Shown piece after piece: positions 1-64,000 of a DNA stretch of 64,000 bases (position 1 is its first letter; the number at the start of each line of letters is the position of its first letter). Source of the stretch: an uncultured Gammaproteobacteria bacterium (lineage in GTDB: Bacteria > Pseudomonadota > Gammaproteobacteria > Pseudomonadales > Pseudohongiellaceae); contig CAIOZF010000085.1 of NCBI GenBank assembly GCA_903862645.1, positions 62,001 to 126,000 of the forward strand, read 5' to 3'. Made by a program: the position numbers and the translations under genes. The notes under the pieces were generated by a model. It did no database searches, was not told where the DNA came from, and saw only the letters and a list, made by a program, of their open reading frames with translations.

Positions 1-199
1 ATTGCTCACCTGTCTATTTCTCAGAAGTGTCAATATCGAAAGCTTTAATGCTAACAGCAAGATAATGTGCCACATTTACTGCGCTCTGTAGTAATCCCTT
101 CTGAGCAATAGGTGTTCTCCTTATTTTTGGCCGTTGCGTCCGGCCGGCAATCAGTTCACCCCTTTTCAGTGCGCGCACAAATGGCGAGGAGCCAGTGTC

Positions 200-1861
200 A
201 TGGCCAAAAAACGTTCTCTGGTAGTTTCAGTAGCGATCCTCCTGACTGTGCTGGTGTCTGGTGCTGTGTTCTACACGCAGTTCCTCCCCGGTCTTTCGAT
301 TGCCCGCAACGAGCCTCCTGCCATGGAGGTCAGCATTGCCCAATGGCTGCTGCGCAATAGTGTTCCGGAGGAGGCACGCAGTGCCTTGAGCCCTTTGGGT
401 TCAGTGCCTGATCCTGCCGACGTGGCGGCAGGAGAGATCGTGTATCTGGAGAAATGCGAGAGCTGCCATGCCTACGATGGCAGTGGCAGGATGGAGATCA
501 GTGCGGGGCTGTTCCCCAGACCTCCGGCATTACGGGATGCCGTGAAGATGCGCACTGACGGCGAGATTTTCTACCACATCCGCAATGGCATCCGAAACAC
601 CGGGATGCCCGCCTGGGATATGCCAGATGACGAGCTGTGGCAGCTGGTGGCCTATATCCGCGAATTGCCGGAAACTGCGATTCTGGCGGCCACTCCTGGC
701 GAAAATACCCGGATAGGCCCGGTGCCGGGCGCGCACTACGTCGGCTCCGCGTCCTGTCAGGATTGTCACAAGGAAGTGTATGAACGCTGGAGCAAATCCC
801 TGATGGCCAATGTCGTTCGCGATCCACGCGAGCACCCGGACGCCATCATTCCCGATCTGTCTGTGCCTAATCCCCTGCTGACCTTCACAGTTGATGACAT
901 CGCGCTGGTCTACGGGAGCAAATGGAAGCAGCGGTATTTCACCAAAATCGGTGATGACTACTACCCACAGCCCGCGCAATGGGATGTCATCAATGCGCAA
1001 TGGCGTCCCTACAACGTTGCCGTCGGCACTGATTGGTGGACCGAGCATTACCCGACGGACAATTTCAGCCGTCCCACCGGTGCATTGTGTGACGGCTGTC
1101 ATTCCGTGAACTACAACATCGCCGACAAAACCGTGACGGAATGGAACGTGGGCTGCGAGAAATGCCACGGCCCGGGCAGCGAGCATGTGCGCGAGTCGAG
1201 TCGCACCTCCATCCTCAACCCTGCACGCATGGACTATGTGCAGGCCAACGACGTCTGCATCCAGTGCCATGTTCAGGGTCAACCGCTGAATAACCCGATT
1301 GCGGGCACCTATTACGATTGGCCGGTGGGGTTTCATGTCGGCCTGGAATTGAGCGACTTCTGGAAGATGGAAGAGCACACCCCCGGCGAGCAGACCTTCA
1401 CCCACTACGCCGAGGGCACCGGACACAAGAACCGCATGCAGGGCAATGATTATGTGCAGAGTCAGATGTATACCCACGGCGTGACCTGCTTTAGCTGTCA
1501 CGAGGCACACGGCAGTGATTACGACGCCAGTCTGCGCAAACCGGTCAATGAGGTATGCACCAGCTGTCACAGCCCGGACTCGCCGAGCGGGCCGCGCGCA
1601 CCGAGCATTGCCGAGCATACCCATCACCTGCCGGACAGCGCAGGCAGCCAGTGCGTGTCCTGCCATATGCCCAAAATCGAGCAGACGATTGCCAACGTCA
1701 ACGTCAGCAGCCACACGTTTGTGTTCGCCACTCCTGCGCAAACCGACGCGCTCGGCATTCCGAACGCGTGCAATGTCTGCCACACCGACAAAGACACGGC
1801 GTGGACCAGTGCAGCACTCAAGACCTGGACGGAGCGCTCCCCCTGGAGAATGGAGCAGTGA
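200..1861 (+). CDS. Multiheme c-type cytochrome (nine CXXCH motifs; N-terminal monoheme-like domain followed by an octaheme/cytochrome c554-like region)
   Basis: CXXCH motifs CESCH, CQDCH, CDGCH, CEKCH, CIQCH, CFSCH, CTSCH, CVSCH, CNVCH; N-terminal membrane anchor/signal (MAKKRSLVVSVAILLTVLVSGAVFY). Internal ATG at 200 preferred over ORF start 134. Confidence 0.85.
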   Translation: MAKKRSLVVSVAILLTVLVSGAVFYTQFLPGLSIARNEPPAMEVSIAQWLLRNSVPEEARSALSPLGSVPDPADVAAGEIVYLEKCESCHAYDGSGRMEISAGLFPRPPALRDAVKMRTDGEIFYHIRNGIRNTGMPAWDMPDDELWQLVAYIRELPETAILAATPGENTRIGPVPGAHYVGSASCQDCHKEVYERWSKSLMANVVRDPREHPDAIIPDLSVPNPLLTFTVDDIALVYGSKWKQRYFTKIGDDYYPQPAQWDVINAQWRPYNVAVGTDWWTEHYPTDNFSRPTGALCDGCHSVNYNIADKTVTEWNVGCEKCHGPGSEHVRESSRTSILNPARMDYVQANDVCIQCHVQGQPLNNPIAGTYYDWPVGFHVGLELSDFWKMEEHTPGEQTFTHYAEGTGHKNRMQGNDYVQSQMYTHGVTCFSCHEAHGSDYDASLRKPVNEVCTSCHSPDSPSGPRAPSIAEHTHHLPDSAGSQCVSCHMPKIEQTIANVNVSSHTFVFATPAQTDALGIPNACNVCHTDKDTAWTSAALKTWTERSPWRMEQ

Positions 1862-1969
1862 TGAGGTTTCTGCGGAGCACTATTGTGGGCGCGGAACGTG
1901 ACACTGAACTGCGCCTTGGGCTATTGTTCGCGTTCTGACCTCGAATAATAATAGTCTCGGAGATTCACA

Positions 1970-3346
1970 ATGCGGCACAGGTTTTTATCCCTTCTCTTTT
2001 TAATACCTTTCGCTCTTCCAAGCTTTGCACAGGATTCATCTCCCTGGCGCTTGTTTGATGTTACCGACACCACCCGCATTCAGTTCACTCACCAGTTGCG
2101 GTTTGAAAACCTCGACGGTCAGTTCCGGGCAGGGCGTCTGGGCAGCAGTGACCAGATTTTGCTCTCGCGTACTACTGTGACAGGGGAGTATCGCAGAGAC
2201 GACGCCAGCGTTGTGTTCGAAGTACTCGATGCACGGCAGGCGCTCGCCGATTCCGGCAGCTCGCTCACCAGCAGAGTGGTGAACACCGCGAACCTGCAGC
2301 AGCTGTATGCCACCGTCAAGGTCAATGATTTCCTGCAGCAGGAGAATACACTCGACCTCAAGCTCGGCAGGCAGACCGTTGATCTTGGCAGCCGGAGGGT
2401 CATTGCCCGCAGCACATTCAGCACGGCCCCCACGAGCTTCGACGGGCTGCATTCCGCGCTGACACTTGAAAGCGGTTCGCGCCTGCAAGTGTTCTACCTG
2501 CAACCGGTGCCGAGCAGCCCCACAAACCTCGACGACCTGTTGGCAAACCGCACCGTGAGGGATCAACGCAGTGACGCCATCGAACTCTGGGGCATGTTCA
2601 GTGAACTGCCGGCTCTGGCCGAGGGGTTGCGCGGCGATTTCTATTACATTCGCTTGAACGAGAAAGACACTCGCAGCCAGTCGGGGACGAATCGTCGGCT
2701 GAACCACTACGGCGTTCGCCTGTTCCGTCCAGCGGCGGCGGAGCAATTGGATTTCGAGATCGAAACCGTTCTGCAACGTGGCAGCTCGCATGCCACCGCC
2801 GCCCGCACCGATATGCGAGCCTTGGATCATCAAGCGTATTTTCTCCATGCCGATGCAGGTTATAGCTTTGCAGCCGCGTGGAACCCCAGACTGCAGATCC
2901 TGTTCGATTATGCGTCAGGAGATGAGAACCCACTTGATGGCAGTATGGAGCGCGTTGGTGATGTCTATGGCGAACGGCGTTTTGATTTTGGTCCAACGAG
3001 TCTCTATGGCACCTTCGCACGGACCAATCTGGTATCCGCTGGATACCGCATCAACGCGACGCCAGCAGCTGGTATGCGTCTGATGGTGGCGCATCGAGAG
3101 TTCCGTCTCGCAGAGTCGCGGGATACGTGGTCGGGCACCGGTCTGCGCGACACCACCGGCCGTGCGGGCCGCAGTCTCGGCCAGCAGCTGGAGGCGCGCC
3201 TGCAATGGGATGTCGTGCCCGGCAATCTGACATTGGAGGGTGGATTCGCATGGTATGCCCCATCAGGTTTTGCTCGCAGGGTCGGTGGAGCAGCGCTGGA
3301 ATCACAGACGCAGTATGTCTATATGCAGAGTGTTTTGACTTTCTAG
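1970..3346 (+). CDS. Alginate-export-family outer-membrane beta-barrel porin
   Basis: Signal peptide; RIQFTHQLRFENLDGQFR...LKLGRQTVDLGSRRVIAR typical of alginate_exp-type porins; C-terminal aromatic residue (VLTF). Confidence 0.7.
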   Translation: MRHRFLSLLFLIPFALPSFAQDSSPWRLFDVTDTTRIQFTHQLRFENLDGQFRAGRLGSSDQILLSRTTVTGEYRRDDASVVFEVLDARQALADSGSSLTSRVVNTANLQQLYATVKVNDFLQQENTLDLKLGRQTVDLGSRRVIARSTFSTAPTSFDGLHSALTLESGSRLQVFYLQPVPSSPTNLDDLLANRTVRDQRSDAIELWGMFSELPALAEGLRGDFYYIRLNEKDTRSQSGTNRRLNHYGVRLFRPAAAEQLDFEIETVLQRGSSHATAARTDMRALDHQAYFLHADAGYSFAAAWNPRLQILFDYASGDENPLDGSMERVGDVYGERRFDFGPTSLYGTFARTNLVSAGYRINATPAAGMRLMVAHREFRLAESRDTWSGTGLRDTTGRAGRSLGQQLEARLQWDVVPGNLTLEGGFAWYAPSGFARRVGGAALESQTQYVYMQSVLTF

Positions 3347-3658
3347 GCAGCGTCCTTCGGCAATAGCATGTGGCCGATTCCTTTAGCTGGAGCGGCCATG
3401 CCCCGCACGATGTCGACCTCCCTGTTGTTGTTCTTGACTACCGGACAGCGCTAGCGTCGGCCGTGCAGTTTTAGCGTGTCGCGTTTGTAACATTTCTCAG
3501 CATGAAAAGGCCGCAGTGGGCCGATTCAGGCTGGTTTTTCGGTACAACTTCCGCCTGCCCGACGGTTTTTTTTAATGCCTGAACATGCCGTCCTTGACAG
3601 AGTCCTTCAGTGCGAGGAAAGTATTCCGCGCTCAACAATAATAACTGGAGGCTCCCCC

Positions 3659-4696
3659 GTGAAACTGAATAACCGCTGGCCCCTGCTGCCACTTGTGGCC
3701 GCTGTCATGCTGACGTGGACTGGTCCTGTCGCCGCTCAGGCGCTGGCCAAAGACGTTCCCACCATCCCTCACGAACCTGTGGAAGGATTCATCAAACTGC
3801 CCGAAGGCATGTATTTCGGCGAAGCACTGGGGGTGGCTACCAATTCTCAGGGGCACATCTTCATCTACACCCGCAGTGGCGACACGCGCTTGTTCGAATT
3901 TGACCAAAATGGCAATTACGTGCGCGAGATCGGCGTCGGATTGTACGGTCTGGAATTCGCCCACAAGGTGCGGGTGGATCGTGACGACTTCATCTGGGTG
4001 GTCGATGAAGGCTCCAATCAGGTCATGAAATTCAACCCGGAAGGACGAGTGGTGATGGTGCTGGGCTATCGCCCGGAGGCGGTCAATGGCGCCATTGAGC
4101 TGCCCGCGGGCGCGGGACCGGATGAGCGCTACCTGTTCGGGCGTCCGACCGACGTGACCTGGGACACCGAAGGCAACATCTTCGTCTCTGACGGGTACAT
4201 CAATCATCGCGTCGTGAAGTTCACGCCGGATGGCCATTATGTTAGCCAGGTCGGCAACGGTCAGCGTGGCGAGGCCATCGACCAGTTCGATACGCCCCAC
4301 ACCATCGCCTCTGATAATCTCGGCAACATCTATGTGGGTGACCGAGGCAATGCTCGCGTCAAGGTCTACAGCAGTGACCTGGAATTGCTGGATATGTACG
4401 AAGAGACTGGTGATCCATGGGAGATCTGCATCTCTCAGGGCGAACACCAGTATCTGTTCGTCTCCAACTCCAACTCCGACAGCAATCCGGCGGCCTCTTG
4501 GGCTGTCACCGGTGAGGTCTACAAGATGGAGCTGGACGGCACCATCATCGGCAGGTTTGGCGAGGCCGGCAAGTTGCCCGGTCAGTTCCAGACTATCCAT
4601 GGCATGGACTGTCGCGACCCCAGCGAATTGCTGGTGGCAGAGATTTCTGCCTGGCGCGTACAGAAGATCCTTCTCGGCGAAGATCCCAGACCATAA
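3659..4696 (+). CDS. NHL-repeat (six-bladed beta-propeller) exported protein
   Basis: Repeats such as GRPTDVTWDTEGNIFVSDGYINHRVVKFTPDG; GTG start at 3659 with upstream GGAG and a signal peptide. Confidence 0.75.
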   Translation: MKLNNRWPLLPLVAAVMLTWTGPVAAQALAKDVPTIPHEPVEGFIKLPEGMYFGEALGVATNSQGHIFIYTRSGDTRLFEFDQNGNYVREIGVGLYGLEFAHKVRVDRDDFIWVVDEGSNQVMKFNPEGRVVMVLGYRPEAVNGAIELPAGAGPDERYLFGRPTDVTWDTEGNIFVSDGYINHRVVKFTPDGHYVSQVGNGQRGEAIDQFDTPHTIASDNLGNIYVGDRGNARVKVYSSDLELLDMYEETGDPWEICISQGEHQYLFVSNSNSDSNPAASWAVTGEVYKMELDGTIIGRFGEAGKLPGQFQTIHGMDCRDPSELLVAEISAWRVQKILLGEDPRP

Positions 4697-4738
4697 CCAT
4701 TCGATACCGCCCGGCCAGAGTCGGGTGAGGAGTGACAC

Positions 4739-5776
4739 ATGAAAAATTCGATTCAATTATGGGCGCTGGTTGCTGCAGTCACGCTTGCCGTGCAGGCTCA
4801 GGCACAGGTTCCGGAGATTCAGTTCAGTGCTGAGGACCCCCTCAGCGGCTTTCCTGACGATATTCACATGGGCGAGGCGGCCGGCGTAGCACGCAATTCC
4901 GACGGCGAGATATTCGTCTATACCCGTACCGGCAATCCGACTATCACCCTGGGTGCCTCCCGGTACGTCTCCCACGGCGGTGCACGGTTGTTCAAGTTCA
5001 GTGCCGAGGGTGAGTTCGAGCGCGAGATGGGGCAGGAGAGCTATGGCGCCCTCTATGCCCAACAAGTACGCGTGGACAGTGAAGATTACATCTGGTCAGT
5101 CGATCAGATGTCCGGGCAAGTGGTCAAGTTTGACCAGGATGGTCGTATCGTCATGGTGATGAGCCGCAAGCCTGAGGCCATGCGCCTGCCAGCGCCGCTG
5201 TTCGAGCAACCGGCCCGTGAAGGAGTAGGTGCCGAGGGAGAGTCCTTTCAGGGACCGACCGATGTGAGCTGGGATTCTCAGGGTAACTTCTACGTTGCTG
5301 ACGGCATGCGTAATGCGCGCGTCGCCAAATATGACTCAGAGGGTCGTTGGATCAAGAACTGGGGCAGTTATGGTGCTGCGGCTGGGCAGTTCAACGTCGT
5401 GCATGGCATCGCTATCGATTCTGCCGACAACATCTATGTTGCCGACTACAACAATCAGCGCATTCAGGTGTTCGACACTGAGGGTAATGTACTGCGCGAA
5501 ATGAAGGGCTTCGGCTCACCCATGGCGATGTGCATCACGCCTGGACCGGAGCAGGTGATGTATGTCTCCAATTCGAATCCAGCTGATGATCTCGACGTTG
5601 GCGGCGAGATCTACAAGATGGAATTGGATGGCACCATTATTGGCAAGTTCGGCAAAGCCGGTAAGAACATCGGCGAGTTCGGCACTGTGAATGCCATCGA
5701 CTGTCAGGAGGAGAACAACCTGCTGGTGGGTGAGCTTGGGAACTGGCGTGTGCAGAGAGTGACGCTGCAGCCCTGA
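4739..5776 (+). CDS. NHL-repeat beta-propeller exported protein (tandem paralogue of 3659..4696)
   Basis: NHL-like repeats (FQGPTDVSWDSQGNFYVADGMRNARVAKYDSEGRW); shares the GEIYKMELDGTIIGKFGKAGK-type C-terminal segment with the upstream gene. Confidence 0.8.
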   Translation: MKNSIQLWALVAAVTLAVQAQAQVPEIQFSAEDPLSGFPDDIHMGEAAGVARNSDGEIFVYTRTGNPTITLGASRYVSHGGARLFKFSAEGEFEREMGQESYGALYAQQVRVDSEDYIWSVDQMSGQVVKFDQDGRIVMVMSRKPEAMRLPAPLFEQPAREGVGAEGESFQGPTDVSWDSQGNFYVADGMRNARVAKYDSEGRWIKNWGSYGAAAGQFNVVHGIAIDSADNIYVADYNNQRIQVFDTEGNVLREMKGFGSPMAMCITPGPEQVMYVSNSNPADDLDVGGEIYKMELDGTIIGKFGKAGKNIGEFGTVNAIDCQEENNLLVGELGNWRVQRVTLQP

Positions 5777-5784
5777 TCGATCCT

Positions 5785-5808
5785 CTGGGAGCGGGCCTTG
5801 CCCGCGAT
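5785..5808. repeat. REP-like palindrome (TGGGAGCGGGCCTTGCCCGCGAT)
   Basis: Same core as other copies in this window (GTGGGAGCGGGC...GCCCGCGAT). Confidence 0.8.
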
Positions 5809-5866
5809 AAATTTGGGGTCAGAGTAAAAATACAGTACGGTATTTTTACTCTGACCCCAAATTTAT
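5807..5866. terminator. 27-bp perfect inverted repeat with 6-nt loop between convergent genes
   Basis: ATAAATTTGGGGTCAGAGTAAAAATAC (5807-5833) / agtacg / GTATTTTTACTCTGACCCCAAATTTAT (5840-5866); every position pairs. Confidence 0.75.
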
Positions 5867-5881
5867 TACAGGGTGTTTTAA

Positions 5882-7996
5882 TCAATCGCCCAGACTGAAG
5901 ACGTATACAGCATTACCGCTGGCGGCATGACGGATTTCCGGTGTTACGATCGCAGGTACCTGGCGTGGGCTGGTGCCACCAACGGCGGTGGTGACGGCGA
6001 TGTATTGTTTGCCGTCAATGGCGAAAGTCAGCGGGTGGCCCTGTACGGAGGTGCCCAGGCGGGTCTCCCACAGAATCTCCCCAGTCTCCACATCGAAAGC
6101 ACGGAAACGACGATCCAGATCACCCACGAACAGGATGTCCCCCGCAGTAGAGAGCACGCCCGTCAAGAAAGAGGCGCGCTGTTCATAGCTCCACTTTTCT
6201 TCCAGTGTTCTAACATCGTAAGCGGCCAGTTTGCCGACGTTGCCATCCGAACCCGGCATTTCGAAGAAGCGACGACTTGCTGCCGTGCCGCCGGAACCGG
6301 GAACGAGCTCAACTGCGCGCGCCGCATTTTCAAGACAGGTCTGGCTCAGAGGCGCAATCAGCACACCACTTGGCTCGTGATAGCTCATGGAGTGCCAGTC
6401 CTTGCCGCCAGCGCTGCTCGGGCATGACGAGGTCCACTCGTCGATCTGTGCATTGATGATGTCGTCACGGTAGGTGACAGCGCCAGTTGCATAATCGATG
6501 TTGCTGAAGGCATTTTGGAACATGGTCTCGGTGAGGCCGATGAATTCGCCGTTAACACGGTCGTTCTTCCATAGGATGCCGTACTTGCCGAGCGAGAACA
6601 CCGTCTTGCGGCCGTCTACGTCGATCAGGACGCGCTCGAACACTTCGTCCAGGTCCAATGCCTCGCCGGGTACATGCTGAAAGTGCCAGTCCAGCTCACC
6701 ATTGTCGACATTCAGGGCGATGGTGGAGTTGGTGTAGAGGCCGGCGTCGTGGATGGACATGTGACGGCTGACCGGTACCCATGGCTTGGCCTGAGCTGTG
6801 CCCCAGTAGGTCCGCTTCAGTTCCGGGTCATAGCTGCCGGTGATCCAGGTCTCGCCGCCCTTGCGGTAGATGTTGTCCAGGCCGCCCCAGGTCTCGCCGC
6901 CTGGATACTCGGAATGCGCGACCGGGTTGAACTCCCAAAGGCGCTCGCCGGTGTTAACGTCGTGCGCAGTCATGAAGCATTCTTCTTCGATGTAGGTCGC
7001 GCAGCCCGCCATTCCCAGAATGACCTTGCCGTCGGCAACGATCGGGCCGCTGGAATTCGCGAACCCCTTGCTGCTGTCAGCGACGACCGTTTCCCATATC
7101 TTCTCGCCGGTGCGGGCATCCAGTGCCAGCAGGCGGGCGTCGGTCGTGGCGTGAATGACCTTATTGTCATAGAGAGCAATATTGCGCATGTCTTCACGCG
7201 TCGCGGGGCCGGCGCGGTGTTCCCAGATCAGCTCGCCGGTAGCGGCGTTCAGTGCTTGAATGATGTTGCTGGTGTTGATCAGGTACATGATGCCGTCATA
7301 AACCAGCGGCGCGGGCTCGGATGCGCCCTCGTGCATGTTCCACACCCATTCCAGCGTGAGGTCGCCGACATTGCGGCGGTTGATCTGATCCAGTTCGCTG
7401 AAGCTCCAGGCCTGGTAGTTGCCACGCATCATCAGCCAGTCGGAGGGGTCCGGGTTGCGCATCATCTCGTCGGTAATAGGAACGAAGTTTTCCACGGTAC
7501 CGGCGACGGTCACGCCGAGCGGCTCCGGCGCTGCTGCTGGACGCTGAGCACCTGCAGCGGCTGCTTGAATCCCACTGCCAACCTGGGCCGTGGTGTTTGC
7601 GGTCAAGGCCTGGGTGCCGGCGACTGCGCCGTTCACCTGCATGATGTATGCGACGATGTTGCCGACCGTCTCATCAGACAGAGGCGTCGTGCTGCCGGGC
7701 GGCATGGAGGACTTCACCTGACGAAACAGGTCACCCGCTGCGCGCGTGCCCCAGCGTGCGAGGAAAGGCGAGCCGGCCAGAAGCGGCGCGGTTGGAGTTC
7801 CTTGTAGCTGTGCGCCGTGACAGGCGGCACAGGTGCTCTGGAACAGCGCCGCCCCCGCGTTTGCCTGTGCAGCGGTGAAGGCGCCTGCGGATGCTCCTGC
7901 CTGAGCACTCGCCTGACTTGCGTAGCCGGCGAGCAGCACGCTGAGCAGTGCTGTGCCGAGTTGTGCCTGCAATCGGTTCGGTCGAGAGAAGATCAT
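5882..7996 (-). CDS. PQQ-dependent dehydrogenase-family quinoprotein with N-terminal cytochrome c domain
   Basis: N-terminal [18 protein letters not shown]...GNIVAYIMQ cytochrome c fold, then PQQ beta-propeller repeats ([14 protein letters not shown]..., [40 protein letters not shown]). Confidence 0.85.
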
Positions 7997-8077
7997 GGGA
8001 TGCCTCTATGCATATTGATGTTGTTATGGTGTCTTGGTTATTTGAAAGCCGCAAACGTCTTCAGACTGGCACGAGGC

Positions 8078-8542
8078 TTAGTGCATCAGCCAGCCACGGA
8101 TCTCGCCAGTAGGGTTATTTTCACTGTGAATCTGCACATACAGACTTTCTGCGTGCAGCGCGGCGATCAGCTCCGGCGTCAACGTGAGGGTGCCACTGAT
8201 GGTGCCGCTGGTCGCACGGGTCGCGTCGATGGTGAGCACCACCGGGCCGGGTTGAGCCTTCGGTCCCTGGTGGATATGGGCCATGGTGACGGGCGAGCTC
8301 AGTCCTGTGAATTCCCCGCTGATGGTTAGCGTATTGCCACTCAGCTCTGCCCTGACTTCACCTTCTCCAGTGATGGTGGTGACAGTCTGCGCCGTGCGCG
8401 GCACCGGCGCGAGTCTGCCGCGAAGATTGTTGCCCATATTTTGAGCGTAAGAGGTGGTGCTGAGAAGGGCGACGAACAGGCCCAGCAGCAGAATGGACAG
8501 AACGCCATTGTGATGGCGGGACAGGGTATGGATGTGGTTCAT
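8078..8542 (-). CDS. CHRD domain-containing exported protein
   Basis: [19 protein letters not shown]...[33 protein letters not shown] matches CHRD signature. Confidence 0.8.
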
Positions 8543-8667
8543 GGCAGACCTCGGTTATTGTTTTGCGGCATTATACTCACGTTCTGCAACGAGCGGCGAG
8601 CCCGGATTTGGCGTGGAGACTACCACCCCATACTGGCCATTTTCAATGCTGGGTATTGGGGCTGGAG

Positions 8668-9110
8668 TCAGGGCGCGATCAATTCACGGGGTGCCTTGTC
8701 GAGTTCCTTTATAAAGAACGCAAGGAAGCGCGCCATGCGCTCCAGCCCTGGCTCGGAGATCGCCTCCAGGACTTCGCCGCTGGTGTGGTAAAGGGGAGGG
8801 GCCTGCATGGTGGTGACAATCGCAACGTATTCACGATAGCCATCTTCAAACTGGCTGCGTGCCGGGGAAAAGTTACGCTGTGCCACGTGTTCGATAGTCA
8901 GTGTCACGAAAGTATTGGCAGCAAGTTCCGGATTGAGGGTGATGAAGTTGCTCGACCCGTTCAGCCCCGGGCTATGGTGTCCGGCGCCGTCAAACCATGC
9001 ATCGACGTGGGCGTTGATGACGATGACTTCTGCACTGTCACGGCTGGCGATTATGCGGCTTCCAGGAAGGTACCGTCGCGACCGCCGACGTTGAAGCCGG
9101 GGCCGCCGCA
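8668..9110 (-). pseudogene. Decayed M28-family peptidase remnant (N-terminal truncation, internal deletions)
   Basis: [52 protein letters not shown] reads as an M28 peptidase missing the segment between the DGAG and GHHxPGLNG motifs; upstream piece [17 protein letters not shown] lies in another frame. Confidence 0.6.
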
Positions 9111-9522
9111 GGGCCACTCCATGGGCGGACATGGCGCCCTGATGATGGCGCTGCGTAATCCCGGCCGCTATCGCTCGGTATCCGCGTTTGCCCCCATCGT
9201 GGCACCTTCACAATGCCCCTGGGGACGCAAGGCCTTTGGGCACTATCTGGGTGAGGTTGAGCAGGCGTGGCAGCAATACGATGCTGCTGTTTTGCTGCGT
9301 CAGGCGCGCCAGCAGGTCCCGATGCTGGTGGATCAGGGGGAGGCGGATACTTTTCTGAGCGAGCAACTGCAGCCCGCGCTTTTATTGCAGGCAGGACGGG
9401 ACTGCAATTACCCGATTCTGTATCGCAGTCGCCCCGGCTATGACCACAGCTACTATTTCATCGCGACCTTCATCGAAGAGCATCTGCGCTTTCATGCTGC
9501 GCATCTGGCTGTTGCAGACTAA
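9108..9522 (+). pseudogene. S-formylglutathione hydrolase C-terminal fragment
   Basis: [48 protein letters not shown]...[21 protein letters not shown] is the C-terminal part of the esterase D/FGH family; N-terminal part absent. Confidence 0.75.
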
Positions 9523-9557
9523 TCCTGTAGATTATGCGGCGGACACCTGAGCTTTTT

Positions 9558-9995
9558 TCAGCCCAGATTGCGCTCGAGAATATGCGTGGGTGCGCCGTCT
9601 ATGCTCAGCTGATTCTTATCTGCCGAGTACTGCTGTATTCCCTCCTCGCCTTTTTTTGCGGCCCACTCGGTCAGCAACTCCCGATCGGCTACATACGAGA
9701 AACTGGGAACAGCCATTCCGCAGGAGTTTTGCACGAGATCGATGGTGACCCCTCGAAGGAACAGAACAAGATTGTCATGCGCGGGGGCTGCTGCACATGC
9801 GCGGAGCTTTCGTTGCCACTGCCTGTCACGTTCAGCCAGATGACGCGTGTGCTGCTCACTACGCGCAGTGCATCCATGCCCTTGGGCGACACGTTGATCC
9901 GATCGTCTGCCGTCGTGGTGCCGACAGAGAAGATCTTCTGGTCAGCGATAAACTGGTGGTTTTTTTTCAGATATTTACTTGTATTGCTGAGCCAT
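9558..9995 (-). pseudogene. Pyridoxamine 5'-phosphate oxidase-family protein, frameshifted and internally deleted
   Basis: Start MAQQYK* with upstream AGGAG, then in another frame HQFIADQKIFSVGTTTADDRINVSPKGMDALRVVSSTRVIWLNVTGSGNESSAHV; after a deletion/frameshift LVQNSCGMAVPSFSYVADRELLTEWAAKKG...THILERNLG*. Confidence 0.7.
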
Positions 9996-10052
9996 TTTTT
10001 CTCCTGGTTTTTAGGAAGGCTTTCATCATGAAGCGGGTTCTTAAACTCAGTG

Positions 10053-11513
10053 TTAGAGCAGTAGGGCTCGCCAGTCGAGGGTGGCCAGCCACAGCATCGC
10101 ACCGCAGGCCGCAGTGACCAGTTGACTGACGCGGTCCTTGAGTGCGAACACGATGGGGTCTTCTTCAATGCGACCGCGTGCGGTCAGCAGCCAGATGCGG
10201 GTGACCATATACAACAGCAGTGGACAGATCAGCCAGAGAATCTCCGGTGTCTGGTACTGCTCACGGGTGTCCTCGTTGTTGATGTAGAGCGCAAATACCA
10301 TCACGGACATGAAGGCACTGGCGCCTCCGAACATGGCCATCATGTTCAGGTCCTGTGCGTAGTAGCCGCGCCCCTCGGACTGGGCGATGCCGGCTTCACG
10401 CAAATAATCCAGTTCCGTGTAGCGTTTCACAACCGCCAGGCTGAAGAACAGGAACATTGAGAAAGCCAGCAGCCAGAACGAAGGCACCACCGAGATCGCG
10501 GCGGCACCGGAGATGATGCGCAGTGTATATAGCGCCGCGAGCATGATGACATCGACGAGCATGATGCGTTTGAGTACGAAACTGTAGAGTCCGGTGCAGA
10601 GGTAGTAGAGCGCCAGGACGATTACGAAGGCGCGCGGTAGCAGCAGCGCCAATGCGAAAGCGAGGAGCAGAAGTACCGGACTCATCAGCAGTCCGTGAAG
10701 CAGCGGGATATTACCGGCGGCGAACGGACGGCGGCACTTGCTGCGGTGCTGTCTGTCGCTGGGCAGATCGATCAGATCATTGAGAACGTAGACACTGGAA
10801 GCGCAGAGGCTAAAACTCAGAAACGCCAGCAGCGCGTGCCAGATCAGTTCCGGATTGTTGATCTGATGCGCCAGCGCCAGCGGCAGAAACACCAGCGTAT
10901 TCTTCAGCCACTGGTGCAGGCGCAGGGCCTTTATATAAGGACGCAACCCGCCGAGCGCGCGATCACTTGCCCGATCAAATGTCTGCTCGATCTGCGTCAA
11001 TCGTGCCGCCTCTATTTTCACAGCGGCGCTGGTGTTGACAAGAATTGCCGCACTGGCGCCCTTCCATACCTGCAAATCGATCCTGCCATCGCCGGCATAA
11101 CAGAACGTCTGGTCAGTTGCGAGAATTTGCGCCAGCTTGCGGGCGCCGGAACAGTTCACAAGACCGTCGCTGCCGATAGCCTGATCAAAAATGCCGAGGT
11201 GGGCGGCGACTGCCTGCACGAGACTGTCGTCGGAGGCGGAGATGAGTATCAGGCGGCGGCCGGATTTTTTTTCGACACGCAGGAAATCGAGGAGCTGCTG
11301 GTTGTAGGGCAGCAGGTCGGCTCGCAGTTGCACACGGCGAGCAATCTCGCGTTTGAAAAAGGCCTTGCCGCGCAGCATCCACAGCGGCACCAGCAAAATC
11401 AGCAACAGGTTGCGACGGATGAGCTCCAGAAACGATTCCAGCAGCATGTCGCTGTGGATCAGCGTGCCGTCCAGATCGACGTAGAGCGGATGCTTGTCCT
11501 GTCCTGTTGTCAT
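10053..11513 (-). CDS. HAD-superfamily phosphatase domain fused to UbiA-family prenyltransferase (decaprenyl-phosphate phosphoribosyltransferase-like)
   Basis: N-terminal HAD motif YVDLDGTLIHSD; C-terminal polytopic UbiA domain with NDLIDLPSDRQHRSKCRRPFAAG. Confidence 0.8.
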   Translation of the reverse strand: MTTGQDKHPLYVDLDGTLIHSDMLLESFLELIRRNLLLILLVPLWMLRGKAFFKREIARRVQLRADLLPYNQQLLDFLRVEKKSGRRLILISASDDSLVQAVAAHLGIFDQAIGSDGLVNCSGARKLAQILATDQTFCYAGDGRIDLQVWKGASAAILVNTSAAVKIEAARLTQIEQTFDRASDRALGGLRPYIKALRLHQWLKNTLVFLPLALAHQINNPELIWHALLAFLSFSLCASSVYVLNDLIDLPSDRQHRSKCRRPFAAGNIPLLHGLLMSPVLLLLAFALALLLPRAFVIVLALYYLCTGLYSFVLKRIMLVDVIMLAALYTLRIISGAAAISVVPSFWLLAFSMFLFFSLAVVKRYTELDYLREAGIAQSEGRGYYAQDLNMMAMFGGASAFMSVMVFALYINNEDTREQYQTPEILWLICPLLLYMVTRIWLLTARGRIEEDPIVFALKDRVSQLVTAACGAMLWLATLDWRALLL

Positions 11514-11561
11514 TGTAGGGTCCTTGGCCGGGCGTTCATCATGCCATTTTAGCTGGGCGGT

Positions 11562-12302
11562 TTACAGCTTCAGGCGCTTGAATAGTGCCTCGGGAATGCT
11601 GCGCACCACCAGCATGATCAGGCGCCAGTAGCCGGGCGCATAGATCGTATGTTTGCGTTTGCGGATGCCATCGACGATGCAATGCGCGACCTTCTCTGGC
11701 GAGCTCCACAGGGGGCCGCCCTTCCTGATGGCGTGTGTCATTGGCGTGTCTACGAAGCCCGGGCGGATGTCCACGACATCGACCTGACTGCGAAACAGCC
11801 GCCCCCGCAGGCCCTGCAGATAGGCCGATACCATGCTCTTGGCGCTACCATACACGTAGTTGGACTGGCGGCCTCTATCCCCGGCGACCGAGGTAATGAC
11901 AGCGATGCAGCCGCTGCGCTGGACGGCCATGTGGCGAGCGAGGACGGTCAGCAAGGAAATCACGCTCAGGGCGTTGGTGTTGAACTCCTGCAACGCGCTG
12001 CCGAAATGCTCTTCACACCGGGCCTGATCGGAGAGACTGCCGTGGCAGATCAAGACCAGATCAATGCTGCCGAAGGTGTCCAGCACCTGGTCGATGATGG
12101 CGTCGTGCACATTGAAGTTGTTGGCGTCGAAGACACTGTAGTCGACTTCGGTGGCACCGCGAATTTGCAGATCCTGTTTCTGCAGCGCCAGTTGCTCCGC
12201 ATTGCGTGAGAGCAGGAACAGACGGCAATGTTCCTCGGCATACAGTCGGGATACGGCGCGGGCGATGGCGGAGTTGGCGCCGATCACGAGTACATTTTTC
12301 AA
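11562..12302 (-). CDS. Short-chain dehydrogenase/reductase, DprE2-like
   Basis: VLVIGANSAIARAVSRLYAEE nucleotide-binding motif, YVYGSAKSMVSAYLQGL active site; adjacent to DprE1-like oxidase. Confidence 0.75.
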   Translation of the reverse strand: MKNVLVIGANSAIARAVSRLYAEEHCRLFLLSRNAEQLALQKQDLQIRGATEVDYSVFDANNFNVHDAIIDQVLDTFGSIDLVLICHGSLSDQARCEEHFGSALQEFNTNALSVISLLTVLARHMAVQRSGCIAVITSVAGDRGRQSNYVYGSAKSMVSAYLQGLRGRLFRSQVDVVDIRPGFVDTPMTHAIRKGGPLWSSPEKVAHCIVDGIRKRKHTIYAPGYWRLIMLVVRSIPEALFKRLKL

Positions 12303-12324
12303 AGAATAACCCTCTTGGTCTTAC

Positions 12325-13653
12325 TTACAGGCCGAGCCTGCGTGATTGCAATGAATTGAACATGCGTTCTGCCCCGCTGGCCGCGCGCAGCTTTGCCAGT
12401 TCCTCCCAGCGCGGGTAGCCGCGCTTGAAGGTGGCCTCAGTCATGCGGGCGTCCTTGGCGAGATAGAGCCGGCCACCGTGGTCCAGCACAATAGCGTCGA
12501 GTTGATCGAGCAGCGGCAGCAGATTTTTTTCGAACTTGAAGTCCATCGCCAGCGTGTAGCCCTGCATGGGGAAAGACAGCAGGTTGGCGTTGGCCGGACC
12601 GAACTTTTTCAGCACGCTGAGGAAGGAGCCTTTGCCAGCCGCGCTACTGCGCTTGAGCACCAGCGATATCGCGGCCAGCGCTGATTCGTCGGGCACTACG
12701 AACTGGTACTGCAGGAAACCCTTGCTGCCATACAGTCGATTCCAGTGAGCGATGCTGTCGAGTGGGAAGAAGTACTGACCTGCCTCGATGGTCTGCGTAA
12801 GCTGTTCGTTCACCGGCCGATGAAAGTACAGATTGTTGAACAGGCCCATGCTGTAGCGGTTCAGCAGGAACGCAGGGCTGTTGAAGGGCACGCCCAGGCC
12901 GCCGCGCTGCGGCGCCTTGTAGAGGCCATCTGTGGCGTGCTCGCCCAGGAACAGCAGCGAACGCCCGACTCCGCTGCCAGTGGCTAGACAATCCAGCCAG
13001 GCCACCGAATAGGTGACGGCCGCGTTCGCCTCGAAGCGCTCCATGACTTCCTGCAGGTTCTGTGCGCGCAACGTGCGCTGCTTGATTTTCGAACTTGGGA
13101 TATGTCGCAGGGCAATAGTGGCATCGATAATGATCCCGGTCAGACCCATGCCGCCGCAGGTAGCGTGGAACAGTGTGCTGTTCTCGCCAGGTGAACAGTT
13201 CAGGATATTGCCATCGGGCACCAGCAGGCGCAGAGAGTGCACGTGCTGGCCAAAGGTGCCATCGAGATGATGGTTCTTGCCGTGGATATCGCTGGCGATG
13301 GCTCCTCCGACGCTGACGAAACGGGTGCCCGGTACCACCGGCAGGAACCAGCCACGGGGTGTGAAGCAATGCAGAATGCTGTCGAGGCTGGTGCCCGCCG
13401 CGCAGGTCAGCAGGCCGGTGTCGGCGTCGAAGGCGAGTAGCTGGTCCAGTTCGCGAGTCTGCACGATGGTTGCGGCCAACGCGCTGTCTCCGTAGCTGCG
13501 GCCGAGTCCGCGCGCGATGCCGTCGAAAACTGTGCCCGTCGGACTATCAGCTGTGCATGGTCCGAGCAGCAGTTGCCGCAGCTCCGATGGGGAGCGTGGC
13601 GAGTACACTGTGGCATCTGTGACCGGGTAACGACCCCAGGAGTGAATCTGCAT
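12325..13653 (-). CDS. FAD-binding oxidoreductase, DprE1-like (decaprenylphosphoryl-ribose 2'-oxidase family)
   Basis: GLGRSYGDSAL, PGTRFVSVGGAIASDIHGKNHHLDGTFGQHV and YFFPLDSIAHWNRLYGSKGFLQYQFVVP match DprE1/ALO-type FAD oxidases. Confidence 0.8.
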   Translation of the reverse strand: MQIHSWGRYPVTDATVYSPRSPSELRQLLLGPCTADSPTGTVFDGIARGLGRSYGDSALAATIVQTRELDQLLAFDADTGLLTCAAGTSLDSILHCFTPRGWFLPVVPGTRFVSVGGAIASDIHGKNHHLDGTFGQHVHSLRLLVPDGNILNCSPGENSTLFHATCGGMGLTGIIIDATIALRHIPSSKIKQRTLRAQNLQEVMERFEANAAVTYSVAWLDCLATGSGVGRSLLFLGEHATDGLYKAPQRGGLGVPFNSPAFLLNRYSMGLFNNLYFHRPVNEQLTQTIEAGQYFFPLDSIAHWNRLYGSKGFLQYQFVVPDESALAAISLVLKRSSAAGKGSFLSVLKKFGPANANLLSFPMQGYTLAMDFKFEKNLLPLLDQLDAIVLDHGGRLYLAKDARMTEATFKRGYPRWEELAKLRAASGAERMFNSLQSRRLGL

Positions 13654-14100
13654 TCAGGCGGCGCTCCCCACAAATACGTAACGACGATCCAGGCGGTACT
13701 TGATGACATAGCCGAGACTCAACCCCAGCACGGCACCGGCATAGCGCGCCAGACGGTTCTCGAACAGCAGGTCGAAGGCGATCTCGGTGCCCCAGAACAG
13801 CAGTGTGGTCAGTACGCCCGTGCTGCCGTAAGCAATGAACTGGCTCAGATCCCGGTGCAGCGGGCGGCTGCTTGCTGCAAAGATGTAGTGGCGGTCCAGC
13901 AGAAACTTCACTACCAGCCCCACCGCTGTTCCGCTCAGGATTGCGAGCGCCATGGCATAGGCGTCACCATAGAGCAGCAGCGCGGCCTCCTGAGCGAGGA
14001 TATTGGCGGCCATGGCGATGATGGCAAACAGGCTGTAGAGCAACACCAGCTTCATCAGTGGACGGATTCCTGAAATGACATTTGTCCCGTGGATCCACAA
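13654..14100 (-). CDS. GtrA-family membrane protein
   Basis: Four predicted TM segments, LDRHYIF...YGSTGVLTTLLFWGTEIAFD...YVIKYRLDRRYVF GtrA signature; stop TGA abuts the ATG of the DprE1-like gene. Confidence 0.75.
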   Translation of the reverse strand: MWIHGTNVISGIRPLMKLVLLYSLFAIIAMAANILAQEAALLLYGDAYAMALAILSGTAVGLVVKFLLDRHYIFAASSRPLHRDLSQFIAYGSTGVLTTLLFWGTEIAFDLLFENRLARYAGAVLGLSLGYVIKYRLDRRYVFVGSAA

Positions 14101-14210
14101 GACAGGCGCGATGATTGCACAGCCGGCGGCTGCCGTGAACTAACTGATATACTCTTCTGCACTGCGACGCCCCACATTGGTCCCCGCGTCAAACCACGGA
14201 ATTCAACCCC

Positions 14211-15020
14211 ATGCATCACTCTGTCCCCGATTTCACCCGCCAACTCGCCCGCTCCGCGGGTGCCCTGATCCGCGCCGAGCGCTCGGCGTTGGAGGGGCTG
14301 ACCACCGCATTCAAAGGTGGCACCGAGCTGGTGACCAATGCCGATCTGAAGGCCGACCAGTTCATCTGCGATGCGATCCGGGCGCAGTTTCCGGGGCATC
14401 GAATCCTCGCGGAGGAGTCTGCGCCCGAGTTGCTGGTGGCCGGATATGATGAACCGCTGTGGATCATCGACCCGATCGATGGCACGGTGAACTTCGCCCA
14501 CGACCACGATCAGAGCGCTGTCTCCATCGCCTATGCGGAAAACGGTCGGATCGAATGTGGTGTGGTGTTCAACCCCTTCGTTGACGAGATGTTCCATGCC
14601 GTGCAGGGCCAGGGTGCCTGGTTGAATGAGCGGCGCATTCAGGTAGCACAGAAGGATTCACTGCGGCGGGCGCTGGTCGCGACAGGTTTCCCTTACATCA
14701 AGAGTCGCGAGATTCTGACTCCGATCGTGAAGCGCCTGGCGCTGGTGCTGGAGGAATGCGGCGACATTCGCCGCTTGGGCTCAGCTGCGCTGGACATCTG
14801 CTGGGTAGCCATGGGCCGTCTGGATGGTTATTACGAAAGCCTGAGCGTCTGGGATTTCGCGGCAGCACAGCTGATCGCCCAAGAGGCCGGCGCCCGCTAT
14901 GGGCACTTCAAGCCCGTTCCGCCTGGCGTCAGCGAAGTCTTCCACAACGAACATATCCTGGTCGCCAATCCGACGCTGTATCCCCAGCTGCTGGACTTGC
15001 TGCAGCGCGCTGAATCCTGA
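14211..15020 (+). CDS. Inositol monophosphatase family protein
   Basis: ILAEES, LWIIDPIDGTVNFAHDHDQSAVSIAY and SAALDICWVAMGRLDGYYE match the IMPase family. Confidence 0.85.
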   Translation: MHHSVPDFTRQLARSAGALIRAERSALEGLTTAFKGGTELVTNADLKADQFICDAIRAQFPGHRILAEESAPELLVAGYDEPLWIIDPIDGTVNFAHDHDQSAVSIAYAENGRIECGVVFNPFVDEMFHAVQGQGAWLNERRIQVAQKDSLRRALVATGFPYIKSREILTPIVKRLALVLEECGDIRRLGSAALDICWVAMGRLDGYYESLSVWDFAAAQLIAQEAGARYGHFKPVPPGVSEVFHNEHILVANPTLYPQLLDLLQRAES

Positions 15021-15058
15021 CACTGACTGTAAATTTACCCCGCAGTGAGAGCGCAGGT

Positions 15059-15943
15059 TCAGCGGTCTTGTGCCTGGCACAGCGCCAGCCAGCTCTGGAT
15101 GCCGGCGCTGCGGAATTTCTGGCGGTGCAGGATGAAGTAGAACTTGCGGGTCCAGTCGCGCTGCGGCGCTTCCAGACGGATCAGGCTGCCGCGCGCAAAG
15201 GCATCCCGCAGGGCGATGGCCGACAAACAGCCAATCCCCAGCCTGGCCTCCACCGCCCGCTTGATCGCCTCGGTGTGCTGCAGATTCAGCCGCAGATCGA
15301 GATCGGGCAGCAGGCCGTGCATGGCGCGATCGAAAGCCTGACGTGTGCCGGAGCCAGCCTCGCGCACCACCCAGCGGGCCGCCAGCAGGTCGGCGTCACT
15401 CACAGTGCGCTGTTTGGCCAGTTGATGATCAGGCGCACAGAACAGTGCCAGCTCATCGTCGCGCCAGGGGATCACCTCCAGCACCGGGTCTTGCAACTCG
15501 CCCTCGATCAGGCCGATGTCCAGCTCGAAGTTGCGGACGCGGCTGGCGATGGCGGCGGTGTTCTCCACCGTCAGGCTGACGCGGGCGTCCGGGTGCAGGC
15601 TCATGAAATTCGCCATGATCCGCACCGCCAGATAGTTGCCGATGGTCAGCGTGGCGCCGACCTTGAGCTCCGCCACGTCGGTGCGCTGCGTCAGGCTGTG
15701 CTCGAATTCGCGCGCTTGCGCCAGCAGTGCCTCCGCTCTTGGGCGCAGCGCCTTGCCCAGCTCACTCAGCTGAACACGTTTCCCGGCACGGTCGAAGAGC
15801 TGGATGTCGAAGCGTTGTTCCAGATCCTGTAGCGCCGAGCTGGCGGCTGATTGCGACATCGCGAGGCTGCTCGCCGCCTGGGTGACATTCTCGTAATGCG
15901 CGGTAGCGAGGAAGACTTCAATCTGTCGCAAGGTGTAATGCAT
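15059..15943 (-). CDS. finR: LysR-family transcriptional regulator, FinR-like
   Basis: N-terminal HTH MHYTLRQIEVFLATAHYENVTQAASSLAMSQSAASSALQDLEQRF; divergent from fpr as in Pseudomonas finR-fpr. Confidence 0.7.
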   Translation of the reverse strand: MHYTLRQIEVFLATAHYENVTQAASSLAMSQSAASSALQDLEQRFDIQLFDRAGKRVQLSELGKALRPRAEALLAQAREFEHSLTQRTDVAELKVGATLTIGNYLAVRIMANFMSLHPDARVSLTVENTAAIASRVRNFELDIGLIEGELQDPVLEVIPWRDDELALFCAPDHQLAKQRTVSDADLLAARWVVREAGSGTRQAFDRAMHGLLPDLDLRLNLQHTEAIKRAVEARLGIGCLSAIALRDAFARGSLIRLEAPQRDWTRKFYFILHRQKFRSAGIQSWLALCQAQDR

Positions 15944-16047
15944 GCTCTGTTCCTCTTTCGGCCCTGATCTTGAATTTGCGTGTGCAGCGCTGTATCGTCG
16001 CGTTCCGATTGGATCAGCACGACACGTTGCTCATTCGGCAGTCTCTC

Positions 16048-16098
16048 ATATATCTGACAAACCGATTAGATATATGTTGATTATCTGTTTTACAGATA
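16048..16098. promoter_or_regulatory. Two palindromes in the finR-fpr intergenic region (candidate LysR-type operators)
   Basis: ATATATCT-N12-AGATATAT (16048-16075) and TATCTGT-TTT-ACAGATA (16082-16098), both perfect. Confidence 0.55.
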
Positions 16099-16183
16099 GT
16101 CTGGCGAGCGCCTAGAATTTGCGCAAGTCCGGGCCCGTGCCCCTGATCCCACCTTCACTCACCGTTTTAAACAGGTATCCAGC

Positions 16184-16954
16184 ATGGCAGCAGTGTCCAA
16201 GCAAAGCGTCACCAGTGTTCACCACTGGAACGAGACCTTGTTCAGCTTTACCACCACCCGCGACAAATCCCTGCGGTTCGAGAACGGTCACTTCGTGATG
16301 GTCGGGATGGAGGTGGAGGGACGCCCGCTGATGCGCGCTTACAGTATTGCCAGTGCCAACTACGAAGAAGAGCTGGAGTTCTTCAGTATCAAGGTGCAGG
16401 ACGGCCCGCTGACCTCCCGTCTGCAGAATATCCGCATTGGCGATGAGCTACTGATCAGCAGCAAGCCGACTGGCACCCTGGTCGCCGATCACCTGCTGCC
16501 AGGTCGTCACCTCTATCTGCTTTCAACCGGCACTGGTCTGGCGCCCTTCATGAGCATCATTCGTGACCCGGACATCTACGAGCGATTTGAGAAAGTGATT
16601 CTGGTCCACGGCGTGCGCCACATTGGCGATCTGGCTTACCACGACATGATCACTAAAGAATTGCCTGAGAATGAGTTTTTCGGCGAGCAGGTGAAGAATC
16701 AACTGATCTACTATCCCACGGTGACCCGTGAGGAGTTTGTTAACAATGGCCGCATCACTGACCTGATGCTCAGCGGCAAGCTATTCAGCGACATCGGTCT
16801 GCCCACGCCCAACCTGGAAGATGACCGCTTCATGCTCTGCGGCAGCACGGCCATGTTGAAAGATACCTGCAAGACGCTGGAAGGCTGGGCGTTCAAGGAA
16901 TCACGCCACGGCATCAAAGAACACTACGTGATCGAGCGTGCGTTTGTGGATTGA
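16184..16954 (+). CDS. fpr: Ferredoxin--NADP reductase
   Basis: RAYSIASANYEEELEFFSIKVQDGPLTSRL and STGTGLAPFMSIIRDPDIYERFEKVILVHGVR match Fpr; ends in EHYVIERAFVD. Confidence 0.9.
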   Translation: MAAVSKQSVTSVHHWNETLFSFTTTRDKSLRFENGHFVMVGMEVEGRPLMRAYSIASANYEEELEFFSIKVQDGPLTSRLQNIRIGDELLISSKPTGTLVADHLLPGRHLYLLSTGTGLAPFMSIIRDPDIYERFEKVILVHGVRHIGDLAYHDMITKELPENEFFGEQVKNQLIYYPTVTREEFVNNGRITDLMLSGKLFSDIGLPTPNLEDDRFMLCGSTAMLKDTCKTLEGWAFKESRHGIKEHYVIERAFVD

Positions 16955-16983
16955 TGGCTGGCATTTATAGCCAGGAGGCAAGG

Positions 16984-17020
16984 AAAAAGGGGCGATTGCT
17001 GATGGCAACCGCCCCTTTTT
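16984..17020. terminator. Bidirectional Rho-independent terminator between convergent genes
   Basis: AAAAAGGGGCGattgctgatggcaacCGCCCCTTTTT. Confidence 0.85.
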
Positions 17021-17048
17021 CATTCGAGCTGAATTGACCTGCTTGCGC

Positions 17049-17660
17049 TTACAGGCCAGTCACTGCCGGGTGGAAGTAACCGACCAGACAGCCTTTGGAG
17101 TCAGGGATATCATCCATGTCCACGCGACCGCCAGCCAGGATGGTATCGAGCGCTCCGTTAAGATAATGATTCTCGGCGTTGGCACGCTGTGTCTCGTAGC
17201 CAAGGGAGTCATTGATCGGGCCACGAAACAACACTTCCTTGGTGCGCGGATCGATGATGAACACCTCAGCTGTTCTCTCGACGCCCAGCGACTTGGCAAC
17301 GGTCTGGTCTTCGTCTTTGAGGATTGGGAAGGTGATCTTGAATTCTGCTGCTTCCATCTCGATGCGCTTGAGGTCATCCTGAATGAAGGAGTTGAGCATC
17401 AGGAAGGTAATGTTCTTCTCGCGATACTTGTCGGCAATTTCCTTGTAGGCCGGCACGGAGAGGCGCGCAATCGGGCAGCCCGAGCCGTGGATGTACATGA
17501 CGATGTAGTCACGATCCGTGTACTCGTCCAGCGTGTGATTGTTGTGGAGCTGATCCAGCAGGCTGAAGTCCTTGATGGACTTGAGAAATTCGTCTGCATG
17601 CCCGGCGACTGATGAAAGCATCAGCGTGGCGGCGAGCAACACTCCGGAAAGCTTGTTCAT
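17049..17660 (-). CDS. Exported thioredoxin-fold (redoxin-like) protein
   Basis: Signal peptide; DYIVMYIHGSGCPIARLSVPAYKEIADKY...PILKDEDQTVAKSLGVERTAEVFIIDPRTKEVLFRGPINDSLG resembles redoxin/AhpC-TSA proteins. Confidence 0.65.
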   Translation of the reverse strand: MNKLSGVLLAATLMLSSVAGHADEFLKSIKDFSLLDQLHNNHTLDEYTDRDYIVMYIHGSGCPIARLSVPAYKEIADKYREKNITFLMLNSFIQDDLKRIEMEAAEFKITFPILKDEDQTVAKSLGVERTAEVFIIDPRTKEVLFRGPINDSLGYETQRANAENHYLNGALDTILAGGRVDMDDIPDSKGCLVGYFHPAVTGL

Positions 17661-17871
17661 TACAACACTCCTCTATAAGGCCTTCGTCTACTTGTGTGCG
17701 GTTATCTATTGCAACCGTCTATCTTGAATTCGGTGGAGGCAGAGACCGACTGTGCACGGTCTTCATTTCCGACTTCGACCACTTTCGCCACTTCGACTGT
17801 GATTAGGCTGACGATTAGTCTGACTTCCACGGCCTTAACGTCAGCTTAAGGCTGCGGGCGATAGCATGTCC

Positions 17872-17885
17872 TTGATACAAATCAA
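17872..17885. promoter_or_regulatory. Candidate FNR/Anr box TTGAT-ACAA-ATCAA
   Basis: Exact match to TTGATNNNNATCAA in the divergent intergenic region between the redoxin gene and the RND gene. Confidence 0.6.
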
Positions 17886-18032
17886 CATCAAGCCGCAGAT
17901 TGTGACTATTTGTGAGACCTTAGCGGTTTCAGGGGTATTGGGTCAACATGAGTCACTGCACCGTCCTGTGGGTGCAACCGCAAGGCTGAACAGGTATAGT
18001 TAGCCGCTGCCTAAATTTCTTCAAGGATTGTC

Positions 18033-20525
18033 ATGCCAGCCGGTTTTTCCCGCTCCTCTGTTACTCGTTTCTACACTGCAATGGTGTTCGGCAGGCCTTG
18101 GCTGGTACTGGCTCTGCTGGGCATCCTCACCATCGCTCTGGGCTGGTACGCGCAGAACTTCAAACTGGATGCCTCGGCAGATTCACTGCTCATGGAAGGG
18201 GACCAGGAGCTGGAGTATTCCCGCCAGATCAACAATCGCTACGACACCCGCGACACTGTCACCATTGCCTATACCCCGCAGGGCGAGCTTTTCAGCCTCG
18301 AGACCTTTACACAAATCGGTGCCCTGCGTGACGAGTTGCTGGCGCTCGAACGGGTCGAGTCAGTGGACAGCCTGCTGAATGTACCTATCTTCGGTGATAT
18401 GCCGCTGCTGAGTCTCTCGGAAGATTACGACACGGTGCTGACGCCCGGTCTTGATCTGGCTGTTGCCCGTCAGGAACTCATGGCAAGTCCCGTGTTCAGC
18501 AATGCCATAGTCAGCCCCGATGGGCTTACCGCTGCGATGCTGGTCAGTTTTGCGCGCGATGAACACTACCATGCGCTGGTCCAGAGCAGAGAGGACTTGC
18601 GCAGTAAACGTGACACTGAAGGACTGAGCGCGGAAGAGGCCGCCACCCTCGTCCAGGTGACCGCCGAATTTGACGCCTACAGCAATGTCACCGCCGAACA
18701 GCGGCACGAGGATATCGCTGATATCCGCACGATCCTCACGCATTATCAGGATGGCGCCACGCTGTATCTGGGCGGTGCACCGATGATCGCCGATGACATG
18801 GTGACCTTCGTGCGTAATGATCTCGCCACGTTCAGTCTGGGTGTGTTCGCTTTCATCGTGATCGCACTGGGACTGATTTTCCGCCGGGTGCGCTGGGTAC
18901 TATTGCCGCTGGGCTGTTGTGCTGTTGCGGGCATCATCGTGGTTGGTGTGCTGGGTTTGATGGACTGGCGGGTGACGGTCGTGTCCTCCAACTTCATGTC
19001 GCTGCTGCTGATCACCACTATTTCGCTGACCGTGCACCTGACCGTGCGCTTCCGGCAACTGCGTGCCACCAGGCACTTCACCGAGCACGATAAGCTGCTG
19101 CGCCATACTGTGCTGTCCATGTGGAAGCCGTGTCTGTATACAGCGCTGACTACGATCGTGGCCTTTGCATCGCTGATCACCAGCGGCATTTCTCCCATTA
19201 TCTCCTTCGGCTGGATCATGGTGATCGGGGTGGCGACCGCGCTGCTGGTCGTGTTCGTGGTCTTTCCTGCGGTCATGAGTCTGCTGCAGAACGACGAGGA
19301 AAAGCTGAGCAACAAGACCACCATGGCGCTGACGTCAGCATTGGCGCGCTGGACCGACAAGTTGGGCAACAAGGTATTGATTATCTCTGCGCTTTTGTTG
19401 CTCTTCAGCGTGGTCGGTCTGATGCGGTTGAAGGTGGAGAACAGCTTCATCGATTACTTCAGTGAAGATACCGAGATCTACAAGGGCATGACGCTGTTCG
19501 ATGAAAAGCTGGGTGGCACGCTTTCGCTGGATGTGGTGGTGAACCTGCCGGCAGCAGAGGACGACGGTTTTGACGACGGTTTTGACGATGGTTTCGATGA
19601 TGGTTTTGAGGAAGAAGACAACGACGCCTACTGGTTCACCGGCGATCGCATGGAAGAGATCAAACGCATTCACAATTATCTAGATGCCATCCCGCACACG
19701 GGCAAGGTGCTGTCGTTTGGTTCAGTCATTCAGCTGGCGGAGCAACTCAATGGCGATGCTCCGGTGGACAGTTTTGTGTGGGCTCTGCTGTATTCACGCA
19801 TTCCGGAAACGCTCAAGGAATCGGTGCTCACGCCATTTGTCTCGGTGGAAGAGAATCAGGTGCGTTTCAATGTGCGGGTGATCGAGTCTGCCGCCGACCT
19901 CAATCGCAATGATTTGATCACCGGTATCGAGCAGGGGCTGCAGGACGAGTTTGGTTACAGTGCCGAGCAGGTCGATACCACGGGTATTCTCGTGCTCTAC
20001 AACAACGTGCTCCAGAGTCTGTATCAGTCGCAGATCCTGACGCTGGGGCTGGTGCTGTTTGTCATCATGCTCATGTTCATCGTACTGTTTCGCTCCACTT
20101 ACCTGGCTTTCCTGTGCATCATTCCGAACATTCTTGCCGCGCTGTTTGTGCTCGGATTGATGGGCTGGCTGGGCATTCCTCTGGACATCATGACAATCAC
20201 GATTGCCGCTATTGCTGTGGGCATGGGGGTCGATAATACGATCCACTACATTCACCGTTTCAAGCGCGAGTTCCACCGCCTGGGCAATTACAAAGACACC
20301 ATGTACCTGTGTCACAACAGCATCGCCCGCGCCATGTATTTCACGACCATGATCGTGGTCGCAGGATTCTCGATTCTGGTGCTGTCGAACTTCATTCCCA
20401 CTATCGTTTTCGGATTGCTGACCAGCATCGCGATGATGGTGGCTCTGCTGGGCGCGTTGACGCTGTTGCCGCAGTTGATGATCAGCTTCCAGCCGCTGGG
20501 GAAAGAAACACACCCGTCGCCGTGA
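18033..20525 (+). CDS. RND-superfamily (MMPL-type) exporter
   Basis: About 830 aa with two repeated TM blocks; GVATALLVVFVVFPAVMSL and MTITIAAIAVGMGVDNTIHYIHRFKRE typical of MMPL domains. Confidence 0.85.
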   Translation: MPAGFSRSSVTRFYTAMVFGRPWLVLALLGILTIALGWYAQNFKLDASADSLLMEGDQELEYSRQINNRYDTRDTVTIAYTPQGELFSLETFTQIGALRDELLALERVESVDSLLNVPIFGDMPLLSLSEDYDTVLTPGLDLAVARQELMASPVFSNAIVSPDGLTAAMLVSFARDEHYHALVQSREDLRSKRDTEGLSAEEAATLVQVTAEFDAYSNVTAEQRHEDIADIRTILTHYQDGATLYLGGAPMIADDMVTFVRNDLATFSLGVFAFIVIALGLIFRRVRWVLLPLGCCAVAGIIVVGVLGLMDWRVTVVSSNFMSLLLITTISLTVHLTVRFRQLRATRHFTEHDKLLRHTVLSMWKPCLYTALTTIVAFASLITSGISPIISFGWIMVIGVATALLVVFVVFPAVMSLLQNDEEKLSNKTTMALTSALARWTDKLGNKVLIISALLLLFSVVGLMRLKVENSFIDYFSEDTEIYKGMTLFDEKLGGTLSLDVVVNLPAAEDDGFDDGFDDGFDDGFEEEDNDAYWFTGDRMEEIKRIHNYLDAIPHTGKVLSFGSVIQLAEQLNGDAPVDSFVWALLYSRIPETLKESVLTPFVSVEENQVRFNVRVIESAADLNRNDLITGIEQGLQDEFGYSAEQVDTTGILVLYNNVLQSLYQSQILTLGLVLFVIMLMFIVLFRSTYLAFLCIIPNILAALFVLGLMGWLGIPLDIMTITIAAIAVGMGVDNTIHYIHRFKREFHRLGNYKDTMYLCHNSIARAMYFTTMIVVAGFSILVLSNFIPTIVFGLLTSIAMMVALLGALTLLPQLMISFQPLGKETHPSP
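19560..19607 (+). repeat. In-frame 12-bp tandem repeat x4 encoding (DDGF)4
   Basis: gacgacggtttt gacgacggtttt gacgatggtttc gatgatggtttt. Confidence 0.95.
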
Positions 20526-20605
20526 GTGCCGGGGCTTTTTTAAGATCATCTGTAAAACAGCTTTAGTGGCTATAATTGCCGCTGCTTAAACACTGGAGAA
20601 GACCC

Positions 20606-21193
20606 ATGCAAAACGAATCCCCCGAACAGCCTGTTGTCGATGCGCCGCCCAGCCGGTTTCTGGATGAGAAACTGTTCAAGTCCCGCTCCATCACCATTTT
20701 CGGGGAAATTGACGAGAAGATCGCGCGGTCGGTGACTGAGAAGTTGCTGGCGCTGGCTGCGGCCAGTGATGAGCCAATCAATATCTACATCAGCTCGCCG
20801 GGTGGACACGTCGAATCCGGCGATGTTGTCTATGACATGATCAAATTCATCAAGCCCGAGGTGCGCGTGATTGGCACTGGCTGGGTTGCCAGTGCGGCGA
20901 CCACGATCTATCTGGCAGCAAAGAAAGAGAATCGCTTCAGCCTGCCCAACACCCGCTTCCTGGTGCATCAGCCTTCCGGTGGATCACGCGGTCGGGCGTC
21001 AGACATCAAGATCCAGGCCGAGCAGATCATCAAGATGCGCGAGCGCATCAACAAGCTGATTGCCGATGAGACCGGACAGCCTCTGGAGCGTGTGTCGAGG
21101 GACACCGACAGGGATTACTGGATGACGGTTGAAGAGGCACTCGACTATGGCATCGTCGGCAAGAAGATTACGTCTATCGCTGAGCTGAAGTAG
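20606..21193 (+). CDS. ATP-dependent Clp protease proteolytic subunit-like protein (ClpP paralogue)
   Basis: INIYISSPGGHVESGDVVYDMIKFI, GWVASAATTIYLAAKKENRFSLPNTRFLVHQPSGG, RDTDRDYWMTVEEALDYGIV; Ser/His/Asp positions retained. Confidence 0.8.
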   Translation: MQNESPEQPVVDAPPSRFLDEKLFKSRSITIFGEIDEKIARSVTEKLLALAAASDEPINIYISSPGGHVESGDVVYDMIKFIKPEVRVIGTGWVASAATTIYLAAKKENRFSLPNTRFLVHQPSGGSRGRASDIKIQAEQIIKMRERINKLIADETGQPLERVSRDTDRDYWMTVEEALDYGIVGKKITSIAELK

Positions 21194-21662
21194 GTCCGGC
21201 ACCCTCGATTCTCACGAAGCGAGCCTGCTGGTTCTGCACCAGCGCACACACCACATGAAAGTCGGGCTGGCAGTCTACCGGCCTGACCATGGCGGTGCCG
21301 CTCTCGCCCAGTTCGACCAGCAGGGTGCCCTTCACCCCCTGATAGTCGACCTCTACCGTTGCACTCTCGCCTGCCGGGCCCGAACTGATGCGGCCAAGAC
21401 TGTTGCTCCACACAAACCCCAGTGTCTCCAGTGGCTCGATCAGCAGGTGATCGTCAATACGCGTGATGCGCAGGGAAAAAAGCGTACCTTCGGCATTCCA
21501 GATTCCCGACCAAGTGGTCTCGTTGACAGTCTGTGCCAGCAGGGCAGAACTGCCGGCGAGAAGCAGCGACAGAAAAGCAGCAGCGATGAGTCGCGGAGTG
21601 GTAATCGACGTAAAACAGGAATTGAGACAGGAAGCGACGCTAAACCGGCTGCGCATGATCAT
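21174..21662 (-). CDS. Hypothetical exported protein
   Basis: ORF with a plausible signal peptide (LIAAAFLSLLLAGSSALLAQ); overlaps the 3' end of the ClpP-like gene by about 20 nt. Confidence 0.5.
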   Translation of the reverse strand: MIMRSRFSVASCLNSCFTSITTPRLIAAAFLSLLLAGSSALLAQTVNETTWSGIWNAEGTLFSLRITRIDDHLLIEPLETLGFVWSNSLGRISSGPAGESATVEVDYQGVKGTLLVELGESGTAMVRPVDCQPDFHVVCALVQNQQARFVRIEGAGPTSAQR

Positions 21663-21684
21663 TGCTCTCCCGGTGCAGGCGCCC

Positions 21685-22419
21685 TCAGACGGGGGCGATC
21701 AGAGCCTGACCAAACAATGGCCCATGAAACACCAAAAACAGGGTATAGGCAATGACGCCCAGAACTATCGCTGCGGCATCCCACTGCAATGCCGGTTTGG
21801 GCGATGCAGAGGCCGCTGGCCGCAAGCTGGACGCCTGCTCACGATGTCGAACGCGCTCGAGGCTGACGATCTTCACCATCGCCCAGAGTGGCAGTGACCC
21901 AAACATCAGCACCGAGGCCAGATCGGCGTTGCTGAGCAGGTGCGCGGTGCCCCACAGGATCACGCCAATCAGCATCGGATGAATGACCAGCTCGCGTGTG
22001 AACGAATGTGGAAGGCTGCCGGCGATGAACAACATAGAGGCAGACAGCATAAGCAGGAGAGTCACTGAACGATTGTTGAAGGGCGGCACCCACAGTTGCA
22101 TGAACGGGGCTCCGCCTTTGCCCTGCACCATCAGCCACAGACTGACGACGATACCGACACTAAACAGCAGTCGATAGCGGCCATGTCCCAGTCGCGTCTG
22201 CAGACGCTCCCGCAGCCCGAACTCGCGCAACAGGTGCAGCCCCATGAACAGCAGGAGTCCTGGAATCAGCTGGAGATACAACGCCACAGTGGAAGCGCTC
22301 AAATGGATTTTCCTCTGGCCTGGCCAGCTTGCTGGAGCCCTGATTATTGAGGCGCAAAGATACCCCGACAGGAACAGGAGACACAAGGCAGGCGTCAGGA
22401 GCTGAGTGCGATTCATCAT
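21685..22419 (-). CDS. NnrU-like membrane protein
   Basis: Polytopic; RLLFSVGIVVSLWLMVQGKG...FIAGSLPHSFTRELVIHPMLIGVILWGTAHLLSNADLASVLMFGSLPLWAMVKI matches NnrU proteins. Confidence 0.75.
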   Translation of the reverse strand: MMNRTQLLTPALCLLFLSGYLCASIIRAPASWPGQRKIHLSASTVALYLQLIPGLLLFMGLHLLREFGLRERLQTRLGHGRYRLLFSVGIVVSLWLMVQGKGGAPFMQLWVPPFNNRSVTLLLMLSASMLFIAGSLPHSFTRELVIHPMLIGVILWGTAHLLSNADLASVLMFGSLPLWAMVKIVSLERVRHREQASSLRPAASASPKPALQWDAAAIVLGVIAYTLFLVFHGPLFGQALIAPV

Positions 22420-22627
22420 GACAATTCCCGAGCACTACTATGCCGTTATCTTTACCGGAATAAGCTCAGGCGACGATGAGGGCTACACCGCCATGGCCGC
22501 GCGAATGCGGGCACTGGCAGAGAAGCAGCCCGGCTATGCTGGATTCGAGAATTATGTGAGTACGGACAATAAAATGACAGGGCAAAAAAAAACCGGAGAA
22601 ACCAAGGGGATGGCTGTCTCCGGCTGA
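22418..22627 (+). pseudogene. Truncated antibiotic-biosynthesis-monooxygenase-like ORF
   Basis: MTIPEHYYAVIFTGISSGDDEGYTAMAARMRALAEKQPGYAGFENYVS resembles the N-terminal half of ABM-type proteins; C-terminal half missing and replaced by an A-tract/hairpin. Confidence 0.45.
22584..22623 (-). terminator. Rho-independent-terminator-like hairpin (minus strand)
   Basis: 7-bp stem CCGGAGA/TCTCCGG followed on the minus strand by nine T residues. Confidence 0.55.
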
Positions 22628-22668
22628 AAGGGGTTGCTACTCGTAAACCTTCCTGCAATTTTCACAAA
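22584..22668 (-). ncRNA. Candidate small RNA divergent from oxyR
   Basis: Minus strand: TTGTGG-N17-TAAAAT promoter-like element (22703..22675) followed by a ~85-nt stretch ending in CCGGAGA-N17-TCTCCGG-TTTTTTTTT (22623..22584). Confidence 0.35.
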
Positions 22669-22794
22669 GAGGTCATTTTAGGCGAGCCTGGAGGCATCCA
22701 CAAAATGGATTAAAGCTATTGCCATGATATGGAAAGTTAATTAGCCTTGGCGACGGTCTAACGATGAACTGCCAGCTGTGCAGCCGGGGGATAC

Positions 22795-23700
22795 ATGAAC
22801 CATTTACCAACGACCAAGCAGCTGCGCTACTTTGTCGCACTAGAACAGATCGGGCACTTCGGCAAAGCCGCCGAAGCCTGTTTCGTGTCCCAGCCTGCTT
22901 TCAGCGTGGCGATTCGCGAGCTGGAAAGTACGCTCAATATTCAGCTGGTAGACCGCACCAATAAAAATGTCACCGTGACCAGCCTGGGGCGTGATATCGC
23001 CGTGCAGGCGCGCCAGGTGTTGCGGGATCTGGAAGAGTTGGTGGACATCGCGCAGGGCAACCAGCAGCCACTGACTGGTCAGCTCAAGCTGGGGGTCATC
23101 CCGACAATTGCGCCATTCCTGCTGCCTCGTCTGCTGCCCGCGCTGCGCAAGTCCTATCCGAATCTCAAGCTGTATCTGAAGGAAGATTTGACGGATCGCG
23201 TCTACAGTCGTCTGATGGATGGTGAGTTGGACATAATTCTGATTGCTTTGCCGTATGAGCTGCGCAACGTCACCGAGATGTCGCTGTTCAAAGACCACTT
23301 CTACCTCGCCCATCAGGCTAAGAGCACGCTGGTTGATCCGGCTCACTATCAGGTCAGCGAGTTGCCAGAGGATAGCATTCTGCTGTTGGAGGACGGCCAT
23401 TGCATGCGCGATCACGCACTCACGGCCTGCAGCATCAAGAACGCCGACAAGGTCAGCAACATCACCGCAACCAGCCTGCTGACTCTGGTGCAGATGGTGG
23501 ACGCGGATCTGGGCGTCACTTATCTGCCGGAGATGGCGATCGGTTCGTCTCTGCTGAAGAATACCCGCATCAAGACCACCGCACTGGACAAGGACAGCTT
23601 CCGGGAAATCGGGCTGGTGTGGCGCAAGGCCAGCACCCGCGGTGACGAGTTCGAACTCCTCGGCCGCTTCATCAAAGAAAACTATCAATCCGGCAAGTAA
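22795..23700 (+). CDS. oxyR: Hydrogen peroxide-inducible genes activator OxyR
   Basis: LysR HTH plus redox-Cys context EDGHCMRDHALTACSIK; full-length similarity to OxyR. Confidence 0.9.
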   Translation: MNHLPTTKQLRYFVALEQIGHFGKAAEACFVSQPAFSVAIRELESTLNIQLVDRTNKNVTVTSLGRDIAVQARQVLRDLEELVDIAQGNQQPLTGQLKLGVIPTIAPFLLPRLLPALRKSYPNLKLYLKEDLTDRVYSRLMDGELDIILIALPYELRNVTEMSLFKDHFYLAHQAKSTLVDPAHYQVSELPEDSILLLEDGHCMRDHALTACSIKNADKVSNITATSLLTLVQMVDADLGVTYLPEMAIGSSLLKNTRIKTTALDKDSFREIGLVWRKASTRGDEFELLGRFIKENYQSGK

Positions 23701-23704
23701 TTTT

Positions 23705-23760
23705 GTGGGAGCGGGCCAGCCCGCGATTCCCTGCGCTATCGCGGGCAGGCCCGCTCCCCC
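23705..23760. repeat. Paired inverted REP-like elements
   Basis: GTGGGAGCGGGCCAGCCCGCGAT ... ATCGCGGGCAGGCCCGCTCCCCC. Confidence 0.85.
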
Positions 23761-23764
23761 AGGG

Positions 23765-25972
23765 TTATGCTAGCCGTTCCACCGGTGCGGCAGTGAAGCG
23801 GTAGTTCTTCAGCGGCAGCTCGCGCACGCGCTGTCCTGTCAGAATGTACACTGCATTGGCGACCGCAGCGGCGACAGGCGGTGTAGCCGGCTCGCCCATT
23901 CCGCCCAGTGCTGCACCAGACTCAATAGTCACCACGTCAATCTCGGGCGAATCGCTCAGGCGCAACATCTCGTAATCGTTGAAATTGGTCTGCTCGACGC
24001 GGCCATTGGCGATTGTGATCTCGCCATACAGCGCCGCGGTCAATCCGTAGATGATGCCACTCTCGGCCTGCGAGGCCACGTTGTCGGGATTCACGGAACG
24101 GCCGCAATCCACCGCACAGGTCACGCGATGCACGCGCACGCTGCCGTCGCTGTTGATCGACACCTCGGCCACCTGTGCCACGATGCTGCCGAAACTTTCC
24201 TGCAACGCGATACCCATCGCATGGCCTTCCGGCAGATTGCGCTCCCAGCCCGCTTTATCCGCAGCCGCTTTCAGGACGGCCGCATGACGCGGTTTGTCCT
24301 GCAGCATGTCGAGGCGGAACTGGTAGGGATTCTTGCCGGCCTTGTGCGCCAGCTCGTCTACGAAGGACTCCAGGAAGAAGGTGTGCTGCGAGTGCGCCAC
24401 GCTGCGCCAGGCACCCAATGGCACGTGGGTCGGGCTGTCGGCATAGGCAATCGACTTATGCGGGATCGAGTAGGGAGGGTGTGCTGCCTCGGCTGGTTCG
24501 TTCTTGCCGATGTAATGGTTCTCCCACGCGATCAGGTTGTTGCTGGCATCGAAACCGGCGCGGAAGGCACTGGTGACAGCGGTGCGATAATAGTCCTGCT
24601 GCATGTCCTCTTCACGGCTCCAGATGGTTTGCACCGGCACGTCGAACTGCTGCGCGATGCGCGTCGCCTGGTCGATGGTGTTGGTGGTGTTCGGCAGGCG
24701 TCGGCCGAAGCCGCCGCCCAGATAGAACATATGCATGGTGACATCGTTCTCATCCAGCCCGGAGATTGACGCGACGCGGCCACGAATGCCGAGGTTGTCC
24801 TGAGTTCCCGTCCAGACATCGGCCTTGCCATCGTGGAAATGCACGGTGCAGTTCATCGGCTCCATCGCGGCATGTGCCAGAAACGGCACGCGATAGGTGG
24901 CGTCGATGGTCGTCGCGGCGCCTGCCAGTGCTATTGGGGTATCGCCTTGTTCCACATCCTCGTTCAGCTCGCCCTGCAGAGCGGTGTCGAACTGGGCATA
25001 GATGGACTGTGTGGTGACCTGATCATTCGCCGTTGCCTCGAACCGAATATCGAGCGCCGCCAAGGCTTGTTTGGCGCGCCAGTAATTGTCGGCCACCACG
25101 GCGACCGCATCATCGAGTTCCACCACACGCACCACACCTCGGCGCTGCAACGCGACATCGCTGTTAACGGACACCAGCTTGTTGCCGAATACTGGCGAGG
25201 TCTTCACCGCCGCGTAGAGCATGCCGGCCGGGCGCGCATCCATACCAAAGGCGGCAGTGCCGTCGACTTTGGCAGGGATGTCGATACGTTGAATGGGTTT
25301 GCCCATCAGCGTGAACTCATGGGGCTCTTTCAGGCGCGGGTTCGGCGACGGCTCGAAGCGCGCCGCATCGGATGCCAGTTCGCCATAGGTTGCGGAGCGG
25401 CCGCTGGCGTCGTGGTACACATGGCTCAGGCGGGCAGTCAGCTCGCTCTCCGGCACTTCCCAGCGCACGGCGGCCGTCTTGATCAGCATTTCCCGCGCGG
25501 CGGCTCCGGCCACCCGCATGCCGTTCTCACCAGTGAAGCGCACAGAGCTGCTGCCACCGGTGATCTGGATATTCATGATCTCGGATACTTTGTTGATCGC
25601 GCCGTCCAGGAAGCCCGGCACGCTCACGCCCATCGATTGCGCGAAGCCCTTGATCAGCACGCCGTTGGCGAACAGATCGGTGGCAGGCGCCTGTTCCACA
25701 CGCACCAGGTCCCAGTCCGCATCCAGTTCGTCGGCGGCCATCATCGGCAGCGAGGTGAGCACTCCCTGTCCCATTTCGGAGTGCGGCACCAGCACGGTTA
25801 CCGTGTTGTCCGGGTCGATGCGCAACCAGGTAGTCAAGAAGCTCTGACCATTTTCCGCGAGAGTGTCATTGGCAACAAAATGTTTGCTGGGGCGAGTGGT
25901 GGCATAGACGATGAGCAGGCCGCCACCGACCACGGTGGTACCAAGCAGAAAACGACGTCGATTGATTTTCAT
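23765..25972 (-). CDS. Xanthine dehydrogenase family molybdopterin-binding subunit (isoquinoline 1-oxidoreductase beta-like)
   Basis: Tat-like N-terminus INRRRFLLGTTVVGGGLLI; MFYLGGGFGRRLPNTTNTIDQATRIAQQFDVPVQTIWSREEDMQQDYYRTA; HRVTCAVDCGRSVNPDNVASQAESGIIYGLTAAL. Confidence 0.9.
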   Translation of the reverse strand: MKINRRRFLLGTTVVGGGLLIVYATTRPSKHFVANDTLAENGQSFLTTWLRIDPDNTVTVLVPHSEMGQGVLTSLPMMAADELDADWDLVRVEQAPATDLFANGVLIKGFAQSMGVSVPGFLDGAINKVSEIMNIQITGGSSSVRFTGENGMRVAGAAAREMLIKTAAVRWEVPESELTARLSHVYHDASGRSATYGELASDAARFEPSPNPRLKEPHEFTLMGKPIQRIDIPAKVDGTAAFGMDARPAGMLYAAVKTSPVFGNKLVSVNSDVALQRRGVVRVVELDDAVAVVADNYWRAKQALAALDIRFEATANDQVTTQSIYAQFDTALQGELNEDVEQGDTPIALAGAATTIDATYRVPFLAHAAMEPMNCTVHFHDGKADVWTGTQDNLGIRGRVASISGLDENDVTMHMFYLGGGFGRRLPNTTNTIDQATRIAQQFDVPVQTIWSREEDMQQDYYRTAVTSAFRAGFDASNNLIAWENHYIGKNEPAEAAHPPYSIPHKSIAYADSPTHVPLGAWRSVAHSQHTFFLESFVDELAHKAGKNPYQFRLDMLQDKPRHAAVLKAAADKAGWERNLPEGHAMGIALQESFGSIVAQVAEVSINSDGSVRVHRVTCAVDCGRSVNPDNVASQAESGIIYGLTAALYGEITIANGRVEQTNFNDYEMLRLSDSPEIDVVTIESGAALGGMGEPATPPVAAAVANAVYILTGQRVRELPLKNYRFTAAPVERLA

Positions 25973-25989
25973 GTGTGCTCTCCCTGGAC

Positions 25990-26448
25990 CTATGCGGTGG
26001 TCGTCAGCGAACGAATGGCCTTGCGGACCCGTGGATAGGTGCCACAGCGACAGATGTTGGTGATGGCACCGTCGATTTCATCGTCACTGGGATTGGGGTT
26101 GGCAGTCAGCAGCGCCGACACCGCCATGATCATGCCGGACTGGCAGTAACCGCACTGCGGCACCTGATGGTTGATCCAGGCTTGCTGCACCGGGGTGAGC
26201 GCCGCGGCGGCATTCACCGCCAGACCTTCGATTGTGGTGATGTCGGTGCCTTCCACCGCGCTGACCGGCGTCACGCAACTGCGCACCGCATTGCCATTGA
26301 CCTGCACGGTGCAGGCGCCACACGCAGCCACCCCACAACCGAACTTTGTGCCGGTCAAACCCAGCTCGTCGCGAAGTGCCCACAAAAGTGGCATCTCCGG
26401 CTCAATATCCAAATCCTGCGCTACTCCGTTGACTCGAAAGCGTGCCAT
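25990..26448 (-). CDS. (2Fe-2S)-binding protein, small subunit of molybdenum hydroxylase
   Basis: [26 protein letters not shown] and [12 protein letters not shown]...[17 protein letters not shown] give both [2Fe-2S] motifs. Confidence 0.9.
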
Positions 26449-26877
26449 GACTTATCCCCTTTTTGTCGAATGCGTGTGGTCTTCGAATGGCGACCCGGAT
26501 AACTGCGCGGGTCGGATGAACTGCCGAAGCAATCTGCTTGCACGGTAGTGTTGCTGTGAACTGTCGCAATAAAATTGCGCATAAAAATTGTCGTTGTGTG
26601 CTGTGGATATAACGGACTTGCTGCGAGGATATAGCAGTTTTTGCAGTGCTTCAAACGTCCCACGTCATCACTATGGCCTGCCTTGACCGAATCCTTGAAT
26701 TTTCAAGAATCAGTCAGGAGCAAGCGAAAATAAGTACGAAGCGCCCCAGAATGTCGTTGACTCCCCTCTGATTCAGGAGAAAATAGCCCGGCGTCGCCAG
26801 CTCGCTGGATATGCCTGCAAATACTCGTTTATACATTATCATCCGCTACCTGGCGGACATGAAAATAAGGGGAAATC

Positions 26878-27243
26878 ATGAATAGAATACTCAAGGGCTC
26901 GCTGTTGATGTTTGCTGCCCTGTTGCTCGCCGCTTGCGCCTCTACTCCACCAAACCCAGCGGTTGGCATCTGGGACGTCAACATCGAGACTCCGGTCGGC
27001 GCGATGGTTGTGATTCTGGACATCCAACCTGATCTGACAGGTACCCTGTCATCCGGTGACCTTGGCTCAGCAGTACTGAACGGCGTGACAGTTGAAGGCA
27101 ATGCCGTGAACTTCGAAACCACCGTTGATGCTCAGGGCCAGACACTGACTCTGCGCTTCGCCGGTACCGTTGAAGGCGACAATCTGGCTGGTAACTTCGA
27201 CACCGACTTCGGTGCGATTCCTGTCGCTGGCGTACGTCGTTAA
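26878..27243 (+). CDS. Small hypothetical lipoprotein
   Basis: Lipobox LLLAAC; AAGGGGAAATC before ATG. Confidence 0.6.
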   Translation: MNRILKGSLLMFAALLLAACASTPPNPAVGIWDVNIETPVGAMVVILDIQPDLTGTLSSGDLGSAVLNGVTVEGNAVNFETTVDAQGQTLTLRFAGTVEGDNLAGNFDTDFGAIPVAGVRR

Positions 27244-27412
27244 TTCGGACTGATCGCCGAGTATGGCCGCCCTCTTCCGGATGGTGGCCTCGCTTCTTCT
27301 TGCAGGCCATGCCTGCATTCGCAAACCCCCTTTTTCTCCTGCTTGTCCTGCATCAAATTGCCATAGCGCCTTTTCGGTATAGTGGAAAGACGAGGGCCTT
27401 TCCTCTTCTGGA

Positions 27413-28183
27413 GTGGTTCATTCATTGAAAAGGTGTGTTGTCGCTGTGACTGCAGAAAAATTCGAAGTGTATTGTCGGAAAGCCTTGCTCTTGTCTCTGC
27501 CATTGCTGATCGGCTGTGCACCGCAAGCACCGTCCCCTGAAAATGCAGACGCTCTACCTGCCGCATTTCCCTATGAAACATTTCTGGAGATGACAAACTC
27601 CACTTATCTGGCTCGTGCGGAGGCTACGGTCAGAGTTGCCGGTGCCGTCTGCGGTGAGATGAGCTCATTGACTGGCACTGGTCCTGCAGCAGCTACTGCC
27701 GATGAGGCGTTGAAAAATGCGGCAACGCAACTGGATGCCGACCTGTTCAGGATGGGCGCCAACGCTTATGCGATCGAAGCGTATCAACGGTCCGCGGCCT
27801 TCCCCGCCTGTCTGAACGGGGCGCCACTGCTTTTGCCCGGGCCGAACGCGGCGGTCCGCGGCGAGATCGACCGCTGGCTGGGTGAGGCGCGACTGTACCC
27901 ACGGGTCGTCGGGGAGTTCGATGACAGTGCCCTGATGAAGGTCTTCGCTCAGGCAGGTGAAGGCTATTTCCCCGCGCCCGCGATCATCTCGGACGAAATC
28001 TGCGCGCGCTATGGCGTCAGCGAAGTGGGACGAGTGGACGAGGTGCGCGAAGCATTCTGGCTGATCAGCACAGAACGGCGTATCCAGCACCCGGAGGTTC
28101 GCGCCGTCCTGGAGGAGGCACGGAGAGCGGTCTTCGTTCCGCATGGCGGCGTCGAAACGGCGTCGGAAAGATTGGAGTCTTGA
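27413..28183 (+). CDS. Hypothetical protein, possible lipoprotein
   Basis: LLLSLPLLIGCAPQ hydrophobic segment/lipobox-like; stop overlaps the start region of the next gene. Confidence 0.55.
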   Translation: MVHSLKRCVVAVTAEKFEVYCRKALLLSLPLLIGCAPQAPSPENADALPAAFPYETFLEMTNSTYLARAEATVRVAGAVCGEMSSLTGTGPAAATADEALKNAATQLDADLFRMGANAYAIEAYQRSAAFPACLNGAPLLLPGPNAAVRGEIDRWLGEARLYPRVVGEFDDSALMKVFAQAGEGYFPAPAIISDEICARYGVSEVGRVDEVREAFWLISTERRIQHPEVRAVLEEARRAVFVPHGGVETASERLES

Positions 28184-28185
28184 TC

Positions 28186-29136
28186 ATGTTGCAACTCACC
28201 TCTAGCCCAAGGGATTTGTCCACCGCCGTGAACCTGCTGGGGGCGGGCGAACTCGTGGCCCTGCCTTTCGAGACTGTTTATGGGCTAGCTGGCGATGCGA
28301 CCAATCCCGACGCCTTACGCGCGATCTTTCGCGCCAAAGGCCGCCCGGCCGATCACCCGCTGATCGTGCATCTCGCCTCCGCCGAGCAATTGCCCGACTG
28401 GGCAGCCGCGGTGCCGGAGGCGGCTTGGCGGCTGGCTTCGGCCTTTTGGCCCGGGCCTCTCACCCTGGTGCTGCCTGCCGCGCGAACGGTGTCGCCGTTG
28501 GTGACTGGCGGCCAAACGACCGTTGCGCTGCGCGTGCCGGCACATCCGGTGCCGCAAGCCGTCTTGCTCCAGCTCGGTCGGGCCCTGGCCGCGCCATCCG
28601 CGAATCCCTTTGGTCAAATCAGTCCCACCACGGCGGCGCATGTTCGGTCGCACTTGGCTGGAAAGATCGCAGCAGTGGTCGATGGCGGCCCCTGCGCGGT
28701 TGGTATCGAGTCGACCATCGTTGATCTCAGTAGTGAACACCCGAGCATTCTGCGCCCCGGTGCCATCACCGCCGAAATGCTCGCGGCCTACCTGTCTCTT
28801 TCCGACACCGTCGCAGCCGCAGCGCCTCGCGTCCCGGGAGCTCTGGCCTCGCACTACGCGCCGCGCACACCGTGCTACCGGATCGCGGCCGAGCTGACCG
28901 AAGCGCCGTTTCTCGGCCAGCGTATTGGGCTGCTTGCGCTGCGCCGACCCGATTGGCCGGTGGCGAAGTTCTGGCCGATGCCAACGCAGCCCGAAGGCTA
29001 TGCCCGCGCGCTTTACGCGGCCTTGCACGAGGCTGATGCGAGCAGTTGCGAGATATTGTTGATTGCGCTACCGCCGGACGAACCGGCATGGGCGGCCATA
29101 CACGACCGCTTGCGCAGGGCGACCCGATTTCTTTAG
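28186..29136 (+). CDS. tsaC: L-threonylcarbamoyladenylate synthase (Sua5/TsaC type)
   Basis: GELVALPFETVYGLAGDATNPDALRAIFRAKGRPADHPLIVHLAS; GIESTIVDLSSEHPSILRPGAITAEML plus C-terminal Sua5 extension. Confidence 0.9.
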   Translation: MLQLTSSPRDLSTAVNLLGAGELVALPFETVYGLAGDATNPDALRAIFRAKGRPADHPLIVHLASAEQLPDWAAAVPEAAWRLASAFWPGPLTLVLPAARTVSPLVTGGQTTVALRVPAHPVPQAVLLQLGRALAAPSANPFGQISPTTAAHVRSHLAGKIAAVVDGGPCAVGIESTIVDLSSEHPSILRPGAITAEMLAAYLSLSDTVAAAAPRVPGALASHYAPRTPCYRIAAELTEAPFLGQRIGLLALRRPDWPVAKFWPMPTQPEGYARALYAALHEADASSCEILLIALPPDEPAWAAIHDRLRRATRFL

Positions 29137-29500
29137 CAGCGCGGGCTATTGAACAGAATCTCTGTCAGTTTGAATTAAAGCAGTAATTGCTATCGGCCCT
29201 TGCAAGACGTCTTTGACACTGGCGTTGTCTGGTATTGACTGATTGGCTCAGGCGGTCGTGCAGGAACTTAATGTGTCGACTCGCCCACCACCTCGGAGTT
29301 CGGCGCTCCGCCAACGGCAATCTGCAGCAGACGCTGGTGGAATGTGATGGGAAAATAGAAGAAATGATATTGAGATTGGATGCAGACAAGGCCATCGAAA
29401 ATCGCCGCATTCTTGCTGTGTGAGCTCGCTCCCATAGCGGAGATTTTAAGGCACAGGTTTTAAGGCGCGGCTTCTACAGGACAGTTTTGCAGAGCAGGTT

Positions 29501-30784
29501 TCACCGAGCCAGCAGGATGTGCTCAAGCGCCTCGGCCTGCCCATCATTGGCAGCTGGTGTGATGCCCAGCAGGCGGCACATGAGGTTGTAAAGCTGCACC
29601 ACCTCGAAGGGTTCAACAACTAGATTGGAGGCAAAGGCCGGCCCGCTGGCGATGAACGCCGCGTGCATGTCGCGCTCCTGGGGTGAGTAGCCGTGGTTGG
29701 CAGCCGGACCGTTGAAGGGCACCGCGCGCTTGGACACCAGCCAGCCATTGTCCGGCATCAGGATGAGGTCGGGCGAGCGCTGCGGATGGTCTTGATGAAA
29801 CCATTCCGGGAACTGTGCCTCCCGGTACACGCTGAGATGCGGATGTGCCAATGCCAGCGCCTGATACAGAGAGTCGACTGCGCTGGCTTCGCCATGGAAA
29901 CCCGCAAACACCGCATTGCCCTGGCGCTCGCCGCTAAGCTGCGGGCTGTACAAGTTGCTGAAATCGGCACCGAGGTCGGCGTAGTCGTCCAGATAGATGA
30001 TGCGCTCTGCCGAGAGATTGGTCATGCCATGGTCGCCGACCACCACAAGATTGATCTGATCGCGCAGGCCGCGCTGTGTCAGCCCTTCCAGCAGCACGCC
30101 CAGCGTGGCATCCAATGCCGTGAGAGCGGCCGCTTCTTCGGGGCTGTCGACACCGTATTCATGGCTGGCGGAGTCCACCGCTTCGAAATACACACTGAGA
30201 AAACGCGGGCGCTCAGCGGCGGGCAGATCGAGCCACGCCAGCACCTGTGCGACGCGCTCCTCGTTCGGCACGCTGTCATCGAAGGGATGCCAGTAGCTGG
30301 GGCGCCGACCGCCACTCTTCACGCCGGAACCTACCCAGAACATCGTGGCAGCACGCACTCCCTGAGCCTCGGCGGTGCTCCAGATGGGCTCGCCTTCAAA
30401 CCAGCGGGCATCGTCCTGATTGCTCATGCGGAAAGTGGTCTCCAGCACTTCGTCATAGGTGGTGTTGTCCAGCACGCCGTTATGCTCCGGGTACAGCCCG
30501 GTGGCGATGGCGTAAAAATTCGGGAAGGTTTTGGAAGGCATTACGGGAATCAGCCCCTGCGCCCGCACACCCTCCTGCGCCAGGCGGCGCAGGTTGGGAG
30601 CAGAATGGCGATCGATGATGTCCCAGCGCAGGCCATCAATGCCGATCAGCAGCAGAGGAGCGGACGGATTCTGCTGCCCGAAGGCAGCAGGGGAAATCCA
30701 CCAGCACAGGCATACCAACATGCCGAGCAGGAACCGCTTAGAAATCAATCTGAACCCCCATGCGGATCTGCCAGAGTGATTCAT
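29501..30784 (-). CDS. Ectonucleotide pyrophosphatase/phosphodiesterase (alkaline phosphatase superfamily)
   Basis: LLLIGIDGLRWDIIDRHSAPNLRRLAQEGV...PVMPSKTFPNFYAIATGLYPEHNGVLDN; VVGDHGMTNL. True start probably nearer 30721-30740 (TTG or internal ATG). Confidence 0.85.
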   Translation of the reverse strand: MNHSGRSAWGFRLISKRFLLGMLVCLCWWISPAAFGQQNPSAPLLLIGIDGLRWDIIDRHSAPNLRRLAQEGVRAQGLIPVMPSKTFPNFYAIATGLYPEHNGVLDNTTYDEVLETTFRMSNQDDARWFEGEPIWSTAEAQGVRAATMFWVGSGVKSGGRRPSYWHPFDDSVPNEERVAQVLAWLDLPAAERPRFLSVYFEAVDSASHEYGVDSPEEAAALTALDATLGVLLEGLTQRGLRDQINLVVVGDHGMTNLSAERIIYLDDYADLGADFSNLYSPQLSGERQGNAVFAGFHGEASAVDSLYQALALAHPHLSVYREAQFPEWFHQDHPQRSPDLILMPDNGWLVSKRAVPFNGPAANHGYSPQERDMHAAFIASGPAFASNLVVEPFEVVQLYNLMCRLLGITPAANDGQAEALEHILLAR

Positions 30785-33700
30785 TCTCGCGCAGATCGCT
30801 GACGCTCAGCTGATTGAAGCGCTCGAACACATACTGCCCCTGCTTGTTGACCGACGAGGTCACCACATCAGGCGAGAAGAACTCGGCATCGTGCTGGTGC
30901 CCCCAATCATCGTGCATCAGGTTGAGCAGGTTGTAGACCTTCAGATAGACCTTGGCCTTGCTGTCCGAGAAGAAGGTTGGTAGCTCCTGATCCACTCGCA
31001 AGTCAAGACGCGATGTCCACTTGGCGTACTCGTCGTTACGGGTCGCGAAACCTTGATCGAGGCCGTGCGATTCGACAAACGCAGAGAATGCCGCCACGTT
31101 GAAGTTCGGACCCACCACGACATTCTGATCACCCGGCCCCGGAACGTAGAGCAGATGGCGGCGGTTGCTGGTGTTAGTGCCTTCCAGGCCAAGACTGCTC
31201 ATCACGTAGCTCTGCGGCTGCCCCTGACTGCGGAACCACTGCGCCGTGACGCGGGTTTCGTGGCCAGCAAAAAATTCCTTGCCGTAACTCACGCGGGCGG
31301 TGAAGCGATGTGGCACTTCGTAGTTGGAGGTGCCCACTTCCGGATTGTTGAGATCGTAGAGCGCGAGGTTGTTGAAGTTAGAAGAGGCCACGGCAGAGGT
31401 CATCGGGCTGATATCTTCAGCGGCGGTAAACGCATAGCCGAAGTTCCAGTCCAGGCCCCAGTCGTAACTATCGCTCGCTACCAGTGACAGCGAATGACTC
31501 TCGGGTTTTTCGCCGGAGTTGGTGAGCATCAGGTTGCCCTGTCCGCGCACGTTGCCGTAAATGGGCTGTCCGGCACGTGTGGCGCCGATGATGCTCTGGG
31601 CAACATCGACATAGAAGGCTGGGTCCTGCTGCTGCGAGTAGAGATAGTCCCCTTCCATCACGATGCCGCTGGGCAATTCCCAGGTGGCGCCGAGGGCCAC
31701 TTTCCATTCAGAAGGCTGCTCGTAGTCCGGGTCAATGAGGACAATGAAACTGTTAGAGGCATTGGCAGCGGTGGTCGCCGTCACCTGATCTCTGAGCCCC
31801 TGCGGGACATCGTAGCCGGGCCGCATGGCGCCACTGAGCGGGATGCCGCCGAGGATCGATTTGTTGCTGTTGTTGCGGTCGCGCAACTGCACGTTGGACA
31901 ACCCGTCATTGCTCCAGGCATTCGAGAGCCAGACGTTCGGGTTGCCACCAGAGTACAGACCCACACCACCACGAACGGTGAGATTCTCGCGCGCTTCCCA
32001 GGTGATACCGACACGAGGCATCAGCAGGTCGAGGCCGTCGATGTTGGTGTCATTGCGCAGTCCGTTGTTCAAGGTCGTGAACGCAGCGTTGTAGCGCGGA
32101 CTGTCACTGCTGGTGAACCAGTCGTAACGCAGGCCCGCTACCACGGTCAGTGCTTGATCTGGCAGCAGCCATTCGTCCTGCAGATAAGCGGTGTTGAGCT
32201 GATTCTCAAAGCTCGCCGCCGCATCGGCAGCATTGTTGGTGCCTCCGCCGCTGCCGTAATAGATGTCATCCGCAATGCCCAGTTCGAAATTATCGATACC
32301 GGTCAGCTCGCAGCCTGGGTCAGTCAGCCGGCCGCTGGCGCTGAGACTGGCGCAGCGCGCGGGGTTGTTGGCAGAGAGATCAGCGAAGAAGTATTCGCCG
32401 CCGCGTGCATGCTGCACGAACTGATTGAATATCTGCAGATCCTCGCGTTCGAAGCCAGCGGTGACCACATGATCCTGATAGAGATACTGAGCGGTCAGCT
32501 TCATGAAATCCGATGCGGTATTCAGGTTGTTGGCCTGGCGGGAGTCATCTGCTCCCAGAAACACCGTGTTGCCTCCCATCGCGATGCGCATTTCGGCCAT
32601 GTCTTTCGGGCCGACAGTGACCTGCGAATCGTCCATGGTGTTGCGACTGATGAAGACGCCGGTAGAGAATGCGTCGCTCCACTGCGAGGAGAGCTTCAGC
32701 GTAGTGGTCTCTGAAATGGCGCCTTTCTGATAGAAGTGATTCGCGAAGGCGTACTGATTGCTGCTGGAATCCGAGGCGCGATCCTCCACGCCGTCGTAGG
32801 AGTTGTAGATCACCGCGGCGTCATGGCGGTCGCTGATATTCCAGTCAAGACGCAGCATGTATTTCTCTTCTGTCTGCAGACCATTACTGGCCTGACCACC
32901 GGCATCGTACTTGTACACACGATTGGCGATATCGTTGATGCGCGTGTAATCGGCAGCACTGAACCAGGGGCGCTCGATACCATTGCCGGAACCGGCATAG
33001 CCCTGGGCGATGAATTCCGGCTCCTCGGTCTCCTCATACGCGCCATAGACAAACAGTCGATCCTCCAGCAACGGGCCGCCAAGGCTGAAGCCACGCTTTT
33101 GTTCCGTGAAATCGGCAGACTTGAATTTCTGTGTCTTGTTATCCACGCGCAGGGAATCGCCGCGCAGGTCCTGATCGGTGTATTCGAAGAAGGCGCTGCC
33201 GGTCCACTCGTTGCTTCCTGACTTTGTGACAGCGTTGACGTTACAGGCCGTAAAGCCGCCGTAGGTCACGTCGAATGGGGCCAGTTCGACGGCAACCTGG
33301 GCGATGCCTTCGAATGGAAAGGGCATGCCGGTCGCGGTGGAGTAGCCGTTTTCATTGAGTCCGAAGCGATCGTTCTGACTGACGCCGTCCAGGCTGATGC
33401 TGTTGAAGCGCGGGTGCTTGCCGACACAATTCACCGCTGAGTTGGTGTCGATGTTCATGCGTGGGTCGGAGGCAAATACGTCCTTGATGTCACGGTCGAA
33501 GGCGACAGCGGTTTCCAGGTCGAAAGTGGAGAACGTGGCAGCGGGCCCGGATGCTACATCGACCATGCTGCCTACATCGGCGAGCACGATTATTTCTTCG
33601 ATCTGATTGGCACGGTCCAGCGCCACACTCAGGCTGTAGATGTCACCGAGAGAAATGGAATCCACCACCACGGACTTACTGCCGTTGATGGTGACGCGGT

Positions 33701-33947
33701 AGGGACCGCCCACCGGCAGGTTGGTGGCGTAGAACGTTCCGGTAGCATTGGACTGCAGGGTGCGGACAGAGCCAGTACGCGTGTCTTCAATGACGACTGC
33801 GGCATTCGCCCAAGGGTTGCCCTGCGCGTCGCTGATGCGGCCGCGAATAGAGGAAGTCGTGTCCTGCGCCAGCGCGGTGCCGGAGAGGCCCAGCCCCACC
33901 AGAATGGAAGTAACGAGCAGTTTTCTGGAAATCGTAGAGAGATTCAT
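30738..33947 (-). CDS. TonB-dependent receptor with N-terminal carboxypeptidase-regulatory-like domain (Oar-like)
   Basis: Signal peptide; TTSSIRGRISDAQGNPWANAAVVIEDTRTGSVRTLQSNATGTFYATNLPVGGPYRV; plug and long beta-barrel. ATG at 33947 chosen. Confidence 0.85.
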   Translation of the reverse strand: MNLSTISRKLLVTSILVGLGLSGTALAQDTTSSIRGRISDAQGNPWANAAVVIEDTRTGSVRTLQSNATGTFYATNLPVGGPYRVTINGSKSVVVDSISLGDIYSLSVALDRANQIEEIIVLADVGSMVDVASGPAATFSTFDLETAVAFDRDIKDVFASDPRMNIDTNSAVNCVGKHPRFNSISLDGVSQNDRFGLNENGYSTATGMPFPFEGIAQVAVELAPFDVTYGGFTACNVNAVTKSGSNEWTGSAFFEYTDQDLRGDSLRVDNKTQKFKSADFTEQKRGFSLGGPLLEDRLFVYGAYEETEEPEFIAQGYAGSGNGIERPWFSAADYTRINDIANRVYKYDAGGQASNGLQTEEKYMLRLDWNISDRHDAAVIYNSYDGVEDRASDSSSNQYAFANHFYQKGAISETTTLKLSSQWSDAFSTGVFISRNTMDDSQVTVGPKDMAEMRIAMGGNTVFLGADDSRQANNLNTASDFMKLTAQYLYQDHVVTAGFEREDLQIFNQFVQHARGGEYFFADLSANNPARCASLSASGRLTDPGCELTGIDNFELGIADDIYYGSGGGTNNAADAAASFENQLNTAYLQDEWLLPDQALTVVAGLRYDWFTSSDSPRYNAAFTTLNNGLRNDTNIDGLDLLMPRVGITWEARENLTVRGGVGLYSGGNPNVWLSNAWSNDGLSNVQLRDRNNSNKSILGGIPLSGAMRPGYDVPQGLRDQVTATTAANASNSFIVLIDPDYEQPSEWKVALGATWELPSGIVMEGDYLYSQQQDPAFYVDVAQSIIGATRAGQPIYGNVRGQGNLMLTNSGEKPESHSLSLVASDSYDWGLDWNFGYAFTAAEDISPMTSAVASSNFNNLALYDLNNPEVGTSNYEVPHRFTARVSYGKEFFAGHETRVTAQWFRSQGQPQSYVMSSLGLEGTNTSNRRHLLYVPGPGDQNVVVGPNFNVAAFSAFVESHGLDQGFATRNDEYAKWTSRLDLRVDQELPTFFSDSKAKVYLKVYNLLNLMHDDWGHQHDAEFFSPDVVTSSVNKQGQYVFERFNQLSVSDLRENESLWQIRMGVQIDF

Positions 33948-34066
33948 GTCCCACCTCTTACTGGAATTGAGTAAGGGGCTCACATTAAGGAGAGCGTTTG
34001 ACAGGAGTGTGAATGCTGGATTGCAGTTTCGTGAAGGTTTTCTTTCAGGTTGTGGCGCCGTCGCGG

Positions 34067-34891
34067 TCAGATCACCGCGTGGCGCACCTTCGCCGACACC
34101 CACTCTGACAGGATCACCGTGCCGAAGATCAGCACGAACACGGTGGCGACCTGGCCCCAGGCGAGGTTGTTGATCGCCGCGTTCATCTGCAGGCCGATGC
34201 CGCCTGCGCCGACTAATCCGAGCGTGGTGGATTCGCGGATGTTGATGTCCCAGCGGTAGACGGTGTTGCCGGCGAACGCGGGCATGATCTGTGGCACCAC
34301 CGACCAGGCAATCACCTGCAGGTTACCCGCGCCGGTGGAGGTGATGGCCTCGACGGGCGTCGGCTGAATCTCTTCGATGGCCTCATACAGCAGCTTGCCA
34401 ACGAAACCGATCGAGCGCAGCGCGATGGCGATCATGCCCGCGAGCAGCCCGGGGCCGATCATGGTGACGAGCAGAATCGCCCAGATCAGCGCGTTGATGG
34501 AACGCGAACTCACAATCACGCCGAGCGCGAATGCACGCAGCGCCGGATGCGGTGTGGTGTTGCGCGCAGCGAGAAACGCTAGTGGAAACGCGATGATGGT
34601 GCCGAGGATGGTGCCGACCGTGGCGATATTGAGGGTGTCCCACAGCGGCAGCATCAGTGAGCCGGTGATGGACCAGTCCGGCGGCACCATGCGGCCGATG
34701 AGGCTGGCGGCCTGCACGTGGGCGTCGGTGAGGAATTCCCAGATGGTATTGTCGGAGATGACCTTGAAGCACAGCAGAAACAGCATCACGCCCAGGAACC
34801 AGCCGAGCCAGATGGCGGACTGCTGGCGCGGGGTGCGCTGCATCCAGATGGGTTGATTGTTTACAGTTTTTGTTGGCATCACGCGGTCCAT
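34067..34891 (-). CDS. phnE: Phosphonate-type ABC transporter permease (PhnE family)
   Basis: TVGTILGTIIAFPLAFLAARN...GLLAGMIAIALRSIGFVGKLLYEAIEEIQPTPVEAITSTGAG; start may be the ATG at 34879. Confidence 0.85.
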   Translation of the reverse strand: MDRVMPTKTVNNQPIWMQRTPRQQSAIWLGWFLGVMLFLLCFKVISDNTIWEFLTDAHVQAASLIGRMVPPDWSITGSLMLPLWDTLNIATVGTILGTIIAFPLAFLAARNTTPHPALRAFALGVIVSSRSINALIWAILLVTMIGPGLLAGMIAIALRSIGFVGKLLYEAIEEIQPTPVEAITSTGAGNLQVIAWSVVPQIMPAFAGNTVYRWDINIRESTTLGLVGAGGIGLQMNAAINNLAWGQVATVFVLIFGTVILSEWVSAKVRHAVI

Positions 34892-35715
34892 TTTCTTACA
34901 TAGCCGGAGAGGTACTCACTCATCAGCACAATCGCAATGATGATGAGCAGCACCGCCGCCGAGGTGTCGTAGTCATATCGGCTGATCGATGTGTTCAGCG
35001 TGGCGCCAATGCCACCGGCGCCAACGATACCGATCACCGCCGACTCGCGAAAATTGATGTCGAGACGATACAGCGACAAGCCGATCAGCCTGGGCATCAC
35101 CTGCGGCTGCACCGCATAGTTGATCCACTGCAACCAGCTCGCACCCGTGGCGCGAATCGCTTCCATCGGTTCGTTCTGCGCGTCTTCGATATCTTCGGCA
35201 AGCAGCTTGGCCATGAAGCCTATCGTCGCAAACGCGAGCGTAAAAACACCCGCCAGCGGACCAAAACCAAACATCGCCACGAACAAAATCGCGATGATGA
35301 TTTCCTGAAACGTGCGCGACAGTGCGATGAGTGTGCGGCAGAAAAAATACACGGGACGCGGGGCGATGTTGCGTGCGGCACCGAGGCCCACTGGAATCGC
35401 TAGGACGATGCCGATGACAGTGGCGACAAAGGTCATCGTGAGACTTTCACGCAGACCAACCGCAATCTCGCCGCCGCGCGTGACGAAGTCCGGCGTGAAG
35501 AAAGAGCCGACAAAATTGAGGCCGCGATCAAAGCCCTGCGCAACGCGCGCCCAGTTGATGTCGACGCTGAAGTAGACCAGCACGATGTAAGTCAGTGCGG
35601 CGAGGTTAAGTGCCCAGCGCAACTTCCTGCTGCTGATCAACGGCAGCGGGCGCCAGCTGCCCTTCTTTGCGGCTGCGATGCGCACGGGGTCGATCTGTGA
35701 GGCAAGCGTGCTCAC
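34879..35715 (-). CDS. phnE: Phosphonate-type ABC transporter permease (PhnE family)
   Basis: [67 protein letters not shown]...[18 protein letters not shown]. Confidence 0.85.
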
Positions 35716-36536
35716 GGATGTCCTCCGAGCAACGCCGCTTCGACATCTTTGCGTGCATCAGAGGCAATGTGTTCGTCTTCTTTTTGCACTGCTGTCCAAT
35801 CTTCTTCACCATAAATTGTCGTGAGAATTTCCGACGTGAGGCCCGTGGGCGGACCGTCGTACACCACCACTCCGGCACGCAAACCGACGACACGATGCAC
35901 GAATTGCTGCGCGAGAGCGACGTCGTGAATGTTGATGACTGTCGCGAGATTCTGCTCCGCGCACAGCTCGCAGATCAGCCGCATGATCTGCCGCGATGTC
36001 TTCGGGTCGAGACTGGCGGTGGGTTCGTCGACCAGCAATAGCTTTGGATTCTGCATGAGCGCACGCGCGATACCGACGCGTTGTTTTTGCCCGCCGGAGA
36101 GCGCGTCCCCGCGCTTGTCGATCATCGTTTCGAGGCCGACACGTTCGAGAATTTTGAAAGCCTGCTGCACATCACTCTGCGGAAACTTGCGAACGAAGCT
36201 GCGCCAGAAGCCGACGTAGGCGAGGCGCCCGGAGAGCACGTTCTCCATCACCGAGAGACGTTCGACGAGCGCGTAGTTCTGGAAGATCATACCGATCTGC
36301 CGCCGCGCCTGACGCAAGCGATTGCCGCGCACGCGGGTGATGTCGTCGCCGTCGAGGTGGATGCTGCCGGAGGTGGGTTCAACCAGGCGATTGACGCAGC
36401 GGATCAGCGTGCTTTTGCCCGCGCCCGACGGGCCGATCAGTGCCAGCACCTGACCAGCAGGCACGGCAAGGTCGACGCTGTCGAGCGCGAGGTCGCCGGT
36501 GGCGTAGCGTTTGGTCAGGCCTTTCAGTGTGAGCAT
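35712..36536 (-). CDS. phnC: Phosphonate-type ABC transporter ATP-binding protein (PhnC)
   Basis: Walker [43 protein letters not shown]; adjacent to two PhnE and a PhnD. Confidence 0.9.
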
Positions 36537-36549
36537 GTGAACCTCTTAT

Positions 36550-37605
36550 TCAATCGCAGTTATAGACCGTGTTGGTCGCCTCATCAATCTGCCGCACCAC
36601 CGACCAGTGTTCCTGATAGGTGATTGGCAGAAACTGCTCCATCGCCGCATCGGCAAATTCGCGCTGCAGCGCTGTGCCTTCCCAGTCAAACGTAAAGAAT
36701 GCCTCCCGCACCTTTGCGGCGATATCCGGGTGTAGATCGTGGGCGATGCCATAGCCGGTGGTGGGGAAGGAAGCGGATTTGTAGATCGTTGTGTATTGCT
36801 CGGCGCGCACCACGTCGCGGGCGATCATGCGATACAGCACTTCGTTGGCAATCGCCGCCGCGTCGTAGTCCTTGTTCACCACGCCGAGGATGGAGTTGTC
36901 ATGGCTGCCGGAGTAAGCAGTTTTGTAGTCACGATCTGCCGCCAACCCGAACTCGGATTCCAGCAGCGACGAAGGTGCCTTGAATCCCGAATTGGAGGTC
37001 GGCGCTGTGAACGCCAGTGTGCGGCCAGCCAGATCGGGAATTGTGGCGATGCCGCTGCCGGGCCAGGTGATGATCTCCATCTGGTAGCCATAGCTGCCGT
37101 CCTTCGCCGCCATCATCGTGAAGGGCACGAAGCCGACACAGTTCACGGCGATGGGCGTGGAGCCGGTGTTGAAACCCGCTACATGCAGCCGCCCGGCGCG
37201 CATCGCTTCGAGCTGGGCCGCGTTGGACTGCACCGGGAAGAAGCGCACTTCCTTGCCGGTGAGAGTTTCCAGATGGTGGATGAATTCGTCCCATACCTGC
37301 GAGTACATGGCCGGGTCTTCGACGGGCGTATAGGCAAAGATGAGGATGCGCGGGTCGCGCCAGCGCGCGGGGTCGCTCGGCAGATCAGCGACCAGATCGC
37401 CATCGGCGTCCTGGTAGCGGGGGGAGAGTTCTGCGGCATGCAGAGGGACTTGGCACAGAAGTAACGTAAGCACCCAACTGTGGGAGCGGGCCATGGCCGC
37501 GATCAGACGTCGTGCAAAGGCCGATCGCGGGCGAGGCCCGCTCTCATCCTGGCGTGTACGCGTCTTCAGCAGAATTGTCGACATACGTGTTGCAGTGCTC
37601 ATCAT
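36550..37605 (-). CDS. phnD: Phosphonate-type ABC transporter substrate-binding protein (PhnD)
   Basis: ILIFAYTPVEDPAMYSQVWDEFIHHLETLTGKEVRFFPVQSNAAQLEAMRAGRLHVAGFNTGSTPIAVNCVGFVPFTM; start with GGGAG RBS near 37605, alternative ATG 37494 inside a REP. Confidence 0.85.
   Translation of the reverse strand: MMSTATRMSTILLKTRTRQDESGPRPRSAFARRLIAAMARSHSWVLTLLLCQVPLHAAELSPRYQDADGDLVADLPSDPARWRDPRILIFAYTPVEDPAMYSQVWDEFIHHLETLTGKEVRFFPVQSNAAQLEAMRAGRLHVAGFNTGSTPIAVNCVGFVPFTMMAAKDGSYGYQMEIITWPGSGIATIPDLAGRTLAFTAPTSNSGFKAPSSLLESEFGLAADRDYKTAYSGSHDNSILGVVNKDYDAAAIANEVLYRMIARDVVRAEQYTTIYKSASFPTTGYGIAHDLHPDIAAKVREAFFTFDWEGTALQREFADAAMEQFLPITYQEHWSVVRQIDEATNTVYNCD
37479..37546. repeat. Paired REP-like element within the 5' coding region of phnD
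   Basis: CTGTGGGAGCGGGCCATGGCCGCGATC ... GATCGCGGGCGAGGCCCGCTCTCAT. Confidence 0.8.
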
Positions 37606-37674
37606 GGCAGGCTCCCTGGAGAGCCATTCTGCCTGACAAGTCTGCCTGTTTGCCATCCCGTCCTGCTCGGCTGC

Positions 37675-40380
37675 TTACTCGGGCTTCGGCGAATGGGGCG
37701 TCTTGCGCTTACCCTTGTCTTTGTCGACGCGCTTGCTCTTCGCCTTTGGCTTGGCCGGCTTGCCGTTCAGGCCCAGGATAGGACGCGCTGCGCGAATGCC
37801 AGGAGCTTCCATGGCAGGGAAACGCTCCAGCACTTCACGGGTGATGTCAGTGCTTTCGACGCCACGGAACGCAGGCTTCTCAGCACCGTCCTTGGCGAAG
37901 GTGTCACGCTTTAAGCCCGGCTTTTTGAAATCGGGTTTTTTAAAATCCGGCTTCTTGAATTCGGCCTTCTTGAAGTCCGGCTTCTGGAAACCTTCCTTCT
38001 TGTAGGAAGGCTTGCTGGCCCCTTCAGGCTGCTGCTCTGACCTCTGATAAGCGGGCTTTGCGGATGCGGGTTTCGCGAACCCAGGCTTGTCAAAAGCAGG
38101 CTTCTGATACCCTTCCTTCTTGAACGCGGGCTTGCTGGCACCATCTTTGCGGAAGGAATCCTGCGCGGCGCCGGCAGACTTGAAGCCGTCTTTATTGAAA
38201 CCTTCTTTCTTGAAAGCAGGTTTCTTGTACTCGCCGCCAGGAGTTGCATCGCGCTGATAGCCTTCTTTTTTGAAGGCGGGTTTTACAAAAGCAGGCTTCT
38301 CGAACGCCGGCTTGCTGAAGCCAGCTGGTTTCTCATAGGCGGGCTTGGCACTGGGGCGCTCGTATTCGGGCTTGTTCACTGGCTCGATCAGCAGCGGCTT
38401 GCTGCAGACGTGAGTGCGTTTGAGAACCTGCATCACTTCGGGGGGCATGCCGCTGGGCAGGTCCACGGTGCAGTAGTCGTCATAGATGCGAATGTGGCCG
38501 ATGTAGCGGCCTTCGATGTCGGCCTCATTGGCGATTGCGCCCACCACTTCACGCGGAGTCACGCCATCGCTATGGCCGACGTGGATACGGAAGCGCTCCA
38601 TCTTGATGTCCGGGTAGTCTCGCAGCGGCTTGGCACGGCCGTCATCCGCAGGCGAATGCGGGGAGACATAGCCTGGCGTCTGGCGCGGTTCGCGGACGTC
38701 ACGCGTGGGTCGCGACTCGCGAGCGCGTGGTGCCTCGTCCTGTTCGTCTTCAGCAAGAATCTGCTCGAACAGCGTGTCGGAGGGGATGCGCTTCTCCCGA
38801 GAGGGTTTGGTCGGGCGGTCTTCGAATTCGTCGTGTTCTTCAGCATCCAGGGGCTTGCTGGCCGCGCTTCCACCTTCACTGCGTTTCGGCAGATTGGCTG
38901 CGGGCAAATATTCAGTGCGTCGTTCCGCCTGGACAGGACGCTCTGCTCTGGCAGGTCTTGATGTCGTTTCCTCACGTGGGCGACGCGGTGCTCTGTCCCC
39001 CTTCGGCTCTCCATAGGCAAAACCTTCGCGGTCGCTGCGCGGCGATTCATGCCCCATCACAGGTTCCAGAGGACGATCTTTTTGCAGCAGATAAGCCATC
39101 GCCGCAGCGACGTGTTCGGGCGTGCACTCGTGCTCTTTCACCAGATCAGCCACCAGCTTGTGGAAGAAATCCAGTTTGCCGTGAACGATGGTTTCAGCGA
39201 TTCCTTCCTTGAACTGAGTGCTTCGCTTCTCGATCAGCTCGCCACGCGTTGGCAGTTCCATCTGGGTGATCTTCTTGCGGGTGGTCTTCTCAATCGACTG
39301 CAGCAGACGTCGCTCACGCGGTGCCACAAACAAAATCGCCTTGCCGCTGCGGCCGGCACGACCGGTGCGGCCGATGCGATGCACGTAGGCTTCGTCATCG
39401 TAGGGGATGTCGTAGTTCATCACATGGCTCAGACGGTCAACGTCCAGACCACGAGCCGCCACGTCGGTGGCCACAAGAATGTCGAGCTGGCCGTTCTTGA
39501 GCTGCTCAATGGTGCGGGAACGAATTGCCTGGTTCATGTCGCCGTTCAGGGGTGACGCAGCAAAGCCTCGGGCGCTGAGTTTTTCGGCGAGATCGACGGT
39601 GCTGGTCTTGGTGCGCACGAAGATCAGCATGGCATCGAAGTCTTCCACTTCGAGAATGCGGGTCAGTGCGTCGAGCTTGCTGGTGCCCTGAACCAGCCAG
39701 TAGAACTGTTCGATGTCCTCGTTCGTGGAGATGGCGCTCTGGATGCGGATTTCCTGCGGGTCGTGCAGATATTTTTCGGCCACAGCACGGATCTGCGGCG
39801 GCATGGTGGCAGAGAACAGCGCCACCTGACGGGACTTGGGCGTGTTCTCCAGAATGGACTCCACGTCGTCTATGAAGCCCATGCGCAGCATCTCGTCGCC
39901 TTCATCGAGCACCAGAGTCTTGAGCTTGGACAGATCGATGGTCTTGCGATTGAGGTGGTCCAACAACCTGCCAGGCGTAGCCACCACCACATGAGCGCCC
40001 CGGCGCAGACCACTGAGCTGACGCCCCATGTCCTGCCCACCGTAAATCGGCAGCACGTGGAACCCGCGCATACCGGCGGCATAGGTCTGGAACGCTTCAG
40101 CCACTTGAATTGCCAGTTCGCGGGTCGGACACAGCACCAGCGCCTGCGTATGCGCCTGGCTCAGATCGATCTTCGCGAGAATGGGGAGTGCAAAGGCCGC
40201 GGTCTTGCCGGTGCCGGTCTGCGCCATACCCACCACGTCCTTGCCTTGCAGCAGAACAGGAATGGTGGCTTGCTGGATTGGCGAGGGCTTTTCGTAGCCC
40301 ACCTTGCTCAGCGTTTCCTGCAGGTGTTGTGGTAGATCGAGCTCAGCAAAACTGAGTTCCGGGCGTGTACTGGATGACAT
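37675..40380 (-). CDS. deaD: DEAD-box ATP-dependent RNA helicase, DeaD/CsdA-like, with a long repetitive C-terminal tail
   Basis: Q-motif, AQTGTGKT, VLDEGDEML, SAT, HRIGRTGRAGR; RNA-binding domain (RFRIHVGHSDGVTPREVVGAIANEADIEGRYIGHIRIYDDYCTVDLP) then KPAFKKEG repeats. Confidence 0.85.
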   Translation of the reverse strand: MSSSTRPELSFAELDLPQHLQETLSKVGYEKPSPIQQATIPVLLQGKDVVGMAQTGTGKTAAFALPILAKIDLSQAHTQALVLCPTRELAIQVAEAFQTYAAGMRGFHVLPIYGGQDMGRQLSGLRRGAHVVVATPGRLLDHLNRKTIDLSKLKTLVLDEGDEMLRMGFIDDVESILENTPKSRQVALFSATMPPQIRAVAEKYLHDPQEIRIQSAISTNEDIEQFYWLVQGTSKLDALTRILEVEDFDAMLIFVRTKTSTVDLAEKLSARGFAASPLNGDMNQAIRSRTIEQLKNGQLDILVATDVAARGLDVDRLSHVMNYDIPYDDEAYVHRIGRTGRAGRSGKAILFVAPRERRLLQSIEKTTRKKITQMELPTRGELIEKRSTQFKEGIAETIVHGKLDFFHKLVADLVKEHECTPEHVAAAMAYLLQKDRPLEPVMGHESPRSDREGFAYGEPKGDRAPRRPREETTSRPARAERPVQAERRTEYLPAANLPKRSEGGSAASKPLDAEEHDEFEDRPTKPSREKRIPSDTLFEQILAEDEQDEAPRARESRPTRDVREPRQTPGYVSPHSPADDGRAKPLRDYPDIKMERFRIHVGHSDGVTPREVVGAIANEADIEGRYIGHIRIYDDYCTVDLPSGMPPEVMQVLKRTHVCSKPLLIEPVNKPEYERPSAKPAYEKPAGFSKPAFEKPAFVKPAFKKEGYQRDATPGGEYKKPAFKKEGFNKDGFKSAGAAQDSFRKDGASKPAFKKEGYQKPAFDKPGFAKPASAKPAYQRSEQQPEGASKPSYKKEGFQKPDFKKAEFKKPDFKKPDFKKPGLKRDTFAKDGAEKPAFRGVESTDITREVLERFPAMEAPGIRAARPILGLNGKPAKPKAKSKRVDKDKGKRKTPHSPKPE

Positions 40381-40529
40381 ATCGGGCCTTGTGTACTGGT
40401 GTATCAGATAGAAGAGACGAACTATGACGGCTGAAACTGATTGCGGAGAGCAGCTGCAAAATCAAACGGGCGGCAAGTATACGCCAGAAGGCCCTCTGGC
40501 GTATAGCTCGCTGTTTGTGTGGGAGGGAG

Positions 40530-41633
40530 TCAGTGGCTTCGGAGGAATTCAACCGCGCGGTCGGTAAAGTCGGTGAAGACGCCGTCGACTTGGGCGTTGA
40601 CATAAAAAAGCTCCAGCATGTGTTCGAAGCTGGTGGCATAGGCAGGCACCTGATCCGAATCGGCGCGGAAGGTATAGGGGTGCACCTGCAACCCATTGGC
40701 ATGGGCGTAATTGACCAGCTGACTGATGCGCAGATTGTCCGGTGTCGATTCGCTATCGATGATCATCGATTTCTCGGGCCCCAGGCCGTCAGCATACTGG
40801 GCGATCTGGCGCACGCCGTCTTCGGTCTGCATCCACAGATTCTCATCGCCGCCGTCCAGCAACTGCACCAGTTTCAGATCGACACCCAGCGCGGGCATGA
40901 CCTCGTCGTGCAGGCGCTTGAGCTCGTCGAACTCGAAAGTCTGCACGAAGGCCTTGTCCGTCTTGCCGGTGTAGCCGTATTGCTTGAGCACGGCGAGCAC
41001 GGCAGCGCCCAGGTCCTTGCCCTCGGAAAGATGGAAAGCAGGTGACTTGATCTCGGGATAGATGCCGATGTCCTTGCCGGTGGAGTGGTTCAGACCCTGA
41101 ATCAGCTCGATCTCCTGCGCCAAGGTGTGCACCTTGAAGATCGATTTGCCGAGCGGAAAGCGGTCGGCGTAGTTCAGTGTCTTCTGCCCGTTTTCGACCG
41201 AGAAACCTTCCGTGACATTGAGGGTTAGAATTTCCTCCAGTGTGAAATCCACGGCGTAGTGCTGGCCATCAGCGCGGGCACGGCCGGGGAATTTTTCGGC
41301 GACATCGGTGGTGCGGTCGAGCGTGGTGTCGTGAATGACGATCAACTGATCATCCTTAGTCATCACCACGTCCTGCTCCACATAGTCCGCGCCCATTGCA
41401 TACGCCATGGCCTTGGCGGGCAGCGTGTGTTCAGGCAGATAACCGCTGGCGCCGCGGTGGGCGACTACGACTCTGCCTGCAAGGCTGACGGAGGGTTGCG
41501 GTGCTGGCTGCGCTGCAGACTGGACGGCCGCAGGAGCGGCGGGCGGGCTAGAGGTGTCGGGGGTGTCACAGGCCACGAGGCTCATGGCGATCACTCCAAG
41601 AAAGGTGAGGGTACGTACGAAACGGGTCTGCAT
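40530..41633 (-). CDS. Periplasmic glycerophosphodiester phosphodiesterase
   Basis: VVVAHRGASGYLPEHTLPAKAMAYAMGADYVEQDVVMTKDDQLIVIHDTTLDRTTDV; lipoprotein-like signal. Confidence 0.9.
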   Translation of the reverse strand: MQTRFVRTLTFLGVIAMSLVACDTPDTSSPPAAPAAVQSAAQPAPQPSVSLAGRVVVAHRGASGYLPEHTLPAKAMAYAMGADYVEQDVVMTKDDQLIVIHDTTLDRTTDVAEKFPGRARADGQHYAVDFTLEEILTLNVTEGFSVENGQKTLNYADRFPLGKSIFKVHTLAQEIELIQGLNHSTGKDIGIYPEIKSPAFHLSEGKDLGAAVLAVLKQYGYTGKTDKAFVQTFEFDELKRLHDEVMPALGVDLKLVQLLDGGDENLWMQTEDGVRQIAQYADGLGPEKSMIIDSESTPDNLRISQLVNYAHANGLQVHPYTFRADSDQVPAYATSFEHMLELFYVNAQVDGVFTDFTDRAVEFLRSH

Positions 41634-41706
41634 TGGAAATCCTTCATCGGAAAATATGGGCGGGAGTCCTATCCTGAATCAGCTGTGTGTCATCAGTGTG
41701 TCATTA

Positions 41707-41724
41707 CTGTGGGAGCGGGCCTCA
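41707..41724. repeat. Half REP-like element ending at a stop codon
   Basis: CTGTGGGAGCGGGCCTCA; the final TCA is the stop (TGA) of the minus-strand gene. Confidence 0.65.
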
Positions 41725-44322
41725 GCTGCCCAGCCGGTAGCGCAGTTTGACCACCCAGTTGTCGACGACCTGGTCATTCCAGGCGTGCTCGAACATGCCG
41801 CTGTAGTCATCCTCGAAGGTACGCGCGAGGTTGCCGCCGCGCGTGTAGACGAAGAACAGATCCGACAGCGGTGCGATCTCCCAGCGGTAGCGCGCCTGGA
41901 AGCTCATGCGGCTGACGGCGAAATTGTCAGTGCCGGCGGTCAGGTCGCCGGTCTCGTTCAATGGCTCCACCTTGCTGGCGTTGACCTGATAGAAGCGATC
42001 CTCGAAGGCCTTGATGCCGGTCCACTGCATGCTGAAACGCAATTGCTGTTTGGCGCTGATGAAATAGTCCATCTCCAGACGCGGCGCCCACTCGTTGGCC
42101 TCGAACGCGGTCATGCGGCCTTTACCAAGGTGAATCAGCCATGCCTCGCGATCGACGTAACGGGTACTCAAGTCCACCGAGAAACGGTCATTGGGCTGCC
42201 AGCTCACGCCAGCCGAATAGCTTAGGCTCTGCTTGCCGAGGTCTTCCTCGGCGCTGTTGAAGCCGACGTTGTAGGAGATCGGCCGCGAGGCATCGCTGCG
42301 CCAGTTGGCGTCGAAGCCAATGCGCATGGGGATCTTGAAGGTGCCATTACCCCGGCTGAGCGTGTCGTCCGTGCGTGCCGGAAAGAAGCGCAGCGTGGAG
42401 CTCAACGAAGTGTTGTCGAGGAAGTTCAGATACTGGGAGAAGTGCATGCCCAGCCGCACCGGGTCACCGTCGGTGTTCCACTGATTGACGATATTCACAC
42501 TGCGGTTGCGTGAACGCAGCCCCGGCAGGTCGGACTCGGTGATGTTGAGCACGTAGTCGAGCTGCACATGATCATTGCGCTGCACGAAGCCGATGTCATT
42601 CAGCTCGATCTTGTCGTCCAGATAGGTGCCGGTGATGCTGTGCTGCAGGCGGCGGTTGGGGCGGAAGTTGAGATCGAGATACATGCCCGACCCGCTGACG
42701 TCCTGCACCCTGCTGTGCATGAGCTGGCCGTCGACCACCCAGCGAGTGTCGGCGGAGAAGTAGTGCATGTCGAAAGCGTTCACCGTCGCCTCGCGGTTCG
42801 GATGCGAGAGGTTGCTGCCAAACCAGCCGTAAGCCCTGCGCCCGCCGGACGAGGTGTCCTCATACAACAGGCGGCCAATGGCGAAGTCACGCCCCTCAGA
42901 CTGCAGGTGAACCCGCGAGCCGTCGGCCAGCGTGCCGCGCACCATGGAGTCATCCTCTGCCGCCAGCATCGTGCCGTAACGCCAGTTGCCAGACTGCCCG
43001 GTGAGCTTGCCGGCAGCAAGCAGATCGCTGGGGCGACTCAGGTCGGTAGGAATAACATTCACGCCTGCCGGCACAGTGTAGGAGGCCTGACGACCAATAC
43101 GCCGTGTGTTGAGCAGCGTTGTAGGGGCGCCGCCGTGGGCACCAATGTCGCGAGGCGAGGTGCTGAAAATATCCTGCCCTTCCAGGAAGAACGGCCGCTT
43201 CTCTTCGAAGTAGGTCTCGAAGGCGCCGAGGTTGACCACCACGTCGTCGGATTCCACGGTGCCGAAGTCGGGATTGAGGGCGGCCGAGAGCTGCAGGTTG
43301 GAAGTCGGACGCCAGTAGAGGTCGGTGCCCACCCGGTAGTCGGTCTCGTTCTTCATGTCGTCAAAAGACGCTGAGGCATAGGGATAAAGCGTAAATTGGG
43401 TGGAGGGGTTGATGCCGGTCAGTTCATAGGGCTGAAATGCGGAGATGAATTCCGCACTGTTGCGTGGCAGCACCGGCCATGACCAGGTCTCGCCCATCGC
43501 CGCCAGCACGCGCTCCGTATAGATGCCGATGCGGCGAGTCTCGCCGCCTTGCGGCAGCGCCATCATCGACCACGGAATGAACATCTCGCCGGACCAGCCA
43601 TTGTCGAGCGACTTGGTCGCGCCATGCCACGGCCCGTCCCACTGCCGGTTGATCTGGCGCTCCGGCACGATGGTGCCATCATTCAGGGAGTCGCCCAGGT
43701 TGATGCGCAGGAAGTAACCGTAGAGGCCAGTGCCGGACGGGTCGAACGCAAACCCGTAACTGTCGCGCTGGGACTGGGCGTCGCGCGAACTCATGCGCGA
43801 GACCAGGGTCGCCGGGTCTTGATAGTTCATCACGCCGACGTACATGCCGCGCGCGGTGTAGAACACGCGGGTGTGGGTCTCCAGCGAAGCCGCGGCCAGC
43901 GTGTCCGGCTGGATCACGCCCATGCCATCGATGACAGGAATGTCCTGCCAAATCAATTCATCCAGTACGCCGTCCACTGTGATCTCGGCGGCTGCATCGG
44001 CGACACGGGTCAGCGGCGTGGCACGCTGCTCGGCAATCGGGTTGAGGGGCTGGGCTGACAATGCCCCTGAAAAACCCACCGCCAAAAAGAGACCGGTGAC
44101 GAGTCTGACCAAGGGAATTGCGTGAAAATGTGCGGTGGCACTGGCGGCGAGAGGCGGTAATTTGATCGTCACAGGAATACTCGGGTAACTGGTGGGCTCG
44201 GCTTGAATTCCCGCACTATGCGGGCAAAATAGCAGCGGCGATTCTAGCAGCATTCTTCCAACATCCATTTCCAACAAGTCAGTTTTGCCACAATTCGTCA
44301 GAATTGCTCTCTGGATTGCCAT
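41722..44322 (-). CDS. DUF5916-like outer-membrane protein with N-terminal carbohydrate-binding-like domain
   Basis: EITVDGVLDELIWQDIPVIDGMGVIQPD...GYFLRINLGDSLNDGTI, FFLEGQDIFSTSPRDIGAHG, long beta-barrel; true start probably downstream of 44322. Confidence 0.7.
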   Translation of the reverse strand: MAIQRAILTNCGKTDLLEMDVGRMLLESPLLFCPHSAGIQAEPTSYPSIPVTIKLPPLAASATAHFHAIPLVRLVTGLFLAVGFSGALSAQPLNPIAEQRATPLTRVADAAAEITVDGVLDELIWQDIPVIDGMGVIQPDTLAAASLETHTRVFYTARGMYVGVMNYQDPATLVSRMSSRDAQSQRDSYGFAFDPSGTGLYGYFLRINLGDSLNDGTIVPERQINRQWDGPWHGATKSLDNGWSGEMFIPWSMMALPQGGETRRIGIYTERVLAAMGETWSWPVLPRNSAEFISAFQPYELTGINPSTQFTLYPYASASFDDMKNETDYRVGTDLYWRPTSNLQLSAALNPDFGTVESDDVVVNLGAFETYFEEKRPFFLEGQDIFSTSPRDIGAHGGAPTTLLNTRRIGRQASYTVPAGVNVIPTDLSRPSDLLAAGKLTGQSGNWRYGTMLAAEDDSMVRGTLADGSRVHLQSEGRDFAIGRLLYEDTSSGGRRAYGWFGSNLSHPNREATVNAFDMHYFSADTRWVVDGQLMHSRVQDVSGSGMYLDLNFRPNRRLQHSITGTYLDDKIELNDIGFVQRNDHVQLDYVLNITESDLPGLRSRNRSVNIVNQWNTDGDPVRLGMHFSQYLNFLDNTSLSSTLRFFPARTDDTLSRGNGTFKIPMRIGFDANWRSDASRPISYNVGFNSAEEDLGKQSLSYSAGVSWQPNDRFSVDLSTRYVDREAWLIHLGKGRMTAFEANEWAPRLEMDYFISAKQQLRFSMQWTGIKAFEDRFYQVNASKVEPLNETGDLTAGTDNFAVSRMSFQARYRWEIAPLSDLFFVYTRGGNLARTFEDDYSGMFEHAWNDQVVDNWVVKLRYRLGS

Positions 44323-44440
44323 GTTTCCTACTTCTAGCGGGCGGCGATATGGGCTCTAATTGGGTCACTATCAATGAGAACCAGAATGCAGACACTGAAT
44401 TTTGAAAACTGCACTGGTGGAACAAAAAGAGCAGAACATC

Positions 44441-44590
44441 ATGAAACACATCAATCGACGCATGAACCCCGCCCTGATGCAGGAAGTGACTTACAGCTGG
44501 GAACAGCATGAACAAACCGGACCGAAGCTGCTGTTCAACTTCGCCTGCTTCACCGTAGTCTTCGGCTTGCTTTACTTCTTCCTGGGCTGA
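44441..44590 (+). CDS. Small single-TM protein (49 aa)
   Basis: MKHINRRMNPALMQEVTYSWEQHEQTGPKLLFNFACFTVVFGLLYFFLG. Confidence 0.4.
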   Translation: MKHINRRMNPALMQEVTYSWEQHEQTGPKLLFNFACFTVVFGLLYFFLG

Positions 44591-44609
44591 TTCGTCCCCA
44601 ATCTGCTGA

Positions 44610-47600
44610 TCAACGCGATTTCAGCACTGCCTCGACCGAGAGCAGTGCATCGTTGCGTCTGATCTGCAACTGCACCGCATCCCCTGGAGCAGCTGCCCTC
44701 AGCAGATTGGAATACTCCTGCAGATTCGCAATCGGTGTGTCGTTGTACTGCAACAGCACATCGCCAGCCTGCAAGCCTGCTTTTTCCCCCGCACTTCCCG
44801 GCGTCACGCCGGAAATCTGCACACCCCCACCGGTGTAATTGAACTCGGGAATCGTGCCCAACGAGGCCGCCCGCGCACCGGCAGCCGCTTCCGTCGAACG
44901 CACCGGCGCATTGGTCAGATTGACCCGCAGCGGTTGATCGCGATCCGCCAGGTACACCATTGCCTCCTCTACCCACAGCGCGATATCGGACATGCCATTC
45001 AAATCCACCTTGTCGGCGGTGTCGCTGGCACGGTGGTAGTCCGTGTGCAGACCGCTGAACAAGTGAATGGCAGGAATGCCCGCCTCCAGAAAGCTCACAT
45101 GATCACTGCCCGCCACAGCCTGCGCGGGAAACTGCGCTGGCACGCCAATGGTGAAACCGATGCCCTGCGCCATGAACGGCCACTCGTAGGCGCTGTCGCT
45201 GGCGAACACCTGTAGCGTGCGGCCTTCCAGCCTGCCAACGCTGTCCAGGTTGAGCATCGCGAACAGATTCGCGGTTGTGAAAGGCACCGGGGGATTCGCC
45301 ACAAAGTGACGCGACCCGATCAGCCCCGACTCCTCACCCGCGAACGCCACGAAGATCACCGAGCGCTTCGGGCTGAAGGATTTCTGCAGCTTTTTCGCCA
45401 CTTCGATCAGAATGCCGACGCCAGAAGCGTTGTCGTCCGCGCCTGCGAACAAGGACTCGTTGCCATTAGCATCCGTCTCGATGCCGAGATGATCGTAGTG
45501 AGCACCCAGAATGATAGGCGCGTTCTTCAGGGTGTCGTCGGTGCCCGGCAGCATGCCGATGACATTGCTGAATGACGCGCTCGTGCCATCGGGAAGACTC
45601 TGCGTCCAGGTCTGCAGATACGAGCCACCCGGTGCCTGCAGGCCTAGCTGCTCGAACTGCCTGGCGATGTAGTCAGCGGCGAGGTCGATGCCGACGGTGC
45701 CAAGACCACGCCCCTGCATTAGCGGGTCGCTCAGTGCTTCAACATGAACGGCCAGACCTGAGGGCAGATATTTCGGCGGGAGCTCGGCCAACGCGGGTTG
45801 CGTCGGCAGCAGCGCAAGGGCTGCACCAGCGGCAAGACCGGGCTTGCGCCACTGCAACGGCGAATCCGGACTCTCCCACTGTCCCTTCACATCATTGGTG
45901 GGCTCGCTGCCGACAAAGCTAAGATAGGAATACTTGCCGTAGTGCGGCAGCTTCTCGGTGAGGCCCGGCATCGCCTCGGGTGAGTGCGCGTGTATCCAGC
46001 CAATGGTCAGCTCGGGATCATTCGGGTGCGTGGCCGTCAGCACCGTGCTGCGTTCCGCAAAGGGCAGTTCACTTCCGAGCAGCGAGAGACCAGCGTCGTC
46101 GAATCCGACGCCGTAATAATTCACGGCGTCGGCGATAATGCTGGCGGCAGGATTGTCGCGCCCCATGATCCACACTGATTTGTCGGCGGGCAGCAGCCTG
46201 AAATTCTCGGCCATGACGATCTCGGAATTAACCTCGGTGCCAGCGACAAAGAACTCGGCCATCTCCAGCCACAGCGTACGGTTTTCCTGCGGCACCACGA
46301 ACACGATGTTCTGCGCTCCGAACATCTGCCGCAGTGTCGGCGGCAGCTCGGCCACATCGAGGCGGCGGAACACGTCGAAGTAAGGGTCGACCTGCACGGC
46401 CTGCAGTGCTGCGTAGTTCGGCACACTGAGCTCGGCCGTGGCGCTGCTCATGGTCATGGGCACCTCGACAATCTGTGCCTCTTCTTCGCCTTCGTAATAA
46501 AGGGCAACCGGCACGCTCAACGCATAGGCGTCAGCCTGCTGAATCTGTTGCAGAGTAATCTGCGCGCTGCCATCTGCTGCGCCGCTGACGCGGAGTGCAA
46601 GCTCCGGTGCACCGCGACGCTCGACCCATTGCTGAAAGAACGCGCTCAGATCTTTACCACTGATTCTGGAAAACAACGCTTCGATGTCGGCGAATGAGGT
46701 GCGCTGGAAACGACGCTCGCTGTAGAGATCGCGCAGCCCCTGCAAGAACAGTTCATCGCCCAGTTCGACGCGCAACATGTGCCACAGCATCAGCGTCTTG
46801 CCATAACCGATGGCCTGCGATGCGGCCGAATTGCGCGAGGTGAATTCACTCAGCGGGAAATCCGCCGCGTCGGTGACGAAGCTGCGATAGCGCCCGAGCA
46901 TGTCCTTGCGATACTCCGCCCCTGCCGCATTCATTTCCTGAAACAGATGGTCGGCAAGATAAGCCGTCAGTCCCTCGCTCCAGTTGCCAGTGTCGTAGTC
47001 GGGGAACACCGAGTTGCCCCACCAGTTGTGGAGAATTTCATGCGGGTAGGAGGATTCGAGAATGAAGGGGAAGCGGATGATCTGTTCGCCCAACAGCGTG
47101 AACGAGGGCATGCCGTAGCCGGTTTCCCAGAAGTTCTCGACCAGCGCGAATTTGCTGAACGGGTAGGCTCCCAGCATGGGCTCATAAAGGGCCAGATATC
47201 TTTCCGTGGCATCCAGATAGCGCGTCGCCAGGTTCGGGTCGGGGTTGCGCAGGTAGGCGAGCATCTCGACTTCACCTCCGCCTTGCGCTGCGTCCAGTGA
47301 GGAACGATAGGGCATGCGATAGGTCGTAAAGTCAGCGGCGATCAGGTACACCTCTTCCATGGGCTGAGGGCTGACCCAGAAGTTTTCTCTGTCTTGGGAC
47401 TCACCCTGGCTCACGGCAGTCCAGCTCTTGGCTGCTCCGGCAAAGTTGACCTCCATGGAAAAGCTCATCAGCCCCGCCTGAAAGTCCGGCACCCACACGC
47501 TGCTGTGATCGAGATAAACACCACGCTCGCTGATGATGCCGGTGGTAGAGGAAAAGCTCTGGGCGTATTCGGCTGTCAGTTGTTCGGCATCGGCGTAGAC

Positions 47601-47972
47601 ATGGCCAGTGTAATTCAGGGTGACATGGGCGGAGTCGTCGGTGAGCAGGAGACGGTAGTGATTGGCGGGCGCGATGGTGCGGCCCGCGTCGGCCTTGCTG
47701 CTGTCGGCAGAGGCGTTGTCGAGTTCATGCTCCAGCGCTTCAATGCGGAAGTTGCTGCCCTGTAAACTGTCGAGGATCAGATTGGCGTTGAGCTGGAATT
47801 CAAACTCGCGCTGCCCGGGCGTGAGCATCGGCAAGGTCAAAGTGTCCTGCACGCTGATCGAGTTCTGCGCCGGGTCCAGTGTGACTTCCAGCGTGTGATG
47901 CAGCTCCTGCTGCGCGTGGGCGGAACTGGCCCACAGCACGGCGGCGGCGAGTGCGAGACTGAGTTTGTTCAT
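44610..47972 (-). CDS. M1-like aminopeptidase fused to M28 peptidase and PDZ domain
   Basis: HEILHNWWGNSVFPDYDTGNWSEGL (HExxH...E, M1); GAHYDHLGI...GADDNASGVGILIEVAKKL...GEESGLIGSRHF (M28); C-terminal PDZ GVQISGVTPGSAGEKAGLQAGDVLLQYND. Confidence 0.85.
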   Translation of the reverse strand: MNKLSLALAAAVLWASSAHAQQELHHTLEVTLDPAQNSISVQDTLTLPMLTPGQREFEFQLNANLILDSLQGSNFRIEALEHELDNASADSSKADAGRTIAPANHYRLLLTDDSAHVTLNYTGHVYADAEQLTAEYAQSFSSTTGIISERGVYLDHSSVWVPDFQAGLMSFSMEVNFAGAAKSWTAVSQGESQDRENFWVSPQPMEEVYLIAADFTTYRMPYRSSLDAAQGGGEVEMLAYLRNPDPNLATRYLDATERYLALYEPMLGAYPFSKFALVENFWETGYGMPSFTLLGEQIIRFPFILESSYPHEILHNWWGNSVFPDYDTGNWSEGLTAYLADHLFQEMNAAGAEYRKDMLGRYRSFVTDAADFPLSEFTSRNSAASQAIGYGKTLMLWHMLRVELGDELFLQGLRDLYSERRFQRTSFADIEALFSRISGKDLSAFFQQWVERRGAPELALRVSGAADGSAQITLQQIQQADAYALSVPVALYYEGEEEAQIVEVPMTMSSATAELSVPNYAALQAVQVDPYFDVFRRLDVAELPPTLRQMFGAQNIVFVVPQENRTLWLEMAEFFVAGTEVNSEIVMAENFRLLPADKSVWIMGRDNPAASIIADAVNYYGVGFDDAGLSLLGSELPFAERSTVLTATHPNDPELTIGWIHAHSPEAMPGLTEKLPHYGKYSYLSFVGSEPTNDVKGQWESPDSPLQWRKPGLAAGAALALLPTQPALAELPPKYLPSGLAVHVEALSDPLMQGRGLGTVGIDLAADYIARQFEQLGLQAPGGSYLQTWTQSLPDGTSASFSNVIGMLPGTDDTLKNAPIILGAHYDHLGIETDANGNESLFAGADDNASGVGILIEVAKKLQKSFSPKRSVIFVAFAGEESGLIGSRHFVANPPVPFTTANLFAMLNLDSVGRLEGRTLQVFASDSAYEWPFMAQGIGFTIGVPAQFPAQAVAGSDHVSFLEAGIPAIHLFSGLHTDYHRASDTADKVDLNGMSDIALWVEEAMVYLADRDQPLRVNLTNAPVRSTEAAAGARAASLGTIPEFNYTGGGVQISGVTPGSAGEKAGLQAGDVLLQYNDTPIANLQEYSNLLRAAAPGDAVQLQIRRNDALLSVEAVLKSR

Positions 47973-47996
47973 GGTTCTGTCCTTCAAATCTCAACC

Positions 47997-48070
47997 CTGT
48001 GGGAGCGGACCTGTCCGCGATTTATGCTGCGGAAATTGCGGAAAAGAAGCGCGGGCAGGCCCGCTCCCGC
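47997..48070. repeat. Paired inverted REP-like elements
   Basis: CTGTGGGAGCGGACCTGTCCGCGAT ... GCGCGGGCAGGCCCGCTCCCGC. Confidence 0.8.
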
Positions 48071-48075
48071 ATGCC

Positions 48076-49332
48076 CTATTGACCGAGCAAATCCAACGCC
48101 CGCGCATGGTTCCAATCGGCCATGAATATCTGCGACGTACCATCCGCTGTGCGCGTGCTGCTCCACGCCATCTTGTCTCCGGTCGGCGAGAACACCGGCA
48201 GAATGTCGGTGCCCTCGGTGTTCGTCACCCGCACCGGCGCATGCTCACCCAGCGTGTCGACCATGAACAGCTCGAAGTTGGCGTGCCCCAGCACATTGCT
48301 GGAGTAGATGATGTAATCGCCACTCGGATGGAAGTAAGGGCCCCAGGACACCATCGCCGAATCGGTGAGCTGACGCTGATTGGTGCCATCGGCGTTCATC
48401 GTCCAGATCTCGGCGCTGTTGCCATCCGGATTGAAGCGGCGCCAGACGATCTGCTGATTGTCCGCGCTGAAGAACGGCCCACCGTCATAGCCGGGTGATT
48501 GCGTCAGCTGGCGAACATTGCCGCCATCGGCATCCATGAGATACAGGTCCATGAAGTAGGACGCATCGTCCTCGAACAAACGCTGCTCCGCCTGGCTCAG
48601 CGGACGGTTATAAGCCTCGCGGTTGGAGGCGAAGATGATGGTCTGACCGTCGGAAGAATAAGAGCCCTCGGCATCATAGCCGCGTGCGTTGGAAAGATTC
48701 ACCAGCCCGCCGCCATCGGTGTTGGCTTGATAGATCTCGTAGTGTTCGTCATAGTCCCACGCATAGCCACGCTGCACCGCGCTCTCGCGCATCGCTATCT
48801 CGCGCTGCTGCTTGCCGACGGCGTCCGGGTCATCGTGAGTAGAGGAGAACAGGACGAGATCCTGCGTGGGATGAATCCATGAACAGGTGGTCAGCCCGAT
48901 GCCAGGTGACACGCGTGACGTGGTGCCGGCCACAAGATCGCGCACAAATATCTGATAGAAGGGGTTATCGCCTTCCACTTCAGCCTGATAGATCAGCCGG
49001 TTACCGTCGGCACTGAAGTAACCTTCGCCGGAGCGCTTTCCATCGGTGATGAGCTGGTGGGTGTTGAGCAGCAGTTCGCTCTCATAGAGCGGGCCTTCCT
49101 CTGCAGGCGAAGCGGCTGGCGGCGTGTACGCGGCAGTGGCACCGGCCGCGCCATCCGGAGCAGGCACATCGGCAGCGACCGCAGCGGTGGCAGGCTCCTG
49201 ACTGGCGCTGGAGGCGACCGGTGTCTCCTGACTGCAAGCCACAAGAGAAAGGACGCTGAAACAAAGAATACCCAGACGATGTGCGTGCATAGTGATCACC
49301 AGTACGGATTGTAAGAAAAGACTAGCGGCCAC
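48076..49332 (-). CDS. TolB-like/WD40-like (PD40) beta-propeller lipoprotein
   Basis: Lipobox SLVAC; repeats GYFSADGNRLIYQAEVEGDNPFYQIFVRDL, GSYSSDGQTIIFASNREAYN, PVFSPTGDKMAWSSTR; likely start nearer 49290. Confidence 0.8.
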   Translation of the reverse strand: MAASLFLQSVLVITMHAHRLGILCFSVLSLVACSQETPVASSASQEPATAAVAADVPAPDGAAGATAAYTPPAASPAEEGPLYESELLLNTHQLITDGKRSGEGYFSADGNRLIYQAEVEGDNPFYQIFVRDLVAGTTSRVSPGIGLTTCSWIHPTQDLVLFSSTHDDPDAVGKQQREIAMRESAVQRGYAWDYDEHYEIYQANTDGGGLVNLSNARGYDAEGSYSSDGQTIIFASNREAYNRPLSQAEQRLFEDDASYFMDLYLMDADGGNVRQLTQSPGYDGGPFFSADNQQIVWRRFNPDGNSAEIWTMNADGTNQRQLTDSAMVSWGPYFHPSGDYIIYSSNVLGHANFELFMVDTLGEHAPVRVTNTEGTDILPVFSPTGDKMAWSSTRTADGTSQIFMADWNHARALDLLGQ

Positions 49333-49380
49333 TATATCGTCGTGTGGCGTCCCTGCAAAGCATGAATCGTTAGCGCTGGC

Positions 49381-49803
49381 TTAGTGCCCAATCAGCTGGG
49401 CTTCGAGCTGCTCGTCAGGGGTCAGTTTTTTATAGCCGCGCGGGTACGGCCATCCATAGCCCCATCTGAATTTTGAAGGCAAATAGGGCGTGCCACCCAC
49501 GCGCACTCCCGCGAGCATCAGGGAAGCAATCGGCGAATCATCGACCAGAACTACACATTGCTGCAGATCCAGATCGGCTGCGAGACGCTCCTGATAAGTA
49601 CCGCCTTTCCAATACGCAAAATCATGCGCCTCGCAACAACTTAGCCACATCTGCTTCTGCTCGTATGTGCCATCGGGGAAAGCACTGCATCCGTCAGAAG
49701 TGAAGGGTGCCAATACTCCGCTTTGTGCCAGTAGGGGCAGCATGCCAATCAGCGCGAGGCTCAAGGTGAGATACCCAGTCTGCTTTTTCACTTCCACTCT
49801 CAT
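49381..49803 (-). CDS. Small exported protein with phospholipase A2-like CCxxHDxxY motif
   Basis: SDGCSAFPDGTYEQKQMWLSCCEAHDFAYWKGG; ATG (49803) overlaps the TGA of the upstream VIT gene. Confidence 0.6.
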   Translation of the reverse strand: MRVEVKKQTGYLTLSLALIGMLPLLAQSGVLAPFTSDGCSAFPDGTYEQKQMWLSCCEAHDFAYWKGGTYQERLAADLDLQQCVVLVDDSPIASLMLAGVRVGGTPYLPSKFRWGYGWPYPRGYKKLTPDEQLEAQLIGH

Positions 49804-50492
49804 GCAACTACCCCGAATATTGCCCCCACTCCCGCTGTCAATGCCTGCGCCAGCGCCCCCCACAACGCGACGCGCGAGGCTGCTTTGATGATAGGTGCTC
49901 CACCAACCTTGGCAGCCAAAGCGCCCAGCATTGCCAGAAATGCGAGGGAGGTCAGTGATACTGCAATAGTTTGCTGAGGAGGAGGAAATAGCAGTATCAC
50001 AAGAATTGGCAGCAGTGCACCTAAGGCAAAAGTGATTGCAGAAGAGAGTGCCGCCTGAACTGGCCGGGCCTTGAGGATCTCCGATATCCCTAATTCATCC
50101 CGCGCATGGGCGCCAAGAGCATCTTTGGCCATCAACTGCGTTGCAACCCGCCGCGCGAGCTCCAGATCCAACCCGCGCTGAACATAGATATGGGTCAGTT
50201 CTTCGTGTTCATGGACCGGGTCTTCTGCCAGCTCCTTGCGCTCGCGATCCAGATCGGAATTCTCAGTATCCGATTGCGAACTCACCGACACGTATTCACC
50301 CGCCGCCATGGACATCGCACCCGCAACGAGTCCGGCAATGCCGGCAACCATCACGGCTTCGGAATCCGCCCCGGAGGCCAGCACGCCCAGTATCAGGCTG
50401 GCAGTCGAGACAATGCCGTCATTGGCGCCCAACACCGCAGCACGCAGCCAGCCGACCCTGTTGGTCCTGTGTCTTTCGATATGTCTTGCCAT
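49800..50492 (-). CDS. VIT1/CCC1-family transporter
   Basis: RVGWLRAAVLGANDGIVSTASLILGVLASG...GLVAGAMSMAAGEYVSVSSQSDTE. Confidence 0.9.
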   Translation of the reverse strand: MARHIERHRTNRVGWLRAAVLGANDGIVSTASLILGVLASGADSEAVMVAGIAGLVAGAMSMAAGEYVSVSSQSDTENSDLDRERKELAEDPVHEHEELTHIYVQRGLDLELARRVATQLMAKDALGAHARDELGISEILKARPVQAALSSAITFALGALLPILVILLFPPPQQTIAVSLTSLAFLAMLGALAAKVGGAPIIKAASRVALWGALAQALTAGVGAIFGVVA

Positions 50493-50647
50493 TAGCGAAT
50501 ACCCGATTCAAGCATGTCGAGGTAGATGAATTCAGGCGCCTTCACGCCCGCTTTCCGGCGAATCTCCTCTTGCTCAGAGGACTGAAAGAACTTCCTGGCG
50601 GATTCGTGTGATTTCAACTTTGAGAAATGCACACGTGCCAGGGACAT
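50492..50647 (-). CDS. 51-aa ORF coupled to the VIT gene; possible fragment of a small monooxygenase-like protein
   Basis: MSLARVHFSKLKSHESARKFFQSSEQEEIRRKAGVKAPEFIYLDMLESGIR*; TAATG overlap with the VIT start. Confidence 0.35.
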   Translation of the reverse strand: MSLARVHFSKLKSHESARKFFQSSEQEEIRRKAGVKAPEFIYLDMLESGIR

Positions 50648-50742
50648 TCACCGCTCGATAGTTCCACGTTGGCACAGTCGGGATCTTGACCGAGGTCGCT
50701 GAAATGGTTTTAGGCGCGCTCTCTGCGGAGGATGGGTTCAGC

Positions 50743-51795
50743 CTAAAAAGATGCGAGGGCGTTGAAAGGGCTCGCCGTACCGCCTTTGATTGGATTGATC
50801 TGGATCGCTGTTAAAAACTCCCAGCGGTGCAGGCGCGCTGCGGTAGCGGCCACATCCTTCAGATAGCCGTTATCAACGATTGGGAGACCGATGTTTACCT
50901 GTGTCAATTGGTGGATCGGGCGGTTGATGCCTTCCACGCCGGAAGGCTGCACATCGTTCACCGCATCGCCGATCAGAATCGCCACATCTCTCTCCTTCAG
51001 AAACGGCAGCACCGAGGCATGCAAACCGGCTCCGCCTTGGCCGTATGCCCAGGGGCCGAGCGCATCGCGCCGTTCCCAGCGTCCGGTGCGCACGAACAAT
51101 GCATCGCCACTGCTGATTTTTACGCCGGCGAATTCCTCCCAGGCTAACAGGTCCTCTACGTAAATTGGCGTGCTCGGGTCGAGCCATTCCACGCCGCGCA
51201 TGAGAGGAATGTCCACGAGCACACCGCGCGTGACATAAGAGGTACCCATGCGATCGATGCCGAGATCCTCACAACCCGTAGCGGTGAGGTTTTGCGGATA
51301 GCCGTTGAAGATCACAAATTTGCCATCGACCTCGGAACGGTAATGGCACAGCGCATCGATATGAGACAGCATGCCATCGTGCAGTGAGAACTGGATTTCA
51401 TCCAAGGCAAAGCTGGGCTCACCGGTGTCGGGATCGATTCGACTCATCCAGTGTTCGGTCGGGCCGAAGGACTGACTGTCCAGGGATTTCTCTTCAGTGA
51501 CGAAATGCTGCAGCGTCACTGTTTCACCAACCTGCACCAGCGCTGCTGCCTGTCGGGTTTTTTCAGGCGTGATCAGGTTGAGCGTACCGCGCTGGTCATT
51601 CGGCCCCCAGCGACCCCAGTTGGACAGATCGCTCTCCCATTGTTTCAGGGTGTCGAGAGTGACTTTGACTGCCGGGTCCTGGGTTGATGGGTGCGCTGTG
51701 AAATTTTCCTGGCCGAATGCGGGGCTTGACAAAAGCGCTACCAGCAAGAATCCGGTTGCATGTTTCTTTGAATTGCGTTGACTGATCATATACAC
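50743..51795 (-). CDS. Cyclase family protein (kynurenine formamidase-like), exported
   Basis: Signal peptide; GRWGPNDQRGTLNLITPEKTRQAAALV; HDGMLSHIDALCHYRSE; GDALFVRTGRWERRDALGP. Confidence 0.85.
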   Translation of the reverse strand: MYMISQRNSKKHATGFLLVALLSSPAFGQENFTAHPSTQDPAVKVTLDTLKQWESDLSNWGRWGPNDQRGTLNLITPEKTRQAAALVQVGETVTLQHFVTEEKSLDSQSFGPTEHWMSRIDPDTGEPSFALDEIQFSLHDGMLSHIDALCHYRSEVDGKFVIFNGYPQNLTATGCEDLGIDRMGTSYVTRGVLVDIPLMRGVEWLDPSTPIYVEDLLAWEEFAGVKISSGDALFVRTGRWERRDALGPWAYGQGGAGLHASVLPFLKERDVAILIGDAVNDVQPSGVEGINRPIHQLTQVNIGLPIVDNGYLKDVAATAARLHRWEFLTAIQINPIKGGTASPFNALASF

Positions 51796-51990
51796 AGACC
51801 TCGTTTAAAGTACTGGAACAATATGACTGCTGAATAGCCGGCTTGGCAGCGAAGGGACGACTAGGATGCGGTGGAGCTTAACAGGATTTGCGCAGGCGCG
51901 TAATTAAAATGGGGCGGCGCTCTGCCATGAATCGGTCTGAGTTGTTTGCATAGTCTCCTCAATACAACGCAGTTGATATACGGGACATGG

Positions 51991-52569
51991 TTATGCTTCG
52001 CGATTCCCCCGCACATCGTAACAAAGTTCCACCATGCCGTTCTTGTAAGCTTTGACTTCTGTCAGATGCAAGGCAACATCTCTGTCGAGCTTCTCGAAGA
52101 ATGAAATGCCTTCACCGATGAGGATAGGGACTATCGAGTAACGCACTTCGTCGGCGAGCCCCAGGCGAAGGCATTCCGCAGAGACCACTCCGCCCCCTGC
52201 AAACCAGATGCTGCGGAATCGAGGCCGCAGCTTTCCATTTACGAATTGTGCGAGATCGCCTGAGTAGAACTCGATCGTATCCCGTGTCCTTGGCAGCTCG
52301 CGACTGGTCAGGACGAAAATGGGTGTGTCCCCATAAGCCCACCCAAATCCCTGTGCCTCAAAACGAAGTGCGGTCTCATAGGTTCGCGACCCCATGACGT
52401 AACAATCGATTGTCTTGAGAAACGCTTCGACGAATTCGGGGTCCATGCTTTCGCCCTTTGCGAATTCGTCGGACGTTTCGAGCCAGTCGACGCGCCCATC
52501 CTTGCGTGCGATGAAGCCGTCGAGGCTCGCTGCCATGTGGATCGTGACGTGAGAATTAGAGTTTGTCAT
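51991..52569 (-). CDS. Dihydrofolate reductase family protein (RibD C-terminal-like)
   Basis: HMAASLDGFIARKDGRVDWLE; YVMGSRTYETALRF; IWFAGGGVVSAECLRLGLADEVRYSIVPILIGEGISFF. Confidence 0.85.
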   Translation of the reverse strand: MTNSNSHVTIHMAASLDGFIARKDGRVDWLETSDEFAKGESMDPEFVEAFLKTIDCYVMGSRTYETALRFEAQGFGWAYGDTPIFVLTSRELPRTRDTIEFYSGDLAQFVNGKLRPRFRSIWFAGGGVVSAECLRLGLADEVRYSIVPILIGEGISFFEKLDRDVALHLTEVKAYKNGMVELCYDVRGNREA

Positions 52570-52807
52570 CGCCGAAAGTTTCGTTCCATCGTTTTTGAAG
52601 TCATTCGGAATTTCTCCGAAGTCGATTATCTTTTAGTATTTTTCCTGAACAGCCTACCGCTAGTGGTTTGGTATCACGATGCTTTTATCGATAGGTGAGA
52701 TCAAGACAGATAACCTGAGAGACTGTAATTAATTCTGTGTAACCGCCCGATTAGACATACAGTTGAAGCTATTTATTTGAGATTACGCTGGAGTCAAAGC
52801 TAGAAAT

Positions 52808-54427
52808 TCAGAACCTCTCTGCACTCGCCCTCTGCCAATCCTCGGCATAGGGTTCTGGAATGCTCTCGTGTAGGAGTTGGCCCTCACGCAGCAGCGTGTA
52901 GATCTGATCGAAGTGTTTCAGCTCCATGTCGACGCGTTGGAACAGATCGCTGGCCTTGAGGTCGGTCGGGTCGTCGTAGCCCATGGCGCCGCACAACTCC
53001 AGGAATGCGTGCACGGTGCCATGCTGATAGTGGGCGACACGTTTGGATTTGTCCTCGATGTCGACGGCTCTGCCGCGCACCGGGTCCTGGGTGGCGATGC
53101 CGGTCGGACATTTGTTGGTATTGCAGACCTTGGACTGCACGCAGCCCAGCGCCAGCATCATCGAGCGGGCGGCGTTCACAGTGTCGGCACCGACCGCGAT
53201 CTTGCTCAGCATGTCGAAACCGCTCGCGGTTTTGCCGGCGCTGATGATGCGGATGTGCTGGCGCAGTCCGGCGCCTCGCAGGACCTGGTCAACGAAGTAG
53301 GTTGCCTCCAGACAGGGCAGCCCCAGCCGGTTGGAGAACTCCACGGGAGCGGCGCCGGTGCCGCCCTCCGCGCCATCGACGGTGATAAAGTCGGGCAGTA
53401 TTCCTGTGCTCAACATCCCCTTGACGATGCTCATGAACTCACTCTTCTTGCCTATGCACAGTTTGAAACCGGTGGGCTTGCCACCGCTGAGATCGCGCAG
53501 GCGTTGCACAAAATTGAGCAAGCCAACAGGGCTGTCGAACTCAGGGTGGTTCGCGGGCGAGTTCACGGTTTTGCCGACCTCGACCAGCCGAATGAGCGCG
53601 ATCTCCTTCGTCACTTTGGCGCCTGGCAGCACGCCGCCGTGAGAGGGCTTGGCGCCCTGGGAGAGCTTGATCTCAATCATCTTCACCTGTTCGTCGCTGG
53701 CATTGCCGGCGAAGGCCGTATCGTTGAATGTGCCATCCAGATTGCGGCAACCGAAGTAGCCTGTGCCGATCTGCCAGATCAGGTCGCCACCATGTTGTCG
53801 GTGATAAGTACTGATGCTGCCCTCCCCGGTATTGTGCGCGAACTTGCCGATAGCGGCGCCTTTGTTGAGAGCACTGATGGCGTTGCCACTGAGGGCGCCG
53901 AAGCTCATGGCTGAGATGTTTAACAGCGAAGCGCTGTAGGGTTTGGTGCATTGCGGTCCGCCGAACAAGACGCGGGATTTCTCTGGTGGCACCTCGGTGG
54001 CTCTGATGGAGTGAAATACCATGAGGTAGCCCTGCTCCATCAGATTCTGTTCGGTTCCGAAGGGCAGTGTGTCATTGACGTTTTTCGCCCGGCGGTAGAT
54101 GAGGTCGCGTGCCTCGCGGTTGAACGGCGCCTCCTCCAGATTGCTGGCGATGAAGTACTGACGGATCTCCGGGCGAATGCTCTCGAACAGATAGCGCAGG
54201 TTCGCCAATACCGGGTAGTTGCGGCGCAGGTTGCTCTCGCTGGAGTACAGGTCGCGCATGCCAATAGCGACGTACACCACCGCCAGCAGGAACAGTGTCA
54301 GCAGCGCCGGGTGTTCGCTCAGCTCGGCAGGCGTGACATTCCAGTCGGTGGCGGACATCAGCAGCCAGCAACTCAGAGGCAACCAGACGAGGCTGACAAT
54401 CCAGAAGAAACGCACGGCGGGAGTCAT
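52808..54427 (-). CDS. FMN-binding glutamate synthase family protein
   Basis: LNISAMSFGALSGNAISALNKGA; SQGAKPSHGGVLPGAKVT; FITVDGAEGGTGAAPVEFSNRLGLP; CNTNKCPTGIATQDP. Confidence 0.9.
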   Translation of the reverse strand: MTPAVRFFWIVSLVWLPLSCWLLMSATDWNVTPAELSEHPALLTLFLLAVVYVAIGMRDLYSSESNLRRNYPVLANLRYLFESIRPEIRQYFIASNLEEAPFNREARDLIYRRAKNVNDTLPFGTEQNLMEQGYLMVFHSIRATEVPPEKSRVLFGGPQCTKPYSASLLNISAMSFGALSGNAISALNKGAAIGKFAHNTGEGSISTYHRQHGGDLIWQIGTGYFGCRNLDGTFNDTAFAGNASDEQVKMIEIKLSQGAKPSHGGVLPGAKVTKEIALIRLVEVGKTVNSPANHPEFDSPVGLLNFVQRLRDLSGGKPTGFKLCIGKKSEFMSIVKGMLSTGILPDFITVDGAEGGTGAAPVEFSNRLGLPCLEATYFVDQVLRGAGLRQHIRIISAGKTASGFDMLSKIAVGADTVNAARSMMLALGCVQSKVCNTNKCPTGIATQDPVRGRAVDIEDKSKRVAHYQHGTVHAFLELCGAMGYDDPTDLKASDLFQRVDMELKHFDQIYTLLREGQLLHESIPEPYAEDWQRASAERF

Positions 54428-55058
54428 AGGTGGAACGTTCCTGTGAGAGAGGCGGTTTGTTGTTGTTATAGACGCAGTAGCAGCGTTGCCGAGGCTTTGG
54501 TATCTGTCTTGCCTCTCCCTATCAGCACCTTGGATTGGTTCCTCACCTTTATGGCAAAGCTCATGGAAAGATTTTCCGTGAGGTCGAACTGGATCGAGAT
54601 TTCCGAGCGGGTGATGTTGGTTTCGACGCGCATGATGGCTCTATGGAAGTCATCTGCAGGCGTTCCGGATGTGAGGATACCGGCATCGATCGTGTAACTC
54701 CACTCCATATTCGGGCGATTGTGCCGCAGCATGTGTCAATGTTGTCGGTCGCACTCAAAACACCATACCAGCGCTGCGCGGCCAGCACGTCGTCTTTTGA
54801 CGAACGGAACCCGCCCAGTGAGAGCCAGGAGAAGGGCTGATACGCGAGGCTGTCTAACAGTGATTCGCATGGAGTGTCATGCTTTGGTGTCGATTTCGCG
54901 GCATTCGACAAGCCTGAAAAAGGAATAACCAATGCTGATCTAAAAGGGTGCAGCCCCTGTCCCGAAGCCTTTCTGGGGGAGACAGGCTCAGGACGGGGGC
55001 CACCTGACAATCGGTGCTGGAAAGCAGTCGATGGGTCAGTTCGGGCGAACGCCGCTTG

Positions 55059-55085
55059 AATCGCGAGCAGCGCTCGCTCCCACAG
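55059..55085. repeat. REP-like element near the ridA-like stop
   Basis: AATCGCGAGCAGCGCTCGCTCCCACAG. Confidence 0.55.
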
Positions 55086-55089
55086 GCGG

Positions 55090-55566
55090 CTATTGAGGGA
55101 CACGAGCTGCGCGGATCTCGATCTCGACCAGCCAGCCATCCACCACAAGGCCTGCGATCTCTACGACAGAGCGCACTGGCTTCATCGGGTTTGCGTCCGT
55201 TCCGAAGAATTTCTGGAAGCCGCGGTTGAAGCCTGCAAAGTCGAACGTGCCATCCGCACCGGCCACGCCGAAGACACGGACCTGCACGATGTCTGACATC
55301 GACCAGCCCTGGGCTTCCAAGGAGGCTTTGAATTTCTCGAAGGTGTTGGTGGTCTGCTGCTCCATGTCGCCATAGGTGCCGTCAGCCTGGGGTGAGGCGC
55401 CGGCGCCGCTCAGGTACAGAGTCTCAGCACCGGCGGGAATGCTGATGGAGTTGTAGAACATGCGGCCCTCGCCTTCGCGCACGATTTCCTGCGCGCTGGT
55501 CGTCATGGCGAATGACCCTGCCAGCAGGGCAGAGGTCAGTGAAAGCATCTGGATGAATTTCGACAT
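55090..55566 (-). CDS. RidA-family protein with signal peptide (predicted periplasmic)
   Basis: MSKFIQMLSLTSALLAGSFAMTTSAQ then SGAGASPQADGTYGDMEQQTTNTFEKFKASLEAQGWSMSDIVQVRVF...PVRSVVEIAGLVVDGWLVEIEIRAAR. Confidence 0.85.
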   Translation of the reverse strand: MSKFIQMLSLTSALLAGSFAMTTSAQEIVREGEGRMFYNSISIPAGAETLYLSGAGASPQADGTYGDMEQQTTNTFEKFKASLEAQGWSMSDIVQVRVFGVAGADGTFDFAGFNRGFQKFFGTDANPMKPVRSVVEIAGLVVDGWLVEIEIRAARVPQ

Positions 55567-55621
55567 AATCGGTGTCCTCTCGGTCTTGTAAACGGTTGAC
55601 AAAACCACTGCGTTACCTGGT

Positions 55622-56251
55622 TCAGCGTCTCAGGGTGTTGATATAGCTCACCACATCGGTTATCGCCTGCTCGTCACGCAGTCCGGCAGCCATGGCGCGC
55701 ATGGGCGCACCGAAGGTATCAAGCGGATCGGTGCCGCGGTAGCCGGCTTTAAAGTTCTTCAGTTGGGTGACCATGTACCAGTCATTCTGTCCGCGCAGAG
55801 CGGGTGCATTCATGGCCTCGTTGCCCTGGCCATCGGCACCGTGACAGGTGGCGCAGGCCTGATAGAGCTGGCGGCCGTTATCGGCATTGCCATTGGTCAG
55901 GGTCGGGACTGCCGGTTTGTATTCCCAGGTGGCAGCCCAATCGATAATGTCGGCGATATTGGCGTCGGTCAGGATGGCGGCCATCGGCTGCATTTCCAGA
56001 CCTTGTGTGTCATCGGGGTGCGTGCCGCGTCCGCCGGCCCGAAACAGTTCGAGCTGTCTTTGCAGATACCATGGCTCCATACCTGCTAGTCGTGGCGCCT
56101 GAATGCCTTCACTGCCCATGCCATCAGTGCCGTGGCAGGTAAAACAAAAGCGGTGATTAACCGGCTCGTGAGGTGCGGCTGCCCATGTGGTCGACGAGAC
56201 TGCTGCCGTGGTGGCAATAGCTAGCAACATGGCTAAAACATGACGCGTCAT
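55622..56251 (-). CDS. Diheme cytochrome c (cytochrome c4-like)
   Basis: CFTCHGTDGMGSEG and CATCHGADGQGNEA in two repeated domains; signal peptide. Confidence 0.85.
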   Translation of the reverse strand: MTRHVLAMLLAIATTAAVSSTTWAAAPHEPVNHRFCFTCHGTDGMGSEGIQAPRLAGMEPWYLQRQLELFRAGGRGTHPDDTQGLEMQPMAAILTDANIADIIDWAATWEYKPAVPTLTNGNADNGRQLYQACATCHGADGQGNEAMNAPALRGQNDWYMVTQLKNFKAGYRGTDPLDTFGAPMRAMAAGLRDEQAITDVVSYINTLRR

Positions 56252-56269
56252 AAGATGTATTCTCCGGGT

Positions 56270-56297
56270 AAAAAAGGGGTGCCGTACACGGCACCCC
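56270..56297 (-). terminator. Rho-independent terminator for the TonB receptor gene
   Basis: Minus strand: GGGGTGCCGT-GT-ACGGCACCCC-TTTTTT. Confidence 0.85.
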
Positions 56298-56322
56298 TCT
56301 CATTGGCTGACGTTCCTTCTAC

Positions 56323-58866
56323 TTAGATGTCCATCTTGAAACGTGCGTACCAGAAGGCACCGTTCGGGCTGAACCCAGCGTTCGTCACGTACTTGTTGCT
56401 GGTAGAGCCGATGATGTCGACAGGGCGAACCTTCTCCGGCATGGTATTGAGGATGTTATCCGCGCCGATGATTAAAGTGTAACGATCGCGGAACGTGTAA
56501 GCAGCCTCGCCGCCGAAGATCACTTCGGAACCTACCCAGTAATCGCGTGCCGGTACTGCGTTGGCGGGTACTGAGAAGTACTCGTCGTAGTAGTTGGCCT
56601 GCAGGGTGAAGCGCCAGTCAGTGATTGTGTGGTTGACGCGGAAGTTGCCACGGTTGGCAGGAATTCCGCTTTCCAGATCAGCAACGTTGGCGCGGGTCAG
56701 CAGGCCTGGCGTGAAGCTGTCCAGTTGCTGCTTGGTCCATGCCCAGGAGGCGGCCAGTTCAGTGCGGCCGAAGTCGTTCCAGTCCATCGCATACGACCCA
56801 ACCAGTTCAACACCCTCGTTGGTGGTGGACATGTCGTTGGTGTAGTAGTTGAACGACACGATGCTGCGCGCGCCGGAGATGCCTGAGGCTTCCAGTTGCT
56901 GTGCAATGGCTTCGGTGATGTCAAAGGTCGCAGAGTTCAGGATGCGGTCACGCAGATCGATGCGGAAGTAATCCAGCGTCAGGTCCAGACCGCCGATTTC
57001 GGTGGCCACACCGATACTGAAGTTGCGGGATTTCTCCGGGGTCAGTTCCGCACCACCAAACCGCTGTGATATCGGGTTGGTAGGAGGAATCTGTCCCTGG
57101 GTCACCGGAATGCCATCCACAGTACCAGTGCTGATGTTGGAGATGTTGGCCTGGCCGGGTGATGGAGCACGGAAGCCGGTGCTGATCGTGCTGCGGAGAT
57201 TGGTGGTGTCTGTCAGCGCATAGCGTGCGGTCAGCTTGCCATTGGTGGTACCGCCGAAGGTGTTGTAGAAGTCTTCGTAGCGGATTGCAGCACCGAGCAA
57301 CAGTCTTTCCGTTGCGTCCGCTTCCAGGTCGGCATAGATACTCCAGTTCTTGCGGTCCCAGCTGCCCTGCTGATCAGGACCGAATCCTTGGAAGCCGTCG
57401 GAGCCCACGCCCAGGCCCAGGTTGGCATACGGGCCAATCCGGTAAGAGTCCTGGTCCTTGGAGGCCACTTTGAAGATCTCACGACGCCATTCCAGACCGT
57501 ACGCAACGTTCAGCGGTGAATACAGACCCACTTCGAAAGCCTTCGACAGGTCCAGGTTGAGGTTGTTCTCGATGGTGGTGTAGATACCTGGAGAGAAGCT
57601 GGTGGGAGAATCTGGTCCCATGGATGGGTTGGTGGTGTTGGAGATGAAGTAAGTGATCTCCGAGAAGCCATTGCCCAAGCTCAGGTCGAAGGTGGTGCCG
57701 TCATCCAGCTCACCCTTGATGCCGGTGGTATTGGACATGTCGCGTACCTGGCCGCCGAAGTCTGGCGTGTAACCACCTGGGAACTTCTCAAGGAAGGTAA
57801 AGCACTGAGGATCGGCCAGGCCTGCCTGGGCAGCTGCCACGGAGCTGGTCACTTTGGTCACTGGATTAACGCCGCGCGGGATAGTCGGGCAGGTGGTGCC
57901 TGTGCCTGGCGTCAAATCGATCATGAGCTGGTTGGCGCCACGGGTGAATACGCCGCTGCGGTTTTCCGGGTTGCGGTAGAAGAAGCCAAGGTCGACGTCC
58001 TTCTCGCTATAGCCGCCGAAGGAGTACAGCGTCTGGTCGCCGCCCAGATCAACGCCGATGTTCGCGAACAGGTTGATGATCTGGGTGTCCGGCAGGCCCT
58101 GGTGCTGGGCATTGACGCGTACTACCTTGTTGCCGTTGTTGATCAGTGTTTGAGCATCGCCGCGCTGGATGCTGCGGTCGCTGCGCTTCTGGTTGGTCAT
58201 GTCCATACTGAGGCTGGCGAAACCGGTGTCACCGAGCGGCAGGCCGAGGTTGGCTGCCATGTAATTCAGCTGACCGTCATCAGTCTCGGTGTACATGCCG
58301 GTTTTGGTTTCGATTGACAGACCTTCACTGTTTTCCTTGAGCATGAAGTTGATTACGCCGGCGATGGCGTCGGAACCGTACTGAGCCGCAGAGCCGTCAC
58401 GCAGCACTTCCACCTGACGCAGGGCAATGGTTGGAATCTGGGCGATGTCCGGGAAGTGCGTCCCTTCGCGACCGAATTGTACTGCTGCAGAGCGGTGACG
58501 ACGCTTGCCGTTCACTAGAACCAGCGTGTCGTCAGCGGGAAGGCCGCGCAATGTGGCAGGGCGCACCAGGCTGTTGGAGTCGTTGATGTCCTGAGTGTCT
58601 ACGTTGAAGGTTGGCACCAGGTTGCGCAGCAGGTCGTTGATGTCCGCCGTGCCTTGATCCTGGAAGTCTGTTGCTGAGAACACATCGACCGGAGCTGCGG
58701 AGTCGAGCGCTGTTCTGGGTGCACGGCGTGAACCGGTTACCACAACTTCTTCGATGTCCGCACCCTGACCCGGGGCTTGCGCCATGGCAACAGGTGCGGT
58801 GGTGGCGGCGATTGAACCCAGCAGGGCTGCAACCGACGACATGGTCAGCAGGTTTGAAATTTTCAT
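56323..58866 (-). CDS. TonB-dependent receptor
   Basis: IEEVVVTGSRRAPRTALDSAAPVDVFSATDFQDQGTADINDLLRNLVPTFN plug, then barrel, C-terminal FWYARFKMDI. Confidence 0.9.
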   Translation of the reverse strand: MKISNLLTMSSVAALLGSIAATTAPVAMAQAPGQGADIEEVVVTGSRRAPRTALDSAAPVDVFSATDFQDQGTADINDLLRNLVPTFNVDTQDINDSNSLVRPATLRGLPADDTLVLVNGKRRHRSAAVQFGREGTHFPDIAQIPTIALRQVEVLRDGSAAQYGSDAIAGVINFMLKENSEGLSIETKTGMYTETDDGQLNYMAANLGLPLGDTGFASLSMDMTNQKRSDRSIQRGDAQTLINNGNKVVRVNAQHQGLPDTQIINLFANIGVDLGGDQTLYSFGGYSEKDVDLGFFYRNPENRSGVFTRGANQLMIDLTPGTGTTCPTIPRGVNPVTKVTSSVAAAQAGLADPQCFTFLEKFPGGYTPDFGGQVRDMSNTTGIKGELDDGTTFDLSLGNGFSEITYFISNTTNPSMGPDSPTSFSPGIYTTIENNLNLDLSKAFEVGLYSPLNVAYGLEWRREIFKVASKDQDSYRIGPYANLGLGVGSDGFQGFGPDQQGSWDRKNWSIYADLEADATERLLLGAAIRYEDFYNTFGGTTNGKLTARYALTDTTNLRSTISTGFRAPSPGQANISNISTGTVDGIPVTQGQIPPTNPISQRFGGAELTPEKSRNFSIGVATEIGGLDLTLDYFRIDLRDRILNSATFDITEAIAQQLEASGISGARSIVSFNYYTNDMSTTNEGVELVGSYAMDWNDFGRTELAASWAWTKQQLDSFTPGLLTRANVADLESGIPANRGNFRVNHTITDWRFTLQANYYDEYFSVPANAVPARDYWVGSEVIFGGEAAYTFRDRYTLIIGADNILNTMPEKVRPVDIIGSTSNKYVTNAGFSPNGAFWYARFKMDI

Positions 58867-59183
58867 AGTTCTATTCCCTTGTCTTCATTTTCTAGTTTAG
58901 CGAAGGATGGTTTCTAAATTACTTCAGTCCTGTACGGCAGCCCTTCTATGCAAGGTGGTCCTTGCAGGGACTTTGTAAACTCCAGTGGGTCGTGAAGTGG
59001 GTCAACAACATAGCGCTTCCAATTATCGCGAGAGGGGGCCGGGAAATCCTCCCCAAAACCTTCTGAATACCTCCTATAACTCTGGAAGGAGCTGATATAG
59101 GGGCGTGCAGACGGATTGGGCACTACTTGCCTTGCTGAATCATGAAATGCAGAAATCGAGAAGGCCGGAGCGATCTACGGCGA

Positions 59184-61278
59184 TCAATGCTGCAGTATGG
59201 CCAGCTTGCGGGAGCTCAGATCGGACCACTGTTCGGTAGTCCAGAGATTGTTGCGGGAAAGGAAGGTATTGCTCTCGTAGGCTTGACGAGAATTTTCGCT
59301 CAGCCCTACCCCGGTGACTGACTCGGTCGCCATGATCCCTTCCATTAGCTGACGCTGCCAGCTAATGCCGAGTCCCACTTCTTCCAGCATGGCCTGGTAG
59401 CGGGGGTCTTCCAGCACGGAATCGGGGAAATATTTCTCGGCGGCGTGAGTGACATTGAACAAGCGGCGTTTCTGGATTGCCGTCAGATTGCGCCAAAGCT
59501 TGATGCCTGTCTCGACATCACCCAGCATGAAGCTGAGGGCGCCCTTGTTGAAACCGAAATCACCTTCCCGGCTCATGATGTCCTGGTAGGCCTCATTGCC
59601 TAACGAGACTTTGCCACTGAGGAAGCCGATGACGGCCTCGCTGAAGTGGGCGAGAATGCCGTCGTTATCCACTTCACGCTGACGGTTCAGATAGCTCTCC
59701 GCTTGGCCGAAATCACCAGTCAGAGCAGAACTCGTCGCGACCGTTCCCAGAAAACCGATGTGATACGGGCGCTCCTGGAGCTGGCCTTTGGCGCCGAGCA
59801 ACATGGCGCGTGGCGGCTGAATGTTGTTGCGGTAGCTCCAGACCTCATCGGGAGAAATCTCGAAAGGGCCGACTTCGCCGGCGGCGTCGAGTAGTCTGCT
59901 GGCCTCGTCATACAGCCGTGCGCCGATCAGGAACAGCGCGTAGTGGGCTACTGCAAACTCCGGCGGATGGCCGGTGAGAATCTGCTCGCGCATCTGCATT
60001 TCCTGCTGAATCTGGTTGTTGCCACCCATGCGCAGACGTATTTCATTGAGAGAGCTGAGTACCTGGCTGTCTGGCGCTATACGGGAGACTTCGCGGTGGA
60101 TGTCGGCGATCAGCAGGCTCAGTTCTTCAATCCTGGCATCGCTGCTGTATACAGCCAGGTTGTTCGCGGCCGTGGCAGCGCCGTGGTAGGCGTTGAGGAA
60201 TTCGGGGTCCAGCTCGATGGCGGCCAAGTGATAGTCGATGGCGCGCTGGAAGTCTTCGGGGGCTGAACTGATTGTAGTAGAACTCGCCGCGCAGGAATTT
60301 CTCGTAGGCCAGTGCGTTGGTGGTGCCCCAGTCGAGCATCTCCGAACGTTCCTCTTCGTCGAGGTGAACGCTCAGGGCGCTGACTACATTGGAGACGATC
60401 TGATCCTGCACGCCAAACAGGTCCTGAATCGGAAAATCGAATTGGTCGGAATATTGATGGAGGCCGTCTCTGGTGCGGATCAGCTGGACTGTCACGCGCA
60501 GGCGACCCTCGGCGGACTGCACGCTGCCCTGCAGCACATGATCGGCGTTCAGGGTCTGGGCGCGTTCGATGGCCCGTTCCGCTGAACGATTGTCTTCCGG
60601 TTCATCGAGCCCGCGTCCGGGCGACAAGACTTCCAGGTGGCTCAGTTTGGAGAGGCCGTGCACCAGTGATTCGCGCAGTCCATCCGTGACGAACTTGTTG
60701 TCGGCGCTCGGTTCAAGGTCCACAAAAGGCAGCACGGCGAGACGCACAACTTCATCTTTATTGCTGGCCACCTGCTGAGCGGGCCACATTAGCACAGCCA
60801 GGAAGATGGCGGCGGCCGCCCCGCCGGCCATGATGCGTTTGTCCAGCAGTGCGCTGAAGCGCAGCTTCAGTGGAGAGATTTGTGTCACCTCCAGCGCTGG
60901 GACTTTTTCGGAAATCGCCTGCGCGCCCGCAATCGGGGCGGTCATGACCACCTCGGCGATCAGCGAGTAGCCACGCTTGGGAATCGTCCTTATATAAGTA
61001 GGATTGTGTGCATCGTCCCCGAGAGCGCTGCGCAGTTCTGCGATGGCCTTGTGGACGGCATGATCAGATGGAAACGAACCCTGCCAGAAACGGTTGAGCA
61101 ACTCCTCGTGACCGACCACCGCGCCAGCCTGCTCTGCAAGGTAATGAAGAACGTCCATGCTGCGGGGCGTCACTTTCACCTCGGTGCCGCCCTGAATCAG
61201 CGTGCAAGTGGTGAGCGATGCCTCCCAGTCTCCGATCTTTACTCTGCTTAATTTGTCTGACGCCACTGACTGTTTCAT
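59184..61278 (-). pseudogene. CadC-like winged-helix regulator with TM and TPR-like C-terminus; +1 frameshift near 60258-60262
   Basis: ORF 60127..61323 carries the wHTH (VKVTPRSMDVLHYLAEQAGAVVGHEELLNRFWQG...NPTYIRTIPKRGYSLIAEV) and TM; ORF 59184..60227 continues it in another frame (YYNQFS / PEDFQRAIDYHLAAIELDPEFLNAYHGAA). Confidence 0.8.
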
Positions 61279-61522
61279 CCGGTTAGAAAATGATCGAGCA
61301 CACTTGCTGCAGATCGGCTTCAAGTAGATATGAGAACGTTTGAGAGGTCAAGGGAGCGGCAAAGTGGTGCAAAGTGCAGCTGTGAGGCTGGGGGCCCTGC
61401 TTTAGGAGGTTTTCAGAAGGATTTTGGGAGGACTTTCCGAGTGTCGATCGCAATAATTCAATAGCCCTGACACCCTGGCTTGAGGTGGGTATCAGTACCA
61501 TTCGTCAAAGAGGATCAAGCAA

Positions 61523-63088
61523 GTGTCAAATCCAGTTTCCCGTCGTGAGTTTCTCAATCTGCTCGCCGCTACCGGTGGAACGGCCGCCATCATCGGTATC
61601 ACCAGCGCCCTCGGCATGATTCCTTCCAGCGCTGCGGCATCGGTGCCCGACATGCTGCGGTTGAGCAACCAGAACCGCAAGGCCGTAATTCTCGGTGCAG
61701 GTATCGCAGGGCTCACCGTCGCCTACGAACTCACCAAGGCGGGTTATGACTGCACCGTGCTGGAGTCCTCGCACCGTTTCGGTGGCCGCGTGTTTACCGT
61801 GAGGGCGGGCACGTTGATTGACGAGATTGGTAATCCGCAGTACCGCGAGTTTGACGACGAGCCGCACATGTATTTCAACGCCGGCGCCGCCCGTATCCCC
61901 AGTACCCACACCAATGTTCTGCATTACTGCAAGGAACTGGGGGTAGAGCTGGAGCTGTTCATCAACGAGAACAAGATGGCGTGGATTCAGGACGACAACA
62001 TCATGGGCGGCAAGCCCATCCGTAATGCTGAGTTCACCACCAATGTGCGCGGCTTCATGGCGGAGTTGATGAGCAAGGCGATGTCCGAAGTTCAGCTCGA
62101 TCAGCCGTTTACCGACGAAGAGGCGGGGCTGGTGATGCAGATGATCGGGGCCTTCGGCGACCTCAATCCGGAAGGGAAATATACCGGCAGCACCCGTGCG
62201 GGCTATGCGTCCGGTAACTACGTGACTCACACCGTGCAGAAGGAAATGATCGACGTCCGCAATCTGCTGCGCGCCAATGCCGCGCGTCAGGTGCTAAGTG
62301 ACAACGAGGGCGAGACTGGTCCGATGCTCATGCAGGCAGTCGGTGGCATGGACAGAGTTCCTGCCGGTTTTGCCCGTCAACTCGACTCCAAGATCAAGTA
62401 CCGGGCGCAGGTGCTGGCTCTGAACCTGCGTGAGGATGGCGTCACCGTGGAGTATCAGCAGGATGGTCAGAGGCAGGTGATTGAGGCCGATTACTGCTTC
62501 AACTCCATCCCCAGTCACTTCATGAGTGGCATTCCCAATAATCTGCCGACTGAGTACACACAGGCGATGAAGTACATCCGTCGCGGGACGGCGTACAAGG
62601 GTGCGTTCCAGGCAAAAGAACGTTTCTGGGAGAAGGAAGGTATCTACGGCGGTATCAGCTGGACCAATCAGCCCATCCGCCAAGTGTGGTATCCGCCGCA
62701 CGGTATTCACAAAGCCAAGGGCGTGGTGCTCGCCGCGTATGACTACGGCAATGGCATGTCTTTCACCCGCATGACGCACGCCGAGCGCATCGAAGCGATG
62801 ATCGCTCAGGGTGAGAAAGTGCACCCGGATTACCGCAACATGGTAGAGAAAGGCGTAACGATCGCCTGGCACCGCATGAACCACATGCTCGGCTGTTCCG
62901 CGCGTTGGAACGTCGAGACGCCCGAAGAAGAGCAGATCTTCAGCACCCTGCAGCGCTCGGTCAACGGCCGTCACTGGCTGATCGGCGACCAGGTCAGCAA
63001 GCACACGGCCTGGATTGAGAGCGCCATGCAGTCCGCCCACGTCGCCCTCGCCGAACTAGACCAGCGCGTGCGCGCCGAACCCGCCTAA
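61523..63088 (+). CDS. Flavin monoamine oxidase family protein with Tat-like signal
   Basis: SRREFLNLLAATGGTAAIIG; AVILGAGIAGLTVAYELTKAGYDCTVLESSHRFGGRVFTVR; C-terminal NGRHWLIGDQVSKHTAWIESAMQSAHVAL. Confidence 0.9.
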   Translation: MSNPVSRREFLNLLAATGGTAAIIGITSALGMIPSSAAASVPDMLRLSNQNRKAVILGAGIAGLTVAYELTKAGYDCTVLESSHRFGGRVFTVRAGTLIDEIGNPQYREFDDEPHMYFNAGAARIPSTHTNVLHYCKELGVELELFINENKMAWIQDDNIMGGKPIRNAEFTTNVRGFMAELMSKAMSEVQLDQPFTDEEAGLVMQMIGAFGDLNPEGKYTGSTRAGYASGNYVTHTVQKEMIDVRNLLRANAARQVLSDNEGETGPMLMQAVGGMDRVPAGFARQLDSKIKYRAQVLALNLREDGVTVEYQQDGQRQVIEADYCFNSIPSHFMSGIPNNLPTEYTQAMKYIRRGTAYKGAFQAKERFWEKEGIYGGISWTNQPIRQVWYPPHGIHKAKGVVLAAYDYGNGMSFTRMTHAERIEAMIAQGEKVHPDYRNMVEKGVTIAWHRMNHMLGCSARWNVETPEEEQIFSTLQRSVNGRHWLIGDQVSKHTAWIESAMQSAHVALAELDQRVRAEPA

Positions 63089-63090
63089 CC

Positions 63091-63117
63091 CACTGCGTGG
63101 GTCAGACCCGCGCAGTG
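63091..63117. terminator. Palindrome just after the amine oxidase stop codon
   Basis: CACTGCGTGGGTC-A-GACCCGCGCAGTG, one T/G mismatch (wobble). Confidence 0.4.
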
Positions 63118-63420
63118 CTTTGAATTTTCAGGGGATATCCAGGTCCGACCCGAATTTTGGTGAGGTCGTAATTCTCTTTACTCCTTTTCCCTCGGCTGCT
63201 GTGGCCGCTGCGGGATTTTTTCGGATACGCGATCTCCGTGGTTGTCAGCGCGGCAAAGATACTTTTCGTTCCGTGGCTGCCGCTTATGACGTAAAATGCT
63301 CCTGCGCTCACTCTAGGCAGACCGGTCCTGACATGCAGGACGAGACTGGGACGCGCCAATAAAAAGTACACTTGTGGCATAAGTACCACACCCCTATTTC
63401 CACTAATTTCAAGCACCGCT

Positions 63421-63915
63421 ATGAAAACTCTGTATTTGTTGCGCCACGCGAAGTCGAGCTGGGCGACGCCGGACGTTAAAGATTTTGATCGCCCGCTGAA
63501 CGAGCGTGGTTTCAGTGATGCCCCCGAGATGGCTGCACGCCTTAAGGAGCGCGGCGAGAAGATCGAACTCGTGGTCAGCAGCCCCGCGCTGCGTGCCTAC
63601 ACCACCGCGACTATTTTTTGTGAAGTGCTCGGAATCGACCCCAGCAGCATCGTGCAGAACCGGCAGATCTATCTCGCCGGGAGCCCGAAGCTGCAGCAGC
63701 TGATCAGTCTGTTCGACGAGAGCGCAAGCAGTGCCATGTTGGTGGCACACAACCCGGCGTTGACCGACCTTGCCAATGACTTGGCCCATGCTGGCATCGA
63801 CAATGTCCCAACCTGCGGAATCGTCGTTCTGCAGCTGCCCGTCGAACACTGGTTTGATTTGCAGCCAGGGCAGGCGCGCTTGCTGCGGTTCAACTTCCCC
63901 AAGAATCCCGACTAG
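63421..63915 (+). CDS. sixA: SixA-type phosphohistidine phosphatase (histidine phosphatase family)
   Basis: MKTLYLLRHAKSSWATPDVKDFDRPLNERG; SSPALRAYTTA; MLVAHNPALTDLAN. Confidence 0.85.
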   Translation: MKTLYLLRHAKSSWATPDVKDFDRPLNERGFSDAPEMAARLKERGEKIELVVSSPALRAYTTATIFCEVLGIDPSSIVQNRQIYLAGSPKLQQLISLFDESASSAMLVAHNPALTDLANDLAHAGIDNVPTCGIVVLQLPVEHWFDLQPGQARLLRFNFPKNPD

Positions 63916-63932
63916 CGCCTTTGAGGAAGACC

Positions 63933-64000
63933 ATGCCCCCGTCCAGACCCCTGCTGTTGAGCCTTACCCTGTTGTCGCTGTTCAGCTGCATGGAGTCTTC
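63933..64000 (+). CDS. 5' end of a lipoprotein-like gene, truncated by the window edge
   Basis: GAGGA then ATG; MPPSRPLLLSLTLLSLFSCMES signal/lipobox. Confidence 0.45.
   Translation, partial: MPPSRPLLLSLTLLSLFSCMES

Follow-up and report, generated by a model that had tools for sequence, protein, structure and literature searches.

The phnD gene examined here raises a twofold question: can a short, dispersed palindrome lying between a start codon and the hydrophobic core of a signal peptide be translated as part of that signal, and if so, how did it come to be there? The gene sits within a window of 64,000 nucleotides (the whole stretch of DNA that was analysed) from an uncultured gammaproteobacterium, where it leads a D-C-E-E transporter set. 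The Phosphonate-bd domain of its product, together with the downstream ABC partners (an ATPase and two permeases), identifies it as a PhnD type. The features of interest, in the order of transcription, are as follows.

37675 to 40380, minus strand: DEAD-box RNA helicase gene (DeaD/DbpA type, by Pfam), its end separated by 69 bp from the phnD start
37612 to 37617, minus strand: Shine-Dalgarno sequence AGGGAG, within the small hairpin GGCTCTCCAGGGAGCC (37610 to 37625)
36550 to 37605, minus strand: phnD-like gene for a periplasmic phosphonate/phosphite-type binding protein (PF12974, E 2.6e-57), with its best start, ATGATG, at 37605
37552 to 37605, minus strand: coding segment ahead of the REP, MMSTATRMSTILLKTRTR
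37523 to 37546, minus strand: REP arm nearer the start, encoding approximately DESGPRPRS (by inverted repeat and family match)
37481 to 37504, minus strand: REP arm nearer the signal-peptide core, encoding approximately LIAAMARSH (by inverted repeat and family match)
37492 to 37494, minus strand: ATG within the REP stem, an unlikely start
37435 to 37476, minus strand: signal-peptide hydrophobic core with c-region, WVLTLLLCQVPLHA (hydropathy peak 2.1)

The original prediction had described this reading frame, its ATGATG start with a Shine-Dalgarno sequence, the peptide that the REP encodes in frame and the core that follows, and all were found as it described them. Shine-Dalgarno pairing for the start at 37605 is worth -7.4 kcal/mol, and the same start is shared with two relatives, L061 and L062. 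A longer open reading frame beginning at 37656 (MANRQ) was discarded: it is not conserved, and the frame upstream has stops in both of those relatives. A twin-arginine reading of ARRLIAA was also dropped because relatives lack the motif. The hairpin around the Shine-Dalgarno sequence is perfect in L061 (GGCTCCCCGGGGAGCC) and could limit initiation. A scan of the region for promoters and terminators found none on the minus strand. The order of helicase and phnD is retained in relatives; the helicase of the window itself carries a long, repetitive C-terminal tail rich in KPAF, KPGF and KKEG.

By its sequence, the element is a REPIN-like REP pair of the GTAG superfamily. Its two 24-nt arms, separated by a gap of 18 nt, are 83% complementary, and the RNA of the pair folds at -39.5 kcal/mol (z = -5.1). 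That a paired REP occupies the signal-peptide coding region of phnD, as had been proposed, is borne out by this inverted repeat and by membership in a genuine repeat family. The family has four matches in the window where 0.15 were expected, and 55 REP-like sites in its own 3.1-Mb genome compared with one for a reversed control pattern; across several genomes of the genus, copies range from near zero to 577 (in G010). Such short, G+C-rich, imperfect palindromes, dispersed at high copy, are what define a REP. Two of them in opposite orientation around a short spacer, the arrangement of a REPIN, occur in the window and likewise in L061, L062 and L064. The GTRG tag at the palindrome foot reads GTGG in most copies and GTAG in a second REP type; at the 37546 arm it has been lost, and the sequence there is GATGAG. 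A search of Rfam returned no match.

The genomes of the genus contain matches to PF01797, the Y1-type (RAYT-type) transposase domain, three of them in the window's own genome. No REP was found within about 3 kb of nine Y1 genes (one from each of nine genomes), as would be seen in a REPtron, and these genes are no more than putative cognate mobilisers.

Is the REP translated? The open frame that runs through it, from the ATGATG start into the signal-peptide core, is weak evidence by itself, since all six frames of the REP consensus are free of stops. Evidence for translation therefore has to come from relatives. The REP block is 72 nt long and has the same offset, frame and core junction in the window, L061 (genome G011), L062 (G013) and L064 (G010); a contig of G009 begins within the same REP. 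Counted by species, four others in the genus share the pair with this placement and frame; one more (G005) has a REP of a different type at the same place, GTAG/GCAG...GCGAGCTTGCTCGC, which may reflect either turnover or a separate event. Because the feature recurs in independent genomes, an assembly artefact was rejected as its source.

In every relative with a complete 5′ end, the most favourable start codon is an ATG or GTG that has a Shine-Dalgarno sequence, precedes the REP and shares its frame, so that both frame and upstream start are conserved across species. The window, L061 and L062 have ATGATG preceded by AGGGAG or GGGGAG, with an in-frame TGA just upstream in L062; L064 has an ATG with AAGAGAGG, immediately behind the helicase stop, and L065 has a GTG with AAGGGGG. 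From the start to the mature region, the distance is 177, 189 and 261 nt in the window, L061 and L062, respectively, all multiples of three even though they include a partial duplication of 66 nt (135 and 186 nt from their own starts in L064 and L065). The spacer from helicase to ATG, obtained by subtracting these values from the stop-to-mature distances of 246, 259 and 330 nt, is 69, 70 and 69 nt and so varies by a single nucleotide.

Substitutions point the same way. In the 18 codons ahead of the REP, six of the nine columns that vary among three species fall at codon position 3 (binomial P 0.042), and pN/pS is 0.12–0.28. Within the REP, changes show no codon preference (pN/pS about 0.6–1.3), as expected if the residues it encodes are tolerated instead of selected, and the residues themselves may not matter. 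Considering the coding-like changes ahead of the REP and the length differences in threes, the REP is most likely translated as a long n-region of the signal peptide.

A different view would place the REP in a 5′ untranslated leader, with translation beginning at a weak codon downstream and the hairpin regulating or protecting the mRNA. The open nature of REP frames and the lack of codon-level constraint within the REP would suit such a leader, and a survey of REPs within genes argued that many N-terminal cases are mis-annotated leaders (PMC3733652). Yet no start is conserved downstream of the REP; in L062 and L064, only TTG and GTG codons are available from the REP onwards, mostly too near the core or within the stem. 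Moreover, the frame is held from the upstream start to the core in all cases, and the substitutions upstream of the REP look coding. We regard an untranslated leader as unlikely.

The second option of the original prediction, that the REP supplied a new start codon at 37494, is not supported. This ATG is private to the window's genome, where relatives read AAG, GAG or TGG, and it lacks Shine-Dalgarno pairing (0.0 kcal/mol) and is buried in the stem (mean accessibility 0.29); for these reasons it is an unlikely start. Its use as the main or a second start in this one genome would give a textbook-length signal peptide, MARSHSWVLTLLLCQVPLHA, of ideal length and charge for a Sec signal. Nevertheless, the upstream start with its good Shine-Dalgarno sequence is still kept in the same genome. 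A second product from the internal ATG is possible, its use as the main start is unlikely, and the proposal as a whole seems improbable. Translation from the upstream start through the REP, the lengthened n-region that had been offered as the other option, is what the comparison favours: the best starts are upstream and in frame, whereas signal peptides are of normal length, 25–26 aa, in relatives that lack the REP. The mRNA hairpin may also control translation, as the original prediction suggested.

Those relatives also bear on how the arrangement arose. In a tree of the phnD mature-region DNA, the six REP-bearing genomes form one clade (100/99), a group that reappears with weak support in the protein tree (81/14). 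In the six remaining genomes of the genus with phnD, the signal peptides are short and of the ordinary kind, for example MTTARQITALTLGCLGMLAMASGHA; such a comparison of phnD 5′ ends was the check that had been suggested for the prediction. Only 16–17 signal residues are left after the REP, compared with the 25–26 of the REP-less relatives. Upstream, a motif that is called promoter-like from its conservation, ATTCCCCTATA(C/A)TC, is present in six of six REP-less relatives and absent from all five clade members whose sequence covers this region. Outside the clade it is strictly conserved about 119–128 nt before the mature PhnD codons (L037–L042), with TTTGTGACA upstream in some. The distance from helicase to mature region is 152–330 nt in the clade versus 399–1464 nt outside it. 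In the sister genome G008, REPs lie in the helicase–phnD spacer, the nearest about 60 nt upstream of the motif.

The idea that a mobile palindrome inserted itself into the signal peptide is thus probably incomplete: a REP does lie between start and core, but the clade has also lost the promoter-like motif and most of the spacer, which fits loss of the old 5′ end beside an intergenic REP better than it fits insertion. We consider it probable that, in the clade ancestor, a REP pair from the spacer came to be part of the phnD coding sequence, where it is now read as a long n-region. The pair would first have sat between the DEAD-box helicase gene and phnD. The old promoter, the start codon and the first nine or so codons of the signal peptide would then have been lost in the clade ancestor, and a new start with its own Shine-Dalgarno sequence, just behind the helicase gene, would have taken over. 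Translation from this start would run through the REP in frame and into the old hydrophobic core, so that about 22–24 REP-encoded residues would give a Sec signal peptide a long n-region that is mostly basic and tolerant of sequence change; export and cleavage are likewise presumed. An intergenic REP would thereby have become coding through the loss of what once stood between it and the core: the old promoter, start and n-region. It counts against this account that the starts of G010 and G005 differ from those of the window group and that Sec signals rarely have an n-region as long as 43–66 aa.

Alternatively, the REP pair may have inserted directly and in frame into a signal peptide that already existed, at about codon 9, with the old promoter and start lost later; the REP would be translated as before, but by a different history. 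The genus has Y1-type transposases, REP pairs are regarded as mobile, and in-frame REPs within coding DNA are seen in uvrA. However, no recognisable remnant of the old n-region is found upstream of the REP, such a history requires two events, and G008 already has REPs in its spacer. Insertion is therefore rather doubtful, and loss of the old 5′ end beside a spacer REP is retained as the better account.

REPs within coding sequences are already known. GTAG/CGTC REPs have been described inside genes, in frame and adding 20–30 aa, in uvrA among others and in many instances at the N-terminus, where most were held to be probably extragenic, non-coding or mis-annotated (PMC3733652). The phnD REP belongs to the same palindrome superfamily and shares the dimer arrangement; unlike those N-terminal cases, it has comparative support as coding sequence, lies in a signal peptide, is shared by a clade and accompanies the loss of a promoter-like motif. 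The classic in-frame palindromes are those of Rickettsia (RPEs), which add residues to many genes (PMC10969869; PMC3733652). The phnD REP is likewise small, palindromic and in frame; going by their descriptions, RPEs of the first families are longer (about 150 bp), whereas the phnD pair is short and lengthens an export signal. Pseudomonas REPINs similarly consist of two inverted REPs and a spacer in genomes with Y1-type transposase (RAYT) genes (PMC3116915; PMC8049555), but they are essentially extragenic, and the RAYT-like genes sampled in the present genus have no adjacent REP.

Among the papers available to search, none offered a precedent for a REP within a signal peptide. The phnD case stands apart in that its REP lies in an export signal, that comparison of relatives supports translation and that a conserved promoter-like motif has been lost alongside; the before-and-after history is unusually clear. 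Most REPs at N-termini have been put down to faulty annotation. Here the case is confined to one clade, sister genomes lack the REP, and non-coding repeat DNA appears to have been turned into a working part of an export signal. The locus makes it possible to test what share of a Sec n-region may be of arbitrary sequence, and by what means a gene outlives the loss of its promoter and start codon.

Other genes of the genus also carry REPs in frame, in line with a coding REP in phnD. In REP-rich genomes, uvrA contains REP-encoded peptides at three internal in-frame sites (L162, at G000:C122 ~7535–9955, and L163–L166), within variable linkers that are missing from REP-less orthologues (L167, L168 and L170); similar REPs are on record for uvrA of Opitutus and Thioalkalivibrio (PMC3733652). 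In phoX, all four close genomes have a REP ahead of the twin-arginine (Tat) motif TRRRFLSGF (L004 1387–1700, G000:C85 from 10773 onwards; L153–L157), with a likely start at a GTG upstream of the REP that has a GAGGGGG Shine-Dalgarno sequence; PhoX of G002 is shorter at this region. One might imagine that this genus has recruited REPs more than once to form the n-regions of export signals (phnD, phoX), with the translated hairpin tuning start choice or ribosome pace for phosphorus-scavenging export, a highly speculative idea to which we give very little credence. Overall, REPs are depleted from genes: intragenic clusters numbered 3 of 27 in loci of the window's genome, which covered part of its REPs, and 2 of 72 in G010, by an automatic survey that is insensitive (42–48% of random positions are called intragenic) and that overlooks cases lying close together, part of uvrA among them.

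The phoX REP of L155 is flanked by a direct repeat of about 24 nt (CTCGATACxGCAxGAGGAGTTGxCC). Further in-frame REPs occur between the two domains that make up a Pyr_redox–AIRS fusion (L001 467–2761), in an HrpB helicase (L006 410–3007) and within a family 2 glycosyltransferase (L025 876–1748).
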